Positions 1-64,000 of a stretch of DNA of 64,000 bases are shown here, in pieces. The DNA comes from Rhodobacteraceae bacterium Alg238-R152 (GTDB lineage: Bacteria; Pseudomonadota; Alphaproteobacteria; Rhodobacterales; Rhodobacteraceae). The translations under genes and the position numbers were made by a program. Position 1 is the first letter of the stretch. Every line of letters starts with the position of its first letter. The DNA is taken from contig UNRJ01000005.1 of the NCBI GenBank assembly GCA_900537125.1, forward strand, positions 62,001-126,000, given 5' to 3'. The notes under the pieces are model-generated. The model was not told the DNA's origin. It worked only from the letters and a program-made list of their open reading frames with translations, and ran no database searches.

Positions 1-431
1 GCGCCATGGGCGAGACCGAGCGCCGCCGCGCCAAACAGATCGCCTATAACGAAGAGCACGGCATCACGCCTCAGACGGTCAAAAAGAACGTCGAGGATGT
101 GTTGTCCGGCCTCTACAAAGGCGACACCGACCAATCCCGCGTCACCGCCACCATCGACAACCCGCTGCACGGCGCCAATCTGGAGGCTGTGCTCGATGGG
201 TTGCGCGACGACATGCGCAAAGCTGCCGAGAACCTCGAGTTCGAAGAAGCCGCCCGCCTGCGTGATGAGGTCAAACGTCTGGAGGCCGTGGATTTGGCCG
301 TGGCCGACGACCCCATGGCCCGGCAATACGCCATCAAGGCTGCCGAGGAGAAAGCCACCAAAAGCCGTGGCCGCTCTATGGCTGGTCGGGCTGGGCAGCG
401 CGGTGGCAATGTGAAACGGAGGGGACGGTAG
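1..431 (+). CDS. uvrB: UvrABC excinuclease subunit B, C-terminal end (partial)
   Basis: This is the last ~143 residues of UvrB, the damage-verifying helicase-like subunit of nucleotide excision repair; the reading frame is open through the left edge, so the start lies outside the window. The visible part opens with the conserved ETERRRAKQIAYNEEHGI stretch near the end of the helicase core. It then carries a C-terminal UVR domain (the LEFEEAARLRDEVKRLE helix), which is the contact site for UvrC. The protein ends in a basic Gly/Arg-rich tail (SRGRSMAGRAGQRGG...). Identification is firm from these motifs. An internal Met near base 6 is not the true start. Confidence 0.96.
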   Translation, partial: AMGETERRRAKQIAYNEEHGITPQTVKKNVEDVLSGLYKGDTDQSRVTATIDNPLHGANLEAVLDGLRDDMRKAAENLEFEEAARLRDEVKRLEAVDLAVADDPMARQYAIKAAEEKATKSRGRSMAGRAGQRGGNVKRRGR

Positions 432-765
432 CCCCTACCCCACACTTGAACCGGAACTTCGCGCAGCAATCACCGTAGGGTGCGCATTCACTGCGCACCA
501 CCTCATTCACAACAGAAGGGCCAGCGCCGGACCGGGGGCTGGCGCACACACGTCCCAAGTTGGCACTTTATATCCGCCACATGTCTCCCGCCCTATCTAG
601 CGGTTTCGACACTCGCAAAAGCGCCGGCCCATGGGGCCGGTCCGGCGGCACAAGCGCCTTGTTCCGGGCCGAAAAACTCCCCCCAAAAGAGCAGGACCTC
701 ACTTTACCTCTACAAAAAGTTGTTTACTATTGGGGGGCCAAGAATTTCCTTAGTGGACAAGATGA
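432..765. other. Intergenic region with two GC-rich palindromes
   Basis: No convincing gene here: the open frames lack a ribosome site and have unnatural composition. Two hairpins are visible. The first, at 479-499, has 7-bp arms GGTGCGC/GCGCACC preceded by GTA, and looks like the GTAGGGTGCGC-type palindromes that recur between genes in many proteobacteria. The second, at 520-543, has arms GCCAGC/GCTGGC. Neither is followed by a good T-run, so intrinsic termination of uvrB is not clear. A further palindrome CCGGCCC-ATG-GGGCCGG sits near 626-642. The AT-richer stretch around 700-760 probably holds the promoter of the next gene. Confidence 0.45.
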
Positions 766-1281
766 ATGCCTATTCTCATTGCTATTCTAACCGCCGTCGG
801 GGGCGCAATCTGGTGGTGGGCTCGAATGAACCCGCGCGAAGCGATTGACACAGCGTCTGACCTGGCCACGACAGCAATCAATGCGCCGCGTCGTCTCGCC
901 TTCCGTCGCAAGACCGGTCAACATCCCGTCGAAGGCATCGATGACCCCCGCATCGCCATCTGCGCCATCGCGCAGTCCTTTCTGGAACTCGACGGCCTGC
1001 CGACACAGGAAACCCGCGACCAACTGCATGTCCTGCTACGCAAAAAACTGCGCTGTTCCGAGGAGGAAGCCCATGAGATGGAGGTGCTGGGGCGCTGGTT
1101 GATGACCCAATGTGACGGACCAACCTACGCCATCCCGCGCCTCGGAAAACGGCTTTATAAGCTGGATGGCGGCAGCGCATGGGACACACTTCAGGATGTC
1201 CTTCAGCCTCTGATTCAGAACGAGCTTTCACAGGGACAAATCAACGCAATTGATGATTTGCGTCTGGCCTTCAAAAGGTAA
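766..1281 (+). CDS. Hypothetical protein with N-terminal membrane anchor
   Basis: A 171-residue protein of unknown function. Residues 1-20 (ILIAILTAVGGAIWWW) form one hydrophobic segment that should anchor it in the inner membrane. A basic linker (RRLAFRRKTG) follows, then an all-helical region from about residue 58 (DPRIAICAIAQSFLELDGLPT...). Its spacing of hydrophobic and acidic residues faintly recalls TerB-like helical domains, but I could not establish membership. No enzyme motif is visible. It lies alone between uvrB and a convergent metabolic operon. The ATG lacks a strong Shine-Dalgarno, so the start is the least certain part; the coding frame itself is plausible throughout. Confidence 0.7.
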   Translation: MPILIAILTAVGGAIWWWARMNPREAIDTASDLATTAINAPRRLAFRRKTGQHPVEGIDDPRIAICAIAQSFLELDGLPTQETRDQLHVLLRKKLRCSEEEAHEMEVLGRWLMTQCDGPTYAIPRLGKRLYKLDGGSAWDTLQDVLQPLIQNELSQGQINAIDDLRLAFKR

Positions 1282-1285
1282 ACCG

Positions 1286-1314
1286 CTTGGGGCGGGTCGT
1301 TGCGCCTGCCCCCC
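1286..1314. terminator. Possible shared hairpin between convergent genes
   Basis: A GC-rich inverted repeat (GGGGCGGG ... CCTGCCCCC) fills the short space between two convergent stop codons. The T-run is weak on both strands, so it is only a candidate bidirectional terminator. Confidence 0.35.
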
Positions 1315-2207
1315 TAAGCCTTATACCCCTCTGAGGCCTCATAATACGCCTCAAACCCAATCCGATCCCGCACCTCAGCAAACGACATCAGCGCGCTGTC
1401 CTGCACCTTATCCGCCTTCAGCTCGGCCAAGGTCTCCACCACCTGCTGCATCACCGCAGACAACAGGGTCAGCGGATAGGCCGCGATGTTGAACCCCATG
1501 TCGCGCAGCTCGGCCTGCGGCAGGATCGGCGTGTCGCCGCCTTCCAGCATATTGGCCATCAACAGCCCCGGCGTTTCCTCACAAATCTGGCGCATCTCAT
1601 CCACACTCTGTGGTGCCTCAACAAAGATAATGTCCGCGCCCAGCTCAAAGAACCGCTGCGCCCGCTCAATCGCCTCGCTCATGCCATGTGCCTTACGCGC
1701 ATCCGTGCGAGCAAGGATCAGCACGTCCTCTTCCTCCCGCGCATCCACCGCCGCCTTGATGCGATCAAACGCCACCTCGCGCTCCACCACCGCCTTGCCC
1801 GGCGTGTGGCCACAGCGTTTGGGCGCCACCTGATCCTCAATCATCACCGCCGCCGCCCCAGCCCGCGCCAGACCCTTCACGGTGCGGATCACGTTCATCG
1901 CATTGCCGTAGCCGGTGTCGCCATCGGCCACAAACGGCAGGCTGGTGGCCTCCGCAATGTTGCGCGCATGGTCAACCACTTCGCCATAACTCATCAGCCC
2001 CAAATCCGGCATGCCAATGCGCGAGGCCGAGGCGGCAAAGCCCGACATAAACGTCATGTCAAACCCCGCCTGCTCGATCAGCTTGGCGGACAGCGCATCA
2101 TAACAACACGGCGCCACCACCAGCTCTTTCTGTTCCAAAAGCGAGCGCAGCCGTGCCGCGCGCAGGTTGCGCCCCTCGTTGGGCGCAATGCGAACTGTAT
2201 TTGTCAT
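1314..2207 (-). CDS. Isocitrate lyase/PEP mutase-family protein
   Basis: A 297-residue TIM-barrel protein of the isocitrate lyase/PEP mutase superfamily, whose members make or break C-C or P-C bonds next to a carboxylate using Mg2+. Visible hallmarks are VADGDTGYGN (metal-binding Asp region, about residues 97-106), the MIEDQ strand, and the signature loop PKRCGH that carries the catalytic Cys. The length fits the short members (methylisocitrate lyase, dimethylmalate lyase, oxaloacetate decarboxylase-like) rather than true isocitrate lyase. It starts 17 nt after the TRAP dctM stop, so it is the fourth gene of that operon. It probably acts on the imported carboxylate or a product of it; which one cannot be told from sequence alone. 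Confidence 0.85.
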   Translation of the reverse strand: MTNTVRIAPNEGRNLRAARLRSLLEQKELVVAPCCYDALSAKLIEQAGFDMTFMSGFAASASRIGMPDLGLMSYGEVVDHARNIAEATSLPFVADGDTGYGNAMNVIRTVKGLARAGAAAVMIEDQVAPKRCGHTPGKAVVEREVAFDRIKAAVDAREEEDVLILARTDARKAHGMSEAIERAQRFFELGADIIFVEAPQSVDEMRQICEETPGLLMANMLEGGDTPILPQAELRDMGFNIAAYPLTLLSAVMQQVVETLAELKADKVQDSALMSFAEVRDRIGFEAYYEASEGYKA

Positions 2208-2224
2208 TGTCAGTGTCCTTCTGC

Positions 2225-3502
2225 TCAGCGGGCCAATTCATACGGGATATACAGCGCCAGCGCAGGCCAGAACCACAACAGCACCGCCACCGCCAACATG
2301 ATCACCGCAAACGGCAAGGCCCCCTTGGCCACCTCTTGCAACCGCGCATTGGCCACGGCTTGGATGACAAACAGGTTCATCCCCACCGGCGGCGTGATCA
2401 GCGCGGTCTCAATCAGCACAACAAAGAAGATGCCAAACCAGATCGGATCAATCCCGATGTTGAGCACAGCTGGCAACAGCACCGGCACCATGATCAACAG
2501 CATCGACAGGCTCTCCAGGAAGAACCCCATGAACAGCAACACCAAACCAACTGCCAGAATAAACAGGCTTGGGTTGGAGATGTTCTCGGTCAAAAACGCG
2601 CTAATGGATTGTGGGATCAGATACAGCGTGATCGCGTAGGAAAACACCTTCGCCCCCGCCACAATGATCAGCACCATCACCGACGTCCGTAACGAGCCTT
2701 CCACCGCCTCACGCAGCTTGGCCCAATCCATACGCCCCATGGCAAATGTCATGATCAAAGCAATCACAAAGCCCAACCCCGCGCTTTCTGACGGCGTCGC
2801 AATACCTGTGTAAATCGAGCCAACAATCGCCACCGCCAGCGCCACGGTTGGCAGCGCCATCAGCGAGGCCCGCCCGCGCGTGCCCCAATCGGCTTTGGCA
2901 ATCGGTTGATAGGCGCCAGAAAAGCGCGAAAACAACATGCCGTAGACAATGAACGCCGCAGCCAAAAACAACCCCGGCCCAATACCAGCGAGGAACAGCG
3001 TCGGGATCGAGCTTTCCGTGACCACGCCATAGATGATCAGCGGGATCGACGGCGGGATCAAAATCCCCAAGGTGCCGCCCGCCGCCAACATGCCGTAGAC
3101 AAACGGTTTGTCGTAGCCGCGTTTGGACATCTCCGGGATCGCCACGGTGCCAATCGTTGCCGCCGTCGCCACCGAAGAGCCGGAAATTGCGGAGAACAAC
3201 GTGCACGACAGGATTGTCGCCACACCCAGCCCGCCGGGCCAATGCCCGACCCAACTTTGCACCGCCGCATAAAGATCACGCCCCACACCGCCTTTGAGCA
3301 ACACATTGGACATCAACAAAAACATCGGCACAGCGAGCAGCTCAAAACTGTCCATCGAGCCATGCAACCGCTGCGGCACCGCCACCAGCGGTAGGCCCTT
3401 CAGGCCCAACAGGATCACCCCCAGCCCGCCCAGCGCAAAGGCCACCGGCGTGCGCAACAACAACAGCGCCATCAGCGCCACAAGAATAAAGACCGCTTCC
3501 AT
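2225..3502 (-). CDS. dctM: TRAP transporter large membrane subunit (DctM family)
   Basis: The 425-residue large permease of a tripartite ATP-independent periplasmic transporter, which couples Na+ flow to solute uptake. About a dozen hydrophobic segments span the whole protein, and family motifs are present (the Ala/Gly-rich SGSSVATAATIG stretch near residues 88-99 and the LIPPSIPLIIYG loop around 131-142). Its ATG overlaps the dctQ stop by one base (TGATG), so the two are translationally coupled. The C-terminal ITPPVGMNLFVIQ segment is also typical of DctM. Substrate is unknown but is likely a carboxylate, given the linked binding protein and the downstream isocitrate lyase-family enzyme. Confidence 0.93.
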   Translation of the reverse strand: MEAVFILVALMALLLLRTPVAFALGGLGVILLGLKGLPLVAVPQRLHGSMDSFELLAVPMFLLMSNVLLKGGVGRDLYAAVQSWVGHWPGGLGVATILSCTLFSAISGSSVATAATIGTVAIPEMSKRGYDKPFVYGMLAAGGTLGILIPPSIPLIIYGVVTESSIPTLFLAGIGPGLFLAAAFIVYGMLFSRFSGAYQPIAKADWGTRGRASLMALPTVALAVAIVGSIYTGIATPSESAGLGFVIALIMTFAMGRMDWAKLREAVEGSLRTSVMVLIIVAGAKVFSYAITLYLIPQSISAFLTENISNPSLFILAVGLVLLFMGFFLESLSMLLIMVPVLLPAVLNIGIDPIWFGIFFVVLIETALITPPVGMNLFVIQAVANARLQEVAKGALPFAVIMLAVAVLLWFWPALALYIPYELAR

Positions 3503-4011
3503 CAGTGTGCGCCCCCCATCACGTCATCATTGGGCAAAGGCTCCGCCCAAACGCGATAGAGCTGTGCCGCGCCTTGCAACATCAATAGGGCACTGCCAAC
3601 CCACACCGGTGCGTGGGTGATCATCTTGGGCGGCGCGAGGTAAGTATCTGTTGTGTGCCCGGCCATTGTCGCCTTCAACCACAGCTGAAACCCGAAGTAG
3701 CAAGCCGTGCCCGCAAAAATGAACAGAATTATGATGGCCAAAGTCTCGGCCAAGCGTCGCCAGACTGTATTCGGATTGCTCAACAGCACATCAATGGTGA
3801 CCATCTCACGGTGTTTCAGCACATAAGCCGCGCCAAGATACACCACCCAGACCTGCAACACGCGGCTGATCTCATCCACCCAAATGGTGGGCGCGTTAAA
3901 CACGTAGCGCATCAGCACTTCAAACGTGATGAAAAAGCCGACGGCAAACAGAGTCCAGGCACAGAGCTTGCCTGTAAATTCAGTGATGCCATCAATGATC
4001 CGGATGATCAT
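3502..4011 (-). CDS. dctQ: TRAP transporter small membrane subunit (DctQ family)
   Basis: A 169-residue integral membrane protein with four predicted transmembrane helices (about residues 17-37, 50-70, 90-110 and 135-155), the standard layout of DctQ subunits that brace the DctM permease. The stretch RYVFNAPTIWVDEISRVLQVW matches the conserved region around the second helix, including the WxxE/D-type signature. It lies between dctP and dctM, separated from dctP by a hairpin and coupled to dctM by a one-base stop/start overlap. The small size and four-helix pattern make the assignment secure. Confidence 0.9.
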   Translation of the reverse strand: MIIRIIDGITEFTGKLCAWTLFAVGFFITFEVLMRYVFNAPTIWVDEISRVLQVWVVYLGAAYVLKHREMVTIDVLLSNPNTVWRRLAETLAIIILFIFAGTACYFGFQLWLKATMAGHTTDTYLAPPKMITHAPVWVGSALLMLQGAAQLYRVWAEPLPNDDVMGGAH

Positions 4012-4041
4012 TGGCCACTCCTTGCTTTGAATTTTCCCGGG

Positions 4042-4083
4042 GAAACAAAAAAGGGAAAGCCACCGTTACTGGCAGCTTTCCCA
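4042..4083 (-). terminator. Intra-operon hairpin after dctP
   Basis: Read on the minus strand, arms GGGAAAGC and GCTTTCCC close a loop and run straight into six T residues. It sits between the dctP stop and the dctQ start, so it can partially terminate transcription. That would leave more mRNA for the binding protein than for the membrane subunits, a common arrangement in TRAP and ABC operons. Full termination is unlikely because dctQ has no other obvious promoter. Confidence 0.8.
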
Positions 4084-4089
4084 AAAGTC

Positions 4090-5085
4090 TTAGTTGGTCA
4101 TCGCGGCTTTCACAGCGGACACAGCAGCCGCGCCGGTGTCACCGGTTTCTTCAACAAAGCGGTCCACAACGCTGGCTGTCGCGCTCACCCATGCCGCACG
4201 CTGCTCAGCGGTCAGCTCGGTCACAGTCATGTTGGCCTTCATCTCATCAACTGTTGTGGCTTCTTCCGCGTAGATCTGGTCCCGCAGCTTCTGCTCAACT
4301 TCAGCAGCCGCCGCATCAATGATCGCTTTGTGCTCATCCGACAGGCCTTCGTAGACATCATTGTTGATCACCGCGACAAACTCGATCGCGCTGTCAAAGG
4401 TCAGGGTCATCTGATCCATCACTTCAAACAACTTGCGAGATTTCACCGCCGACGCGCCAGTCATGCCCACATCCACAGCGCCCTGCTGGTACGCGAGGAA
4501 CTGTTTGGAGCCGGACATCAGTGTTGGTGCACCACCCAATTCCTGAACGGTCCAACCATGCACCTTACCGTAGGTGCGGACCTTTTTGTCTGCGATGTCA
4601 GCCGGTTCCACAATCGCGTCACCGTTGGTCAGATACACATTCCGGCCAAAGGCCTGCCACCACAGAATGCGGTTGTTGGTCTCTTTCAGGATCGCGGCGT
4701 CCAATGTAGATCGCATGTCGGAGCCCGGTGCAACGGCAGCGCGGATGTGCGCTTCGTCGCTGAAGATAAACGGGATCGACACCACGTCCACCGCAGGCAC
4801 GGACCCCGCAAAACGACCAATAAACGCGGAGCCCGCCTCAACCGCACCGCTGCCCACGGCACCCGGCACTTCTTTGTCTTTGAAAAGCTGCGCAGACGGG
4901 AACAGTTGAATTTCCAACGCGCCGCCGGATTTCTCCTCAACGATGTTTGCAAAATCCTGCCAGTTTTTGCCCAAAGAGTGGGTTTCCGGCAATTGCAGCG
5001 TGACACGGATGGTCTCTGCAAAGCTGGCAACTGGGGCAACGCTCACAAGCGCAGCCGTCGCAGCCGCGGCTATCCAATGTTTCAT
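4090..5085 (-). CDS. dctP: TRAP transporter substrate-binding protein (DctP family)
   Basis: A 331-residue periplasmic solute-binding protein with a clear Sec signal peptide (residues 1-23, cleavage after ASFA). The mature protein shows DctP-family features: HSLGKNWQDFANIVEEKSGG near the start, the IPFIF strand, and the conserved Arg region KVRTYGKVHGWTVQELGGAPT (around residues 167-188), where an Arg usually pairs with the substrate carboxylate. It is the first gene of the TRAP operon and is divergent from an Lrp/AsnC-type regulator across about 200 bp. The ATG is preceded by a good AGGAAAT ribosome site. Substrate is not identifiable, but an organic acid is the family default. Confidence 0.92.
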   Translation of the reverse strand: MKHWIAAAATAALVSVAPVASFAETIRVTLQLPETHSLGKNWQDFANIVEEKSGGALEIQLFPSAQLFKDKEVPGAVGSGAVEAGSAFIGRFAGSVPAVDVVSIPFIFSDEAHIRAAVAPGSDMRSTLDAAILKETNNRILWWQAFGRNVYLTNGDAIVEPADIADKKVRTYGKVHGWTVQELGGAPTLMSGSKQFLAYQQGAVDVGMTGASAVKSRKLFEVMDQMTLTFDSAIEFVAVINNDVYEGLSDEHKAIIDAAAAEVEQKLRDQIYAEEATTVDEMKANMTVTELTAEQRAAWVSATASVVDRFVEETGDTGAAAVSAVKAAMTN

Positions 5086-5288
5086 GATTTCCTCCCAAAA
5101 ATCTCAATAATACAATTCAACCCTAGGTGACGCGTGGGAAACCGGGTCACGTTTTTAGACACCGTCCGAAACAGCCGCGCAACAGTGTTTCGCTTTCCGG
5201 TCAAGAAATAGGACCAAATGGTCAATTTTGGGGCTGCAAGGAAATTTGCTTTCACTGTATACAGTTACAACGACGGAAGGGATCAGCA
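5086..5288. promoter_or_regulatory. Divergent promoter region dctP / Lrp-type regulator
   Basis: This intergenic stretch must drive both genes. It contains a perfect 12-bp palindrome ACTGTATACAGT (5254-5265), 24 nt before the regulator start, and a second inverted repeat GACCA-AA-TGGTC (5212-5223). These are the best operator candidates for the Lrp-type protein or another regulator. The regulator's ribosome site GGAAGGG (5275-5281) lies seven bases before a TTG. No binding is shown; the assignment is from symmetry and position. Confidence 0.5.
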
Positions 5289-5741
5289 TTGGACGACGCC
5301 GACAAACGCATCTTGCGCGCCATTCAGGAACAACCAGAGCTTACAATGCGCGAGCTTGGTGAAGTCACCGGATTGAGCCACACCCCCTGCTGGCGCCGCC
5401 TAAAACGGCTGCGCGAAGACGGCTATATCACTGAAAAACGGTATGTTTTGGACGCGCAGAAGCTTGGCTTTGACATCGTCGCCTTCTGTTTGGTGAAACT
5501 ACAACTGCACACACAGGAGTCCTTGGTAGAGTTTGAGACTGCTGTCGAGTTTCTGCCAGAGGTGGTGGAGTGTTATTCGGCCACCGGAGATCAGGATTAC
5601 ATCCTCAAGGTGCTGGCGCTCAGCGTGCGGGACTATGAGGAAACCATCAAACAGCGCCTGCTCAAGCTGCCGCATATTGGATCCATCCGCACCAGCCTCG
5701 CGCTCAACGAGATCAAGAACACACCAGACGTGCCGGTCTGA
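5289..5741 (+). CDS. Lrp/AsnC-family transcriptional regulator
   Basis: A 150-residue regulator of the Lrp/AsnC family. The N-terminal winged helix (residues 1-60) contains the helix-turn-helix region TMRELGEVTGLSHTPCWRRL. The C-terminal RAM domain (about 70-145) binds effector, often an amino acid, and mediates oligomerisation (the VVECYSATGDQDYILKV segment is typical). I chose the TTG at 5289, seven bases after GGAAGGG, because it starts the conserved LDDADKRILRAIQ sequence; the frame extends further upstream but that part reads through promoter DNA. Being divergent from dctP, it is the likely regulator of the TRAP operon, which is inference from position. Confidence 0.9.
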   Translation: MDDADKRILRAIQEQPELTMRELGEVTGLSHTPCWRRLKRLREDGYITEKRYVLDAQKLGFDIVAFCLVKLQLHTQESLVEFETAVEFLPEVVECYSATGDQDYILKVLALSVRDYEETIKQRLLKLPHIGSIRTSLALNEIKNTPDVPV

Positions 5742-5765
5742 AGAGCCAGCACGTCCGGACATTAC

Positions 5766-7583
5766 TCAACCTATATCTGCGCCCTGCCCTCGCGCCGCAT
5801 TTGCCTGACACCACGCCAAAGCGCGGGTGCTCAAAAACGGCCCCAGCTTGATCTCCACCTCTTGGAGGTAGCTTTCCAACCAGGCGCTTTCCTCTGCTGT
5901 CAGCCCGTCAAAATCCAGCATCTCGGTCATGATCGGTGCCCAGGTCAGATTGCGAAACCCAAAGAAGCCATTGTCCTCTTCGACAATCTCAAACAGGTTC
6001 TCGATCCGGATGCCATACAGCCCCGCCACATAGTGTCCCGGCTCAATCGACATCACCATGCCCGGCATCAGATCCACTTCGCTGACCGGCTTGCCGATGC
6101 GTTGCGGGTGTTCATGCACCGACAGCCGGTGGCCAATCCCGTGGCCCGTGCCGTGGTCATAATCCAACCCCAGGTCCCACAATGGGCGACGGCAAATTGC
6201 ATCGATATGATGCCCCTGCGTGCCGCGTGGAAACTTCAACGTGGCCAGTGCAAAAAACGCCTTGAACACCGCCGTATAAGCTTTGTCATAGCCCTCGGGC
6301 CGCTGCCCAAATGCAAAGCTGCGGGTGATGTCGGTTGTCCCGGTCTCATACTGCCCGCCACTGTCCAGCAAATACGGCGCTTCCGGCAATATCGCCGCAT
6401 CGCGCACTTCAGTGGTCGCATAGTGACACATCGCGGCATTGCCCCCCGCCGCCGAGATTGTGTTGAAACTTTCGCTCAGGTAACTGCCACTCGCTTGCCG
6501 AAAGAGGTTCACCTGCGCCTCCGCTTCGCTTTCCCGCACCGGATCACCACTGGCCGCCCGCGCAGGCACCGTTTCCGCCAACCAGGCCGAAAACTCCGTC
6601 ACCGCCACGCCATCCTGAATGTGACAGGCGCGCATGCCTTCCAGCTCCACAGCATTTTTTAACGCTTTGAGTTGGGTTAGATAACTGGTCCGCTGTTCAA
6701 CTTTGGCGCCAACCTTCTCCAGCGCCAGACACACCGCCATCGGTGAGAACTCGGCGTCCACCAAGACCCGCTGTCCAGTTTTCACCGACGCGCGGATCGA
6801 CGGCAAAAACCCATGCGGCGGCACCACACAAATGCTCTCCGGCAGGCTGGCCACCAGATCATTCGGTAACTTGTCTGGTTCAACAAACCACGTGACCGCG
6901 CCACTCTCCGCCACCAGCATAAAGGACTGCGGGATTGGCAAAAACGGCACATCGTCGCCCCGCACATTCAAACACCAAGCAATGTTGTCCGGCTGCGTCT
7001 CCACATGAAACTGCGCCCCCTGCTGCGCCATATGCGCGGTCAGCTCCGCCACCTTCTCACTCGCTGTCTTCCCGGCAAATTGCAGCGGCATCGCACTCAC
7101 CTGCCCCATCGGTGACGGTGGCTGCGTGTCCCAAATGAAATCCACCGGATTGTCATTCTGCGCCGCCAGCTGCACGCCTGTCTCCGCAACGGCCCGGGCA
7201 AACCGATCATACCAGCTTGGCGGCAAATGCATCGGATCAAACCCCACGCACCACCAATCCCCAGCCCGGTCTGCCAACCACACCTCCGGTGGCTCCTCAA
7301 ACAGATGGTGGAACGAGAACCCCTCGCCCAAGCACTCTTCCCGCACCTGCACGCTGTACCGCCCGTCCACAAACATCGCGACCTCATCCATGGTCACAAT
7401 CGCCATGCCAGCCGAGCCCGAAAACCCGGTCACGTATTGCAGCCGCTCATCATGCGGCGCGACATACTCGCCCTGATGCGCGTCATATCTCGGCAGGATT
7501 AGCGCATCCAACCCACGCACACGCATCTCCGCGCGCAACGCCGACACCTGCGGCGGCACAGTCCCCATCCCACAATCAGGCAT
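5766..7583 (-). CDS. pepP: Xaa-Pro aminopeptidase (M24B, PepP-like)
   Basis: A 605-residue cytosolic metallopeptidase that removes N-terminal residues preceding proline. Two creatinase-type N-terminal domains precede a C-terminal pita-bread domain. The dinuclear metal ligands are all visible: Asp in LLDSGGQY, Asp in TTDITRSF, His in GTGHGIGHRLSVHE, Glu in MSIEPGHY and Glu in RIENLFE. The length matches the long, eukaryote-like aminopeptidase P subgroup. I start at the ATG with GAGGAG eight bases upstream, which overlaps the last 8 bases of the upstream ABC ATPase gene; upstream extension would run through that gene. As the last gene of a peptide-uptake operon, it presumably degrades imported proline-containing peptides. 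Confidence 0.92.
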   Translation of the reverse strand: MPDCGMGTVPPQVSALRAEMRVRGLDALILPRYDAHQGEYVAPHDERLQYVTGFSGSAGMAIVTMDEVAMFVDGRYSVQVREECLGEGFSFHHLFEEPPEVWLADRAGDWWCVGFDPMHLPPSWYDRFARAVAETGVQLAAQNDNPVDFIWDTQPPSPMGQVSAMPLQFAGKTASEKVAELTAHMAQQGAQFHVETQPDNIAWCLNVRGDDVPFLPIPQSFMLVAESGAVTWFVEPDKLPNDLVASLPESICVVPPHGFLPSIRASVKTGQRVLVDAEFSPMAVCLALEKVGAKVEQRTSYLTQLKALKNAVELEGMRACHIQDGVAVTEFSAWLAETVPARAASGDPVRESEAEAQVNLFRQASGSYLSESFNTISAAGGNAAMCHYATTEVRDAAILPEAPYLLDSGGQYETGTTDITRSFAFGQRPEGYDKAYTAVFKAFFALATLKFPRGTQGHHIDAICRRPLWDLGLDYDHGTGHGIGHRLSVHEHPQRIGKPVSEVDLMPGMVMSIEPGHYVAGLYGIRIENLFEIVEEDNGFFGFRNLTWAPIMTEMLDFDGLTAEESAWLESYLQEVEIKLGPFLSTRALAWCQANAARGQGADIG

Positions 7584-8574
7584 GTTGGTTGATCTCCTCA
7601 GCATGGTGACAGGCCACTTCGCCCCGCCCTTCCAAGGCCCGCAGCGCAGGCACAACCGTCCGGCATTGCGCCGTCACATGGCGACACCGCACATGGAACG
7701 GACAGCCAGACGGCACATTTAGTGGCGAGGGCAATTCTCCCTCCAGCTGGATTGCAACACCTTTGTCATCCGGATCTAACGACGGCGCCGCGCTCAACAA
7801 AGCCCGCGAATAGGGATGGGACGGCGCCGAAAACAACGTCTCACTGTCCCCAATCTCGACAATCCGCCCCAGGTAAATCACCGCCACGCGGTTAGAAACA
7901 TGCCGCACCAATCGCAAATCATGCGCCACAAACAGGATGGTCAGTTTCAATCGCTCCTGCAGCTCTAACAACAGGTTCACCACCTGCGCCTGCACCGACA
8001 CATCCAAAGCCGAGACCAGTTCATCCGCGATCAGCACCTCCGGCTCCACCGCCAGCGCCCGCGCAATTGCAATCCGCTGGCGCTGCCCGCCGGAAAACTC
8101 ATGTGGAAGTTTCTCCGCCGCATCCTGCGGCAACCGCACCAGTTCCAGCAACTCCTCAACCCGACCGGCAATCTCGTTCTCAGGTCGCATCTGATGCACC
8201 CGCAGCGCTTCCGCCAGAATGTCCCCTGTGGACATGCGTGGATTCAACGACGAATACGGGTCCTGAAACATCATCTGAACCCGGCGATTGTAGCTGCGAT
8301 CTTTGCGCGCCGCCGCGCCAAAAATGTTCTCATCCTCAAAGTGGATCTGGCCACTTGTGGGCGCATACAGCCGCACAATACAGCGCGCCAAAGTCGACTT
8401 GCCACAGCCGGACTCGCCCACCACACCAAGGGTCTCCCCCTGTTTCAACTCAAGGCTCACCCCATTGAGCGCATTGACAGATTTCCCCGGCTTGCGCTGC
8501 ACCACATCCAGCAGGCTGCGCGACACCGGAAACGACAAATGCAGGTCGTCGATTTTCATCACAGTCTGGGTCAT
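7576..8574 (-). CDS. Peptide ABC transporter ATP-binding protein (DppF/OppF type)
   Basis: A 332-residue ATPase subunit of a peptide/nickel-type ABC importer. It shows the Walker A GESGCGKSTLA (around residues 54-64), signature FSGGQRQRIAIARAL (about 161-175), Walker B VLIADE, and the switch His in FVAHDL. The C-terminal oligopeptide domain (CPFHVRCRHVTAQCR, with its Cys cluster) is typical of OppF/DppF and may carry an Fe-S cluster in this family. Its start overlaps the preceding ATPase stop by 4 bases (ATGA), and its end overlaps pepP. With the partner ATPase it forms the heterodimeric motor of the importer. Confidence 0.93.
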   Translation of the reverse strand: MTQTVMKIDDLHLSFPVSRSLLDVVQRKPGKSVNALNGVSLELKQGETLGVVGESGCGKSTLARCIVRLYAPTSGQIHFEDENIFGAAARKDRSYNRRVQMMFQDPYSSLNPRMSTGDILAEALRVHQMRPENEIAGRVEELLELVRLPQDAAEKLPHEFSGGQRQRIAIARALAVEPEVLIADELVSALDVSVQAQVVNLLLELQERLKLTILFVAHDLRLVRHVSNRVAVIYLGRIVEIGDSETLFSAPSHPYSRALLSAAPSLDPDDKGVAIQLEGELPSPLNVPSGCPFHVRCRHVTAQCRTVVPALRALEGRGEVACHHAEEINQHA

Positions 8575-9560
8575 GCGGCGTCTTCCTGTGTCGCGGGCAG
8601 TGGGTTGAAACAGGCGGTCTGCCGCCCCGATGCAATGTCCTGCAACGTGGGCCGCGCGGTCTGACAGGCCGGTCCGGCCGACTGACAGCGTGGCGCAAAG
8701 GCACAGCCTTCTGGCAGCGAAAACAGGCTGGGCGGCGTGCCCGGCACCGAATACAACTGCGTGCGCGGCGGCACATCCTGCGGCACCGAACGCATCAAAC
8801 CTTCGGTGTAGGGATGGCGTGGAGTTTGCAGCACTTGCCGTACGTCACCCTGCTCCACCACCCGTCCGGCATACATCACCGACACCGTGTCACAGGTCTG
8901 CGCGACAACCCCAAGGTCATGTGTCACCAGCACCACACCCATCGACATCTCATCCGCCAGCTTCAGGATCAGATCCAGGATCTGCGCCTGAATGGTCACA
9001 TCCAGCGCCGTGGTTGGCTCATCCGCCAGCAACAGCTTTGGGCTCGCGGCCAGGGCAATTGCAATCATCACCCGCTGCCGCATCCCGCCGGAAAACTGGT
9101 GCGGATACTCGCCAAGCCGCGAGGCCGCTGCCGGAATACCCACATGATCGAGCATCTCAATTGCCCGGTCCCGCCGCGCCCGTCGTCCCAGATCGGTGTG
9201 CGCCTTCAACGTCTCCGTCAACTGCGTGCCAACCGTCAGCAGCGGATTGAGCGAGGTCATCGGCTCCTGAAAAATCATCGCAATCTCGCGCCCGCGGATC
9301 TTGCGCAGCTGCCGCTCTGACATCGATGTCAGCTCTTGCCCCTGCCAGCGCACGGATCCGCTCACCTCACCATAGTGCCGCGCCAATCCCAGGATCGAGC
9401 GCAAAGTCACACTTTTGCCGGAGCCACTTTCGCCCACAAGCCCCTGCACATGACCTTTGCCCAGCGCAAAGCTCACATCGCGCACCGCAGGGAGGGCGGT
9501 GCCGCCCCGGCTAAAGGTGGTGCAGAGGTTCTCTACTTCCAAAATTGGGTGATCTGTCAT
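8571..9560 (-). CDS. Peptide ABC transporter ATP-binding protein (DppD/OppD type)
   Basis: A 329-residue ATPase pairing with the downstream DppF-like subunit. Motifs are Walker [12 protein letters not shown], signature [15 protein letters not shown], Walker [13 protein letters not shown] and H-loop VTHDLG. The C-terminal Cys-containing region ([20 protein letters not shown]) marks the oligopeptide subfamily. I use the ATG preceded by GAGGGG at seven bases. A GTG at 9575 overlapping the permease stop (GTGA) is the alternative and would add five residues. It lies between the second permease gene and the DppF-like gene in a compact operon. Confidence 0.92.
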
Positions 9561-9571
9561 TGTCTTTCCCC

Positions 9572-10438
9572 TCACCCACGTGGCCGCAAAAGGTCAGCCA
9601 AGCCATCGCCAATCAGCGAGAATCCCAACCCTGTGATTACAATCGCAATCCCCGGCATCAGGCTCAGCCACCACGCGGTGGTGATAAAGTTGCGCCCTTC
9701 GGCAATCAGCACGCCCCACTCAGCCTGCGGTGGCTGCGCACCAAGGCCAAGATAACCCAGCGAAGACCCGAGCAGGATCGCCAGCGCCATATCCGTCATC
9801 CAGTAGACAATCACCGGCGTGATCGCATTGGGCAGCAGATGGCGGAAGATGATGCGCCGATCAGAATAGCCCATGACGATCCCGGCACTGGCGTAGTCAT
9901 TGCCCATCTGCGCAATGACCTCAGCCCGCATCAGCCGCGCATAGTAGACCCAACCAACCAGCGTGATTGCGATATACATATTGATCAGCCCCGGCCCCAA
10001 CACAGCCACCACCGCGATAACCAGCACCAAGAACGGGAAGGTGATGACTGCATCGACCACCCGGCCAAAAATCATATCCGCCACACCGCGATAATAGCCC
10101 ACCAAGGCCCCAACGGTGACACCAATGGTCAGCGCAAACACCGTCGCCAAAATGGCCATCTGCATGTTCACCGTATAGGCGTGGATCACACGCGACAGCG
10201 CGTCCCGTCCCAGCATGTCGGTGCCAAATGGATGGGCCCAGCTTGGCGGTTGCCTCACCGCCAGATAGTCAATGAAGTTGGGGTCATACGGTGAAAAAAG
10301 TCCTGGAAACAGCGCCAGCAGCGCCGAGCACCCAATGATCACCGCCCCAATCAAGAATCCCGGTTTGCGCAAGGCAATCTGTACCCGCGACAGCGGCGCA
10401 TTGGATGTTTTTGCGGAGGTCACAGCAGCATCACTCAT
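9572..10438 (-). CDS. Peptide ABC transporter permease (DppC/OppC type)
   Basis: A 288-residue inner-membrane permease. An N-terminal cytosolic tail is followed by a first transmembrane helix (residues 31-51), a periplasmic loop with the conserved HPFGTDMLGRDALSRVIH segment, and five more helices. The EAA coupling loop reads RAEVIAQMGNDYASAGIVMG. The protein ends right before the ATPase gene and begins by overlapping the DppB-like stop by four bases. It forms the translocation path together with the DppB-like permease. The 'FGTD..GRD' motif is diagnostic of the second permease of peptide/nickel importers. Confidence 0.93.
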   Translation of the reverse strand: MSDAAVTSAKTSNAPLSRVQIALRKPGFLIGAVIIGCSALLALFPGLFSPYDPNFIDYLAVRQPPSWAHPFGTDMLGRDALSRVIHAYTVNMQMAILATVFALTIGVTVGALVGYYRGVADMIFGRVVDAVITFPFLVLVIAVVAVLGPGLINMYIAITLVGWVYYARLMRAEVIAQMGNDYASAGIVMGYSDRRIIFRHLLPNAITPVIVYWMTDMALAILLGSSLGYLGLGAQPPQAEWGVLIAEGRNFITTAWWLSLMPGIAIVITGLGFSLIGDGLADLLRPRG

Positions 10439-11376
10439 GTCAGACGCATCCTTGGATCAAGCAGGCTTTGGAACAGGTCGGTCAGCAGGAAGACAATCGA
10501 CACCAGAACAGCAAAGGTCAGCGTCAGCCCCTGAATAAGCGGGTAGTCGCGGGCAAAAATCGCCTCCAACATCAACCGCCCCAAACCCGGCACCGCAAAC
10601 ACGGTTTCGGTCACTAATGTGCCGCTCATCAGATTGCCAATCGACAGGCCCAGCAGGGTGATGGTGGAAATCAGCGCATTGCGCAGCACATGGCGGCCCA
10701 GGATCAACCGGTTGGGCAGCCCTTTGGCCCGCGCAAACTGCACATAGTCCGCATCCAGCACTTCTATAATGGCGGCGCGTAAATTCCGCATGATGATCGC
10801 TGAGGTATACAGCGCAACCGTCATCGCTGGCAGGAACAGGTAGTGGATTTGCCCCCAAAAGCCATCGCCACTGCCCCCGACAGGGAACCAACGCAGCTTC
10901 GCGGCGAGAAACGTCAGCAGGATCAATCCGATGTAAAACACCGGCATCGACAAGCCGACTTGAAACACTGTTCGGATCACCGTGTCGGGCCATTTACCGC
11001 GATTGAGCGCGGCGACAAAGGCCAGCGGCCCGGCAATCATCAGCGACAGAGACACCGCAAAAAGTGCAAGGAACCCTGTTGTTGGCAGCCGATCAATGAT
11101 CACGTCGGACACAGACGTGCGCATCATGATTGACCGTCCAAGGTCACCTTGCAAAGTATTTGTGAAGAACAGCCAGAACTGCACCAACAGCGGGTCATTC
11201 AGGCCAAGCTTTTCCCGGATTGCGGCCAAATCGGCATCCGAGGCTTTGTCGCCCGCAATTGCGATGGCTGGGTCGCCCGGCAGCAGCCGAACCAAAAGAA
11301 AGATGATGATCATCACAAGCACAAATGTGGGGATCATCAGCGCGAGGCGCTTCAGAACGTATTGCAGTCCGGCCAT
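10435..11376 (-). CDS. Peptide ABC transporter permease (DppB/OppB type)
   Basis: A 313-residue six-helix permease. It starts with the typical LKRLALMIPTFVLVMIIIFL helix, followed by RLLPGDPAIAIAG and the LGLNDPLLVQFWLFF region that is strongly conserved in DppB proteins. The EAA loop is LDADYVQFARAKGLPN. It is the second gene of the operon, 57 nt after the binding protein, and overlaps the DppC-like gene by four bases. Family assignment is secure; the substrate (di- or oligopeptides versus another DppB-type ligand) is inferred from the linked aminopeptidase. Confidence 0.93.
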   Translation of the reverse strand: MAGLQYVLKRLALMIPTFVLVMIIIFLLVRLLPGDPAIAIAGDKASDADLAAIREKLGLNDPLLVQFWLFFTNTLQGDLGRSIMMRTSVSDVIIDRLPTTGFLALFAVSLSLMIAGPLAFVAALNRGKWPDTVIRTVFQVGLSMPVFYIGLILLTFLAAKLRWFPVGGSGDGFWGQIHYLFLPAMTVALYTSAIIMRNLRAAIIEVLDADYVQFARAKGLPNRLILGRHVLRNALISTITLLGLSIGNLMSGTLVTETVFAVPGLGRLMLEAIFARDYPLIQGLTLTFAVLVSIVFLLTDLFQSLLDPRMRLT

Positions 11377-11433
11377 GGGTATTTTCCAGTTAAGTTACGC
11401 GCCGCAGGCCCTCGCCCGCGGCGCGTTGGTCGC

Positions 11434-13017
11434 TTACTTGCTCACAGTTGCACGAGAGAAGATGTTGGCGCCCAGCGGGGTCTGAACATAGCCGTCAACC
11501 GCTGTGGACACCGCCACCGCAAAGGGCGTCTCGTACATGAACAGCAACGGCGCAGCATCGGCGTAGATCTTCTGCATATCCGCGTATTGCTGAGCCCGAG
11601 CCGCTTGGTCCATCTCAGTACCGGAAGCTTCAAAGAGCGCGTTGAACTTGTCGCTCTCCCAACCGGTGCCAACCGCATTGCGCACGGGCGAATAGCCCAA
11701 CCAGCCAGTCACCTGACTTGGGTCGTTCACATCGTCCACCCAACCATAGGTGTGGATGTCAAACTCACCAGAACGGTTCTTGGCCCCACGGGTTGCCCCG
11801 TCCACTTGCTCCACCACCAGCTCAATGCCCAGCGGTGCCCACATCTGCTGAAGCGCAGCAAAGATGGTCGCGTCATCAGACGAGCCTGCCAGAGTGGTCA
11901 ATGTCACCTTGGTGCCTGCTTCGATCCCGGCCTCTTTCACCAGCGCCATGGCTTTGTCCATGTCGTAGGAATAGAGATCCAGCTTGGACGCCAAACGCGT
12001 GGAGGAGGACATCAGCGGCGCGGTCATCGGCTGACCAGCACCCTGCAGCACCAGACCAATCAACGCGTCTTTGTTGGTGGCGTAGTTGACCGCCTGACGC
12101 ACCCGCACATCGTTCAGTGGGTTGGCCGAGCCATCCGCGCGAGTCTCACGCGTGTTGATTGGCGAATAGATGATCCGCGTGGACGGGTAGAGGTTCATAT
12201 TGATCGCCGGATCGGCGTCCAGTTCCGCCACACGGCTGAACGGCACAAACTCCACCGCATCAACTTCGCCGGCCTGAAGCTTCAGAATGCGGGTGGCGTC
12301 ATCTGGAATGATTTCAAAATGCACCTTGTCCAGATACGGCAGTGGCTTGCCATCTGCGCCCATTTCCCAGTGGTGCTCGTTGGCACAGAAGTCCATCGAC
12401 GCGCCCTGCTCAAAGCCACACATATAGAAAGCCCCGGAGCCCACTCCAGCGCTTGCGGTGGCAAAGATGGCGGCGGATTTCTCTTGATCCGTTGCGCCCT
12501 CTGCCGCCTCAAACACCTCTTTGTTCACAATCGCCGTGTTGAACGTCGCCAGCATCGACAGGATCGTTGGGTCCGGCTGGCTCAGGCTCACGGTGATGGC
12601 ATTGCCGTCAGCCGTCACGTCGGACACGCTGCCCAACATACCGGACCATGGCCCCAAGTCGCCATTGCGTGCGCGGTCCAAGGAGAACAGAACGTCGTCC
12701 GCCTCCAACGCCGACCCATCGGCAAACTTCAGGCCCGACTGCAGCGTCAGCGTAACGGTCTTGCCGTCTTCAGACACTTCAAAGCTCTCGGCCAAGCCGC
12801 CCACAATCGACTTCCCGTCGTCAGATGACCGCAACAGCGTGTCAAACAGGCTGCCCACCATCCAGATATCTGGGTTGCGGTCCGCGTAAATTGGATCAAT
12901 CAGCCGCGAGCCGTCGTAGCGGGCAAAGTTCATTGTGCCGCCGCGTTCCTGCGCCATTGCAGGTGTCACTAGTGCGGTCGTTGCCGCCAAAACCGCCGCC
13001 ATAAGGGTGCGTGTCAT
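11434..13017 (-). CDS. Peptide ABC transporter substrate-binding protein (SBP family 5)
   Basis: A 527-residue periplasmic binding protein of the DppA/OppA family (SBP_bac_5). The signal peptide spans residues 1-21 (MTRTLMAAVLAATTALVTPA), cleaved near AMA-QE. The mature protein has the usual opening about a predicted source of ligand (GGTMNFARYDGSRLIDPIYA) and the family segment TLTLQSGLKFADGSALEADDVLFSLDRA. I chose the ATG behind AGGGAGGAAAA; the frame continues upstream into the promoter, which is not coding. First gene of the importer operon, directly downstream of an XRE-cupin regulator with palindromes in between. It determines ligand choice, which cannot be read from sequence. Confidence 0.93.
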   Translation of the reverse strand: MTRTLMAAVLAATTALVTPAMAQERGGTMNFARYDGSRLIDPIYADRNPDIWMVGSLFDTLLRSSDDGKSIVGGLAESFEVSEDGKTVTLTLQSGLKFADGSALEADDVLFSLDRARNGDLGPWSGMLGSVSDVTADGNAITVSLSQPDPTILSMLATFNTAIVNKEVFEAAEGATDQEKSAAIFATASAGVGSGAFYMCGFEQGASMDFCANEHHWEMGADGKPLPYLDKVHFEIIPDDATRILKLQAGEVDAVEFVPFSRVAELDADPAINMNLYPSTRIIYSPINTRETRADGSANPLNDVRVRQAVNYATNKDALIGLVLQGAGQPMTAPLMSSSTRLASKLDLYSYDMDKAMALVKEAGIEAGTKVTLTTLAGSSDDATIFAALQQMWAPLGIELVVEQVDGATRGAKNRSGEFDIHTYGWVDDVNDPSQVTGWLGYSPVRNAVGTGWESDKFNALFEASGTEMDQAARAQQYADMQKIYADAAPLLFMYETPFAVAVSTAVDGYVQTPLGANIFSRATVSK

Positions 13018-13077
13018 GTCTATTTTCCTCCCTGGTCGAATCTCTTCGGTGACCGGGAGAATAGGCAGTTTTTGACA

Positions 13078-13130
13078 TTTTGCTAAAACTTTTTTTAGCA
13101 AAACTAAAATTTTGAGCCGGGGATTTTAGC
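13078..13130 (-). promoter_or_regulatory. Operator cluster before the peptide ABC operon
   Basis: Two overlapping inverted repeats made from the same half-site: TTTTGCTAAAA / TTTTAGCAAAA (13078-13088 and 13093-13103, perfect 11-bp arms), and CTAAAAT / ATTTTAG (13104-13110 and 13123-13129). The same CTAAAAT...ATTTTAG pair occurs in front of the adjacent XRE-cupin gene. This is the pattern expected for an autoregulated repressor controlling its neighbour. The repeats lie 61-113 bases upstream of the binding-protein ATG. Binding is inferred. Confidence 0.65.
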
Positions 13131-13193
13131 GCTTATCCGAAAATTGGATACAATATACTGAAAACACTACCCTTCTTTCTGACATCCGCAAAC

Positions 13194-13793
13194 CTAATTT
13201 TCTGCCGCGGTGCTCATTGGCGTGGTGCTAACCCACATCTCCACGGATTCCACATCACTCACGACACGCGAAAAATGCGGTTTTGCGGTGTTGTGGTGAA
13301 TCACATCCCCCGGCCCCATGACAAACACAGCACCCTCGAGATGATACTCGACCTCACCTGACAACAGGTAACAAAACACCTCCCCGTCATGGCACATCTT
13401 TTCAGATTCATGCCCCGGCGGACGGTGAATGATCTGCGAATGCATCAAGGCCCCGGGGAAGCCTGGCCCCAATTTCTCATAAAAACGGCCTGCTGTGCCA
13501 AGCGCATAGGATTGCCGACGGTCTTTCTGAATAAACTCGGAGTAGGTCTCCGGCACGCTCAACAACTGCTCCACGCTGGTCTGCAACGCCGCTGCAATTG
13601 ACATCAGCGAAGACAGAGACGGCGAGCTGATCCCGCGCTCCACCTGCGAAATGAATCCGGTGGTCAGATCCGCCTCCTCCGCAACCGCATTCAGCGTCTT
13701 GCCCAACGCCTTGCGCCGCAGACGGATCGCCTGCCCCAGCTTTTCCGGCTGCCCCTTTTGTTTTTTCTTCTTGGTTGTCGGGGAAGCCGCCAT
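13194..13793 (-). CDS. XRE-family regulator with C-terminal cupin domain
   Basis: A 199-residue regulator. A Lys-rich N-terminal tail leads into an XRE-type helix-turn-helix (about residues 20-75: LGQAIRLRRKALGKTLNAVA, LTTGFISQVERGISSPS). A cupin sensor domain (about 110-190) follows, with HRPPGHESEKMCHDGEVFCY and GPGDVIHHNTAKPH as its two cupin motifs. This architecture (SutR/PuuR-like) usually senses a small metabolite in the cupin pocket. I use the ATG after GGAGAGAG, giving MAASPTTKKKK. The next gene in the same direction is the binding protein of the peptide importer. Both promoters share a CTAAAAT-type palindrome, so autoregulation and control of the importer are likely. Confidence 0.9.
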   Translation of the reverse strand: MAASPTTKKKKQKGQPEKLGQAIRLRRKALGKTLNAVAEEADLTTGFISQVERGISSPSLSSLMSIAAALQTSVEQLLSVPETYSEFIQKDRRQSYALGTAGRFYEKLGPGFPGALMHSQIIHRPPGHESEKMCHDGEVFCYLLSGEVEYHLEGAVFVMGPGDVIHHNTAKPHFSRVVSDVESVEMWVSTTPMSTAAEN

Positions 13794-13860
13794 CACTCTC
13801 TCCAATGGTTGATCCGGGAAAACTGCGGCCACACCATATCAGCGGAAAAAGATATGTATA

Positions 13861-13877
13861 CTAAAATGAATTTTAGC
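13861..13877 (-). promoter_or_regulatory. Palindrome in the promoter of the XRE-cupin gene
   Basis: A compact palindrome CTAAAAT-GA-ATTTTAG (arms 13861-13867 and 13870-13876) about 70 bases before the regulator start, next to a TATACAT stretch that could be its -10 box. The identical half-sites recur before the peptide ABC operon. It is most simply read as the regulator's own operator. Confidence 0.6.
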
Positions 13878-13986
13878 ATGACTGCACATCGTGCCCGCGC
13901 TGTGCGCCGGTTATCTAATAACAACCCACTGATTTTGCCTGACGCGCGGCACCTGCCGCAGGCTGCTCCCAACAAAGGAGCCCCTT

Positions 13987-14373
13987 ATGCAATTCGCCAC
14001 GCCTGCTGCCCTGCTCGGCCTCACCCTTTTGACCGCCTGCGCCACACCATTGGAACGCTGTATCTCCACCGCCCAATCCGAGGTCGCCACTCTGCGCCGC
14101 GCCATCACCACCGCCGAGGGCAATATCACCCGCGGCTACGCCATTCATCGCAGCTCCGAAAGCTACACCTTTTATGACACCTGCTATGATAAGAAAGACC
14201 GCCCATACAGCTGCCCGGAAACCCGCTATCGCACTGTCGAAACCCCGGTCGAAATCGATGTGGTGCAACAACGCCAACGCCTTAAGTCCCTACGGCGGGA
14301 CCTGCCCGCCGCCGAAGACCGCGCCCGCGCACATGCGCAGCACTGCACAGCCCTTCACCCGCCAAGTGGATGA
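13987..14373 (+). CDS. Putative small lipoprotein
   Basis: A 128-residue protein with a short signal sequence and a lipobox LLTAC (Cys at residue 18), so it should be lipidated and sit in the outer or inner membrane facing the periplasm. The mature part contains four further Cys residues, a Tyr-rich segment (SSESYTFYDTCYDKKDRPYSCPETRY), and a C-terminal helix that could form a coiled coil. AAAGGAG seven bases upstream supports the start. I do not recognise the family. It is a single gene, convergent with the zinc-ribbon protein that follows. Confidence 0.75.
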   Translation: MQFATPAALLGLTLLTACATPLERCISTAQSEVATLRRAITTAEGNITRGYAIHRSSESYTFYDTCYDKKDRPYSCPETRYRTVETPVEIDVVQQRQRLKSLRRDLPAAEDRARAHAQHCTALHPPSG

Positions 14374-14398
14374 CAGGGACGCGCCTTAGCCCGCTCTC

Positions 14399-14698
14399 TT
14401 AGAAATCAAAAATATCGTCGAGGAAGCTACTCATCTTTTTCTTCTTGCGTGGCTTCTCTTCATACCGGCGCACATGGCCTTCGTCATAGCCACGCCCATC
14501 ATAGCTCCGCTGCGGCGCAGGCTGCACGCTCTCCGAGGGTGGAGGTGGCGGCGGCGCAGCATAGGCCCCGGCCCGCTCGATGATCTTATCCAGTTCCCCG
14601 CGATCCAGCCAAACGCCACGACAGGTTGGGCAATAGTCAATCTCCACCCCGTTGCGATCCGCAATAACCAAGGTTTCGCCATCCACTGGACATTTCAT
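14399..14698 (-). CDS. Zinc-ribbon protein (zf-TFIIB family)
   Basis: A 99-residue protein with an N-terminal TFIIB-like zinc ribbon: CPVDGETL and CPTCRGVWLDRGELDKI (first ligand Cys3, second pair near Cys23/Cys26). The region after residue 50 is Pro-rich then basic (EEKPRKKKKMSSFLDDIFDF), a low-complexity tail seen in several alphaproteobacterial members. It starts at the ATG behind AGGAGA. The molecular role of this family is not established; the zinc site suggests a nucleic-acid or protein contact. It stands alone. Confidence 0.85.
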   Translation of the reverse strand: MKCPVDGETLVIADRNGVEIDYCPTCRGVWLDRGELDKIIERAGAYAAPPPPPPSESVQPAPQRSYDGRGYDEGHVRRYEEKPRKKKKMSSFLDDIFDF

Positions 14699-14869
14699 CA
14701 AGCACTCTCCTCATTTGATACCTGCTGTAGATAGGGAGGCAGACGTGACTTTTCATCAGCCCCGCACATGTTTGCTCCGTAAGACGCCTAAAACTGCCCG
14801 TAGCAGACACCCAATCGCGCCCAATACCCGATAAAACTTATCAACTATTTGTTTTTAAACACTTTTTTC

Positions 14870-15069
14870 TTGAAACCCCTGGCGACTCATTCTACGTATC
14901 AATCAACAGAGCAAGCCAGACCGGCCACTCACGTACGCAGCACGCACTCCAGCACGGCCCAGCTTTCGCCAGGTCCAGCCAGACAGCAAGCCACGCACGC
15001 AAGCAGCCACGGTCCAGCCAGCGACAAAAGAACGGCGCCCAGGTTTCATCCCAGGCGCCGTTTTTGTTT
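14870..15069 (+). ncRNA. Candidate small RNA ending in an intrinsic terminator
   Basis: This non-coding stretch carries the parts of a short transcription unit. There is a TTGAAA box at 14870-14875 and a TACGTA 17 bases later as a possible promoter, then about 130 nt of unusually C/A-rich, G-poor sequence on the plus strand. A strong terminator closes it. The body contains an 11-mer repeat GGTCCAGCCAG (14972-14982 and 15011-15021) and several CACGCA/AGCAAGCCA repeats. No open frame with a ribosome site explains the terminator, since the preceding plus-strand gene ends 500 bases upstream and an opposite-strand gene lies between. I do not recognise a known RNA family. Confidence 0.5.
15033..15069 (+). 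terminator. Strong Rho-independent terminator
   Basis: Perfect 7-bp arms CGGCGCC and GGCGCCG enclose a 14-nt loop and are followed immediately by five T residues and TTTG. It ends the candidate small RNA 44 bases before the next gene and cannot belong to any annotated plus-strand gene nearby. Confidence 0.9.
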
Positions 15070-15112
15070 GCCGTCCCTTTTGGCTTCCCTGAAAAACTGG
15101 CAAGCTCCCCCT

Positions 15113-15616
15113 ATGACCAAATCCGACCCCATTCGCCCAACCGATGCTGACGCCCGCGCGTTGGCACGCAACCTATTGACCGCGGCCACCTACGCCGCGC
15201 TTGCGGTCACCGATCCGAACACCGGCACCCCCTCCGTGTCGCGCATCGCTCTGGCCACCGCCCCGGATGGCGTCTCGGTCACGCTGATCTCCGACCTCGC
15301 CAGCCACACCGCTGCCCTGCGTCGCGATCCGAACTGCGCTCTGCTGGTGGGCGAACCCGGTGACAAAGGGGATCCACTCACCCATTCACGCATGACGCTG
15401 CACGCCAAGGCAGTCTACCTCACCAAAGACAGCGACGCGCACATTCAAACCCGTGACCACTACCTTTCGCTGCGCCCCAAAGCCAAACTCTACGTCGATT
15501 TCCCCGACTTCTCCTTTGTCCGCTTTGAAATCTCCGGCGGCCTGCTGAACGGTGGATTTGGCAAAGCCTTCCACCTGACATCAAACGACCTGTTAGCGCC
15601 AACATCTTTCTCTTGA
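15113..15616 (+). CDS. Pyridoxamine 5'-phosphate oxidase-related FMN-binding protein
   Basis: A 167-residue split-barrel flavin-binding protein of the PNPOx-like/HugZ-type superfamily. The segment TYAALAVTDPNTGTPSVSRIALATA is the first conserved strand pair, followed by LISDLASHTAALRRDPNCALLVGEPG, the characteristic nucleotide-binding region in these proteins. The C-terminus (DFSFVRFEISGGLLNGGFGKA) matches members annotated as haem-utilisation or general FMN-binding proteins. The ATG here is preferred over an upstream in-frame start that would read through the terminator. Function is unresolved between pyridoxal metabolism, haem handling and a general flavin reductase role. Confidence 0.85.
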   Translation: MTKSDPIRPTDADARALARNLLTAATYAALAVTDPNTGTPSVSRIALATAPDGVSVTLISDLASHTAALRRDPNCALLVGEPGDKGDPLTHSRMTLHAKAVYLTKDSDAHIQTRDHYLSLRPKAKLYVDFPDFSFVRFEISGGLLNGGFGKAFHLTSNDLLAPTSFS

Positions 15617-15648
15617 CGCCAGGCATTAGCGTCCCCTACCGTCGCGCC

Positions 15649-16062
15649 ATGCCTTTACACAGCCTCGATCACGCCAACATTGGCACCCAAAATCTCGACG
15701 TCATGATCCGCTTCTATGAAGAGGTGCTGGGCATGACCAACGGCCCGCGCCCGGAATTCCCATTTCCCGGTGCTTGGATGTACCTCGGCGACAAGGCCGT
15801 GGTGCATCTGGTGGGCGCGACCAAACCGCTGATCGCGGGTGGCAAGGACATCGCGCTGGAACACGCCGCTTTTGCCGCCACCGACATGCCCGCCTTCTTA
15901 GATGTGCTTAAGGCCCACGGCCTGGACCACCACCTCGGTTTCCCGCCCGGTTTCCCAATTGTGCAGGTCAACATCCATGACCCGGACGGCAACCACCTAC
16001 ATGTGGACTTCCACATCGACGAGCTGCCCGAAGAGCTGCGCGCCGCGACCCAAAACACCTAA
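15649..16062 (+). CDS. VOC-family (glyoxalase/dioxygenase-like) protein
   Basis: A 137-residue single vicinal-oxygen-chelate domain. It begins with LDHANIGTQNLDVMIRFYEEVLGM, the usual beta-alpha-beta opening, and ends with IHDPDGNHLHVDFH, where the family metal ligands are normally found. Metal ligands are probably His in SLDHANI, His in EHAAF and a His in LHVDFH. It follows the FMN-binding gene closely in the same direction, so the two may be cotranscribed. The reaction is unknown: VOC proteins cover lyases, dioxygenases and resistance proteins. The ATG follows a weak ribosome site. Confidence 0.85.
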   Translation: MPLHSLDHANIGTQNLDVMIRFYEEVLGMTNGPRPEFPFPGAWMYLGDKAVVHLVGATKPLIAGGKDIALEHAAFAATDMPAFLDVLKAHGLDHHLGFPPGFPIVQVNIHDPDGNHLHVDFHIDELPEELRAATQNT

Positions 16063-16070
16063 ACATAAAC

Positions 16071-16096
16071 GGAGGCGCGTCAAAAAACGCACCTCC
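16071..16096 (-). terminator. Hairpin between convergent genes
   Basis: Arms GGAGG-C-GCGT and ACGC-A-CCTCC (one mismatch) close a six-base loop. On the minus strand it is followed by a moderately T-rich tract, so it may end the periplasmic-protein gene at 16165. It shares bases with the dispersed repeat. Confidence 0.5.
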
Positions 16097-16132
16097 GCAA
16101 AACAGTCGCTAGACCGACGCGATACCGACGTG
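16089..16132 (-). repeat. 44-nt dispersed intergenic repeat, copy 1
   Basis: This copy matches the one at 46098-46141 at 40 of 44 positions. Read on the minus strand it is built from three 11-nt units: CGTCGGTATCG, CGTCGGTCTAG and CGACTGTTTTG, followed by CGGAGGTGC. It lies 3' of a minus-strand gene, as the other copy does. Its function is unknown. Confidence 0.8.
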
Positions 16133-16164
16133 AAAACTCCGCCGATATTGTCGCCCTTTAACCT

Positions 16165-16665
16165 TTATTGCAGCAGCGCCTTGGACGCTTCAATCGCGTC
16201 AGCAATGGGTGCAAAATAACGCACTTCAATCGACGATCCGCTGCGCATCACTTCTGCCGCCTTATCCGCACCCGCCAAGTAAAGCTGGGTGGCTTGCGGC
16301 AAAGACGCCTCCGTAATGGCTTTGATCCGCCCGCCATTCACCCGCTCCCGCCCAAGGTTGGAATCTGTGTTGGCCCGCACAAAGGAATACAGCCCCCGGT
16401 TCACACGTGTCAGCGCCACCTCGGCCTCCCAATAGACCGAAGCCTTTGAAATCACACGCACAGTTTGACTGTATGTTTGGCGCAGGCAATCGATGCGATA
16501 GACCTTTGCCACTTTGGCGCATTCCCCAACACCATAGGTAAAAACATCCACAGTCCGCTTGGTCTGCTGATCAGAGAAGCCAATGTCATCTTCCGCCATT
16601 GCGGGCTGCGCCATCATCCCAACCACGGCCACGGCCGCTGCGTGCAACACTTTGACTAAGCGCAT
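16165..16665 (-). CDS. Hypothetical periplasmic protein
   Basis: A 166-residue protein with a signal peptide (residues 1-24, MRLVKVLHAAAVAVVGMMAQ, cleavage after AMA). The mature chain begins EDDIGFSDQQTKRTVDVF, contains two Cys (in GVGECAKV and RIDCLRQ) that may form a disulphide, and is mostly helical by its residue pattern. No known family recognised. It lies 19 nt downstream of the UspA gene's start on the same strand's far side and is convergent with the VOC gene. The start ATG is preceded by AAGGAAGA, which supports it. Confidence 0.7.
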   Translation of the reverse strand: MRLVKVLHAAAVAVVGMMAQPAMAEDDIGFSDQQTKRTVDVFTYGVGECAKVAKVYRIDCLRQTYSQTVRVISKASVYWEAEVALTRVNRGLYSFVRANTDSNLGRERVNGGRIKAITEASLPQATQLYLAGADKAAEVMRSGSSIEVRYFAPIADAIEASKALLQ

Positions 16666-16684
16666 GAACTGTCTTCCTTTTGCT

Positions 16685-17092
16685 CTACCGAGTCACATGT
16701 ACCGCGCATTTGGCATGACGCACAACCTGTGCTGCGGTGCTGCCCAACACAATGTCCTGAACACCCGGCTTATGTGACGCAATCACAATGCAATCCACCG
16801 CGTTTGCAGCCCCCCATTTCACAATGGTTTTGCCCGCATGCCCTTCTTCTACAACGCCTTTTACGTTTGGCAAGTCAGCTCCCATAGCCTCCAAACTGGC
16901 CACAATTGCGGTCTGCGCCTCGGCTTGAAACCCCTCCGGCACATAGTTGATCACATAGCTTGGAACATTGGCCATGACATGCAGCAAGCTGACCTGACCA
17001 TCCTCAGCTATCAACCGATGCGCAATTGCAATGGCCTCCCCGGGGTCATGGGCTTCATCAAACGCCACTGGCACCAAAATATGCTTATACAT
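16685..17092 (-). CDS. Universal stress protein (UspA family)
   Basis: A 135-residue single Usp domain. It opens with the canonical YKHILVPVAFDEAHDPGEA strand and ends with the ATP-binding-type segment IASHKPGVQDIVLGSTAAQVVRHAKCAVHV. The usual GxxG pattern is altered (GVQDIVLGSTA), but the LGSTA that contacts phosphate is kept, so nucleotide binding is plausible. Such proteins are dimers that support stress survival by unclear means. It stands between two unrelated minus-strand genes with 47 nt to the upstream ABM gene stop, so cotranscription with that gene is possible. Confidence 0.92.
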   Translation of the reverse strand: MYKHILVPVAFDEAHDPGEAIAIAHRLIAEDGQVSLLHVMANVPSYVINYVPEGFQAEAQTAIVASLEAMGADLPNVKGVVEEGHAGKTIVKWGAANAVDCIVIASHKPGVQDIVLGSTAAQVVRHAKCAVHVTR

Positions 17093-17139
17093 TTCAAACT
17101 CCTAGTGGCACCGGCTGGCAAACATCTCAGTGTTCAACG

Positions 17140-17460
17140 TCAATCAAATGCGGCCATAACATCATACATCACAGGCTCAAAACTGCGGCACAATTGCGTG
17201 ATCTTCCGATTGCGTTCTCGCATCTCTTCAGTGCGCAACATCGCCTGAAAGTCTTCCCGTCGCTGCCATTGGGAATAGTTTGCGATCCGGGTTTGTGCGT
17301 CATTCACGTGCAACCCTGCTGCAATGAACCCAGGCTGTTTGGATATGAATTGATCGTAGGCATCCGTCAATGCGTCCATCAAATCCTGACAGGTGCCCGG
17401 TGTCATTTCAAACGTGGTGATAACGGTTTGAAGGTCCGTCTCCTTGGAAATCTTCGGCAA
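17140..17460 (-). CDS. Antibiotic biosynthesis monooxygenase (ABM)-like protein
   Basis: A 106-residue single ferredoxin-like domain of the ABM family (quinol/haem-degrading monooxygenase relatives). The key stretch is VITTFEMTPGTCQDLMDALTDAYDQFISKQPGFIAAGLHVN, the beta-alpha-beta core; FQAMLRTEEMRERNRKI forms the second helix. The start is decided by the ribosome site: AAGGAGG five bases before a TTG (L of LPKISKE). The open frame continues 339 bases upstream without coding character, and that part overlaps the region before the next gene. Function may be detoxification or haem/quinol chemistry; the family is broad. Confidence 0.78.
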   Translation of the reverse strand: MPKISKETDLQTVITTFEMTPGTCQDLMDALTDAYDQFISKQPGFIAAGLHVNDAQTRIANYSQWQRREDFQAMLRTEEMRERNRKITQLCRSFEPVMYDVMAAFD

Positions 17461-17680
17461 TGGTTCCTCCTTCCTTTTCCTCAGCTTAGTCCACCAATGG
17501 TCGACTTGACCACAGAATTTCCGCCAAAGCGCTTCCTCACTCCCACTCCCAAAATGCAGGACACGGTCATGTGATTGCACCAAACTACATTTTAGCTCAT
17601 ATTGGCGTTGGTTTTCTGCTGAGCGAACCAGATGGCTCCCCCACGGGCCACGCGGCTCGGCACCGACATATGAGGCAACC

Positions 17681-18001
17681 ATGACCAGATTTCTAGCAGC
17701 GCCGCTTTTGGCGCTGATGCTTGTTCCCGCGCTCCCCCATATTGGTGATGCTAACACCTTAAACCGCGCGTGCCTGCGCTCCGATCGCGATGGCGTCACG
17801 CGTCAACTGTGCCGGTGCATTCAAAAAACCGCGAACAAAAGCCTGTCACGTGCGGATCAACGTTTGGCGGCCAGCTTCATCAAAGACCCACATCGCGCCC
17901 AAGAAATTCGCCAGTCGGACCAGCGCAGCCATGAGATTTTCTGGAAGCGCTACAAAAAGTTCGAAACCAGCGTTGTGTCGAGCTGCAAGCACCTGCGCTG
18001 A
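17681..18001 (+). CDS. Hypothetical secreted protein with conserved Cys
   Basis: A 106-residue protein with a signal peptide (MTRFLAAPLLALMLVPALPH, cleavage near GDA-N). The mature part has Cys in NRACLRS, LCRCIQK and SSCKHLR, four in total, suggesting two disulphides. It is otherwise basic and helical. The pattern resembles small uncharacterised alphaproteobacterial periplasmic proteins, but I cannot name a family. It is followed 82 nt later by a LysR gene in the same direction. Fair coding character; start ATG is preceded by a weak AGGCA site. Confidence 0.65.
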   Translation: MTRFLAAPLLALMLVPALPHIGDANTLNRACLRSDRDGVTRQLCRCIQKTANKSLSRADQRLAASFIKDPHRAQEIRQSDQRSHEIFWKRYKKFETSVVSSCKHLR

Positions 18002-18083
18002 CTTCGGCGTCCAACACCACGCACAAGCCACTTGACCCGGCGCTCTGCTCTATTCACAAAAGCCAAAGAGGGTGGAGAGATCA

Positions 18084-19055
18084 ATGCTGAACAAAGGTGT
18101 CACCTTACGCGGCCTCGAGGTGTTTGAGGCTTTGGCTGAACACGGCTCTGTGGCACGAGCATCAGAGATCACCGGCCTATCCCAACCCGCTGTGTCACAG
18201 CAGATCCGCAACCTGCAGACCGCTCTAGGTACTGACCTGATCGACCACAGCAAACGACCGATGCAACTCACCGCAGCCGGGCGGGCTTACCTTAGTCGTG
18301 CCCGAGAAGTTTTGTCCCAATTGCGGTTGGCGCAATCCGAACTGACGGTGATGGACCTCACCCACCTAACCCAGTTGTCGATGGGCATCATTGACGATTT
18401 TGACAATGATTTAACGCCACGCCTGGTCACCAAGCTTGCAGAGTCCATGACGCGGTGTCGGTTTAGACTAGTGACCGCACCCAGCCATGAGATCACCGAT
18501 GCCATTCTCAGTGGTGACCTGCACCTCGCAATCACAGCCATGTCGCCCGAAGCCATTGATGGCATAACAGAATATCCCCTCGCACAAGACCCATTTATTC
18601 TTGTAACCCCCTCCGGATATGGACCCACATCAGGCGAGATCACCCAGTCTCTTCAAGACCTTCCAATGCTGCGCTACGGGCAGGAACAATTGATCGGCCG
18701 CCAAATTGAGGCCGAACTGACCCGTGCAAAGTTTGACGTTCCCCAACGCTTCGAGATTGGTTCCAACCCCTCGTTGATGGCCATGGTTTCACGTGGCATC
18801 GGCTGGGCCATCACCACGCCGCTTGGCTACCTGCGCGCAGCGCGTTTCCACGATCAGGTCGACGCGCACCCGCTGCCCTTTGCGCCCTTCAGCCGCAGAA
18901 TTTCCCTTCTCGCCAGTGGCGATTGGGCGGACACGGTACCCCGTGATGTGGCACAAACCATGCGGGGATTGATCCAGGCCCATATGGTCTCCCCGGCTGT
19001 TGAACGCTTCCCGTGGCTGGAACGCGATTTCAAAATTTTGGAAGACAACACCTAA
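18084..19055 (+). CDS. LysR-family transcriptional regulator
   Basis: A 323-residue LysR-type regulator. The N-terminal winged helix is clear (LRGLEVFEALAEHGSVARASEITGLSQPAVSQQIRNLQ, residues about 8-45), followed by the linker helix and a two-lobed effector domain (about 95-300; the LHLAITAMS strand is visible). I use the ATG after GGAGAGA rather than a GTG 12 bases upstream. No divergent partner gene is present, since both neighbours on the left run the same way, so its target is unknown. It is convergent with the phosphatase gene. Confidence 0.92.
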   Translation: MLNKGVTLRGLEVFEALAEHGSVARASEITGLSQPAVSQQIRNLQTALGTDLIDHSKRPMQLTAAGRAYLSRAREVLSQLRLAQSELTVMDLTHLTQLSMGIIDDFDNDLTPRLVTKLAESMTRCRFRLVTAPSHEITDAILSGDLHLAITAMSPEAIDGITEYPLAQDPFILVTPSGYGPTSGEITQSLQDLPMLRYGQEQLIGRQIEAELTRAKFDVPQRFEIGSNPSLMAMVSRGIGWAITTPLGYLRAARFHDQVDAHPLPFAPFSRRISLLASGDWADTVPRDVAQTMRGLIQAHMVSPAVERFPWLERDFKILEDNT

Positions 19056-19079
19056 CGCTGTTTTCGATTTCCAAAAACT

Positions 19080-19520
19080 TCACGCCTCTGTCAACGCGAC
19101 CTTAAGACCACGCGCACACCCCTCAATCAGGTCGAGCGCACCGTCAAAATCGCGGGTGTAATACGGGTCGGGCACTTCTCTCATCCCGCTGCCAGACGCA
19201 TATTCCGTGAACAGCCGTACTTCCGTCTGGTTGCCACTGGGGCGCAGCTGTTCAATATCGGCGATGTTATCCGCGTCCATCCCAATGATCAGGTCAAACC
19301 GCTCAAAATCACGCGCCGTAAACTGACGCGCCCGCAAATTCGACAGATCATACCCACGCGCATGCGCGGCGTCTTGCGTCGGGCCATACGGCGGTTTGCC
19401 AACATGCCATCCTGCCGTGCCTGCACTATCTGTTTCAACCTCCGGCGCCATGTCACGAAACACCGCTTCTGCTGACGGTGACCGACAGATGTTCCCCAGA
19501 CACACAAACACAACTTTCAT
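19080..19520 (-). CDS. Low-molecular-weight protein tyrosine phosphatase
   Basis: A 146-residue LMW-PTP. The P-loop CLGNICRSP (C7-x5-R13) supplies the nucleophilic Cys and the phosphate-binding Arg, and the general acid Asp is in VPDPYYTRD near the C-terminus. The length and motif order fit the typical soluble bacterial enzyme. A strong ribosome site GGGAGAGA precedes the ATG. Such enzymes act on phosphotyrosine, on arginine phosphate in some bacteria, or simply on small phosphates; no tyrosine kinase gene is adjacent to suggest a partner. Confidence 0.93.
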   Translation of the reverse strand: MKVVFVCLGNICRSPSAEAVFRDMAPEVETDSAGTAGWHVGKPPYGPTQDAAHARGYDLSNLRARQFTARDFERFDLIIGMDADNIADIEQLRPSGNQTEVRLFTEYASGSGMREVPDPYYTRDFDGALDLIEGCARGLKVALTEA

Positions 19521-19634
19521 ATTCTCTCCCTCTTTGTTGCCTTAGGGATCGCTGCTACCCACTTTCAGGTCAAGTGGAGTTGCCACGCCATGCCTCCCTT
19601 GCCAGAGTGCCACCAACCCAACTTTGGAGGCCCC

Positions 19635-20336
19635 ATGTCAAACTCGATTGTCATCCTGACCGGCGCAGGCATCAGCGCAGAAAGTGGCCTTGGCACGTTT
19701 CGCGATGAAGGTGGATTGTGGGCACAACACCGTATCGAAGATGTTGCTACACCCGAAGGCTTTGCGCGCAACCCCAAGTTGGTGCACGATTTTTACAACG
19801 CGCGCCGCGCTCAAGCGACAAAGGCTCACCCCAACGCGGCCCATCATGCACTTGCAGAACTGGAAGCAAAATTTCCAGGAACCGTGCTGATCGTCACACA
19901 AAACGTCGATGATTTGCATGAAAAGGCGGGTAGCAACAACGTATTGCACATGCATGGAACACTTCATGGGGCGCTGTGTGACGCCTGTGGCACCCGGTGG
20001 ACCGCTCCAGTGACAATGATGACAGAAGACCCCTGCCCTAGCTGTAAGAAACAAGCCACCCGTCCAGATGTGGTATGGTTTGGTGAATTGCCCTACGGCA
20101 TGGAGCGCATCACTGAGGCATTGTCACAAGCCGATGTATTTGTGTCCATTGGCACCTCCGGTGAGGTCTACCCGGCAGCCAATTTTGTCTCCGAAGCAGA
20201 CATGTTTGGCGCTCACACAGTGGAGCTCAATCTTGAGCCCTCCTCTGGTGCATCTCGTTTTGCCGAAACGCACTTTGGGTCAGCCACTCAGGTCGTACCC
20301 ACTTGGGTGGCAGAAGAACTCGCTCGAACTATCTAA
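19635..20336 (+). CDS. cobB: NAD-dependent protein deacylase (Sir2/CobB family)
   Basis: A 233-residue class III sirtuin. NAD-binding motifs GAGISAESGLGTFRD (residues 10-24) and TQNVDDLHEKAG are intact, the catalytic His lies in LHMHGTLHG, and a zinc ribbon is formed by CDAC and CPSC pairs. The FYNARR sequence provides the Tyr-x-x-Arg pair used for succinyl- or malonyl-lysine in SIRT5/CobB enzymes, so it likely removes acetyl and acidic acyl groups. The start is the ATG after TTTGGAGG; an in-frame upstream ATG has no ribosome site. It is a single gene between convergent neighbours. Confidence 0.94.
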   Translation: MSNSIVILTGAGISAESGLGTFRDEGGLWAQHRIEDVATPEGFARNPKLVHDFYNARRAQATKAHPNAAHHALAELEAKFPGTVLIVTQNVDDLHEKAGSNNVLHMHGTLHGALCDACGTRWTAPVTMMTEDPCPSCKKQATRPDVVWFGELPYGMERITEALSQADVFVSIGTSGEVYPAANFVSEADMFGAHTVELNLEPSSGASRFAETHFGSATQVVPTWVAEELARTI

Positions 20337-20370
20337 CAAAAAAGGCCGCTCGATGTGGAGCGACCTTTCG
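20335..20370 (-). terminator. Terminator of the copper-chaperone gene
   Basis: Stem AAAGGTCGCTC/GAGCGGCCTTT (one mismatch) followed on the minus strand by a T-run. It lies 25 bases past the stop of the PCu(A)C gene. Confidence 0.8.
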
Positions 20371-20394
20371 AGTATTGCAAGTTAAGTCAGCTAC

Positions 20395-20901
20395 TTAGCC
20401 GTCAGACTTCTTCATGTCGTGGCCAGAGTGGTCACCGTGCTTCATACCGCCGTGCTCTGGCTTGCGCTCCAGATCCACCGGCACTTCAAGGGTCACGTCG
20501 CCGGCTTTTTCAAATGTAAGGGTCACGGTCACAACGTCGCCGTGCTCAAGGCCACGGTTCAGCCCCATGAACATCACGTGGTCACCGCCACGCTGCAACA
20601 TGTGCATACCACCCGCAGGTACGGTAAAGCCCTCTTTCACGTGCAGCATCTGCATGTTGCCATTGCCGTCATCTTTGTGGGTGTGCAGTTCGGTGCGCTT
20701 GGCAACATCGGACGACACGCTGATCAGCTGGTCATCTTCTGCGCCAGAATTCTTAATTACCATGAATGCTGCGCCCGCTTTGGACATTTTGGTGGCCACA
20801 CGCGCATAGGCGTCATTCACGGCAATGGTGCCTTCTGCAAATGCAGGCAAAGCAAAGGCAACGGCAGCAACAGCTGCGAGGGAAAGTGTTTTGAAGGACA
20901 T
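20395..20901 (-). CDS. Periplasmic copper chaperone (PCu(A)C family)
   Basis: A 168-residue PCu(A)C protein that carries Cu(I) to cytochrome c oxidase or other periplasmic sites. The signal peptide is MSFKTLSLAAVAAVAFALPA. The conserved copper-binding set H-(x)n-M-(x)n-H-x-M is visible in ELHTHKDDGNGNMQMLH and GGDHVMFMGL. An extra C-terminal extension rich in His and Met (EHGGMKHGDHSGHDMKK) could hold more copper. It is preceded in the same direction by a DUF2946-like gene 46 bases upstream, and this pair probably forms a copper operon. Confidence 0.92.
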   Translation of the reverse strand: MSFKTLSLAAVAAVAFALPAFAEGTIAVNDAYARVATKMSKAGAAFMVIKNSGAEDDQLISVSSDVAKRTELHTHKDDGNGNMQMLHVKEGFTVPAGGMHMLQRGGDHVMFMGLNRGLEHGDVVTVTLTFEKAGDVTLEVPVDLERKPEHGGMKHGDHSGHDMKKSDG

Positions 20902-20947
20902 AGTGGTCTCCTGACCGATAGATTTTCTCTGTGGGGTTTGTTTGATT

Positions 20948-21301
20948 TCAGAGAAGGTCTAACGGCGGTGCGCGCGCGCTTTCGGCAATCCAGAGAATCA
21001 CGTCTTCGGCATCAAGGTGTCGAATGCGAAGCGCTTCACTTCGACCAAGGACCACACCTGTTTTTGGCTGATCAGAAGCCACCCAATTCAAGAGCGAGAA
21101 ACTCACCTCGGGACACAGATGCGCAGGTCCAGTTGGATTGCCCTCGGCGTCAACAGGCACCATGACAGCGCTTTCGCCAATACAGTACTCCGCATAGCCC
21201 GATGCCACTGGCATACCGCGCGCAATGGCCATGCTGTGCCCGGTCAAAACCAACACCAGCGCCAAAACAACGGCAATATATCTGCGCAAACGAAGCATCA
21301 T
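20948..21301 (-). CDS. DUF2946-like small secreted protein
   Basis: A 117-residue protein with an N-terminal hydrophobic segment (about residues 7-24) and a region CIGESAVMVPVDAEGNPTGPAHLCPEVSF that matches the DUF2946 pattern C...D..G.P...H.CP, although the final Cys of that motif is absent. DUF2946 proteins are often found beside copper or cobalt proteins. Its position directly upstream of a PCu(A)C gene supports a copper-linked role. The start could be either of two adjacent ATGs. Function is unknown. Confidence 0.7.
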   Translation of the reverse strand: MMLRLRRYIAVVLALVLVLTGHSMAIARGMPVASGYAEYCIGESAVMVPVDAEGNPTGPAHLCPEVSFSLLNWVASDQPKTGVVLGRSEALRIRHLDAEDVILWIAESARAPPLDLL

Positions 21302-21344
21302 GGCCGCATATAGACACGCCCACTCAGAATTGTGAAGCGTGACA

Positions 21345-21376
21345 AAAAGAAACAGCCCCGCAAAACTGCGAGGCTG
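21345..21376 (-). terminator. rpmB terminator
   Basis: Arms CAGCC-x-CGC and GCG-x-GGCTG, followed on the minus strand by TTTCTTTTT, lie just past the rpmB stop codon. Confidence 0.88.
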
Positions 21377-21402
21377 CTCAAATCTCTAAAAGATCAGTGC
21401 GA

Positions 21403-21693
21403 TCAGGCGTTTGCGGCCTGCGCTTTGGAGATCTCTTTTTTGATCTTCAGCGCGTTGTCAGACAGCTCAACGTCTTTGGCTTTTGCCATAAACGCGTCCA
21501 GGCCACCGCGGTGGTCTACAGTGCGCAGAGCCGCTGCAGAGATGCGGAACTTGAAGCCGCGGCCCAGAGCCTCAGACTGCAGGGTCACATCGTTCAGGTT
21601 TGGCAGAAACCGGCGACGGGTGCGGTTTTTGGCGTGGCTTACGTTGTTGCCCGTCATCGGGCCTTTTCCGGTCAATTCGCAACGGCGCGACAT
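21403..21693 (-). CDS. rpmB: 50S ribosomal protein L28
   Basis: A 96-residue L28 protein of the large ribosomal subunit. It begins [29 protein letters not shown], the nearly invariant N-terminal sequence. The single Cys is that of the alphaproteobacterial form and it lacks a four-Cys zinc site. The length is standard for alphaproteobacteria. It is a monocistronic unit with its own sigma-70-type promoter, a structured leader and a terminator. The ribosome site ACGAGGAT precedes the ATG by seven bases. Confidence 0.97.
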
Positions 21694-21716
21694 GGGTTCA
21701 TCCTCGTTTTACAGTC

Positions 21717-21812
21717 CACGGGGACATGGACCCCGTCAAAGCATTTGGGCGCCGCATAGGCTGCGCCCGGAATTTGTTTGGCGTCATTAGGCCGATTTGA
21801 TGGGGCCGTCAA
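21717..21812 (-). promoter_or_regulatory. rpmB promoter and structured leader
   Basis: On the minus strand, TTGACG (21807-21812) and TAATGA (21784-21789) are separated by 17 bases, a good sigma-70 promoter. The roughly 85-nt leader can fold two hairpins: GGGCGC/GCGCCC near 21749-21770 and ACGGGG/CCCCGT near 21718-21736, the latter about 24 bases before the start codon. A role in regulation of L28 is a possibility only. Confidence 0.6.
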
Positions 21813-21846
21813 GTGATTCAGCCAGACTTTGACTGCATTTTGCGCC

Positions 21847-22545
21847 CTAACTTTGTGGTGGGCGATCCTGGTTATCCGAAACCCGGTTCCGGTCCCAACA
21901 AATGGTCATACCTTGATCGCGGCGCGCAAAAATTTCCGGTAGGAAGTTTTCAAAGTTGCCAATCTCTTCGACCGTGTGCAGCACCCAAGCGTAATTCTTA
22001 TCCTCATAGTATAGCCAGGGGATCATCACCCGGTTGACCAACGGCTTAAGCCAGCCAGTCTCGACGCCCACGGTCAGATGATTGGTGAACTTTGCCCCCT
22101 CTGGCCCATCTTCAAATCGGAATTCCAAATCCGCCACAGTTACGCCTCGTCGCGTGGCCTTAAGAGCAAACCGAGAGGCATCCAATGCCACCACTTCAAG
22201 CCGCTCATCCAGCGCGTATTTGGGATTGCGCTGATAGACTTCTTGAATGAGCACAAAATCCCCAGGTTTCAGCGGCCCATCCGGTACGGCCTTTTCGCTG
22301 TCTAGAGAGATATGATCCTGCGGATGGCTCACCAGAAAAGCAGGCTGCGCATCCCCATCGATCACCAAGTCCAGGTCAGCATAGACCCCATACCACCAGG
22401 TTAACATCTCAGCTGTGACATCCCGCACTGGGGGATGGTCCACCTCAAACAAGGTGCGCCCATCCGGAAGATGCGTCACGGTTGAGTGGGCATTTTCAAA
22501 GCCCTTGAGTTCCCAGCCAAACTCACGTGGCTCCGGTAGTTGCAC
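21847..22545 (-). CDS. DAPG hydrolase (PhlG)-like protein, paralogue 1
   Basis: A 232-residue soluble protein, clearly homologous to the neighbouring gene (shared pattern P-x-x-FGW-x-L, TAEM-x-x-WW-x-GVYA, HP-x-DH, EEI-x-x-F-x-FLP-x-I-x-A-x-RDQG). The conserved His/Asp/Glu positions (SHPQDHISLD and VEEIGNFENF) suggest a metal-dependent hydrolase. The overall motif order resembles the 2,4-diacetylphloroglucinol hydrolase PhlG family, an assignment from memory of the family's pattern and not verified. It probably cleaves a C-C bond in a polyketide or aromatic ketone if that is right. Intact, with no signal peptide. Tandem with the next gene. Confidence 0.6.
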   Translation of the reverse strand: MQLPEPREFGWELKGFENAHSTVTHLPDGRTLFEVDHPPVRDVTAEMLTWWYGVYADLDLVIDGDAQPAFLVSHPQDHISLDSEKAVPDGPLKPGDFVLIQEVYQRNPKYALDERLEVVALDASRFALKATRRGVTVADLEFRFEDGPEGAKFTNHLTVGVETGWLKPLVNRVMIPWLYYEDKNYAWVLHTVEEIGNFENFLPEIFARRDQGMTICWDRNRVSDNQDRPPQS

Positions 22546-22689
22546 TCAATTCCTCCCGTCTCATTGCTCGCGACATCAAAACCGCCTGACGTCCCAGCAC
22601 TCTTTGGTGCCACAACAGGAATAGAGTGCGCGGATTGCCTTCGTCAGGCAAGAAACATTTGCGACATTTCAAATATAGCTTTCACCGCA

Positions 22690-23376
22690 TCACGGTGTGT
22701 TTGTCCGATCCCACACAATCACTTCACCTTGATCCCGAAGGGCATAGATGTCGGGTAAAAAATGCACCCAGGCGCTTATTTCTTCGACATTGTGCTGCAT
22801 CCAAGCTTCTGTCTTTTTCTCGTCAAAGAGCACGGGAATAAACACTTGATTGATCAAGGTCTTTGCCCACCCATCGGGAACCCCAATACACAGTTGCGTC
22901 GAAATTTTGAGACCGTCAGCCGTATCTTGATACGAATATTCAAGCTCAGCGACAGTCAATCCCCAACGCACTGACCGGATGGCATAGTTTTCCGCGCTGC
23001 GCCGCAATACGCGCAATGTTTCATTTGTTGTGTACCGCATGTCCCGCCCATAGGCCTCTGCCAGGGTGACGCTATCTCCCGCCTTCAGTGGCGCGTGAGG
23101 TTTCTGGCCCGCACGTTCGATATGCGCGTGGTCACGTGGATGCCAAACCTGAAACGCCAGATAGGTCTGCCCGTCAACGGTGAGCTTTTGATGCGCATAA
23201 ACGCCAAACCACCAAGCCACCATTTCTGCAGTGACACCCGGCACAATCGGATGATGCAGTTCCATGACGATGCGCCCATCCTGGGTCTGCGTAAACACCG
23301 TTTCAGCCTCTTCAAGCCCTCGCAATGCCCAGCCAAAGTCTCGGGGAGGAGGCAAGTGCTGCAACGGCCTGCTCAA
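22690..23376 (-). CDS. DAPG hydrolase (PhlG)-like protein, paralogue 2
   Basis: A 228-residue paralogue of the gene just downstream, about a third to 40% alike by eye. It keeps WHPRDHAHIE and VEEISAWVHFLP, where the presumed metal and catalytic residues sit, and the paired Trp in TAEMVAWWFGVYA. The two genes lie 144 bases apart on the same strand, so they may be cotranscribed. Both copies keep the conserved residues, so this looks like duplication with diverged substrate use rather than decay. The family name is tentative. Confidence 0.6.
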   Translation of the reverse strand: MSRPLQHLPPPRDFGWALRGLEEAETVFTQTQDGRIVMELHHPIVPGVTAEMVAWWFGVYAHQKLTVDGQTYLAFQVWHPRDHAHIERAGQKPHAPLKAGDSVTLAEAYGRDMRYTTNETLRVLRRSAENYAIRSVRWGLTVAELEYSYQDTADGLKISTQLCIGVPDGWAKTLINQVFIPVLFDEKKTEAWMQHNVEEISAWVHFLPDIYALRDQGEVIVWDRTNTP

Positions 23377-23445
23377 AATGAGCCATCCTGACCAATGCAG
23401 ACGCCATAAGAATAATCCATGTCCATAGGGGCATGATTGCGCAGA

Positions 23446-24417
23446 CTAAGAGAGATGATCAAGCACCTCTTTGGCGGCTTGCCCTGGTGTTACCTCACCA
23501 GCGGCTACCTTAGTGTCCAGATCGGCCAGATGTTTTTGAGCGTCGCTTTGCTGCAATCGTGCCAACAGCCCCTGTCGCACCTCTTCGTGAAACCAGAATT
23601 GCGCCTGCGCTGCCCGCCGGGCGGCCCAATGCCCCTCCGCCCTACGCCACTTGATCAAAGACGTGATCTCGTCCCAAGCTGTCACAAGCCCGCTTTCTTC
23701 CAACGCAGAGACCGTCATGGCTTTGGGAAACCCTTGCGGATCTTGCGGCCGTTTGCGCAATAGGCGCAATGCGCCCGCATAATCCGCGCAGGTGCGCATA
23801 GCCGCGCTTTTTAAGTCGCCATCCGCCTTGTTCACAAGGATCACATCGGCCATTTCCATGATGCCGCGCTTCACCCCTTGCAGCTCATCGCCGCCTGCCG
23901 GTGCCAGCAACAACAGAAACAGATCAGCCATCTCCGCCACCACGGTTTCGGACTGCCCAACCCCCACGGTCTCAATCAGCACCACATCAAACCCAGCGGC
24001 CTCACACAGCGCCACAGCCTCCCGCGAGCGCCGCGCCACGCCCCCCAAATGTGTTTGGCTCGGCGAGGGGCGGATAAACGCATTTGGGTCCCGGCTTAAC
24101 CGCTCCATGCGTGTCTTGTCGCCCAAAATAGACCCGCCCGACCGCGCCGAAGACGGGTCCACCGCCAGCACAGCCACACGCAGCCCCTGCGCTGTCAACA
24201 TCATGCCAAAGCTCTCGATGAAGGTGGATTTCCCCACTCCAGGCGTGCCCGACAGGCCAATACGCAGGGCTTGTTTTCCAGCTTTTGACAACGTGTCGAG
24301 CAAAGCTGTGGCCTGTTCGCGATGATCAGGACGCGCGCTCTCCACCAAGGTAATCGCTCGCGCCAAAGCCCGGCGATCTTGTTTCAGTATTCTGTCACGC
24401 AGATCTGCGATATCCAT
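23446..24417 (-). CDS. meaB: MeaB/ArgK-type GTPase (mutase chaperone)
   Basis: A 323-residue G3E-family GTPase, chaperone for adenosylcobalamin-dependent acyl-CoA mutases (methylmalonyl-CoA or ethylmalonyl-CoA mutase). Walker A is GTPGVGKSTF, switch regions include VDPSSARSGGSILGDKTRM, VETVGVGQSE gives the G3 site, and VNKADGD the guanine specificity motif. The chosen start is MDIADLRDRILKQD; an upstream in-frame ATG would overlap the divergent gene. No mutase gene is in the window, so the partner is elsewhere. It is well known in Rhodobacteraceae that make use of the ethylmalonyl-CoA pathway. Confidence 0.93.
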   Translation of the reverse strand: MDIADLRDRILKQDRRALARAITLVESARPDHREQATALLDTLSKAGKQALRIGLSGTPGVGKSTFIESFGMMLTAQGLRVAVLAVDPSSARSGGSILGDKTRMERLSRDPNAFIRPSPSQTHLGGVARRSREAVALCEAAGFDVVLIETVGVGQSETVVAEMADLFLLLLAPAGGDELQGVKRGIMEMADVILVNKADGDLKSAAMRTCADYAGALRLLRKRPQDPQGFPKAMTVSALEESGLVTAWDEITSLIKWRRAEGHWAARRAAQAQFWFHEEVRQGLLARLQQSDAQKHLADLDTKVAAGEVTPGQAAKEVLDHLS

Positions 24418-24451
24418 GGACAAGCCTGTGTCTTTTTGATTGTGAGTCTTC

Positions 24452-25189
24452 ATGCCGCGCATGACCCCATTTTGTCCACCCCACCCCCATCACCGTCTTG
24501 CGTCTCTGCTGCTCTGTGCCGCAGCTTTGATGCCCCAAACCGCCGACGCGGAAACGCAAAAATGGTCGGTGCACGCGTTGGGCTTCAAAGTTGGCGAGTT
24601 GAATGTGACGGGCGATCAAACCAGAAACTCTTTTTCTGGCAGTGGGAGTTTTCAAACAACGGGCTTAGCTGGCGCCCTGCGCCGCATCCACTTCACAGCA
24701 CAAAGCCAAGGCACCGTGAACGGCACTAAGATCGCCCCGACACGCTACGCGGGGTCTATCGACACCGGCAAACGAGTGAGCGAAACAACCTTAGCGTTCT
24801 CCGGCAACCAGCCCCGCAAAACCGCTGGCGCACAAACCCCCGCCACCCCGATTTCCAACCAAGCCTTACGCGGTGCAGTAGACCCGATGACCATGATGTG
24901 GCTCACGCTTCGCGACCAAAACACGGACAAGCTCTGCACGTTGGACCAAACCCAATATGATGGCACCCGGCTTGTCCGCATCACACTCAAAACGCGCCAT
25001 AACAGCGACGGCAAAGTCACCTGTTCCGGAACCTATGATCGGATTGGCGGCTATTCCAAAGAAGAACTTGCCGAACTCAAAACCTCTCCCCTCTCGATCA
25101 CCTACACCCCTGTGGGCGACACATGGCGCGCCAGCGAAGTGCAGCTCACCTCCCGCCACGGCAAGGCCAAACTCTTCCGCCGCGACTAG
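24452..25189 (+). CDS. DUF3108-type periplasmic protein
   Basis: A 245-residue secreted protein. Residues 1-32 contain a Sec-type signal (HHRLASLLLCAAALMPQTADA). The mature part begins QKWSVHALGFKVGELNVTG, the typical opening of DUF3108, whose fold is a beta-rich lipocalin-like sheet. It also carries the family segment GLAGALRRIHFTAQSQG and a Cys pair (KLCTLDQ, VTCSGTY) that probably forms a disulphide. Its function is unknown; homologues may act in envelope lipid or polysaccharide handling. It is divergent from meaB and followed 50 bases later by hrpB in the same direction. Confidence 0.82.
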   Translation: MPRMTPFCPPHPHHRLASLLLCAAALMPQTADAETQKWSVHALGFKVGELNVTGDQTRNSFSGSGSFQTTGLAGALRRIHFTAQSQGTVNGTKIAPTRYAGSIDTGKRVSETTLAFSGNQPRKTAGAQTPATPISNQALRGAVDPMTMMWLTLRDQNTDKLCTLDQTQYDGTRLVRITLKTRHNSDGKVTCSGTYDRIGGYSKEELAELKTSPLSITYTPVGDTWRASEVQLTSRHGKAKLFRRD

Positions 25190-25238
25190 CGCATGATCTC
25201 ACTGGACGCCCCGCGCCCGCTGGCCGATAAGTTGCCCT

Positions 25239-27683
25239 ATGACGCAACTGCCCATTCATGATGCCCTTGCCCCCCTGATCACCGCCCTGCGCACCACAGG
25301 TCGTGCGGTGCTGCAAGCGCCTCCGGGTGCCGGCAAAACCACCGTTGTCCCGCTGGCAATGCTGGAGGCAGGCCTCACCAATGGCCGCATCCTTATGTTG
25401 GAGCCTCGCCGCCTCGCCGCACGCGCCGCTGCTGAACGTATGGCCCAAACTCTGGGTGAACCCACGGGCCAAACTGTTGGCTACCGGGTGCGTGGTGAAA
25501 GCAAGATGTCCAAAGCCACCCGCATTGAAGTTGTCACCGAGGGCATTCTCACACGTATGATCCAGTCCGACCCGGAGTTGCCCGGCGTTGGCGCGGTGAT
25601 CTTTGACGAGTTCCACGAGCGCAGCCTGAACGCAGACCTTGGCCTCGCCTTGTGTTTGGAAATTTGCGACGCATTGCGCGATGACCTGCTCCTGCTGGCC
25701 ATGTCCGCCACATTGGATGCCGAACCTGTGGCCGCACTTATGGGCAACGCCCCAATGATCACGTCAGAGGGCCGCGCCTACCCAGTAGAAACCCGCTGGC
25801 TCGACAAACCCTTGCCAAAGAAGACCCGTCTCGAAGAGGCCACCGCCCGCCTGATCACCCAAGCGATCAGCGAAACGGAAGGCGGGGTCCTGGTGTTTCT
25901 ACCCGGTGAAGGTGAAATCCGCCGCACCCAATCCCTGCTCAACTTACCACGCAATTGTACGGTCCACCCTCTGTTTGGCGCCATGCCTTTCAAGGATCAG
26001 CAGGCCGCCATCCGCCCCGCCAAAGAGGGCCGCAAAGTGGTGCTGGCGACTTCTATTGCCGAGACTTCGCTCACCATTCAGGACGTGCGCGTGGTTGTGG
26101 ATGCAGGTCGCGCTCGTCGCGCCCGCTTTGATCCAGGCTCCGGCATGTCGCGTTTGGTGACCGAGCGAGTGACCCGCGCCGAAGCCACCCAGCGCCAAGG
26201 CCGCGCCGGCCGTGTCGCCGAAGGCATCTGCTTCCGCCTATGGACCAAAGGCGAAGAAGGCGCGCTTCTCTCTTTCCCGCCCGCCGAAATCGAAGCCGCA
26301 GACCTCACCGATTTGGCTTTGGAACTGGCCCTTTGGGGCGCGGCGCCCACAGACCTTGCTTTGCTGACCCAGCCCAACCCCGGCAGTTTTGGTGAGGCGC
26401 AATCAGTCCTTCAAATGCTGGGCGCACTGGACAACAACAACCGCATTACCCCCCACGGCAAAGCGCTCTCAGCTCTCCCCTTGCACCCGCGATTGGCGCA
26501 TATATTGGCGACGTCAGGCCCCCAAGCCGCCACCATGGCCGCGCTGCTTGCCTCACGTGATCCACTGGCACGGGGTGCACCCGTTGACCTAACGCTGCGC
26601 ATCGAAGCCCTGGCTGACCTCAAAACCTTCTCCAACCGCCGCCCCTATGGCGTCAACCGCGCCGCGCTGCACACCATACGTGACGAAGCCAAACGCCTCG
26701 CCCGATCTTCAAAGGCCCGCGACGCAACACCCCGCGACGCCGAGGAACTGGCCGCGCTGGCGTATCCAGACCGCATCGGTCTGCACCGCAAAGGCGACGA
26801 TCCGCGCTTTGTCCTGTCCGGTGGCAAGGGCACCGTGTTGGACGAGGCAGACCCGCTTGCCGCCGCCCGCCTGATTGTGGTGACCGACACTGACGGCAAC
26901 CCACGCGAAGCCCGCATTCGTCAGGCCATCCAAATCACTGAAAGCCAAATCCGCGACCTCTTTGCCCATCAAATCTCTTGGCAGAACAACTGCCACTGGT
27001 CCAAACGTGAGCGCCGGGTCATCGCCCGACGGCAAGAAATGTTTGGCGCCATCGCCCTAGATGACCGCATCTGGAAAGACGCGCCCGATGACGCCATCGC
27101 GCAAGCCATGCTGGACGGCGTGCGCGATCTTGGCATCACGCTTTCGGCCGCCGCTCAGCGTTTTGTGGCCCGCGTGGAATTGATCCGCGCAGCGGGGCAT
27201 GATCTGCCAGACATGACAGCTGATGCTCTGATGGCGGAAATCAATACTTGGCTTTTGCCGCACCTCTCCGGCATCAAAACCGCGGAGCACTGGAAAAAAT
27301 TCGATCTGCTCGAGCCCCTACGCGCGCGGCTCGATTGGACCCAAATGCAACTGGTGGACAGGCACGCCCCGGCGCATTTCACCACGCCGTTGGATCGGAA
27401 AATCCCCATCGATTACTCTGGCGAGAACCCCGAAATCACCCTGCGCCTTCAAGAACTTTTTGGCCAGACCTCGCACCCTATGGTCGGCAACACTCCGCTG
27501 CGGGTCACTCTGCTGTCTCCGGGGCAAAAACCGGTGCAAACCACCATGGATATCCCCGGCTTCTGGGCCAGCTCCTACGCTGACGTGCGCAAAGACATGC
27601 GGGGCCGATACCCGCGACATCCTTGGCCTGAAGACCCCACTCAGGCAGATCCAACATTGCGCGCAAAACGGCGTAAATATTAG
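25239..27683 (+). CDS. hrpB: ATP-dependent helicase HrpB
   Basis: An 814-residue DExH-box helicase of the HrpB family. Walker A reads PPGAGKTTV (about residues 27-35), the DEFHERS motif II near 122-128, SAT in motif III, and the arginine finger/motif VI QRQGRAGRVAEG near residue 320. Beyond the helicase core are the ratchet-like and OB-like domains and a C-terminal HrpB-specific region ending in the conserved KDMRGRYPRHPWPEDP. The length is as usual (about 800-830). Its exact substrate in bacteria is not settled; RNA processing is a common suggestion. Confidence 0.95.
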   Translation: MTQLPIHDALAPLITALRTTGRAVLQAPPGAGKTTVVPLAMLEAGLTNGRILMLEPRRLAARAAAERMAQTLGEPTGQTVGYRVRGESKMSKATRIEVVTEGILTRMIQSDPELPGVGAVIFDEFHERSLNADLGLALCLEICDALRDDLLLLAMSATLDAEPVAALMGNAPMITSEGRAYPVETRWLDKPLPKKTRLEEATARLITQAISETEGGVLVFLPGEGEIRRTQSLLNLPRNCTVHPLFGAMPFKDQQAAIRPAKEGRKVVLATSIAETSLTIQDVRVVVDAGRARRARFDPGSGMSRLVTERVTRAEATQRQGRAGRVAEGICFRLWTKGEEGALLSFPPAEIEAADLTDLALELALWGAAPTDLALLTQPNPGSFGEAQSVLQMLGALDNNNRITPHGKALSALPLHPRLAHILATSGPQAATMAALLASRDPLARGAPVDLTLRIEALADLKTFSNRRPYGVNRAALHTIRDEAKRLARSSKARDATPRDAEELAALAYPDRIGLHRKGDDPRFVLSGGKGTVLDEADPLAAARLIVVTDTDGNPREARIRQAIQITESQIRDLFAHQISWQNNCHWSKRERRVIARRQEMFGAIALDDRIWKDAPDDAIAQAMLDGVRDLGITLSAAAQRFVARVELIRAAGHDLPDMTADALMAEINTWLLPHLSGIKTAEHWKKFDLLEPLRARLDWTQMQLVDRHAPAHFTTPLDRKIPIDYSGENPEITLRLQELFGQTSHPMVGNTPLRVTLLSPGQKPVQTTMDIPGFWASSYADVRKDMRGRYPRHPWPEDPTQADPTLRAKRRKY

Positions 27684-27790
27684 GTATATCTTCCCCGCAC
27701 CTTGACGTTATCCACAGGCAAACGTATATACAATGACACGACAAAAACGTTGACCAGATAACAAAACCGAACAGATCCGAGCAGACCTCC

Positions 27791-28249
27791 ATGACCAACG
27801 CCTTAAAAACCGCTTTTGACAGCGTGATTGCACCTTTGTGGCGCCGCCCGCGCCGCATTCAGGTGGCGGCGCTCTGCACCCGTGAGAAGAAAGGCGCAAC
27901 CGAGGTTCTGCTGATCACGTCGCGTGACACAGGCCGTTGGGTTCTGCCCAAGGGCTGGCCGATCACCGGATTGGACGCCCCGGGTGCCGCCCTGCGCGAA
28001 GCCTGGGAAGAAGCTGGCGTGAAAGAAGCCAATATCAACAGCCAGCCGGTGGGCGTTTATGGCTACGACAAACGTCTGGATGGTGGGCTTGAGGTGCCTG
28101 TTGACGTGACCGTGTTTGAAACCGAGGTCACGGAACTGGTCGACGACTTCCCAGAAGCCGAAGAGCGCACCCGCAAATGGGTACCTGCTCAAGAAGCCGC
28201 CGGTATGGTGAACGAACCACAGCTTCAGGCCATTCTGAGAGAATTGTAA
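27791..28249 (+). CDS. Nudix hydrolase (DIPP-like)
   Basis: A 152-residue Nudix hydrolase related to the diphosphoinositol-polyphosphate/diadenosine-polyphosphate type (PKGWP...EAWEEAGV). The core REAWEEAGV of the Nudix box is intact. The box's first Glu (GX5E) is replaced: after the GWPITG the residue is Leu, so activity may be altered. The C-terminus has the EERTRKWVPAQEAAGMV segment typical of this group. It is the first gene upstream of the phosphate transporter and may share phosphate-related control, but that is only positional. The start ATG follows a GCAGACC stretch with a weak ribosome site. Confidence 0.85.
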   Translation: MTNALKTAFDSVIAPLWRRPRRIQVAALCTREKKGATEVLLITSRDTGRWVLPKGWPITGLDAPGAALREAWEEAGVKEANINSQPVGVYGYDKRLDGGLEVPVDVTVFETEVTELVDDFPEAEERTRKWVPAQEAAGMVNEPQLQAILREL

Positions 28250-28339
28250 CCCTTTCGTAATCCATTTGTAACGAAATCGTTGCATTGACCCGGTGACGGG
28301 GGTACGCCCCGGTACGACTCAAAGCCGGGATTCTTTGTC

Positions 28340-29821
28340 ATGACCTCGCCAAACTCAGGCAAGAAATGGTCCACGTTGGACCGCGACCTCAACCGCATCT
28401 CCCATCTGGAATCTGCCACACTCTATGTCTCCCGCCCCATGGTGGGTTTTGGCATTGCGATCGCTTTTATTGTGATCGCCGGTGTGGCAGCAGGCCTGCT
28501 GTCGGGGGGTGAATCCAACACAGCAATCATCATCGCGGCTGCTGGTATTGGCGCTTATATGGCGATCAACATCGGCGCCAACGATGTGGCCAACAACATG
28601 GGCCCGGCGGTGGGTGCAAATGCGCTCACCATGGGTGGCGCCATTGTCATCGCCGCGTTTTTTGAAAGCGCGGGCGCCCTGCTCGCAGGGGGGGATGTGG
28701 TCTCCACCATTTCCAAAGGCATCATTGATCCCACCGGCATGGCCAACACCACCATCTTTATTTGGGCGATGATGGCCGCGCTGATCTCGTCAGCGCTGTG
28801 GGTGAACCTGGCCACCTGGGTCGGCGCACCGGTGTCCACCACACACTCGGTTGTAGGCGGCGTTATGGGCGCAGGAATCGCGGCTGCAGGCTTTGCCGCC
28901 GTGAACTGGCCCACCATGGCCAAAATTGCGGCCTCCTGGGTGATTTCCCCGGTGCTTGGCGGGGTGATTGCCGCCGCCTGCCTGGCCTTCATCAAAACCA
29001 AAATCATCTACCAAGACGACAAAATTGCCGCGGCCCGCCGCTGGGTGCCCGTTCTGATCGGTATCATGGCGGCTGCCTTTGCGTCTTATCTGGCTCTCAA
29101 AGGCCTCAAGCGGATCATCAAAATTGACCTACAAACGGCCCTGCTGATTGGTGCAGCCACAGGCGGTTTGTTTTACGTGGTCTCCGCCCCGCTCATTCGC
29201 CGCCAATCCGAAGGACTGGAAAACCGCAACAAATCTCTCAAAGTGCTGTTTGGCATCCCACTGGTGTTCTCCGCCGCGCTCCTCTCGTTTGCCCATGGCG
29301 CCAACGATGTGGCCAACGCGGTCGGCCCGCTCGCTGCCATTGTACACGCTGCTGAGTTTGGCGAGTTTGCCGCTAAGGTTTCGATCCCAAGCTGGGTGAT
29401 GATCATCGGCGCCTTCGGGATCTCCTTTGGCCTGTTCCTATTTGGCCCCAAGCTGATCCGTATGGTGGGCGAGAAGATCACCAAGTTGAACCCGATGCGC
29501 GCCTACTGTGTGGCTCTGTCTGCCGCAATCACCGTGATTGTCGCCTCTTGGCTCGGCCTGCCAGTGAGCTCAACCCACATCGCAGTGGGCGGCATCTTTG
29601 GCGTCGGTTTTTATCGCGAATGGCACGCAGAACGACGCCTGCGCAAAACCGCCGTGCAACGCGCGACCGAAAAGCGCATCGCGCCCGAAGAACGCCGCCG
29701 CCGCAAACTGGTGCGCCGCAGCCACTTCATGACCATCATCGCCGCCTGGGTCATCACGGTCCCTGCCGCCGCGTTGATGTCGGCTGTGATCTTCTACCTG
29801 CTGAATTCACTCAGCAGTTAA
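28340..29821 (+). CDS. pit: Inorganic phosphate transporter (PiT family)
   Basis: A 493-residue low-affinity phosphate permease driven by H+ or Na+. It has two repeated PiT signature regions: GANDVANNMGPAVGANALT (about residues 74-92) and GANDVANAVGPLAAIVHA (about 320-337). Both carry the GANDVAN motif essential for phosphate and cation binding. About 11 hydrophobic helices flank a central soluble loop. The inverted-repeat layout (N and C halves) is complete. It follows a Nudix gene by 90 bases. A short C-terminal basic segment (RRLRKTAVQRATEKRIAPEERR) precedes the last helix, as in some alphaproteobacterial forms. Confidence 0.95.
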   Translation: MTSPNSGKKWSTLDRDLNRISHLESATLYVSRPMVGFGIAIAFIVIAGVAAGLLSGGESNTAIIIAAAGIGAYMAINIGANDVANNMGPAVGANALTMGGAIVIAAFFESAGALLAGGDVVSTISKGIIDPTGMANTTIFIWAMMAALISSALWVNLATWVGAPVSTTHSVVGGVMGAGIAAAGFAAVNWPTMAKIAASWVISPVLGGVIAAACLAFIKTKIIYQDDKIAAARRWVPVLIGIMAAAFASYLALKGLKRIIKIDLQTALLIGAATGGLFYVVSAPLIRRQSEGLENRNKSLKVLFGIPLVFSAALLSFAHGANDVANAVGPLAAIVHAAEFGEFAAKVSIPSWVMIIGAFGISFGLFLFGPKLIRMVGEKITKLNPMRAYCVALSAAITVIVASWLGLPVSSTHIAVGGIFGVGFYREWHAERRLRKTAVQRATEKRIAPEERRRRKLVRRSHFMTIIAAWVITVPAAALMSAVIFYLLNSLSS

Positions 29822-29824
29822 GCC

Positions 29825-30880
29825 TCAGTTGTCTGCGGGTGCCTCCCATCCCCGCAGACGGTCCCACACCTCCAGGGCCGACAGTTTGGGTGACCCTGCG
29901 CGTTGCGTTTCCGCTTCTCGGATCAATTCTGCAATCACCTCATTGATTGGGGCATCCCCTTCGACTTCTCGCGCCAGCTGCACAATCTTGCCCTGCAACA
30001 CGTCAATTTCGGTAGCACGCCCTTTCTCAAGGTCTTCCCACATAGAACTGCGGGCATTGGGGTCGATCGACAGCATGGTCTTCGCCACCAGCCGGAACGC
30101 CCAGGTTGGCAGCGTCAAAATCCGCGGCACCAGCCACATCGGCACCTTGGCGACCGGGTTCTGACAGGCCAGCTCCGCCGCCCGAAAAACCGCCATTGCT
30201 TCAACCATCTGCGCAGCCATCAACCGCCGCCAACCTCGCTCACCGATCTGCGTCCGCAGCGGCAATCCCGATAGTGCATTCAACGCGTTGTTAAGGTTGA
30301 TCAACAGCTTGCCCCACTGCACCGCCGCAATAGCTGCGTGCTCATGAACGGCCAAATCCGGCACGCTCAATTGCCGTCCTACAGGCCCCTGACCGCGCTC
30401 AATGAGGATGTCGCCACTGGTGCCCCGATGAAAGCGGCCACCGCCGACCCAGACCACATTGAACGGCACCATACCGGCCCGCACGTCCCAGCCCGGCAGC
30501 ATGTCGCGCAGCTGCGCCGCGTTCTCCACCCCGTTCTGCAGGCTGACCACCACCGCATCCTCCGGCGCATGTTCTGCGATCTGCGCTGCGATCTCTTCGG
30601 TCGCTCTGCTTTTCACAGTCACCAAAACAATATCAGCGTCCGCCAAACAGGCCGGGTCCGCGCTCATCGCAAATTGATCTGGCGCCAAAGCCACGTCCAA
30701 ATCGCCAAAATCTGTTAGGGTCAGACCATTCTGCGTGATCTCGTCAGCTGTCTGTGGGCGCAACAACAGCGTCACATCCCGCCCGCTCCGCGCCAACAGC
30801 CCACCGACAAAACAACCAATGCTGCCGGCTCCGGCCACCACAATCCGGGGCGCGTTCTTACGCCCTTGCGCCTCACCCAT
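29825..30880 (-). CDS. 2-dehydropantoate 2-reductase-like (ApbA/PanE family)
   Basis: A 351-residue NADPH-dependent dehydrogenase of the ketopantoate reductase family. The Rossmann motif GAGSIGCFVG is at residues 17-26, the catalytic Lys sits in the WGKLLINLNNALNAL region, and a helical C-terminal domain follows with SSMWEDLEKGRATEID typical of PanE-like proteins. Assignment to panE proper is uncertain because many paralogues in this family reduce other 2-oxo acids; no other pantothenate gene is present. It is convergent with the phosphate transporter gene, with only 3 bases between the stops. The start is the first ATG and is unremarkable. Confidence 0.85.
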   Translation of the reverse strand: MGEAQGRKNAPRIVVAGAGSIGCFVGGLLARSGRDVTLLLRPQTADEITQNGLTLTDFGDLDVALAPDQFAMSADPACLADADIVLVTVKSRATEEIAAQIAEHAPEDAVVVSLQNGVENAAQLRDMLPGWDVRAGMVPFNVVWVGGGRFHRGTSGDILIERGQGPVGRQLSVPDLAVHEHAAIAAVQWGKLLINLNNALNALSGLPLRTQIGERGWRRLMAAQMVEAMAVFRAAELACQNPVAKVPMWLVPRILTLPTWAFRLVAKTMLSIDPNARSSMWEDLEKGRATEIDVLQGKIVQLAREVEGDAPINEVIAELIREAETQRAGSPKLSALEVWDRLRGWEAPADN

Positions 30881-30940
30881 CCCGCGCTCCCTTTGTCCTC
30901 TCGCAAAGCCAGCTTAGGCGCACATCGGACACCCAGACAA

Positions 30941-30971
30941 CAAAAAGGGCGCCAGCACCGCTGACGCCCTT
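30941..30971 (-). terminator. argF terminator
   Basis: Stem GGGCG-x-CAGC and GCTG-x-CGCCC with a three-base loop, followed on the minus strand by TTTTTG, 23 bases past the argF stop. Confidence 0.85.
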
Positions 30972-30993
30972 ACGTTACACAATGCGGCAAGCC

Positions 30994-31920
30994 TTAGCTC
31001 TGTAGGCACCACTTCATGATCGCCTTTTGTGCGTGAAGCCGGTTTTCCGCCTCATCAAACACCGCCGAATTTGGCCCATCCATCACGGCGTTGGTGGCCT
31101 CTTCGTTACGGTGCGCCGGCAGGCAGTGCATGAACAATGCGTCATCCTTGGCGTGGCTCATCAACTCTTCGTTGACCTGGAACCCACGCAGTTGATTGTG
31201 CCGACGCTCCCGCGCAGACGGCGCATCATGCATGCTCACCCAGGTGTCCGTCACAACCAGGTCCGCGCCTTGTACCGCTTTCACAGGATCACGCTCAATC
31301 TCGACGTTCACGCCTTTGGCGCGGGCTTCATCAATGAACCCCTGCTCCGGATCCAACGTTTGCGGGCCGGTGAAGGTCAAATCAAAACCAAACTGCCCTG
31401 CCGCGTGGGCAAAGCTGGCAAACACGTTGTTGCCGTCGCCAGACCACACAACTTTCTTGCCCGCAATTGGCCCCATCTTTTCTTCAAACGTCAGGATGTC
31501 CGCCATGATCTGGCACGGATGCGTGCGGTTGGTCAGCCCGTTGATCACCGGCACAGTGGCGTTCTCCGCCATCTCCAGCAGCGTCGCCTCCTCAAAGGTC
31601 CGGATCATGATCAGGTCGACATAGCGACTCAGCACCTTGGCCGTATCCGCCACGGTCTCGCCATGGCCCAGCTGCATCTCAGAGCCGGACAGTACCATGG
31701 TCTGCCCACCCATCTGGCGCACGCCCACGTCAAAGCTGACGCGGGTCCGGGTGGAGGGCTTTTCAAAGATCAACGCCACCATGTGATCCTTCAGAGGCAA
31801 ATCATCGTCCAGCGCGCCTTTGGGGCGGCCATTGCGCGCGTCTTTGATGGATTTTGCGCTGTCGATCATGCCCCGCAGATCATCCACGGCTGTCTTATTG
31901 ATATCCAGAAAATGCTTCAT
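30994..31920 (-). CDS. argF: Ornithine carbamoyltransferase
   Basis: A 308-residue anabolic ornithine transcarbamoylase, which joins carbamoyl phosphate and ornithine to citrulline in arginine synthesis. The carbamoyl phosphate loop STRTR is at residues 56-60, HPCQ appears near residue 130, and the ornithine-binding HCLPAHR is near residue 263. Length matches the trimeric bacterial enzyme. The gene is second in an argD-argF operon with only 11 bases between them. Terminated by a strong hairpin. Identification is secure. Confidence 0.96.
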
Positions 31921-31931
31921 CTACTTTGTCC

Positions 31932-33113
31932 TTACCCTTGTGCGCCCACTTGCGCCGCTGCCTTATCAAGCCGCACAACGGCCTCGGCGATTTCTTCATC
32001 AGTAATGTTCAGGGGCGGCAGCAACCGCACCACATTGTCTGCCGCAGGCACGGTCACAACCTCGTTGTCGTAGCCTGCTGCCACAACGTCGCCACAGGCC
32101 GCCTTGGAGCACTTCAACCCCAGCATCAGCCCTGTGCCACGCACCTCCTCAAACACCTCGGGGTGCTCCGCCACCAGCCCTTCCAGCTTCTGACGCAACA
32201 GACCCGCTTTGCGGTTCACCTCCGCCAAGAACGTGTCATCCGCGACCACATCCATAACCGCGCCACCCACGGCGCAAGCCAACGGGTTGCCGCCATAAGT
32301 CGAGCCATGTGTGCCCGCAACCATGCCGCTCGCGGCCTCTTCTGTGGCCAGCACGGCACCCAGCGGGAAACCACCGCCAATGCCTTTAGCGACCATCATG
32401 ATGTCTGGCGTCACTCCGGCCCACTCATGCGCAAACAGCTTGCCAGTCCGGCCCACGCCACATTGCACCTCATCCATGATCAGCAGAATGCCCGCTTGAT
32501 CGCAGATTTCCCGCAACGCCTTGAGGTCCGCATCCGCCATCGGGCGAATACCACCTTCGCCCTGCACCGGTTCAACAATAATAGCTGCCGTCTGATCGCG
32601 GATCAGTGCTTTGGCCGCGTCCAGATCACCCCAGGCCACCTGATGGAACCCTGGCAACAACGGCCCAAAGCCCGCTACCAGTTTCTTAGAACCAGCCGCC
32701 GCAATCCCGGCGGAACTCCGGCCATGGAACGCGCCTTCAAAGGCGATAATCTCCACCCGCTCGGGCTGGCCGTTGTCGTGCCAGTACTTACGCGTCATCT
32801 TCACTGCCAGCTCACAGCACTCGGTGCCCGAATTGGTGAAAAACACCGTATCGGCAAAGGTATGTGCCACCAGCTTATCCGCCAGGGCCTGTTGTTGCGT
32901 GATGTTGTAGAGATTGGACACATGCCACAGCTTGCCGGCCTGTTCGGTCAGGGCCTCCACCAACACCGGATTGGCGTGGCCCAACACGTTCACAGCAATG
33001 CCCGCGCCAAGATCGAGAAAACGTCGGCCATCCGCCTCGATCATCCAGCTTCCTTCGCCCTTCTCAAACGTGAGGGCGGCGCGGTTGTATGTCGGCAAAA
33101 CGGACGGGATCAT
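31932..33113 (-). CDS. argD: Acetylornithine aminotransferase
   Basis: A 393-residue class III PLP-dependent aminotransferase converting N-acetylglutamate semialdehyde to N-acetylornithine. The PLP-Lys is in MVAKGIGGGFPLGAV, the Asp contacting the pyridine nitrogen in LIMDEVQCGVGRTG, and the phosphate-binding SGTECCELAVK motif is present. The gene pairs with argF directly downstream. The start is the first ATG with a ribosome-binding GGAAG about 8 bases upstream. The enzyme may also act on succinylornithine or lysine-pathway substrates as in other bacteria. Confidence 0.95.
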   Translation of the reverse strand: MIPSVLPTYNRAALTFEKGEGSWMIEADGRRFLDLGAGIAVNVLGHANPVLVEALTEQAGKLWHVSNLYNITQQQALADKLVAHTFADTVFFTNSGTECCELAVKMTRKYWHDNGQPERVEIIAFEGAFHGRSSAGIAAAGSKKLVAGFGPLLPGFHQVAWGDLDAAKALIRDQTAAIIVEPVQGEGGIRPMADADLKALREICDQAGILLIMDEVQCGVGRTGKLFAHEWAGVTPDIMMVAKGIGGGFPLGAVLATEEAASGMVAGTHGSTYGGNPLACAVGGAVMDVVADDTFLAEVNRKAGLLRQKLEGLVAEHPEVFEEVRGTGLMLGLKCSKAACGDVVAAGYDNEVVTVPAADNVVRLLPPLNITDEEIAEAVVRLDKAAAQVGAQG

Positions 33114-33438
33114 GTCGATCTTCCTTTTCAGATCATGAGCCTTTGTGACTGCATCACTTGAGGCATTTACGTCAATGTTTTTGAGAGCTTATGCGCCACT
33201 TTGCAGCGCAATGGATCAGGTACCGGTCACGCAGTGGCGCGTCGGCGTCGTACAAAAGGGATATCTGTGCGTTTGATCATTTGCACTGCCTAGAGGCATT
33301 GGCGCCAAATGGGAACCCCGATCTTTCGATTCGCGCAAAATTTATGACATCTGTGCAAATCGGCACACTCGAAGGCCTAGGCGAGACGTCATAGAGCCCC
33401 GACTTGCCGTTCGGAAAATGCAGGCTCATAACCACCTT
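33114..33438. other. Intergenic region upstream of argD and an EamA gene
   Basis: About 325 bases between two divergent genes hold promoters for both. I see no convincing terminator, riboswitch or coding frame; a short inverted repeat CCACTTTGCAGCGCA...CACGCAGTGG (33196-33235) is weak. No ARG-box-like element is clear. Confidence 0.4.
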
Positions 33439-34323
33439 ATGAGCGAACAGACCTTGCCCCGCACCAACCCAGCCTTAGCCGCTGCTCTGACCCTTGCCGC
33501 CTCCGCCTTTGCGGCAGGCACCACGCTACTGGCCAAAGCACTGGGAACCGGTGTTCTGGGCCCAGAGCTGCACCCGCTTCAGATCAGCCACGGCCGCTTT
33601 CTGTTCGCATTTCTTGGGTTTGCCACAGCAGCAATGATCATCCGACCGCAAATCACACGCCCTGACTGGGGCCTGCACGTGGGGCGGTCCACTTTAGGCT
33701 GGGGCGGCGTGACGCTGATGTTTGCCGCTGCCACCTTCATTCCGCTCTCAGATGCCACCGCGATCAGCTTCCTCAACCCGGTGGTTGGCATGTTGCTGGC
33801 GATCCCGTTTCTGGGCGAAAAGATTGGCCCTTGGCGCTGGGGCTCCGCCGCCCTCGCGTTCACCGGCGCCATGGTGCTCACCCGACCCGGCGCTGGCGCG
33901 CTGGAGTTTGGCGCCTTTTTGGCCTTGGGTGCAGCTTTCGCCATGGGGGGCGAGCTGATCTTCATCAAAAAGTTGACCGGCCGCGAACGGCCGTTTCAAA
34001 TCCTGCTGATCAACAACGCCATCGGCCTCATCATAGCCTCTGTCGCCGCCGCCTTTGTCTGGCAAACGCCAACTTTACAGCAGTGGGCCGCACTGGCTGG
34101 AATCGGCCTGCTGATGGCTTCCGCCCAAACCTGCTTCATCAATGCCATGCGCCTGGCAGACGCCAGTTTTGTCAGCCCGTTTTTCTACACATCTCTGGCC
34201 TTCGCCGCGCTTTATGATGCGCTGGTATTCTCGGTCCTGCCTGACGCCATCAGCTGGCTTGGCGCAGGTATCATCCTCTGCGCCGCCGCTGTGCTGGTCT
34301 GGCGCGAAGCCCGCAACCGTTAA
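33439..34323 (+). CDS. EamA-family (DMT) membrane transporter
   Basis: A 294-residue drug/metabolite transporter with ten predicted transmembrane segments in two EamA repeats (roughly residues 15-140 and 150-290). Typical marks include SAFAAGTTLLAKAL in helix 1 and the AISFLNPVVGMLLAIPFLGEK end of the first repeat, and the duplicated AQTCFINAMRLADASFVSPF in the second. Substrate cannot be predicted. The start is uncertain: the chosen MSEQTLP ATG and one seven codons upstream both lack good ribosome sites. It is followed by a shared terminator with lysS. Confidence 0.85.
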   Translation: MSEQTLPRTNPALAAALTLAASAFAAGTTLLAKALGTGVLGPELHPLQISHGRFLFAFLGFATAAMIIRPQITRPDWGLHVGRSTLGWGGVTLMFAAATFIPLSDATAISFLNPVVGMLLAIPFLGEKIGPWRWGSAALAFTGAMVLTRPGAGALEFGAFLALGAAFAMGGELIFIKKLTGRERPFQILLINNAIGLIIASVAAAFVWQTPTLQQWAALAGIGLLMASAQTCFINAMRLADASFVSPFFYTSLAFAALYDALVFSVLPDAISWLGAGIILCAAAVLVWREARNR

Positions 34324-34334
34324 GTCCAAAACGC

Positions 34335-34362
34335 AAAAGGCCCCGCCAAAGCGGAGCCTTTC
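34335..34362. terminator. Bidirectional terminator (EamA gene / lysS)
   Basis: AAAGG-x-CCCGC and GCGG-x-GCCTTT flank a short loop, with T-tracts on both strands. It separates the ends of convergent genes. Confidence 0.85.
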
Positions 34363-34385
34363 AAAACCTGTTCTGTCAGCGGATC

Positions 34386-36038
34386 TTACTCAGCCGCGAC
34401 CAGCTCTCCGGCCAACGCCTTGTGGATCAGCGCAACGGTCTCTTCCACGCCATAAAGCGCAATAAAGCCGCCAAAACGTGGACCTTGGGACGCGCCCAAC
34501 AGAACTTCGTAAATCGCCTTGAACCAATCGCGCAGCGGCTCAAACCCGTGGGTTTTGCCAATCGCAAACACAATCGATTGCAGGAACTCTTCATCTGCAA
34601 AATCCGGCTCTGGCAAAGCATCCTCGTTGCCAACAAGCGCATTCTTCGCCGCAATCACCGCCAGCGCGGTTTCCGCAGAGCCCAAGGCCCCCGCCAGATC
34701 TTCCAACGCAGCGCGTTCTTGATCGGTGGGCGCGCGATATTCTTTTGCGGGTTTCACAAAATCTTTGAAGTAGCTCACGGCATGACCCGCCGCCGCATCC
34801 ATACCCGGATGGGTTTCTGCGGTGGCATCTGGCGCATATTTGTTGATGAAGCCCCACATGGTGGCTTTGTCTTCCGCTGAAGACGCGGAGGCGAGGTTCA
34901 GCAACATCGAGAACGGCACCATCATATCAGATTGCGGCACGTCGCCGCCGTGGATGTGCCACACTGGGTTGTTGAGCTGCGCCTTGATGTCCTGCGTGTG
35001 ATACGCCCGCAACTGCTGGTGATACTCATCAACCGCCTTTGGGATCACATCAAAGTGCATGCGCTTCGCCGTTTTAGGCTTCTGGTACATGAAGTACGCG
35101 AGGCTCTCCGTGGAGGCATAGGTCAGCCACTGGTCAATCGACACACCGTTGCCAGACGACTTGGAAATCTTCTGACCACTTTCATCCAGGAACAGCTCAT
35201 AAGAGAAGTGGTTTGGCTGACGCCCGCCCAACGCACGACAGATCGCATCATAGATCTTCTCGTTGGTGGCGTGTTCTTTACCATACATTTCAAAGTCCAC
35301 ACCCAACGCCGCCCAGCGCGCGCCAAAGTCCGGCTTCCACTGCAACTTCACATTGCCGCCAGTCACCGGCACGGTCCACTCTTTGCCGTCCTCATCGTCA
35401 AAGGTGACGGTGTAAGTCTCGGCACAGACCTTCTTCATCGGCACATAAAGCACACGGCCCGTTTCAGGGTGCAGAGGCAGGAAAATTGAATAGGTTGCCG
35501 CCCGCTCTTCCCGCAGGGACTTCAGCATAATCGCCATGACCTCGTCATAGCGCTCGACAGCGCGCTTCAGGATTTCGTCAAACTGACCGCTGCGATAAAA
35601 TTCCTTGGCGGAGTAGAACTCATACTCAAAGTTAAATGTGTCGAGGAACCGGCGCAGCATGGCGTTGTTGTGATCGCCAAAGCTCTCATGGGTGCCAAAT
35701 GGATCTGGTACCGACGTCAATGGAACCTGCAAATACGGTTCCAGCTTCTCCGGGTTTGGCACATTGGACGGCACTTTGCGCATGCCATCCAGATCGTCTG
35801 AGAAACAGATCAACTTGGTTGGGATGTCGCTGATCGCCTCAAAGGCGGTCTTGATCATTGTGGTGCGGGCCACTTCGCCAAAGGTGCCGATATGTGGCAG
35901 GCCGGAAGGACCGTAGCCTGTCTCAAACAGCACATATCCCTTCTCCGGCGCACCCTTTGCGTAGCGTTTGAGAAGCTTGCGCGCTTCTTCAAAAGGCCAG
36001 GCTTTGGATACGAGGGCTGCGTCGCGCAGGTCAGACAT
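34386..36038 (-). CDS. lysS: Lysyl-tRNA synthetase, class I
   Basis: A 550-residue class I lysyl-tRNA synthetase, the archaeal-type enzyme found in most Alphaproteobacteria. The HIGH-type motif is PHIG in [13 protein letters not shown] (residues 44-56) and KISKSSG corresponds to KMSKS in the nucleotide-binding fold. The length and the absence of class II signature motifs agree with this. Charges tRNA-Lys. It is alone in its transcription unit and is divergent from the TerB-like gene. No unusual feature. Called lysS here, lysK in some genomes. Confidence 0.96.
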
Positions 36039-36181
36039 TGTCCATCTCCGATGTCGGGATTGGTTTCAGCAAAATCATGCCTAGTGCTTCGTTACACCAG
36101 ACAATCTGCCGCTTCCTATTGCTCCTTGCGGGGTCAGTCAATATTCTGCACCGCAACAAGGTTATTTCAAAGGAATTCCCA

Positions 36182-36604
36182 GTGCCGGATAAGACCCCAA
36201 CCACGCTCACGCCACAAGACTGCCTTGTCGCTGTGATGATCGCCGTATCGGCCTCTGACGAAAACATCCGCACTGCCGAGCTGGTGAAGATTCAGGTCGC
36301 CGTGAACAATCTGCCGGTCTTTGCCGAATATGACATCGATCGCATGCAACACGTCAGTCAGCTGGTGTTTGAATTGTTTGAGCAAGAAGACGGGCTGGCG
36401 GCGCTGTTTGGCCTCGTGCGTCACGACCTCCCCGAGCACTTGTTTGAAACCGCCTATGCGCTGGCATGTGATGTGGCGGCAGCGGATGGCACTTTGGCGG
36501 AATCCGAGCTGCGCATTCTCGAAGAGATCCGCTATGAGCTAAGCATTGACCGGCTGCACGCCGCCGGCATTGAACGCGGCGCCCGCGCCCGTCACATGGT
36601 CTGA
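36182..36604 (+). CDS. TerB-like protein
   Basis: A 140-residue soluble, all-helical protein of the TerB-like family (PF05099-type). The pattern LVAVMIAVSASDENIRTAELVKIQVAV, then LACDVAAADGTLAESELRILEEI, places acidic residues in the two metal-binding-like helices typical for the fold. The start is a GTG eight bases after AAAGGA (36168-36173); the frame is open further upstream without coding character. The family is linked to tellurite resistance in some bacteria, but most members have no known role. It is divergent from lysS and convergent with the hybrid kinase gene. Confidence 0.82.
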   Translation: MPDKTPTTLTPQDCLVAVMIAVSASDENIRTAELVKIQVAVNNLPVFAEYDIDRMQHVSQLVFELFEQEDGLAALFGLVRHDLPEHLFETAYALACDVAAADGTLAESELRILEEIRYELSIDRLHAAGIERGARARHMV

Positions 36605-36620
36605 GACAGCATTGCGGTTA

Positions 36621-38267
36621 TCAGGCCTGTTCTGATGACCGCCCCTCTTTGGCGATTATTGATATAAGCTCCCGCTTTCGGAAGGGCTTGCTCAAAAAAT
36701 CATCCATCCCGGCGTCCAAGCTTGCATCAATGTCACTCGGCTGCGTGTTGGCAGTCAGCGCGATGATCTTACACGCTGTCCGGTCAGCACCTCTTTCAAA
36801 AGCACGAATTTGCCGGGTAGCGTCCAAACCGCCCATCACCGGCATCAGCAGGTCCATTAAGACAACATCCCATTCGCCCCCCTCATATGTCTGAACGGCC
36901 TGCTGCCCATCCTCGACAAACACCAAATCCGCGCCAGCAGGGGTCAGCATTTTTTTCACCACCAATTGATTGGTCTTATTGTCTTCCGCCACCAGCACTT
37001 TGAGGCCCTGTAACGAAGGCAGCGCCTCGCCGTCCAGTGCGGCGTGTTTGGGTGACACAACAAGTTCAAAATCCAATTGTGGCGGGCGGTCCTCGTTGTT
37101 TGGTGAGGGAGCACAACACGGCGGTGCCTGTACGTCTTGATCCTCCGCAACCGGGAGATCCAAACACACTTTGAAGGTGGCTCCATTCCCCCGCGTGCTC
37201 TGCACCGAAATCTTCCCGCCCATGCGCTCAACCACCGCCCGCGTGATTGCCAGTCCCAGCCCTGTGCCTTCCTCGCGCTGCATCTCCGGCCGATCCACCT
37301 GCTCAAAAGCCGAGAAAACCATCTCCTGATCGTTCGGCGCGATACCAACACCCGTGTCAGAGACAGCTATTCGCAGAGGCAAAGTCGCTCCCGGTTCATA
37401 GGCCACGTGAATACGGACATGCCCCTCTGAGGTGAATTTGATGGCGTTGCCGACAAGATTAAGAACCACCTGCCGCACCCGCGTACCGTCCCCAACAAAG
37501 GCGTCAGGCACGTTCGGCAGGTAATCTTCCAGCAGATCCAACCCTTTGGCCTCAGCCCGCGCGCTCAACAAAGTGATGGTTTCCGAAATCAAACTGCGCA
37601 ACGAGAACGGCGCAACATGCAGTGAGATTGTCTCAGATTGAATTTTGGAGAAATCCAGCACGTCGTTCACAATCTCCAAAAGCGCGTTGGCCGAGTTAAA
37701 AATCGTTTCAGAAAAAAGCCGTTGCTGGTCATTCAATGCGGTTTCCCGCAACAATTCACACATCCCCATAATGCCATTCATCGGTGTGCGGATCTCGTGG
37801 CTCACATTGGCTAAAAACCGATCTTTCGCCTGCACAGCTTGCTCTGCGCGCTCCTTGGCAACTCTGGTCAACTCCAAGGCATCATCGCGCTCTCTCATGG
37901 CGGAGACATCCATAGAGGAGCCAACCAAATAGGCCAGCGAGCCATCTTCGTTAAACAAAGGGCTGAGCGTGGTGCGCATAAGGGCAACATTGGCGCCTTT
38001 GGGGATTGGCACCTCATAGGTCACCTCCTCCGCCTGGGCCACGACGTTCAAATGGTGCGCCAACCCGCGTTGGCCAACCACGCCGCCAAATACTTCAAGG
38101 GCGGTTTTGCCAACCACTTGATCCAGAGTGACCTCCGCATATTCCAACGCAGGTTGGTTCGCAGCCACATATCGCGGCATACCGTCGTCGCACACTTCAA
38201 GCACAAACACAGAAAAGGCGATCGAATCCAACAGCGCAAACGGATTGATCTGCTTGTTTTCCTGCAC
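36621..38267 (-). CDS. Hybrid sensor histidine kinase, copy 1
   Basis: A 548-residue soluble hybrid kinase. An N-terminal PAS-type domain (residues about 13-125) is followed by a short coiled linker and a HisKA domain with the phospho-accepting His157 in [10 protein letters not shown]. An HATPase follows with N274 (LVGNAIKF), DTGVGIA (304-310) and GTGLGLA (334-340). A C-terminal receiver domain has EDN (429-431), phospho-acceptor Asp472 and Lys527. No membrane segment or HPt domain is present. The neighbouring kinase has the same layout and register. Its partner HPt and output regulator are not in the window, so it may act through a distant phosphorelay. Confidence 0.93.
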
Positions 38268-38608
38268 AGTAGTCCCCTTGATACGCCACTCCCTTTGACC
38301 GTCGCCGTTAAAGGAAGCTTATTATTGTCGCCCCACACATTTGGGAGGCACCGGAAGTCACTTCTGGTGTTATTGAAGAACGCCACGCCAACAATGTCGC
38401 CTCAAGACACCCCACCATACCCGACCAGACATCTGCTGACAGATCTTTGCCGTTCCGTCACAAACTCACAGCGTTTGGTTAATAAATTCTAAAATCCGAA
38501 TAGGTGCAAGCGGCGCTTAGGCGCACGCATATACGACTTTTGGTGTAGTCGCGTAACAAACGTCTTGCCCTAATACGCAATCCCCAAAACGCAAAGACAT
38601 CGCGCCCC
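38268..38608. other. Intergenic region between the two kinases
   Basis: This 340-base gap contains promoter-like AT-rich sequence for copy 1 and no open frame with a ribosome site. A partial CtrA-like site (TTAA-N7-TAAA at 38479-38493) is present but deviates from the consensus in the second half, so I would not call it. No terminator for copy 2 is obvious. Confidence 0.4.
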
Positions 38609-40210
38609 TCACCACTCAATCATCGAGATCAGTTCCCTTTTGCGAAACGGCTTGCTCAAGAAGTCATCCATGCCCGCCGCCATACAGGCTTCCGCGTCGC
38701 TGGGTTGCGCATTGGCAGTCACAGCAATGATTTTGCAAGCAGGTCGGTCAATATCCTTCTCATAGGCGCGAATTTGCCGGGTGGCTTCAAGCCCTCCAAG
38801 CACCGGCATCGACAGATCCATCAGGATTAAATCACATTCCCCGGCCTTATAGGCGTCTACCGCCTGTTGCCCGTCTGGCACAAACTGCAAGTCCGCGCCG
38901 GTTGGCCCCAGCATCTTGCTGATCACCAATTGGTTAACTCGGTTGTCTTCAGCCACCAATATTTTCATACCGTCAAGCACACTTCCAGCGTGTTCCTTTG
39001 ATGTAGATTGCCCCGCTACGACCTCCATCGGAGGATAAGACGCAATCATTAGCTCCTCCATGTCAGGAACCTCAGCAATCTCTTTGGCAACCGGAAGACC
39101 AAGGTGAACTGTGAACGTTGTCCCTTCTCCCAACGTGCTGTCCAACGCAATCTTGCCGTGCATGCGTTCCACAAGTGCTTGAGAGATGGTTAGTCCCAAC
39201 CCGGTGCCGTCTTCCCGTCGTGTGGCAAGCTTGTCAATTTGCTCAAACGCCGAAAATACACCGTCGATTTCCGACTCTGCGATCCCATGTCCAGTGTCCT
39301 GTATGGCAATTTGCAACGGCCATTGTTCTGCCGCTGGATCAAACGATACCCGCACGTCAATTTGGCCCACGTCCGTGAATTTGATCGCATTTCCAATAAG
39401 ATTCAACAGAACCTGCCGAATGCGGCTGGCATCTCCAACAAAATTGGGGGGCACAGTTTCGGCGTAGTCAATGTGAATTTTCACCCCTTTGGCTTCCGCG
39501 TGGATGCTCAACAACGTCGCAATTTCTGTGACCAATCTGCGCAGTGAAAACGGCGCATCATGAATGGACAGCTTGCCCGCCTGAATTTTTGAGAAATCCA
39601 GAACGTCATTGATAATGTCCAAAAGCGCATTGGCAGAGCTGGAAATTGTGTCCGAATACAGCTTCTGCCGTTGATTCAAAACTGTCTCTCTGAGCAGCTC
39701 GCACATGCCAATAATGCCATTCATCGGCGTGCGAATTTCGTGGCTCATATTGGCCAAGAACTGCTCTTTGGCTTTGTTTGCCTGTTCTGCTTTGGTCTTG
39801 GCAACGCGTGTCAAGGCAAGCGCCGCATCCCGCTGGCGCTCCGATGTGACATCCGCAGAGCTTCCCAACATATGAGAAAGCGTACCATCTTTGTCAAAAA
39901 TCGGGGTCAGTGTGGTGCGAATATCAAGCGTGTTGGCGGCAAAGGGGAACGTGATTTCGTACGTTGCCTCCTTACCGCTTTCGATGACGGAAAGATGTTT
40001 CGCCAAGGCCCACTCCCCCGCGGGTCCTCGAAAGATTTCCGCAGCGGTTTTACCTTCAACAAACGCCTGGTCCACCTGCGCCGTTGTCCGGGCAATCCGG
40101 TTCATCATCACGTATCTCGGAAGCCCATCTTCAGCCACTTCAAGCACAAAGATACCCATCTGCACGTCTTCCAAGAACGCAAATTCATCAAGCTTATCGC
40201 TTTTACGCAC
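38609..40210 (-). CDS. Hybrid sensor histidine kinase, copy 2
   Basis: A 533-residue paralogue of copy 1 with the same PAS-HisKA-HATPase-receiver layout. I start at a GTG ([17 protein letters not shown]) that has GGGAAAA six bases upstream. That choice aligns it with copy 1 residue for residue up to His157, so it is better supported than the TTG 33 bases upstream. Phospho-acceptor Asp465 and Lys520 are present, with N-box LIGNAIKF. The two differ mainly in the linker before the receiver (390-415). It is likely a gene duplication; the PAS sensors have diverged more than the catalytic core. Confidence 0.9.
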
Positions 40211-40467
40211 GTCTTTTCCCGTTACATTTAAGCCCGATGGCAACAGGCGGTTAAACTCTTCCTCAAATTATTTCGAACTGGTTACCGAAATCTTTAGTCC
40301 GCTGCCCGAAGCCCAATCTCAGCGGAGGCCCCGCTTTCTGCGGCACGTTGGGACACACGAACCCATTGATAAAACTATCAACGACGTATCAAAGCTGCGT
40401 CAAGAAATTTGAGATGGCAGAACAGCTTGCCGTTAACGATTACACGCACAGCGCGCAATTCCACCTC

Positions 40468-41970
40468 TTAGGCGCCGTATACCGTGCCCCACCGTTCAAT
40501 AAGTTTCTGCTGCAACTTTTTGGCCCGACCGTTATAAGTCCGTGCCCCTTGAGGGCGCTCACGGTCCGGACCAATCAAACGGTCACGTGATTTTTGATCC
40601 GCAGCAAAAATGGCAAACGCCAGCTCGCGCCCGTCTGGCGTGGCCACATAACCAGCCAAGGCGCTGACAAAATGCAACGTTCCAGTTTTGGCATTGACCT
40701 TCAGCGGGTGCCCTTTGTTCACTTTGCCATTTGCGTCACGCAACGAAATGTCTTTGAGAATTGGACGCAACACCGCATGCTGTCCGGCTTGCGCCAGCAT
40801 CAGAGCCATCTCATCCGCTCTCAGTTTTGACGCTTCTCCCAGTCCGGAATGATCCACCAATGCCGCGTGTGGCATCCCCAAGGCTTCTGCCGCCCAGGCA
40901 TTCATCGCCGCAGCGGAGGCCTTGACGGAATTTGGCTGCGCACCCCGTGCTTGGCTGGCCGCCATACCCACCATCTCGGCGGTGAGATTGGTGGAGTACT
41001 TCAACATACCCTTGAGAATTTCGCGCAAAGCCGGGCTTTGCCGTCTGGCCAAAACCGCACCTCGGGGGGCGTTTTGCGTTTGCTTAGGCGCTTTCAGAAC
41101 GATGCCATGTGCCCGAGCCAATGTGCGAAACACTTCCCCGGCATAAATTTCTGGTTGGCGCATCGGCAGCCACCGTGCGCCGCCTTTGCCCAAGGCCCCG
41201 CTGGCCACAGTCCAGTGGTCGCGGCCGTTTTGTGATTTGTAGGTATACACCGGCACGCTGCGCTTTGCGATTTTCATACGCGCCACATCCACCTCGGGGC
41301 GGTACTTGTCGCTGCGCCCATCCATGGAAACGGCATAGCCATTGGCGCCGCGTTTCCACTCAAAATGCACACGATTGTAATTCAGCGCGACGCCTGACAC
41401 CGCTGGATTGTATCCCGCATGGTCCGGCTGTTTCTTGTCGATCCGTTTGGTCGACGGCAAGGCGCCCCCCCAAACCAGAAATTGCCCGGTGACCTCCCGA
41501 ACCCCTGCGGCCTTCAATGTGCGCGCAAGATCCGCCAAGCCGTTTGTATTCAATGTGGGATCACCACCGCCCCGCAGCACCAGGTCCCCGCGCAACACGC
41601 CATTGGATATTTTGCCGACCGCAACCAAACTGGTCAAAAACCGATGTGACGGTCCGAGGTAGTGCAACGCATAAAGCGCGGTCAGCGCCTTGGTTGCACT
41701 TGCGGGTGGCAATCCGGTGGTGGCCTGATGCGCTTCTAACACCGCACCATCCCCCATGCGTGCCACAGCACAGCTGACCTTCCCGCTCAATCCGCTGTCG
41801 CGGATCAACACATCCAATGCCGGTGCTGAGGCGGGCACAGATTTGGTTTTAACCCCAGCAGGCCGCAGCACGGGCCGCAAAGACCGGCTCGGCGCCTCTG
41901 CCAAAACAGACGTGCCAAGAGACGCAACACTCAAACTCAAAAATGCCCGGCGGGAAAATACCTTCGTCAT
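40468..41970 (-). CDS. dacB: D-alanyl-D-alanine carboxypeptidase/endopeptidase (PBP4-like, S13)
   Basis: A 500-residue penicillin-binding protein of the S13 family. Active-site motifs are SATK (residues 91-94), YSTN (SxN, around residue 320) and KTG in NAKTGTLHF. Its N-terminal sequence MTKVFSRRAFLSLSVASLGT has a Tat-like SRRAFL motif, so export may be via the twin-arginine path. It trims or cleaves peptidoglycan cross-links in the periplasm. I use the ATG over a GTG 27 bases upstream. It lies alone, divergent from an EamA gene. Confidence 0.93.
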   Translation of the reverse strand: MTKVFSRRAFLSLSVASLGTSVLAEAPSRSLRPVLRPAGVKTKSVPASAPALDVLIRDSGLSGKVSCAVARMGDGAVLEAHQATTGLPPASATKALTALYALHYLGPSHRFLTSLVAVGKISNGVLRGDLVLRGGGDPTLNTNGLADLARTLKAAGVREVTGQFLVWGGALPSTKRIDKKQPDHAGYNPAVSGVALNYNRVHFEWKRGANGYAVSMDGRSDKYRPEVDVARMKIAKRSVPVYTYKSQNGRDHWTVASGALGKGGARWLPMRQPEIYAGEVFRTLARAHGIVLKAPKQTQNAPRGAVLARRQSPALREILKGMLKYSTNLTAEMVGMAASQARGAQPNSVKASAAAMNAWAAEALGMPHAALVDHSGLGEASKLRADEMALMLAQAGQHAVLRPILKDISLRDANGKVNKGHPLKVNAKTGTLHFVSALAGYVATPDGRELAFAIFAADQKSRDRLIGPDRERPQGARTYNGRAKKLQQKLIERWGTVYGA

Positions 41971-42091
41971 ATTTAAAACTTTAGCCTTTCGCCGCACCTC
42001 GGTTCAACCCGCCAAGCCGCAATTCTCTGTTTGCATTTGCGCATCAATGGTCTGACTTTTTGTTCCGGAACAAACATGTTACGCCGCGTTC

Positions 42092-42967
42092 ATGTGGAAA
42101 GTCTTTGTCCTGATGTTTGTCGCCATGTCGATGATCCCCGCCGGGGACACCGCGGGCAAACTCATGACCCAGAGCCACGGCAGCAGCCCCTTATTTGTCG
42201 CGTGGTCCCGCTTCCTGCTCGGAAGCCTGATTGCCCTGCCACTTGTGCGTCCCGACACCCTGCGCCTGCTCTCGAATTGGCGTATCTGGTTGCGCGCTGG
42301 CCTGCTCACCGGGGGCATCACCTGCATTCAAATTGCCCTGCAATCCACTCCCCTCGCAGACGTCTTTGCCGCTTTTTTCATTGGCCCTCTGTTTTCTTAC
42401 CTGCTCTCTGTGCTCTTGCTTGGGGAGCGCGTCACCCGCACCCGCAGCGCTCTCATGGGGGTTGGCTTCCTCGGCGTGATGCTGGTGGTTCGCCCCGGCT
42501 TTGAGATGTCGCCCGGCCTGCTCTGGGCCCTCGCCGCTGGCCTGTTCTACGGTGCCTTCCTCACAGCCTCACGATGGCTTGCGCCAATCGCGCGCCCCGG
42601 GAGCCTGCTCTTCACCCAGCTGTTTCTTGCAGCGGTGATGATGACGCCGTTCTGCCTGGACCAAGTCCCACCGATGACACCAACCCTCGCTGGCCTAACC
42701 ATCACCAGCGCGATTTTATCGATGGGCGGGAACTTCCTGTTGCTGTTTGCCTACGCCCGCGCCGAAGCCGCCGTGCTTGCGCCTTTTGTTTACCTGCAAC
42801 TTGCCAGTGCCGTGGCGCTTGGCTGGCTTGTCTTCAACGACCTGCCAGACGTCTACACCTGGCTTGGCCTCAGCCTCATCATAACCGCAGGCCTCACGTC
42901 CGCCCTGCTGTCAAAAATCAGAACCGGCGCTCCACACCAACCTGCACCCCAACGGAATCATAGCTAA
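42092..42967 (+). CDS. EamA-family (DMT) membrane transporter
   Basis: A 291-residue, ten-helix drug/metabolite exporter of the EamA family with two repeats (about 1-135 and 145-285). DTAGKLMTQSHGSSPLFVAWSRFLLGS is the usual first-repeat pattern with a charged Arg, and LLFAYARAEAAVLAPFVYLQLASAV that of the second repeat. Its 3' end overlaps the convergent outer-membrane gene by 50 bases. Substrate is unknown. A second EamA gene lies about 8 kb away but is not obviously a recent copy. Confidence 0.88.
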   Translation: MWKVFVLMFVAMSMIPAGDTAGKLMTQSHGSSPLFVAWSRFLLGSLIALPLVRPDTLRLLSNWRIWLRAGLLTGGITCIQIALQSTPLADVFAAFFIGPLFSYLLSVLLLGERVTRTRSALMGVGFLGVMLVVRPGFEMSPGLLWALAAGLFYGAFLTASRWLAPIARPGSLLFTQLFLAAVMMTPFCLDQVPPMTPTLAGLTITSAILSMGGNFLLLFAYARAEAAVLAPFVYLQLASAVALGWLVFNDLPDVYTWLGLSLIITAGLTSALLSKIRTGAPHQPAPQRNHS

Positions 42968-44180
42968 AGGCATCAATATCACTGTTTCCACGTTCAAGAT
43001 CGATTTGGAAGTACGGCGTATAGGCCCCCGCAATGAATAGGTCAGACCGTTCCACCCGCAGGCTGCCACCATAAATCATCTCGTCACGATCCGCTTGGAA
43101 TGCCGCACTTGGGTTCATAAAATCCTTGTGCCGCAGGAACAGTCTTGGTCGAAGTGTCCATCCATTGCGCACATCCACCGTGGAATACACACTCCACTCA
43201 TAGGTCTGATACGCTTGGGTCTCCTCATCGGTGTCCCGACGCTCATATGCCAGTTCTGTACCCACCACCGCGCGTCCACCTACGGAGCGCCGAAAGCCTG
43301 CCATGGCGCGCAGATTGTCGCCGTCCAGCCCACTGTTGAGATGATTGTCCACCTGCGCATAAGACAAACGTCCGTAGGCCGATCCCCCCAACAAGCTACG
43401 ACGTTCACCAACCACTTCGAGACCAAACTGATCTTCATAATGCCGCCCGGCATACCGCCGCGCAGTGGCAAAGGCTGCAAAAGACGTAGTGGCTTTTTGC
43501 GATAGACGTCGCAAGCCAAACTTGCTGCTCAATTGCAAATCATCATACCGACGCCCTTCCGCTTCCAGAAGATCAAAGCCAAAACTGGCAAACCCAACTG
43601 TATTGGAATTTGGACCGCTCATGGCCCCAAACCCACGACGAAAATTCATGCGCCCATTGGCTTTGATCGCAGGCACGCGTTCCACCGGACGGTCATAGCT
43701 AAACGGCAAAACCAGCCCACCCACATCCAGATCTACGGTTTCACTGTCATAGGCCCGCGTGTTGCCAGCAGTGGTGAACCCGATGGATAAATCCCAATCA
43801 AACCCGCGTCGCGCATCAATCTGACGAATGAAAGCCAACACCGTCGCGCGTACCGGTTCGGGCAAATCGCCAGACAGCACCCGGAAAAACTCTTCACGTG
43901 ACCGCGCCCATTGCTCAGCCATGAAATACGCGCGCGCCAATTCCAGACGCACGCGTGTCAGTTTTGGATCTTCTGCCAGAATGGATTGCAGCACTGGAAT
44001 GGCCACTTCAGGCTGCCCTGCTTGCAACGCTGCCATCGCATAGTCAAACGCGACCTCAATTTCGACCACCTGTTGAGGCACCGAAGTAGCTTCAGCCTTT
44101 CGTGCCCCGCCAAAAGTGAGAGCCACACAGACCAGCGCCAAGGCGCCAAGTTTTAGACCGGATTGAAGCAGCGAAGCCAT
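42918..44180 (-). CDS. Slam-like surface lipoprotein assembly modifier (DUF560)
   Basis: A 420-residue outer-membrane protein. A signal peptide (about residues 1-31) precedes a short helical TPR-like region (about 40-125, FDYAMAALQAGQPEVAIPVL...LARAYFMAEQWARSREEFF). The rest (about 130-420) alternates aromatic and polar residues as in a beta-barrel and ends in ERRF, with the terminal Phe that BAM recognises. This architecture is that of Slam/DUF560 proteins, which translocate certain lipoproteins to the cell surface. The gene upstream encodes a lipoprotein with a TbpB-like C-terminal motif, the typical substrate. The gene is read after it, 77 bases apart. This fits a Slam substrate pair. Confidence 0.85.
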   Translation of the reverse strand: MASLLQSGLKLGALALVCVALTFGGARKAEATSVPQQVVEIEVAFDYAMAALQAGQPEVAIPVLQSILAEDPKLTRVRLELARAYFMAEQWARSREEFFRVLSGDLPEPVRATVLAFIRQIDARRGFDWDLSIGFTTAGNTRAYDSETVDLDVGGLVLPFSYDRPVERVPAIKANGRMNFRRGFGAMSGPNSNTVGFASFGFDLLEAEGRRYDDLQLSSKFGLRRLSQKATTSFAAFATARRYAGRHYEDQFGLEVVGERRSLLGGSAYGRLSYAQVDNHLNSGLDGDNLRAMAGFRRSVGGRAVVGTELAYERRDTDEETQAYQTYEWSVYSTVDVRNGWTLRPRLFLRHKDFMNPSAAFQADRDEMIYGGSLRVERSDLFIAGAYTPYFQIDLERGNSDIDAFSYDSVGVQVGVERRF

Positions 44181-44257
44181 TTTAGCATTTCCTGATTTCT
44201 GGAATGTGACAGGGCCCTAACCGAAATACCGGTCCCAGGCCCCGCCAGATCTCTGCG

Positions 44258-45181
44258 TTAGTCTTTTTTCTCAGCGCCGAAGGCACCGATGTAGGTCATA
44301 GCCCCGTTCAACTCGAAGGTGCCACCCACTTCACTTGCATCATCGCCATAAAAGTTGCCCTCGGCCACGCCGGTTGCACCAGCGGTGGCTGCCCCGGTAC
44401 CAGCCAGGTTCGCAGAAAAGCCATTGCCACTGATTGTGCCGGTGCCGGCAAAATTGAAGTGATTGGCCAACCACTGATTGCCCCCTTCAAGATTGCGCGC
44501 TGTGGTGTTGCCACTTGCGATCGTGACATTGGAGAAGTCTGATGTTTGGATCTGGATGTCAGATTCAACGACAAGGTCCCGTTGATCGGATGTGACAAGC
44601 AATCCAACCGAGTTCCCACGATACGTTGCCGCGCCGCTGTCAGGAACATCCGCTGCGGCGGTCCTGTTACCAAAGCTGCCAACACCCACGCGGCCGTCAG
44701 TCGTGCCGATACCTGTGACCCACATGCCATACGACTGGTGGTCGAAGTCCAAAGCAATTTCATTGCCCAAGAAAGCTCTTGTGCGGCGATCCCTGGAGGT
44801 GCCAACAATCGTCAACCGGCGACCGTTGTCGTATTCAATGTCGCCGCCCTCGGATTCCCGGATATGCGTGGTGCCGTTTTCGTCGACAAACCGCATTCCC
44901 TCGTTGACACCCAGGTTGGAACTGAGCCGCACAGTTCCATCGGCCGTCGCTCCAAGCGTGCCAACGGAGACCCGGCCGTCGCCATCGGTAGAGACGCTTG
45001 CACCGCGCGTGCTGCCATCCAATGTGGTCTCGCCGTGCACGAGGAACAAACGATCCCCTGCGGTCTCGTTGACCCGCTTTCCGATCTCATCTTCGACAAA
45101 GGATTCAATTGTGCTTTTGCAGCCCGCGATTGACAGCAATGCCCCGATTGTCACCATGGTTTTGATAGAAGTATTCAGCAT
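44258..45181 (-). CDS. Lipoprotein with TbpB-like beta-barrel C-terminus, likely Slam substrate
   Basis: A 307-residue lipoprotein with lipobox LSIAGC (Cys21). After a short linker it consists of repeated Gly/Asp/Thr-rich beta-strands. The last ~37 residues (271-307) contain the motif GNFYGDDASEVGGTFEL, which is the hallmark of the TbpB beta-barrel (TbpBBD/PF01298-type) domain shared by transferrin-binding protein B, fHbp and other Slam substrates. The adjacent Slam-like gene supports this. The rest is not recognisable as a haem- or transferrin-binding domain, so the ligand is unknown. No iron-responsive box was identified in the promoter by eye. Confidence 0.82.
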   Translation of the reverse strand: MLNTSIKTMVTIGALLSIAGCKSTIESFVEDEIGKRVNETAGDRLFLVHGETTLDGSTRGASVSTDGDGRVSVGTLGATADGTVRLSSNLGVNEGMRFVDENGTTHIRESEGGDIEYDNGRRLTIVGTSRDRRTRAFLGNEIALDFDHQSYGMWVTGIGTTDGRVGVGSFGNRTAAADVPDSGAATYRGNSVGLLVTSDQRDLVVESDIQIQTSDFSNVTIASGNTTARNLEGGNQWLANHFNFAGTGTISGNGFSANLAGTGAATAGATGVAEGNFYGDDASEVGGTFELNGAMTYIGAFGAEKKD

Positions 45182-45730
45182 TTTCTTGTACCCGTATGAA
45201 GTCCATTTCCTTGGTCAGAGAAGAGCGCTGATCTAAGTTGGTTCCCCACCGGCTCACTCTTGCAATCCAACCAAAACGGTTTTCCTTAACGTGCGGTTTC
45301 GGCAATATTTACGGGGCATTAAGCGACCTTAGGTCTCTAAAATTTGAGGGGCATGCCGCAAAAATGCAGAAAAAATGCGCACATCACAGCACAGATAATT
45401 CAGTAAAGCTAAGATGAAGAAAGACGCCGCCGCAGGCACAACCGCCCCAAAAACAAGACTTTCTTTTGAGCGAAGAACAGGCGATTTAAATAGTTCAAAA
45501 ACGCGCGTAAGGCGGGCAAACTTTAGGTCTTGCTAACAATTGTCCGTTAGCGTCATTTTTAAGAAAACACCACTTCTTCAAATTGCGCGTAAACGGCCCA
45601 ATTTGGACGTGTTTCCTGCCTATGAAACACCGCGGTTTTTGCTTGAAAGACACAGAATCACCGCCCCTCCTGGGAGCAGTTGTAGGCCATATACAGCTTC
45701 AGCGGAGGCTGCCTATCAGGCCTATTCAAC
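45182..45730. other. Long non-coding stretch upstream of the lipoprotein gene
   Basis: About 550 bases separate the lipoprotein start from the end of the mazG-like gene; both genes lie on the minus strand. The region is AT-rich by the standard of this genome and holds an inverted repeat GCTAAC-N8-GTTAGC (45532-45551). It should contain the promoter of the lipoprotein-Slam pair and possibly a long leader. I see no ORF with coding character and no recognisable riboswitch. Confidence 0.5.
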
Positions 45731-46093
45731 CTATTCCTGCAAGTGGTGGCCCCATTTTTTGGAAAACGCGTCCGCAAGGTCGATGCCCTGCCACTGCGCA
45801 AAGACCAGTAAAAACCCAAACAGGTCCGCAGCCTCATCCTCAAGATTCTGGCGCGCGTCTTCGGAGGAGACCTGCCCCCGCTGCCCACCTTGCGCCGCGA
45901 GATAGGCCGCTTGCAGCTCCCCCATCTCTTCCGTCAGCTTCGCCAGATACCAAGTGGCGTCGCGATGAATATCAAAACGTTCCGCATAGATATCAGAGAC
46001 GGCCTCGGCTTGCGCCGCCAACGTCGAGACGTCCGGTGCCTGTCCCTGCTTTGGAGCCTCATTTGTCGACCGATGAATCTCAACACTTTCCAA
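45731..46093 (-). CDS. MazG-like nucleotide pyrophosphohydrolase
   Basis: A 120-residue protein with a single MazG-like helical domain. The metal-binding pattern is EEMGELQAA (about residues 55-63) and EDEAADLFGFLLVFA (about 85-99), the E-x-x-E-12-28-E-x-x-D arrangement of this all-alpha NTP pyrophosphatase family. The start is a TTG, seven bases after GGAGG, and the ribosome site lies inside the dispersed repeat. Such enzymes hydrolyse aberrant or stress-related nucleotides. It sits downstream of ruvCAB in the same direction, so cotranscription is possible and would fit a genome-integrity theme. Confidence 0.82.
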   Translation of the reverse strand: MESVEIHRSTNEAPKQGQAPDVSTLAAQAEAVSDIYAERFDIHRDATWYLAKLTEEMGELQAAYLAAQGGQRGQVSSEDARQNLEDEAADLFGFLLVFAQWQGIDLADAFSKKWGHHLQE

Positions 46094-46097
46094 ATTA

Positions 46098-46141
46098 GCA
46101 CCTCCGCAAAACAGTCGCGATACAGACGCAATACCGACGTG
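46098..46141 (-). repeat. 44-nt dispersed intergenic repeat, copy 2
   Basis: The repeat starts immediately after the ruvB stop codon and ends 4 bases before the mazG-like start, so its last unit supplies that gene's GGAGG ribosome site. It is made of 11-nt units CGTCGGTATTG, CGTCTGTATCG and CGACTGTTTTG, then CGGAGGTGC. It matches copy 1 at 40 of 44 positions. Confidence 0.8.
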
Positions 46142-47185
46142 TTATTTGCCGGTATTTGATGGGGTAAACATGTCAGGCTGATCCGGTCTCCGGGGCGCAG
46201 CCAAGCCCAGATGTTGCCAAGCTTTCTGTGCCAACATCCGCCCGCGCGGTGTTCGTTGTATCAGTCCTTGTTGCAACAAAAACGGCTCAATCACCTCCTC
46301 AAGCGCGTCGCGACTTTCACTCAGGGCGGCACTGATTGTGTCGATGCCAACCGGGCCACCAGCATAGTTTTCAGCGATGAAGGTCAGGTATCTACGGTCT
46401 GCACCATCCAACCCCAAATTGTCTACGCCAAGCCGCGTAAGTGCTCCATCTGCAAGAGTTTTTGTGATGATCCCATCGCCTTCGACAAGGGCAAAATCCA
46501 CCACCCGGCGCAGCAGACGCCCGGCAATCCGCGGCGTCCCGCGCGAGCGTCGCGCAATCTCACGTGCACCGCCATCATGCGTTGGTACACCCAATTTGCT
46601 TGCATTGCGGGTGACAATCTCGTTGAGCTCATCTTCGGTGTAGAACTGCAATCGGGTTGGAATACCAAACCTGTCCCTGAGCGGCGTGGTCAGTAACCCC
46701 AACCGCGTCGTCGCTCCCACCAACGTGAACGGCTGCAATTCAATCCGAACCGTCCGCGCCGCCGGCCCTTCCCCAATCACCAGATCCAGTTCAAAATCCT
46801 CCATCGCCGGATAGAGAACTTCCTCAACTGCCGGATTAAGCCTATGAATTTCATCAATAAACAGAACATCTCGCGACTCAAGGTTTGTCAAGATCGCGGC
46901 CAGGTCACCTGCCTTTGCCAACACCGGACCCGAGGTCAATCGGAAGTTCACACCAAGCTCTCGCGCCATAATTTGCGCAAGTGTGGTCTTCCCCAAGCCG
47001 GGAGGGCCATGGAACAGTGTGTGGTCCATAGCCTCCCCACGTCGGCGGGCACTTTCGATAAACACCCGTAGGTTTGCCCGTGCTTCGGCTTGCCCGATAA
47101 AGGCGTCTAGCTCCTGCGGCCGCAGAGCCCGGTCAGCATCTTCTGGCCGCGCATCAGGGCGCAAGGTAGGGTCTGGTTGTTCCAT
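46142..47185 (-). CDS. ruvB: Holliday junction helicase RuvB
   Basis: A 347-residue AAA+ ATPase that, with RuvA, drives branch migration at Holliday junctions. Walker [10 protein letters not shown] is near residue 60, Walker [10 protein letters not shown] near 108, the Arg finger and sensor regions follow, and the winged-helix C-terminus ([19 protein letters not shown]) is present. It lies 3 bases downstream of ruvA and is probably cotranscribed as ruvC-ruvA-ruvB. Nothing unusual in its sequence. Confidence 0.97.
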
Positions 47186-47188
47186 CTT

Positions 47189-47905
47189 TTATCCCTTTGG
47201 GGCCAAAATCTTAAGCGCAGCCCGGATCAATTCGGAGGTATCAGCTTTGGGATTGTCACCAGCAGCCTGAGCCACGGCGCCAGCCGCATCTGCTGGTCCG
47301 TATCCAAGATTGCCCAATGCCGACAACGCATCCGCCTGCACACTCATCGACGCTGCCGCCGCAGCCCCGCTCGCGGCCGACGCACCGCCAGACTTCACCG
47401 GAGTCCGTGCCACATCCTCCAACACGTCATCGGTCCCAGGCGACTCTTCCGCTCCCGACGCAGTTGCCAACGCCTCGCCCAGGCTTCCGCCCAGCGCCAT
47501 CACGTCCGGCGCCTTATCTTTTAATTCAATAACAACCCGTTGCGCCGTCTTTGGCCCCACGCCTTTGGCCGCCTTGATCGCAGGGACATCACCCAGCATT
47601 ACGGCACGGCTCACACCCTCCGCCCCCAACGCTCCAAGGATTGCCATACTTGCTTTGGCGCCAATCCCCTGCACGCTCATAAGCAGACGATGCCACTCTT
47701 TCTCAAACAGGCTGAGGAATCCAAATAGCTGCAAAAGGTCTTCACGCACCAATAGGTCCGTGTACAGAGCAACCGGTTCACCAATCCCGGGCAAGGCCGC
47801 CAAAGTCCGATCCGAGCAATACACCACGTAGCCAACACCACGCACGTCAATCAACACATGGTCTGTGCTGCGGTATTCCAACCGTCCGGATATTTTGCCA
47901 ATCAC
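47189..47905 (-). CDS. ruvA: Holliday junction DNA-binding protein RuvA
   Basis: A 238-residue RuvA. The N-terminal OB fold ([21 protein letters not shown]...), the paired helix-hairpin-helix domain ([21 protein letters not shown] and [23 protein letters not shown]), and the C-terminal domain III ([19 protein letters not shown]) are all visible. The linker between domains II and III (about residues 150-190) is longer than usual and Ala/Ser-rich ([16 protein letters not shown]), which makes the protein slightly longer than typical. Its start overlaps the ruvC stop by 4 bases. Confidence 0.96.
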
Positions 47906-48408
47906 GCCTGCGCCCTCTTCAATGCTTCAGCATAGCCCGCTCCGGCACGCGCATAATGCGCATGACACATCGCAATAGCCAAGGCATCCGCCGCATCCGC
48001 CCCGGCAATCTTAACGCCCGGCAGTTGCAACTTAACCATATGTTCCACCTGATGTTTTTCGGCATGCCCAACTCCCACAATGGTCTTCTTGACCTTGTTG
48101 GGAGCGTACTCTCCGATATGCAGACCAGCCTGGGCGGGCACCAAAAGCGCAACGCCACGCGCTTGACCAAGCTTCAGCGTGCCTGCACCATCTTTGTTCA
48201 CAAAGGTTTGCTCAATGGCCGCATGATCGGGTAAAAACCGCGCCACCACATCGGTGAGCTGCTCATGTAAGGACAACAGCCGCGTCGCCAAGTCTTGCCC
48301 AACGGAATGACACACCCCGTTGGCCACATGGCTCATCTTACTGCCATTGGCATCAATCACGCCCCAGCCCATATTCCTCAGCCCAGGATCGATTCCCAAT
48401 ACCCGCAT
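47902..48408 (-). CDS. ruvC: Holliday junction resolvase RuvC
   Basis: A 168-residue junction endonuclease. It begins [19 protein letters not shown] with catalytic Asp7, then has the acidic Glu in AIEQTF and the C-terminal Asp pair in [13 protein letters not shown] choose this ATG because it begins the conserved protein and has GGGG six bases upstream; ATGs further upstream would add non-conserved residues. First gene of the ruvCAB operon. Complete and ordinary in length. Confidence 0.96.
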
Positions 48409-48586
48409 GTCATGCCCCATTATACTTTGTGTTCTTGTTATATCTCGTGAAATAGCACGAAACGAGAACAAACGCCAAGCCTGAAGCAAAACCTGCATGG
48501 TGTTTTTGTTGGTGCGACCTTTTGCCGACCTCGCATCCCTAGCTTCAAAATGCCCTAAAAACGACTCTTCACCATATCGAAAGCGA

Positions 48587-48600
48587 CCTTATTAATAAGG
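48587..48600. promoter_or_regulatory. 14-bp perfect palindrome upstream of DUF1127 gene
   Basis: CCTTATTAATAAGG is a perfect palindrome between divergent ruvC and the DUF1127 gene (gap of about 330 bases, which otherwise has no gene). A second inverted repeat GTCGA-TTT-TCGAC follows at about 48608-48620. Either could be a regulator site; no protein can be named. Confidence 0.45.
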
Positions 48601-48736
48601 CATTTCGTCGATTTTCGACCTATGCAAAACCCGCATGCCACCTATGCCGTTTTCACACTTGCTGGAGGGCTCTTGGGTTCTTATTTGCGGCCAATCGAAA
48701 CGCAGATCATAGCAACTGCAAGAAAGGATCTCTGAT

Positions 48737-48925
48737 ATGGCCGCATTTGAACATACGTCGACCTCTGGTTTTACTGGCCGTATCGGTCACACCGTCTCCG
48801 CACTTGTCGCGCGCTTTGTAGACTGGAATGACAAGCGTCGTACCCGCAACTCTCTTGAGATGCTCACCGATCGTGAACTGGATGATATTGGCCTCTCCCG
48901 TTCCGACGTTTACGCCATCCGCTAG
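48737..48925 (+). CDS. DUF1127 small protein
   Basis: A 62-residue, Arg-rich protein with a C-terminal DUF1127 domain: WNDKRRTRNSLEMLTDRELDDIGLSRSDVYAI. These 45-70 residue proteins are common in Alphaproteobacteria. Some are RNA-binding regulators that act with small RNAs or on carbon, phosphate and stress physiology; a specific role cannot be read here. AAAGGA lies 8 bases before the ATG. It is monocistronic, with a strong terminator 45 bases downstream. Confidence 0.92.
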   Translation: MAAFEHTSTSGFTGRIGHTVSALVARFVDWNDKRRTRNSLEMLTDRELDDIGLSRSDVYAIR

Positions 48926-48970
48926 ACACAAGAACCACCACTCACGATGATCACGTGTCTTGGCACCGCA

Positions 48971-49002
48971 AACCGCCGCCTCTCCTGAGGCGGCGGTTTT
49001 GT
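48971..49002 (+). terminator. Terminator of the DUF1127 gene
   Basis: Perfect 11-bp arms AACCGCCGCCT and AGGCGGCGGTT, six-base loop, then TTTTGTT. Confidence 0.92.
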
Positions 49003-49026
49003 TATGCCAACCATACCTATCACAAA

Positions 49027-49062
49027 TAGAAACGGCCCCGGGGAGAGAGACCCGGGGCCGTT
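49027..49062 (-). terminator. Terminator of the 115-residue membrane-protein gene
   Basis: Perfect 12-bp arms AACGGCCCCGGG and CCCGGGGCCGTT around an 8-base loop, with a modest T-rich tail on the minus strand. Confidence 0.85.
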
Positions 49063-49098
49063 CAGGATCTTGGAGGGATCCACGTAAACTTTAGATGA

Positions 49099-49446
49099 TC
49101 AGAGCTTGGTCCTAATCTGTGTCGCCACCCAACGCGACGCGGGATCGGGGGCCATGGTCCAGGCCGCAGCCTTCTCCACAACGGTACCACCGCTCAACCG
49201 CACAACATTCTGAGAATAGAAGTCGGGGCCATACTGAGACATCAGAATGCCTTTAATCATAATGAATGACACGACAACGGTGAATAAGCCTGCCCAAGGA
49301 AATCCTCGGCGACGGCCAGCGCCTTTTACAATCATGTATCCGTTGCGATCGACAACAACAGACTCACGTCCAACACGACCCGTTTTTTCTTGCGTACGGT
49401 AGATCCGTGCAAGGCGATCATGAAATTCTGCGTATGATTCACTCAT
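49099..49446 (-). CDS. Hypothetical membrane-anchored protein
   Basis: A 115-residue protein. Residues 1-48 are polar and basic (SESYAEFHDRLARIYRTQEKTG, RKRRG), followed by one hydrophobic segment (GLFTVVVSFIMIKGILMSQYG, about 51-71) and a periplasmic tail (about 72-115). The layout is a single-pass membrane protein. I cannot assign a family or function. It stands between two strong terminators with its own transcription unit and no obvious operon partner. The ATG follows a GAGTTGTTGCC stretch, without a strong ribosome site. Confidence 0.68.
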   Translation of the reverse strand: MSESYAEFHDRLARIYRTQEKTGRVGRESVVVDRNGYMIVKGAGRRRGFPWAGLFTVVVSFIMIKGILMSQYGPDFYSQNVVRLSGGTVVEKAAAWTMAPDPASRWVATQIRTKL

Positions 49447-49647
49447 GGCAACAACTCAGGTTTGGCCCCCACCAAACAAGGCTAAAACTGGTCTCGAAAT
49501 GTGGCAAAAGTAAGGCGCAAAGCCCAAAATGAGGCAAATTATCGACAAATCTGACCTCAATTATGAACATCAGCAGGCTTTATGGAAACAACACCTAAAG
49601 ACCGCGCATCACTGTCCCTAACCCCGCAACAAAGTCAAGATTGGGCA

Positions 49648-49680
49648 CAAAAAAACGGGCGCCTGAACCCAGGCACCCGT
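49648..49680 (-). terminator. prmA terminator
   Basis: Arms ACGGG-x-GCCTG and CAGGC-x-CCCGT with a four-base loop, followed on the minus strand by a run of T residues, 10 bases past the prmA stop codon. Confidence 0.9.
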
Positions 49681-49689
49681 CAATTGATT

Positions 49690-50583
49690 CTATGGGTGGT
49701 TTGGAACGGTTTCCCCCCTCCGGGTCAACGTCAGGGTGGACCACTCGCCAATCTCTTCTCGGGTATGCACATCAAAACCTGCTGCATCATAAGCAGCAAC
49801 CACATCGTCTGCTTGCTCGTTCAGGATACCGGATAGGATGGCATATCCCGCAGCGGCGATATTGGCTCCCATGTCCGGAGCCAGATCAATCAGCGGCGCT
49901 TTCAAGATGTTGGCAAACACAAGATCATATGGCGCCTTTGCCGCCAAATCAGGGTGGCCAAATCCCGCGGCCTCCAAACAAAGGACCCTACCATCCAGTC
50001 CGTTGGCGGTGACGTTGGCCTGCGCCACATCCACAGCCACTTCGTCTATGTCGCTGGCAAGCACCGGGTTTGGCCAAATCCGCGCAGCACCCATGCCTAA
50101 TACAGCCGTGCCACAGCCGATGTCGGCCACATTTTGCCCAACAAAGCCCTCGTTGGCCACACGGTCGAGCGCCTTTAGACAGCCCAACGTCGTGCCGTGA
50201 TGGCCTGTTCCAAACGCCATGGCTGCTTCAATCAACAATGGCTCCGCCCCTTCGGGGATCTTGTCTACATCATGACTGCCATACACAAAAAACCGTCCCG
50301 CCGCGACCGGCGCCAACTCACGCTTCACATGAGCCACCCAATCGGTTTCCGGCAACTCGGACACAGCAAATGGTTTTGCACCAAAGGCAACCGCCAGCAC
50401 AGCCAATCCTGCCTCATCCGGCGCCTCAACAAAATACCCGCCAATTTCCCAGAGACCTGACCCGTCCTCAACCTCAAACACACCAACTCCGGTGGGTTCC
50501 GGCACAAGCCGTTCCATCGCCTCGCCAAGCGCTTCGGCCTGCTCTTTGCCCATCAATGTGGTCAGTGCGGTGAATGTGGGCAT
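49690..50583 (-). CDS. prmA: Ribosomal protein L11 methyltransferase
   Basis: A 297-residue SAM-dependent methyltransferase that methylates L11 of the ribosome. It has motif I DIGCGTAVLGMGAARIW (about residues 154-170), preceded by AFGTGHHGTTLGCL, the substrate-linked conserved region (FGTGxHxTT). NILKAPLIDLAPDM is the NxxxxPL-type motif IV. The N-terminal third is the linker/L11-binding domain. The ATG follows a GAGACC stretch. Not in an operon. Identification is firm. Confidence 0.94.
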   Translation of the reverse strand: MPTFTALTTLMGKEQAEALGEAMERLVPEPTGVGVFEVEDGSGLWEIGGYFVEAPDEAGLAVLAVAFGAKPFAVSELPETDWVAHVKRELAPVAAGRFFVYGSHDVDKIPEGAEPLLIEAAMAFGTGHHGTTLGCLKALDRVANEGFVGQNVADIGCGTAVLGMGAARIWPNPVLASDIDEVAVDVAQANVTANGLDGRVLCLEAAGFGHPDLAAKAPYDLVFANILKAPLIDLAPDMGANIAAAGYAILSGILNEQADDVVAAYDAAGFDVHTREEIGEWSTLTLTRRGETVPNHP

Positions 50584-50653
50584 ATCCGGTCTCCTATAGG
50601 GTTGCGCAGGGCCTAGGGTCTCCCCTCGCCCCCGTCAAGCCTACGGCCCGGAA

Positions 50654-51895
50654 TTACTCTGCCGCCGCTGCCAAAGGGCGTGATAGACGGGTCTCATAAC
50701 CTTTTTCGGGGTGACGCGGGATCAAAAGTGCCAGACCAAGCGACACCCCTGCCATCGCTGCTGCGAGAACAAACACAGCCCCCGGTGACGCCAACCACAA
50801 CAATCCCAACAGGACCGGCAGGAACACCGCCGCAATATGGTTAATCGTAAAGGCCACAGCCGCCGTAGGGGCCATGTCTTCCGGGTCCGCGATCTTCTGA
50901 AAATAGGTCTTCAACGCCAGCGCCAAAGAGAACAACAGGTGGTCGACCACATAAAGCGTCGCCGCAAGGACAATACCCCAGCCAAAGAAGTAGATGCCGC
51001 CATAGGCCAAAAACACGAGCACCAACCCCGCATATTCAAAGATCAATGTACGCCGCTCACCAAAGCGCGACACCGCCTCGCCAATCATCGGAGCAATGAT
51101 CATGTTGGCCACCAGGTTGATCAGGTAAAGCGCGGTGATTTCATGTACGTCAAAGCCAAACCGCTCCACCATCATGAAGCCGGCAAAGACCACAAATATC
51201 TGCCGCCGCGCGCCCGCCATGAATTGCATCGCATAATAGAGCCAATAGCGTTTTTTCAACACCATCTTTCGCGCCTGCGGAGTGCGCCCTTCAAACTGAG
51301 GAAAAGCAACAAAGCAATAAAGGGCAATCAATGCGGTCACACCGCCACCCGCCAAATAGACAACGTCATAGTCCCACGCGAACCGCTTCCAGCCCAACAC
51401 GATAAGACCATAAGCCAATAGAGTTGCTGCGGATCCAGCGGCCACAAGCCACCCCAAAATCTTGGGGGCTCGCTTCTTATCGAGCCATTGAAGCTGCAGC
51501 GACTGGTTCACCGTTTCATAGTAGTGAAACCCAATTGAGCTCAGCAACGTGATCATCAGAATCCCGCCCATCGTCGGGAAATAGGCCGTCATCGCCGTGG
51601 CCACCCCTAATAGCATCAACGATACCAGACCCAAAATTTGCTCACGAATGAACAGCAGCAGGAAAATCACACCAATTGCCAGAAACCCTGGAATTTCGCG
51701 AACCGTGTGCAGCAGCCCAATGTCCGACCCGTCAAAATTCGCAACCTCAATAACAAAGTTATTGAGCAAGGCACTCCATGTGTTGAAGGCAATTGGCATG
51801 GCCAACGCCATAAGGAACAAAAGCGTGATAGGGCGGCGCCACCAAGGCAGGGTATGCGCGTCATCGATGGGGATTTTTCTGAACATGTGCAGCAA
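50654..51895 (-). CDS. MFS transporter
   Basis: A 413-residue permease of the major facilitator superfamily. About 12 hydrophobic helices are split by a cytosolic loop in the middle (FPQFEGRTPQARKMVLKKRY, near residues 200-220). The first helix is WWRRPITLLFLMALAMPIAFN. No substrate-specific motif stands out, and genome annotation of such members is usually only 'MFS transporter'. The start is either of two ATGs three codons apart. It ends at a short gap after prmA's start region and is a separate unit from it. Substrate unknown. Confidence 0.85.
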   Translation of the reverse strand: MLHMFRKIPIDDAHTLPWWRRPITLLFLMALAMPIAFNTWSALLNNFVIEVANFDGSDIGLLHTVREIPGFLAIGVIFLLLFIREQILGLVSLMLLGVATAMTAYFPTMGGILMITLLSSIGFHYYETVNQSLQLQWLDKKRAPKILGWLVAAGSAATLLAYGLIVLGWKRFAWDYDVVYLAGGGVTALIALYCFVAFPQFEGRTPQARKMVLKKRYWLYYAMQFMAGARRQIFVVFAGFMMVERFGFDVHEITALYLINLVANMIIAPMIGEAVSRFGERRTLIFEYAGLVLVFLAYGGIYFFGWGIVLAATLYVVDHLLFSLALALKTYFQKIADPEDMAPTAAVAFTINHIAAVFLPVLLGLLWLASPGAVFVLAAAMAGVSLGLALLIPRHPEKGYETRLSRPLAAAAE

Positions 51896-52037
51896 ATACG
51901 CCTATTGCCTCCAAAAGGCGAGATCAAATGACCGCACAGCCCCGCGTGCATTCTCGCACATCTACATTAGGGCCTAACACTGGATGCGAGGCACGGCCTC
52001 ACGCTCAATGTCCTCTCTACTAATCTAGGCCTGACGG

Positions 52038-54233
52038 TCAGTAAAAACTCTGAGGATCGATATCAACAGCCAGGCGTAGATCGCCTTTTAGACGGAACTG
52101 ACCGGTCCATTGTGCCAGCGCCTTTTGCAAGGGAGCCGCTTTGTCTGCTTTTACAAGCAACCGCACCCGATGACGCCCGCGCACACGCGCAATTGGTGCA
52201 GGCGCCGGTCCGTAAACCTCTGCACCAATGGCCTGTAGCGCACTCGCGTTACGGGCCAACGCGTTGCCGAGATCAAACACTTGTGACACGTCGCTGCCGG
52301 ACAGGATGATCCCGGCCATGCGTCCAAACGGCGGCACCACCGCCTGCCGTCGCTCATCTGATTGCGTCCGCCAAAACCCGATTTCGTCTCCGGTCAAAAT
52401 GGAGCGGATCACAGGGTGCTCCGGCTGAAAGGTCTGCAATAACGCCAACCCAGCACGTTCAGAGCGCCCCGCCCGCCCCGCCACCTGTCTCATCAACTGA
52501 AACGTCCGCTCCGCCGCGCGCAAATCGGAGCCTTGCAAGCCAAGGTCCGCATCAATCACGCCAACCAATGTCAGCAGCGGAAAGTTGTGCCCCTTCGCCA
52601 CCAACTGTGTTCCAATGATGATGTCGGCACCTCCATCTGCGATCGCTTGGATGCTTTCCTTCAACGCCCGAGCAGAGCCAAACAAGTCTGAACTCAACAC
52701 CGCTTGCCGTGCATCCGGCCACAGCTCTTGGGCCTCCTCCGCAAGACGTTCCACGCCCGGCCCAACAGGTGCCAGCTTACCTTCCACCTCACAGGATGGG
52801 CAGGCATCCGGCATCGGTTTGGTCTCTCCACATTGATGACATAGCAAGCGCTTCAGGAACCTATGTTCGACCATACGCGCGTCACAGTGGTCACAGCCAA
52901 TTTGATGACCACAGGCACGGCAAATTGTGACCGGCGCATAGCCACGGCGGTTGATGAACAACAGCGCTTGCTCGCCTTTGGCAATCCGCGCATCAACAGC
53001 GGCCTTCAAACTGGGGGAAATCCACCGGCTGCCCGGCAGGTCTTCAGCCCGCATGTCAATTGCGCGCATTTCGGGCAGCACCGATGCGCCATATCGGCTG
53101 GTCAACTCCAGCTTTTTGTATTTTCCGGCTTCTGCATTTGCCCAGCTTTCCAAGCTTGGTGTGGCTGACGCGAGAACCACCTGCGCGTTACACAATGCCG
53201 CCCGCAGCACAGCCATGTCCCGGGCATTATAAAGAACGCCGTCTTCTTGTTTGTATGAGGTGTCATGTTCTTCGTCGACAATGATCAGCCCAAGGTCGCG
53301 ATACGGCAAAAACAGCGCCGAGCGGGCACCAACCACCATCTGCGCACTCCCTTCGCCAATCATCTTCCACGTGCGCCGTCGTTCGGTCATGGTCACGCCC
53401 GAGTGCCATTCCGCAGGCTTTGCGCCAAACCGCGCCTCGACGCGGGTCAAAAACTCAGCGGTCAGCGCAATCTCAGGCAGCAACACAAGCGCTTGCCGCC
53501 CCATCCGCAGACACTCCGCAACAGCCTCCAAATACACTTCGGTCTTACCGGACCCGGTCACCCCACGCAGCAACGTGGTGCCGTAAGTCCTGCTTTGCAC
53601 CCCTGCGCGGAGTTCCCTGGAACCGGCCTCCTGATCCGCCGACAGCTCTTTGCCGCCGAAGTCTGGATCAAGACGCGGGAACGGCGTGTCTCGTGGCGCC
53701 GCTTCTTCGCGCACCACGCCTTGTTTCACCAAGCCCTTGATGACCGAGTTGGTCACCCCGGCCATTTCAGACAACTCACCCATTGTGAATGCCAAATCGC
53801 CGTAGTCGGCCAAGGTTGCCAACACCCGCCGCCGCGCATCGGTTTGCCGATCCGGTTCACCTTCGCCACGTCGGTAGATCTTCCGCATCGAAGGTGGGTC
53901 CGACAGCCCAGGTGCCCGTGTCGCCAGTCGCAACATCGCGTTCATGGGGGTTAGAGTGTACTCGGCCGCGCGCTGCAAAAAACCACGCATGTCCGCGCCC
54001 ATGGGTGCCACATCCAAGGCTCGGTGCGCGGGGCGAATTTTTGCAATGTCGTAGTCGCCTTTGCCCGGTCCCCAAACGACGCCCAGCACCTTGCGTGGCC
54101 CAAGCGGCACCTCAACAAACGCCCCCAACAACACTCCGCCTTTCGGTGCTTTGTAGTCCAGCATCCGATCCAACGGTTGCGTGGTCAGCACCGCAATCAA
54201 CGTACCTTCAGGAAAGAACTCTATCTCGCTCAA
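52038..54233 (-). CDS. priA: Primosomal protein N' (PriA helicase)
   Basis: A 731-residue replication restart helicase. The Walker A reads GVTGSGKTEVY (about residues 221-231), the DEEH box is in IIVDEEHD, and the Zn-binding Cys-rich insert CRACGHQIGCDHC...CHQCGETKPMPDACPSC lies near residue 440-480. Helicase motifs V and VI (IIGTQLVAKGHNFP, QVAGRAGR) follow. The N-terminal 3'-DNA-binding domain is present. Slightly shorter insertions than the E. coli enzyme, but the key residues are complete. It is divergent from the transaldolase gene. Confidence 0.96.
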   Translation of the reverse strand: MSEIEFFPEGTLIAVLTTQPLDRMLDYKAPKGGVLLGAFVEVPLGPRKVLGVVWGPGKGDYDIAKIRPAHRALDVAPMGADMRGFLQRAAEYTLTPMNAMLRLATRAPGLSDPPSMRKIYRRGEGEPDRQTDARRRVLATLADYGDLAFTMGELSEMAGVTNSVIKGLVKQGVVREEAAPRDTPFPRLDPDFGGKELSADQEAGSRELRAGVQSRTYGTTLLRGVTGSGKTEVYLEAVAECLRMGRQALVLLPEIALTAEFLTRVEARFGAKPAEWHSGVTMTERRRTWKMIGEGSAQMVVGARSALFLPYRDLGLIIVDEEHDTSYKQEDGVLYNARDMAVLRAALCNAQVVLASATPSLESWANAEAGKYKKLELTSRYGASVLPEMRAIDMRAEDLPGSRWISPSLKAAVDARIAKGEQALLFINRRGYAPVTICRACGHQIGCDHCDARMVEHRFLKRLLCHQCGETKPMPDACPSCEVEGKLAPVGPGVERLAEEAQELWPDARQAVLSSDLFGSARALKESIQAIADGGADIIIGTQLVAKGHNFPLLTLVGVIDADLGLQGSDLRAAERTFQLMRQVAGRAGRSERAGLALLQTFQPEHPVIRSILTGDEIGFWRTQSDERRQAVVPPFGRMAGIILSGSDVSQVFDLGNALARNASALQAIGAEVYGPAPAPIARVRGRHRVRLLVKADKAAPLQKALAQWTGQFRLKGDLRLAVDIDPQSFY

Positions 54234-54412
54234 TTGTCCCTCACGTCGCGCTTATCCGCACAAAATGTTACCGCTAACGCAAAATCCGCCCGCGAAGCGC
54301 ATTCCCACTTTCGGCAAAGCTCTCTATCGGGTAAAGCCAAGACAGCCGCAGCGCAATCCCGCAGTTGCATTCGCCGCCCTTTCAGACCTGCACACGCAGG
54401 AGAGGAGATGAC

Positions 54413-55066
54413 ATGAAATTCTTCGTAGACACCGCCGACATCGATGCCATTGCCGAGCTGAACGCCACCGGCATGGTCGATGGCGTAACCACCAACCCGT
54501 CCCTGATCAAAAAATCCGGTCGTGACATTCTCGAAGTCACCAAAGAAATCTGTGATCTCGTCGACGGTCCTGTTTCCGCCGAAGTGACCGCCACGGACGC
54601 GGCCAAAATGATCGCAGAAGGTCGCAAACTCGTAGAGATTGCAGACAATATTGCAGTGAAAGTACCGCTGACTTGGGATGGCCTGAAAGCGTGTAAAACG
54701 TTGACCGACGATGGCCACAAAGTGAACGTGACTCTGTGTTTTTCTGCCAATCAAGCGCTGCTCGCTGCCAAAGCGGGCGCAACGTTCATCTCACCTTTCA
54801 TTGGCCGTCTGGATGACATCAATATGGATGGCATGGATTTGATCGAGGACATCCGTCAGGTCTATGACAACTACGGTTTTGACACCGAAATCCTCGCAGC
54901 CTCCATTCGCACCGTCAACCACGCCACCCAATGTGCACTGGTTGGTGCTGACGTGATGACCGCCCCTCCCGGTGTGATCAAGTCCATGATCAACCACCCG
55001 CTAACCGACAAAGGTTTGGCGACCTTCTTGGCGGACATCAAAGACGCAGGCATCAAGATTCTGTAA
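54413..55066 (+). CDS. tal: Transaldolase, TalC/FSA type
   Basis: A 217-residue small transaldolase of the TalC/fructose-6-phosphate aldolase subfamily. The catalytic Schiff-base Lys is K83 in AVKVPLTW, and the family opening [10 protein letters not shown] is present. It acts in the non-oxidative pentose phosphate pathway, transferring a dihydroxyacetone unit; whether it is a true transaldolase or a fructose-6-phosphate aldolase cannot be told by motifs alone. The start is the ATG after AGGAGAGGAGAT; an upstream frame extension lacks coding character. Monocistronic with a strong terminator. Confidence 0.94.
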
Positions 55067-55090
55067 CGATCAGCGTTTAAGTCATTTTCT

Positions 55091-55119
55091 AGGCCCGGGC
55101 ATTGCTCCGGGCCTTTTTG
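55091..55119 (+). terminator. Transaldolase terminator
   Basis: Arms AGGCCCGG and CCGGGCCT with an 8-base loop, then TTTTTG. It lies 25 bases past the transaldolase stop. Confidence 0.92.
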
Positions 55120-55193
55120 TAAATGCCATGTGATTGCCCCCCTGAAGGCCACCGTGCTACGGTTTGGGACAATAAGAGGCCGAGCACCCGTTT

Positions 55194-56204
55194 ATGAGCA
55201 CTGCACTAGACAAATTCCAACGTTTGGAAGGCATCGCGCTGTGGCGTGAAACACCAGATGTGCAACGGCGCGAAGTGATTGTCTCCGTCGGCGATGCAAC
55301 TCTGGTCATCAAAGATTCACAAGACCGCGCCTTAACCCATTGGTCGCTACCAGCGGTGCGCCGTCTCAATCCCGGCCAACGGCCTGCAGTGTTCTTTCCA
55401 GACGGGGATTCTGACGAAACACTAGAAGTCGACGAAACACATGCGGATCTTGTGGAGGCCATCGAAAAGCTGCGTAAGGCTGTGGCCCAACCCTCCGCTG
55501 TCACTGGAAAGTTGCGAAAAGCCGTTCTGACCTTCACAACCGCGTCGGTGATTGGTCTCGCTGTATTTTGGTTGCCAGATGCGCTTGCCAACCATGCCAT
55601 GCGCGTGGTGCCCAATGTGGCCCGACAGACCATCGGCCAAGATATGCAGCAACTCGCCACTCGTCTGACCGGTCAACCCTGCAGCGCGCCGCTTGCCGTT
55701 CCCGCAACCGACGCCCTACAAAAGCGTCTGCAGGTGCGGGCCATTTCCGTGCTGCCCAGCGCACTCCGCGAAGCTATCGCCTTGCCGGGAAATATCATTT
55801 TGCTGGGCCGCGATACAATCGAAGATTTTGAGGACCCTGATGTGGCGGCGGGCTATATTGTCGCCGCACAAGTTGCCTCTCCTGATCCGCTTCGGAGCGT
55901 TTTGGAGACCGGAGGCATCAGGGCAAGTCTTCGGCTTCTCACCACTGGCGCCTTGTCCGAAGACCTTTTGATGCGCCATATCGAATTGTTGATCAGCGCC
56001 CCACCAGAAGCCGCAACCGATGATGACTTGATCAAAGCATTTGAAGAAAAGCGGGTGCCCCTGCAACCCTATGCGCTGGCACGCGATCCATCAGGCGAAA
56101 GCACACTCCCGCTGATCGAGGCTGCTCCGTTCACGGAAGCACCACCTGAACCCATCTTAATTGATCGCTATTGGGTGGCTCTTCAAGGTGTCTGCGGCAG
56201 TTAG
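55194..56204 (+). CDS. Membrane-anchored protein resembling M48 peptidases without the zinc motif
   Basis: A 336-residue protein. Residues 1-100 form a soluble N-terminal part (beta-strands and a short helix), then one hydrophobic segment (about 107-130, AVLTFTTASVIGLAVFWLPDALA). The C-terminal region contains ALPGNIILLGRDTIEDFEDPDVAAGYIVAAQ, which lines up with the M48 pattern LPGG-IxVxxGLLxxxxxEdELAxVLAHE. The HExxH that should follow reads YIVAAQ, so both zinc His residues and the catalytic Glu are missing. It is therefore either a non-catalytic M48 relative or an unrelated protein with a chance match. Possible roles are as a scaffold or regulator. It follows a terminator, so it is an independent unit. 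Confidence 0.6.
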   Translation: MSTALDKFQRLEGIALWRETPDVQRREVIVSVGDATLVIKDSQDRALTHWSLPAVRRLNPGQRPAVFFPDGDSDETLEVDETHADLVEAIEKLRKAVAQPSAVTGKLRKAVLTFTTASVIGLAVFWLPDALANHAMRVVPNVARQTIGQDMQQLATRLTGQPCSAPLAVPATDALQKRLQVRAISVLPSALREAIALPGNIILLGRDTIEDFEDPDVAAGYIVAAQVASPDPLRSVLETGGIRASLRLLTTGALSEDLLMRHIELLISAPPEAATDDDLIKAFEEKRVPLQPYALARDPSGESTLPLIEAAPFTEAPPEPILIDRYWVALQGVCGS

Positions 56205-56226
56205 GTCCGCCGCAGACCTTAACCAC

Positions 56227-57564
56227 TTATTGACGCACAAACGCGCCGCCAAATCCGGCGTTCTGTGTTTTTGCAAGCGCCGCGTTGGCACCATCTGCAC
56301 CTGAAAACGGCCCCGCGAGTACCATCCGCTGCGTCACCCCATTGCGCTCATATTTACCAATCCGAACCGGAAGCCCAAGGCGTTTGACCTGCTTGGCCGC
56401 AGCTTGTGCACCGGCGGCATCGCTGTAGGTGCCAACCTGGACATAGGGTGTGCCTGCCAACCGCAGGGATTTTGTGGTCGGTTCAGATTTTGTGGACACC
56501 GTGGCGGGTGCAACTGAAGTGCTGGCCGCACGCGCAACCACGTCGCCATTCTCAGATGTCTCGACAAGTTTGCCTGGCACCGACGTTGTCCAAATTTGCG
56601 CCATTTGCGCCTGCCCCGCGAGGGTCATTTCCGCCCGGCGTTCATTTAGGCGCCCATCATCAAATGCGCGGCGATATCCTTCCGGCACAACCGACACAAC
56701 CTGTGTGTGTGTGTTGGCCTCATAAACATGGCGCGGCACAACCCGCACATCGGGATCAACTTCACCAACTTTCACAACGGTGCCAACCGGTGGCCGACGC
56801 AGAGAGCTGTTTTGGTCAAATCGCATTTTTGGCGGTTGTGCAGTTGAGCGGCCCGTTCCCGGCGTGACCGGCGACAGCGCCTGAGGACCACAGCGGACCG
56901 GCGATCCTTTCCAAGTTGTCACACCTTCACGACAAGGTGACACCACACCAGCGGCACGAGGCGCTTGCTTCGTCGTACGGCGCACGGTGGACGGCGCAGT
57001 GGTTGTTGTCGGCGCGGGTTGAATAACCTTGGGCGCAGCTACGGTGGCTGCCGGAGCCGCGGTTCTGGTTGTGGTCTTTTTTGTCGTGGTTGCTGGACGC
57101 GCAGCTGTCGGCGTTGTGTAAAGCGGCGCACCTTTGGCTTGCTTTGGCGCAGTGGTGGTACGCGTCGTTGTCTTGGTTGTGGTTGTAGCTGGGGCTTTGG
57201 TTACTGCCTTAGGTGCTGCGGCCACCGAAGGTGTACCCGCTTCCGGTGCGGCAGGCTGAATTTGCACCACATTTTTGTCGAGTTTTGGTGCTGCACTTGT
57301 GGTGGTCTGCGCCTTAGAGAAGGTCGGCTTGAACCCACAGATCACCTTGCGGTCCCGCGTTACACGCGGCACCCAAGTTGTCGCCCCATCAACACCCGCG
57401 CGGATGTAAACACACCCACGGCTGTCGACAAATTGTTTACCCTTGAAATCATTCGGCGGGAACTCCGCCGGGATTTCGTTTGAACTAATGGACTGCGCAG
57501 TGACCGCGCCTATGCCCAAGGAACTCACGATCACGCCGATCGCAATAACTCTGGTCAGTTTCAT
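56227..57564 (-). CDS. SPOR-domain secreted protein
   Basis: A 445-residue protein with signal peptide (residues 1-23, MKLTRVIAIGVIVSSLGIG, cleavage after VTA). It has a Pro/Thr/Ala-rich low-complexity middle part with Thr clusters (about residues 105-210), then a central region with CREGVTTWKGSPVRCGPQ, and a C-terminal SPOR domain (about residues 370-445, PYVQVGTYSDAAGAQAAAKQ...). SPOR domains bind glycan strands lacking stem peptides, typically at the division site. The N-terminal part has a Cys pattern (GCVYIRAGVDG...CGF) not recognised. Likely a cell-division or envelope protein; exact role unknown. Confidence 0.86.
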   Translation of the reverse strand: MKLTRVIAIGVIVSSLGIGAVTAQSISSNEIPAEFPPNDFKGKQFVDSRGCVYIRAGVDGATTWVPRVTRDRKVICGFKPTFSKAQTTTSAAPKLDKNVVQIQPAAPEAGTPSVAAAPKAVTKAPATTTTKTTTRTTTAPKQAKGAPLYTTPTAARPATTTKKTTTRTAAPAATVAAPKVIQPAPTTTTAPSTVRRTTKQAPRAAGVVSPCREGVTTWKGSPVRCGPQALSPVTPGTGRSTAQPPKMRFDQNSSLRRPPVGTVVKVGEVDPDVRVVPRHVYEANTHTQVVSVVPEGYRRAFDDGRLNERRAEMTLAGQAQMAQIWTTSVPGKLVETSENGDVVARAASTSVAPATVSTKSEPTTKSLRLAGTPYVQVGTYSDAAGAQAAAKQVKRLGLPVRIGKYERNGVTQRMVLAGPFSGADGANAALAKTQNAGFGGAFVRQ

Positions 57565-57641
57565 ATTGCCCCCACAAGATGTAGGGGCACCTTAGCCGGT
57601 TTGTTTCCAACGAGTAAACCGTTGAAAACACGAAATTTGAC

Positions 57642-58271
57642 CTATTGAGTACCAAACATACGGTCACCCGCATCGCCCAAACCAGGCAAGATATAGCCCT
57701 TCTCGTTGAGCCGCTCGTCCAGCGAAGCGGTTACAATTGGCACATCCGGGTGAGCTTCTTTCATACGCGCCACACCCTCAGGAGCCGCCAGAAGACACAG
57801 GAAGCGAATGTTGGTCGCGCCTTCTTTCTTGAGCAGATCTATCGCCGCAGCCGAGCTGTTGCCGGTTGCCAGCATTGGATCAACGGCAATGACCAGTCGC
57901 TCGTCCAGCTCGCTTGGGGCCTTATAGTAGTATTGTACCGGCTCAAGCGTTTCTTCATCCCGATACAACCCAACAAAACCAACGCGGGCTGATGGCACCA
58001 GCTCCAACATCCCGTCCAACAGACCGTTTCCCGCCCGTAGAATGGATACCAGCGCCAACTTGCGCCCCGCCAAAGTTGGCGCATCCATCTCCACCATCGG
58101 CGTCTGAATTTTCTTGGTGGTCATCGGCAGCTCACGGGTGACCTCATACGCCAAAAGTTGGCTGATCTCGCGCAGCAAGCGGCGAAACTCACCGGTCGAG
58201 GTCGCCTGATCGCGCATAATGGTCAGCTTGTGCTGTACCAGCGGGTGATCCACTACTGTCAAATGATCCAT
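57642..58271 (-). CDS. upp: Uracil phosphoribosyltransferase
   Basis: A 209-residue UPRTase that converts uracil and PRPP to UMP. The PRPP-binding loop [20 protein letters not shown] is near residues 127-146, and the C-terminal uracil-binding stretch [16 protein letters not shown] is intact. It overlaps the add stop codon by one base (TGATG), the last gene of the nucleoside-salvage operon. Length and motifs are standard; identification is secure. Confidence 0.97.
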
Positions 58272-59257
58272 CAGACTTGCTCCAAACGTTTGGCTACTTT
58301 TGCCTTGGTATCCGCGTCACAGAAGGCTGCGTCAAGCGCGGTCTGATTGAGCGCAGCAAAATCGCTCGCATCCCACCCAAAGGCCTTGGACAGTTCTTTA
58401 TATTCACGCCGCATGGTGGTGTGGAAGAATGGCGGGTCATCCGTACTCACAGTCACCTTCACCCCTGCGTCCCGCAATTTCTGGATTGGGTGGCTGGCGA
58501 AATCCGGGAACAAACCGAGCACCACATTCGACCCCGGGCAGACCTCCAAAGTGATCTGACGTGCGACCAACTCTTTGACCAATTCAGGATCTTCGATACT
58601 ACGCACACCGTGACCAATGCGCTCCACATTCAAGTCATTGATCGCGTCCCGAATGCTCTCTGGCCCGCCAAACTCACCCGCATGGGTGGTCAGCTGCAAC
58701 CCTGCTTCCTTGGCTTGTTCAAATGCATAAGAGAACGTACCCTGTGTGAACTGGCCTTCATCCCCGCCCATGCCAAAGCCGGTGACGAAATCACCTGCAG
58801 TCTCTGCGGCACAAAGCGAAGAGGCCTTGGACTTGTCCGACCCAAAGTGACGCACCGCCGTTACAACACCGCGTAAGGTGATGCCATGTTTGGCCTCTGC
58901 CGCGTCTGCCGCTTCTCGAATGGCCGACAGATACTCGCGCCATGCACCCACATCGCCACCACCACAGAAGTCAGGGCTGATGAAGCTTTCGGTATACACC
59001 ACGCCATTCTTCGCGCTTTCTTCCAAGATTGCCGTGGTCAGACGGGCAAACTCTTCCGGCCCGGTCAACACAGAGGTCGCGGCCTCATAGGTGCTCAGGA
59101 AGTGCACAAAATCCCGAAACGCATACCCACCGTCTTCCGCAAAGATCTTGCTCAGATCGACGTTCTTTTCATGCGCCAACTGCTTGATAAACGCTGGCGG
59201 GGCTGCGCCCTCGTGGTGCAAATGCAGTTCAATTTTTGGCAGGTCAGCAACGCTCAC
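58271..59257 (-). CDS. add: Adenosine deaminase
   Basis: A 328-residue zinc adenosine deaminase producing inosine. Ligands are His12 and His14 in ELHLHHEG, the catalytic Glu and His in HAGEFGG, and the terminal SDD-type Asp in [11 protein letters not shown]. The start is a GTG in a GTGA overlap with the deoB stop. Fifth of six genes in the nucleoside operon. Sequence length is standard for bacterial ADA; a role on adenine (adenine deaminase) is a possible alternative in this subfamily, but the adenosine type fits the operon best. Confidence 0.93.
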
Positions 59258-60462
59258 AAGAAACTCCTTCCACGGGGTGGTGTGATCCCCAGATGAGTGG
59301 CCACCGTTGCGGCCACATCGACAAAATCTACAATTCCGGCCTCTTTCACGCCCACACCAGCCGCCAATACAGGCACACGTTCACGGGTGTGGTCGGTTCC
59401 GGTCCAGCTCGGGTCATTGCCGTGATCTGCGGTCAGGATCAAGAGATCATCTGCCTTCAATTTTTGAAGGACTTTTCCGATTTCCAAGTCAAACCACTCC
59501 AGCGCACGTGCATAGCCGGAAATATCGCGGCGATGTCCGTACAAACTATCAAACTCCACAAAATTGGCAAATGTCAGGCTGCCATCTTCGGCGGTCTGCA
59601 CCAAGGCCTGCAGGTCTCCCATCAGCTTGGCGTCCGCCCCTTTGGTGCAATCATCAATGCCCGCCATGGTGAAGATGTCGCCAATCTTGCCAACCCCATG
59701 CACCTTGCCACCGGCATCCTGCACCCAATTGGTCAACAGCGGCTCCGGCGGAGCAATCGCATAGTCCCGACGGTTGGTGGTGCGGGTGAACCCATTCTCA
59801 GCGTCCCCCACAAACGGTCGCGCGATCACCCGGCCAATCTTCATCGCGTGCAATGTCGGCGCAAGATCCTGACACAGCTTCAACAAGCGTTCGAGATCAA
59901 ATATCTCTTCATGTGCGGCAATCTGATAAACGCTGTCAGCAGAGGTGTAACAAATTGGCTTACCGCTTTTGACATGCTCCGCACCAAGATCGTTGATGAC
60001 CACGGTGCCCGAAGCATGACAATCCCCAAGAATGCCATCCACGCCGGCCAGCTCACACACCATCTTGGTCAAATCAGCTGGAAAACACGGTTCCTCCTTG
60101 GGGAAGTACCCCCAATCCCAAGGCACCGGCAAGCCGGCCAATTCCCAATGCCCGGATGGCGTGTCTTTGCCCGGACTGACTTCCGTCGCAGCGCCCCAAG
60201 CCCCTTGAGGCTCGGCATCCAGTCCCGGCGTGGCGTCGCCTGAAGCCAATCGACAGGCCGCACCCAGCCCCAAAGCATCCAAATGGGGCACCTTTAGCGC
60301 CCCACTGCGCCCGCCTTCTGCGCGTCCCTCCGCGCATGCCTGCGCAATATGCGCCAAGGTATTTGCGCCAGTGTCGGGGCGGTCTTCATTGAAAAATTGT
60401 GCAGCATCCGGCGCACCACCGATGCCAACCGAGTCCATTACAACCAAAAATGCCCGTGCCAT
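59254..60462 (-). CDS. deoB: Phosphopentomutase
   Basis: A 402-residue Mn2+-dependent phosphopentomutase that interconverts (deoxy)ribose 1-phosphate and 5-phosphate. It has the metal-binding DSVGIGGAPDA at the N-terminus and the TADHGNDPSWTGTDHTRE motif near the C-terminus, both diagnostic. The catalytic Thr region GKDTPSGHWEL is present near residue 90. The ATG overlaps the deoA stop by one base. It links the deoA product to central metabolism. Confidence 0.96.
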   Translation of the reverse strand: MARAFLVVMDSVGIGGAPDAAQFFNEDRPDTGANTLAHIAQACAEGRAEGGRSGALKVPHLDALGLGAACRLASGDATPGLDAEPQGAWGAATEVSPGKDTPSGHWELAGLPVPWDWGYFPKEEPCFPADLTKMVCELAGVDGILGDCHASGTVVINDLGAEHVKSGKPICYTSADSVYQIAAHEEIFDLERLLKLCQDLAPTLHAMKIGRVIARPFVGDAENGFTRTTNRRDYAIAPPEPLLTNWVQDAGGKVHGVGKIGDIFTMAGIDDCTKGADAKLMGDLQALVQTAEDGSLTFANFVEFDSLYGHRRDISGYARALEWFDLEIGKVLQKLKADDLLILTADHGNDPSWTGTDHTRERVPVLAAGVGVKEAGIVDFVDVAATVATHLGITPPRGRSFL

Positions 60463-61766
60463 CAGCGGCTCCTTTCATGGATAAGCGGTGGCATATCCGG
60501 CACTTCTCCACCAATGTCCATGGCCGCTAACACTGCGGAGGCGGCGGCCTCTGCCTTATCCTCACGGCTGGCATGTACGCGCAACAACGGATCACCAGCT
60601 TTCACCGCTGCCCCAAGGCGCACCACCTCAGAAAAACCAACGGCCATATCCAACACGTCACTTTCCACCATGCGCCCTCCGCCAAGCCCAACAACCGCCA
60701 GGCCCAACGCCTCCCCGTCAATCGCGGTGACAAACCCGTCACAGGGCGCTTTCACTTCCCGGATCACCGAAGCCTCTGGTAAGAACCGCCGCCACTCCTC
60801 GACAAACCGCATCGGTCCACCATGTGCGGCGACCATCTTGCCAAACCGTTCTGCCGCTTGTCCGTTGGCCAGCACTTCTGCCATCTTGGCAACGCCTGCT
60901 TCAACGTCCGAAGCCAGACCTGCGTTTGCCAACAAGACGCCCCCCAGCGACACACTCAACTCCGCCAGAGGACCGCTTTTGGTGCCACAAAGCACCTCCA
61001 TGCACTCCGCCACTTCCAGTGCGTTGCCCAAGGATGGCGCAAGCGGTTGGTTCATATCCGAAATCACGGCGCTGGTTGGACATCCTGCCAAGTTGGCCGT
61101 GCTCACCAAGGAATCCGCGAGCGCCTCAGCGTCTTGCAGCGTTTTCATAAACGCACCACTGCCAACCTTCACGTCAAGCACCAAGCCATGCAGCCCCGCG
61201 GCGAGTTTCTTGGACAGTATTGACGCTGTGATCAGCTCAAGGCTTTCAACGGTCCCGGTCACATCGCGCACCGCGTAGAGCCGCTTGTCCGCAGGGGCCA
61301 ATTCCGCTGTCGCGCTGACGATCGACGTCCCAACCTCACGCACAACTCTCTCAAACTGGTCCTCATCCAGCCCGGTTTGATAACCGGGAATGGCCTCCAG
61401 CTTGTCGAGCGTCCCACCCGTGTGACCAAGTCCACGCCCGGATACCATTGGCACATAGGCCCCACAGGCTGCCAGGGCAGGTGCAAGCACCAAGCTCACA
61501 CAATCGCCAACGCCCCCGGTCGAGTGCTTGTCGAGCGCAGGCCCCGGCAAATCCCAAGACATAGCGTCCCCACTGTCTCGCATCGCCAGCGTCAACGCCA
61601 CGCGCCCCTCTTCAGACAAGCCTCGCACACACACGCCCATGGCAAAGGCCCCGGCCTGCGCATCACTCACCGTGCCGTCCGCTAAGCCTCTGGCAAACCA
61701 GGCCAGTTCCTCACGACTGGGATCTTCTCCTTTGCGCAGCTGCGCGATGATGGCCCGTGCGTCCAT
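60462..61766 (-). CDS. deoA: Thymidine phosphorylase
   Basis: A 434-residue pyrimidine nucleoside phosphorylase that splits thymidine and deoxyuridine into base and 2-deoxyribose 1-phosphate. The signature KHSTGGVGD is at residues 80-88 (phosphate site), with KVGSGAFMK further on and the alpha/beta domain continuing to the C-terminus. The length agrees with DeoA. The gene overlaps deoB at its end and lies 17 bases from the cdd gene. Identification secure. Confidence 0.96.
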   Translation of the reverse strand: MDARAIIAQLRKGEDPSREELAWFARGLADGTVSDAQAGAFAMGVCVRGLSEEGRVALTLAMRDSGDAMSWDLPGPALDKHSTGGVGDCVSLVLAPALAACGAYVPMVSGRGLGHTGGTLDKLEAIPGYQTGLDEDQFERVVREVGTSIVSATAELAPADKRLYAVRDVTGTVESLELITASILSKKLAAGLHGLVLDVKVGSGAFMKTLQDAEALADSLVSTANLAGCPTSAVISDMNQPLAPSLGNALEVAECMEVLCGTKSGPLAELSVSLGGVLLANAGLASDVEAGVAKMAEVLANGQAAERFGKMVAAHGGPMRFVEEWRRFLPEASVIREVKAPCDGFVTAIDGEALGLAVVGLGGGRMVESDVLDMAVGFSEVVRLGAAVKAGDPLLRVHASREDKAEAAASAVLAAMDIGGEVPDMPPLIHERSR

Positions 61767-61783
61767 GGGTGTCTCCTTATGTA

Positions 61784-62191
61784 TCAGTCGCGGTCTTGGT
61801 GATCGGCATCCATGTGATCTGCACCAAAGGCTCCTGGCAAAAGCTCAGCCATTGTCATGCTCACGCGCACACCGTCCAAGTTCGCCAGCGTCACTTTCGT
61901 GTCCGAAGACCCAAACTCCGCCAGCTTTTGGCGGCACCCTCCACATGGGCTCACCGGTTGTTTGCTATCAGCCACCACAAACACTTCCGTCAGACGGGTC
62001 TCCCCCGCCGCCACCATCGCAGCGATCGCGCCCGCCTCCGCACATGTGCCTTCTGGATAAGCGATATTCTCAACGTTGCAGCCCGCATAGATAGTGCCAT
62101 CTTCCGAGCGGATCGCAGCGCCAACTTTGAAGTTCGAATACGGTGCATAAGCGTTTTCGCGCACCGCAAAGGCGGATTTTTCCAAACTCAT
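61784..62191 (-). CDS. cdd: Cytidine deaminase
   Basis: A 135-residue small tetrameric-type cytidine deaminase. Zinc and catalytic residues are in TCAEAGAIAAM (Cys and Glu) and PCGGCRQKL (the Cys-x-x-Cys pair), the standard three-Cys site. It deaminates cytidine to uridine. Its start overlaps the preceding cupin gene stop by four bases (ATGA), so they are coupled. It is the second gene of the operon. Confidence 0.96.
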   Translation of the reverse strand: MSLEKSAFAVRENAYAPYSNFKVGAAIRSEDGTIYAGCNVENIAYPEGTCAEAGAIAAMVAAGETRLTEVFVVADSKQPVSPCGGCRQKLAEFGSSDTKVTLANLDGVRVSMTMAELLPGAFGADHMDADHQDRD

Positions 62192-63279
62192 GTCTCTGTC
62201 ACTTTCGTAGTAAACGCCCCTGGCAACGTGACCTCGAGCAATTCGATGTCCGCACTGGGATTGGAGTAGCGGGTTTTCATTCCAGGTGGGATGACAAAGG
62301 CGTCGCCAGCTTCCAAAGCAAACGGATCGCGACCGTCACCTTCCAAAACCATCGTGCCCTTCATCACAAAGGTAAAGTGGATATCTGCATCGTGATACGC
62401 CCATTGCGGCGTGCCTTCGCCCCGTCGGATCACCTGCACGCCCGCCACGTCCTTGGTGTTGGCGGCAATGGTCGTGTCTCGGCAAACAAACCCAGGCAGC
62501 CGAAAATTACCCCAAGCTGCCCCTTCGGACAAATTGTGCACAAACCGCTGACCATCCCATTCGCGCTCTGGTCGCTCCTGTTGTGTTGGCAAAGCCATCT
62601 CATGATCAATCTCTGTCACGTGATCCGCAGGCACACCAATCTCGATCACTTGCAGATCATCACTTGCCTCACAAACACGATGGCGAATTTCTGGTGGCTG
62701 AATAAAGCAATCACCTGCATTGAGCCGCCGCATCTCACCTTGATCTTCATAGAGCACATCAACCCAACCGTTGACGCAAAAAATCAACTGAAACCCCACC
62801 TTATGGTAGTGCACCATATCCGGCACCGGCCCACCGTCGGGGATACGGATATGGCTCGCTATCATGGCCCCGCCAAGTCGATCAGGCACAAGGTCGCGAT
62901 AATGCATGCCTGCGCGGCCGATCACCCAGGGCGCCTGATCCGCCAACCGACGCACCACAAAGGAATGCTGCACCTCTGGCAACACCAACGGCGGGTTCAA
63001 TTCCTCTATTTCAACTTTGGTTCCATTAGGCGCGGTCAGACGTCGCTCACCATCGGCAAAACCCTCCGGATCATCTGTCAGGATGCGAATGCTGCCCGGT
63101 GCCTCGCCTGCGCTTTTCTCAATGCGCACCCGCAGTCCATGGCCAGAGAACACCGCAACCGTCGGGTCATCCGCCGGATAAATCATGTCCATGCGCATTT
63201 TGAGCACTTTGGTGTAAAAGGGGATGTCATCGCGCAGTTCCTGCGTCGGCAACCGCACTTCTGCTCTAATCTTTTCCAT
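62188..63279 (-). CDS. VOC-bicupin protein, first gene of nucleoside operon
   Basis: A 363-residue protein with three barrel domains. The N-terminal part (about 1-110) looks like a VOC-type module (EVRLPTQELRDDIPFYTKVLKMRM). The second (about 136-220) is a cupin with VHYHKVGFQLIFCVNGW (His157 and His159) and a His at 200 in PPEIRHRV. The third (about 275-355) is a second cupin (YHDADIHFTFVMKGTM, AGDAFVIPPG), where the first His pair is spaced differently (His296 and His301). Metal binding is likely in the first cupin. It opens a cdd-deoA-deoB-add-upp operon, where it may be an enzyme, isomerase or sensor; the role is not known. The ATG follows a GGGAATG stretch. Confidence 0.75.
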   Translation of the reverse strand: MEKIRAEVRLPTQELRDDIPFYTKVLKMRMDMIYPADDPTVAVFSGHGLRVRIEKSAGEAPGSIRILTDDPEGFADGERRLTAPNGTKVEIEELNPPLVLPEVQHSFVVRRLADQAPWVIGRAGMHYRDLVPDRLGGAMIASHIRIPDGGPVPDMVHYHKVGFQLIFCVNGWVDVLYEDQGEMRRLNAGDCFIQPPEIRHRVCEASDDLQVIEIGVPADHVTEIDHEMALPTQQERPEREWDGQRFVHNLSEGAAWGNFRLPGFVCRDTTIAANTKDVAGVQVIRRGEGTPQWAYHDADIHFTFVMKGTMVLEGDGRDPFALEAGDAFVIPPGMKTRYSNPSADIELLEVTLPGAFTTKVTET

Positions 63280-63477
63280 TCCCTCTCCTCACTGCGCTTC
63301 AAATGCAGAATTTTCCGAGAATGTAACCAAATGGTCAAAAACTCAACGGCGAAATTCACACGCTTTCCACCAAGGTACATTTGCCCATTCCCACGGGAGA
63401 AAAACTAGTTTAATGCTGAACCAAATTTCGAACACCCCACAAACCGCCGCTGCGCCCCGCGCACTATGAGGTCCGCC
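63280..63477. promoter_or_regulatory. Divergent promoter region (nucleoside operon / malic enzyme)
   Basis: About 200 bases between the two divergent start codons. It contains ACCA-AA-TGGT at 63326-63335, flanked by TCAA, which also occurs as part of the inverted repeat in the dctP/Lrp promoter. No strong hairpin or other site is seen. AT-rich in its first half. Confidence 0.4.
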
Positions 63478-64000
63478 ATGTCCGACAACCGCAACCAATC
63501 TCTGCGCGACGCCGCCCTGTTTTATCACGCCAACCCTAAGCCGGGGAAACTGGAGATCCGCGCGACCAAGCCACTGGCCAACGGCCGCGACCTCTCCCGC
63601 GCCTATTCACCCGGTGTGGCAGAGGCTTGTTTGGAAATCAAAGACGACCCTGCCAACGCAGCGCTTTATACAGCCCGCCAAAACCTTGTGGCGGTGGTCT
63701 CCAACGGATCTGCGGTTCTCGGCCTTGGCAATATCGGCGCACTGGCTTCCAAGCCGGTGATGGAGGGCAAGGCCGTGCTCTTCAAAAAATTTGCCAACAT
63801 TGACTGTTTTGACATCGAGCTGGACGAGGCGGACCCAGAAAAACTTGCGGACATCGTCTGTGCCATGGGGCCAACCTTTGGCGCGATCAACCTCGAAGAC
63901 ATCAAAGCACCGGAGTGCTTTATCGTTGAGAAACTGTGCCGCGAGCGCATGAACATCCCTGTGTTTCACGATGACCAGCACGGCACCGCCATTGTTGTGG
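63478..64000 (+). CDS. maeB: NADP-type malic enzyme, N-terminal part (partial)
   Basis: The first 174 residues of a MaeB-type malic enzyme, cut by the right edge; the frame is open to the end. The start is the ATG preceded by GAGG at six bases, in preference to an in-frame ATG four codons upstream. The conserved malic enzyme opening is visible: [16 protein letters not shown], the catalytic Tyr in [11 protein letters not shown], the [14 protein letters not shown] stretch, and the metal-binding region [10 protein letters not shown] just before the edge. It decarboxylates malate to pyruvate with NADP+ in most such enzymes. The fused phosphotransacetylase domain common in alphaproteobacteria lies beyond the window. 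Confidence 0.93.

Follow-up and report, generated by a model that had tools for sequence, protein, structure and literature searches.

A Slam-type translocator adjoining a TbpB-like lipoprotein in Shimia: a probable two-gene type XI secretion module with a second, unlinked candidate cargo

The question raised by this locus was whether two neighbouring minus-strand genes, read in an earlier note as a translocator and its substrate in a Roseobacter-type genome, constitute a surface-display system, and what such a system would present. The window, that is, the whole stretch of 64,000 nucleotides analysed, comes from a genome that by sequence is that of a Shimia species, and the same-site relatives of the gene pair found in the database were Shimia as well; the Roseobacter-type description was thus correct. 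The features considered are the following:

45182..45311, minus strand, non-coding leader/promoter region of the cargo gene (from conservation across Shimia)
44258..45181, minus strand, predicted Slam cargo lipoprotein, 307 aa (from PF01298, AlphaFold model and fold matches)
44181..44257, minus strand, intergenic gap between cargo and Slam genes, 77 bases (from ORF coordinates)
42918..44180, minus strand, Slam/DUF560 translocator, 420 aa (from PF04575, TPR_19, AlphaFold model and PDB folds)

The positions and spacing given earlier for the two open reading frames were borne out. The lipoprotein gene comes first and the Slam-like gene second, the 77-base gap is consistent with a single transcript, and both order and strand were unchanged in the Shimia relatives carrying the pair at the same site, between EamA and ruvB. 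The culturable species S. marina and S. sagamensis are among those that have the pair. At this site, the 3′ end of the Slam-like gene overlaps a convergent EamA transporter gene (42092-42967) by 50 bases, and upstream of the lipoprotein gene lie a MazG/PRA-PH-like gene and then ruvB-ruvA-ruvC (names taken from the sequence, MazG also from a Pfam search). Neighbouring genes at 36621-40243 (minus strand) resemble hybrid sensor histidine kinases, two to three tandem paralogues of which were found by tblastn at the same site in other Shimia.

The Slam-like protein scored 33.1 bits (E 5.6e-8) against PF04575 SlipAM, for which the cut-off is 22 bits, and TPR_19 (E 9.7e-9) and TPR_14 were also above their cut-offs, so that the expected DUF560 match for the barrel protein was significant. 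The score against PF24575 TPR_Slam (25.9 bits) was under the cut-off of 35.2. A signal peptide covers about residues 1-36, and the chain ends in ...VERRF, with a terminal Phe. In the AlphaFold model (mean pLDDT 90.2), a helical TPR part (about residues 36-123) was followed by 14 long strands forming a barrel (126-418), in agreement with the TPR region plus barrel proposed from the sequence. OmpG and CymA, both 14-strand barrels, were the closest PDB folds (Z about 20-21); there was no solved Slam among the matches listed, so the likeness is to 14-strand barrels other than Slam, and a single-sequence PDB search with the protein returned nothing relevant. Judged by profile and model, the protein is a member of the Slam/DUF560 (T11SS) family with a predicted role in lipoprotein transport.

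Regarding the lipoprotein, a lipobox was read by eye as SIAG/C21 with Lys at +2, and its Cys was invariant across 26 relatives. The motif GNFYGDDASEVGG, the TbpB-type motif noticed earlier near the end of the protein, starts at residue 275, 33 residues before the C terminus. The score against PF01298 TbpB_B_D was 45.7 bits (cut-off 26) over residues 179-305, and that against NCBIfam slam_lipo (NF041636) was 42.9 bits, under the cut-off of 80. In the AlphaFold model (pLDDT 89.7), the lipidated Cys is followed by a charged helix (22-41) and a beta-rich handle (about 49-139), and the C-terminal half forms an 8-strand barrel; the profile match and the small barrel were the two things to be looked for in this protein, and both were found. 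The best fold match was the C-lobe of TbpB (VIA), with Z 17.4 and 18% identity over 200 residues, in residues 53-307, which covers nearly all of the mature chain. Hemophilins HphA (Z 15.2) and Hpl (Z 14.9), the C-terminal barrel of NHBA (Z 14.9) and factor H binding protein were also among the matches. The earlier remark that the lipoprotein's body is unlike a transferrin or haem receptor therefore held for the single-sequence PDB search, which returned nothing relevant, but not for the fold, in which TbpB lobes ranked first; a profile built from the 26 relatives reached TbpB chains in the PDB by sequence as well (E 1.4e-11). The modelled body is a single TbpB-type handle-barrel lobe, resembling both TbpB lobes and hemophilins. 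Compared with TbpB/LbpB proteins, defined by two such lobes and an adjacent TonB receptor gene, the 307-aa model has one lobe and the neighbouring genes include no such receptor. The cargo does show the lipobox, C-terminal TbpB-type barrel and adjacent Slam gene of a Slam-dependent surface lipoprotein, with NF041636 under its cut-off.

Both genes recur in other species, where they evolve under purifying selection, and are thus not chance open reading frames. In comparisons of close species, the cargo had a dN/dS of 0.04-0.08 and Slam one of about 0.07; for the window against the nearest relative the values were 0.19 and 0.11, respectively, these last being rough ratios with dS near saturation. 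The cargo changes fastest, as its identity to the nearest relative was 54.5%, compared to 84-94% for the flanking genes. The pairwise dN/dS values (0.04-0.19) gave no whole-gene evidence that the cargo is under positive selection. Moreover, the leader (45182-45311) was 74-85% identical to that of five other Shimia, compared to 56-61% for the cargo coding DNA and 45-55% for the next 130 bases upstream, and it contains the palindrome AAAACnGTTTT. An RNA element was not supported for this region, as an Rfam scan of the locus gave no match, the leader folded no better than shuffled sequence (z 0.78) and compensatory pairs were absent from it; a regulatory DNA element is therefore the likely reading.

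Among 25 Shimia species genomes, Slam was matched in 11, one of them by a remote match only (G249, 19% identity) and another by a fragment (G258). The PF01298 cargo was present in nine species, all nine Slam-bearing, and was absent from every Slam-less genome of the sample. This co-occurrence gave a Fisher p of about 5e-6 (with the remote match in G249 not counted as Slam), a value overstated because the species are related and the co-occurrence is partly shared descent. The Slam gene lay at the EamA-ruvB site in eight species, in one of which, G261, the contig ends inside it. In G257 and G258 the site was empty, with EamA, MazG and ruvB directly contiguous in the former and EamA and ruvB in the latter, and Slam was located elsewhere in both genomes.

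The analysis was extended to 247 genomes of the family, where PF04575 was found in 85, PF01298 in 42 and both in 29 (29 of the 42 cargo genomes; Fisher p 6e-7), and in 15 genomes the two were no more than 3 kb apart. The other 13 of the 42 genomes had a TbpB_B_D match without a PF04575 match; in these, the TbpB_B_D proteins may travel otherwise, or the Slams may be too divergent to detect. A total of 33 loci with a Slam of the window's type were examined, not all of them independent since several came from one MAG (L170, L171 and L178), and in 28 a cargo was detected by HMM no more than about 1 kb away, which in three Ruegeria loci (L160, L162 and L163) was on the opposite, divergent strand. 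Among the five remaining loci, two (L170 and L174) had an upstream lipoprotein that by eye resembles a degenerate cargo, and a third (L168) had a transposase-like gene in the cargo's place. Beyond the pair, no Pfam family recurred more than three times among 84 sampled ORFs of related loci. In a tree of 54 Slam proteins, the window's clade comprised 32 rows (support 100/99), and all the DUF1194-linked Slams formed a separate clade of 10 rows (support 100/98); a scan of loci from the window's clade turned up no DUF1194 gene.

The host genome itself had one PF04575 protein and two PF01298 proteins, and the genome search found no second Slam. The second TbpB_B_D lipoprotein (L008:8957-9841, contig C8) sits between nitrile-hydratase genes and purA, neighbours named from the sequence, and occupied the same site in seven Shimia species, all of them Slam-bearing. 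Copies in G254 and G261 were interrupted by stops, so this cargo is not always kept. The AAAACnGTTTT motif of the window's leader was not found upstream of it. Identity between the two cargoes was 50% in the barrel, 21% in the handle and 63% in the last 37 residues, a pattern that fits a barrel acting as shared export signal and a handle acting as the specific part. The single Slam of the genome probably serves this second cargo too. It is rather unlikely that a route other than this Slam displays or retains the second lipoprotein: its lack of linkage to Slam and the 13 family genomes with TbpB_B_D alone would fit such a route, but its restriction to Slam-bearing Shimia, the resemblance of its barrel and last 37 residues to those of the window's cargo and the lack of another Slam in the genome argue against it.

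The export steps may be carried over by analogy from Neisseria, where Slam1, with help from Skp, works as an autonomous translocon that takes unfolded TbpB across the outer membrane (PMC9090332). The Shimia cargo would be exported by Sec and lipidated at Cys21, and Lol would then bring it to the outer membrane, still unfolded. Slam would recognise its C-terminal barrel and pass it through the 14-strand barrel, with folding taking place outside. The lipoprotein would end tethered on the outer leaflet, with the variable handle domain as its binding part.

As to what would be bound, the absence of a TonB receptor gene nearby favours an attachment or binding role without import over the uptake of haem or transferrin. 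The earlier observation that no TonB receptor is adjacent was correct, and a single TonB-receptor Plug domain was matched in the whole genome, on a different contig from the pair. That the cargo is instead a hemophilin-type binder of haem or another iron source, which passes the ligand on to a TonB receptor from another locus, is improbable. The fold matches to HphA, Hpl and TbpB given above are what such a binder would show, and published Roseobacter cargoes have been called haemophilin-like in architecture (PMC12282271). Against it stand the lone, distant Plug domain, the lack of a recurrent neighbour family among the 84 sampled ORFs and the failure of an Irr-box search to find any match within the window. 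Furthermore, most relatives have Tyr in place of His148 of the cargo, and the EYxxFG motif around this residue is shared with TbpB and so looks structural. Very improbable, finally, is a reading in which the two genes adjoin for some other reason, the Slam-like one encoding an ordinary porin or other outer-membrane channel with periplasmic TPR and the lipoprotein being oriented towards the periplasm. This reading draws on the likeness to OmpG and CymA and on surface display being a prediction. It is opposed by PF04575 above its cut-off, an adjacency that persists despite changed sites and flipped orientation, the missing cargo in all Slam-less Shimia and the presence in the cargo of a TbpB-family barrel, which known Slam substrates share.

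Overall, the translocator-substrate pairing proposed from the sequence is supported by the family matches, the modelled folds, the adjacency and the co-occurrence in relatives. The gene pair is very probably an ordinary, self-contained type XI secretion (Slam) module, of which cargo surface display, service to the second cargo and a binding role are predicted parts. Counted against this reading were the slam_lipo and TPR_Slam scores under their cut-offs, the 13 of 42 family genomes with TbpB_B_D and no PF04575, and the stops in the second cargo. A more specific version is offered tentatively, as slightly short of an even chance: a receptor-free two-gene module whose Slam is shared with an unlinked cargo at its own conserved site, with exposed parts that diverge and a ligand that has nothing to do with iron or haem.

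The description of Slam-lipoprotein pairs across Proteobacteria dates from 2017 (PMC5449769), that of Roseobacter cargo-Slam loci from 2025 (PMC12282271). Like the Slam1-TbpB or cluster 1 T11SS pairs, the Shimia pair joins a translocator of TPR plus barrel to an adjoining lipoprotein with a C-terminal 8-strand TbpB-type barrel; unlike them, it has no adjacent TonB receptor and only a short TPR part, and it scores under the cut-offs of TPR_Slam and slam_lipo. The marine cluster 3 T11SS locus of Roseobacteraceae carries ThyX, glyoxalase, DUF1194 and cargo, and in marine Roseobacters cluster 3 Slams are rarely beside the usual barrel cargo, DUF1194 proteins being proposed as alternatives (PMC12282271). 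That locus shares with ours the host family and a lipoprotein cargo (282-375 aa) with an 8-strand barrel, but the window's Slam falls in another clade by tree, cluster 3 being a network grouping of that study, and the window's locus lies between EamA and MazG-ruvB. The DUF1194 genes of the host genome were on contigs C1 and C4, none beside Slam. Two of them are adjacent to each other beside a thymidylate-synthase-like gene (L009:7613-9132, contig C1), with no Slam near, and in other Roseobacters DUF1194 genes adjoin a different Slam type that is absent from the host genome. The likeness to the hemophilin/HphA hemophores, in turn, is a match of handle plus 8-strand barrel in fold only, the window's cargo differing in being lipidated, in having no adjacent receptor and in offering no identified haem-site residues.

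The window's pair is a further Slam-lipoprotein example, set apart in the tree from the DUF1194-linked clade, in a minimal two-gene form and with a probable second cargo. Within its clade, Slam nearly always has a barrel cargo adjoining, in this same minimal form and at varying chromosomal sites. One Slam with two cargoes, alike in their barrels and unlike in their effector parts, represents a simple non-pathogenic system for Slam-cargo recognition, and the Shimia pair also offers a way to learn what marine bacteria display via Slam.
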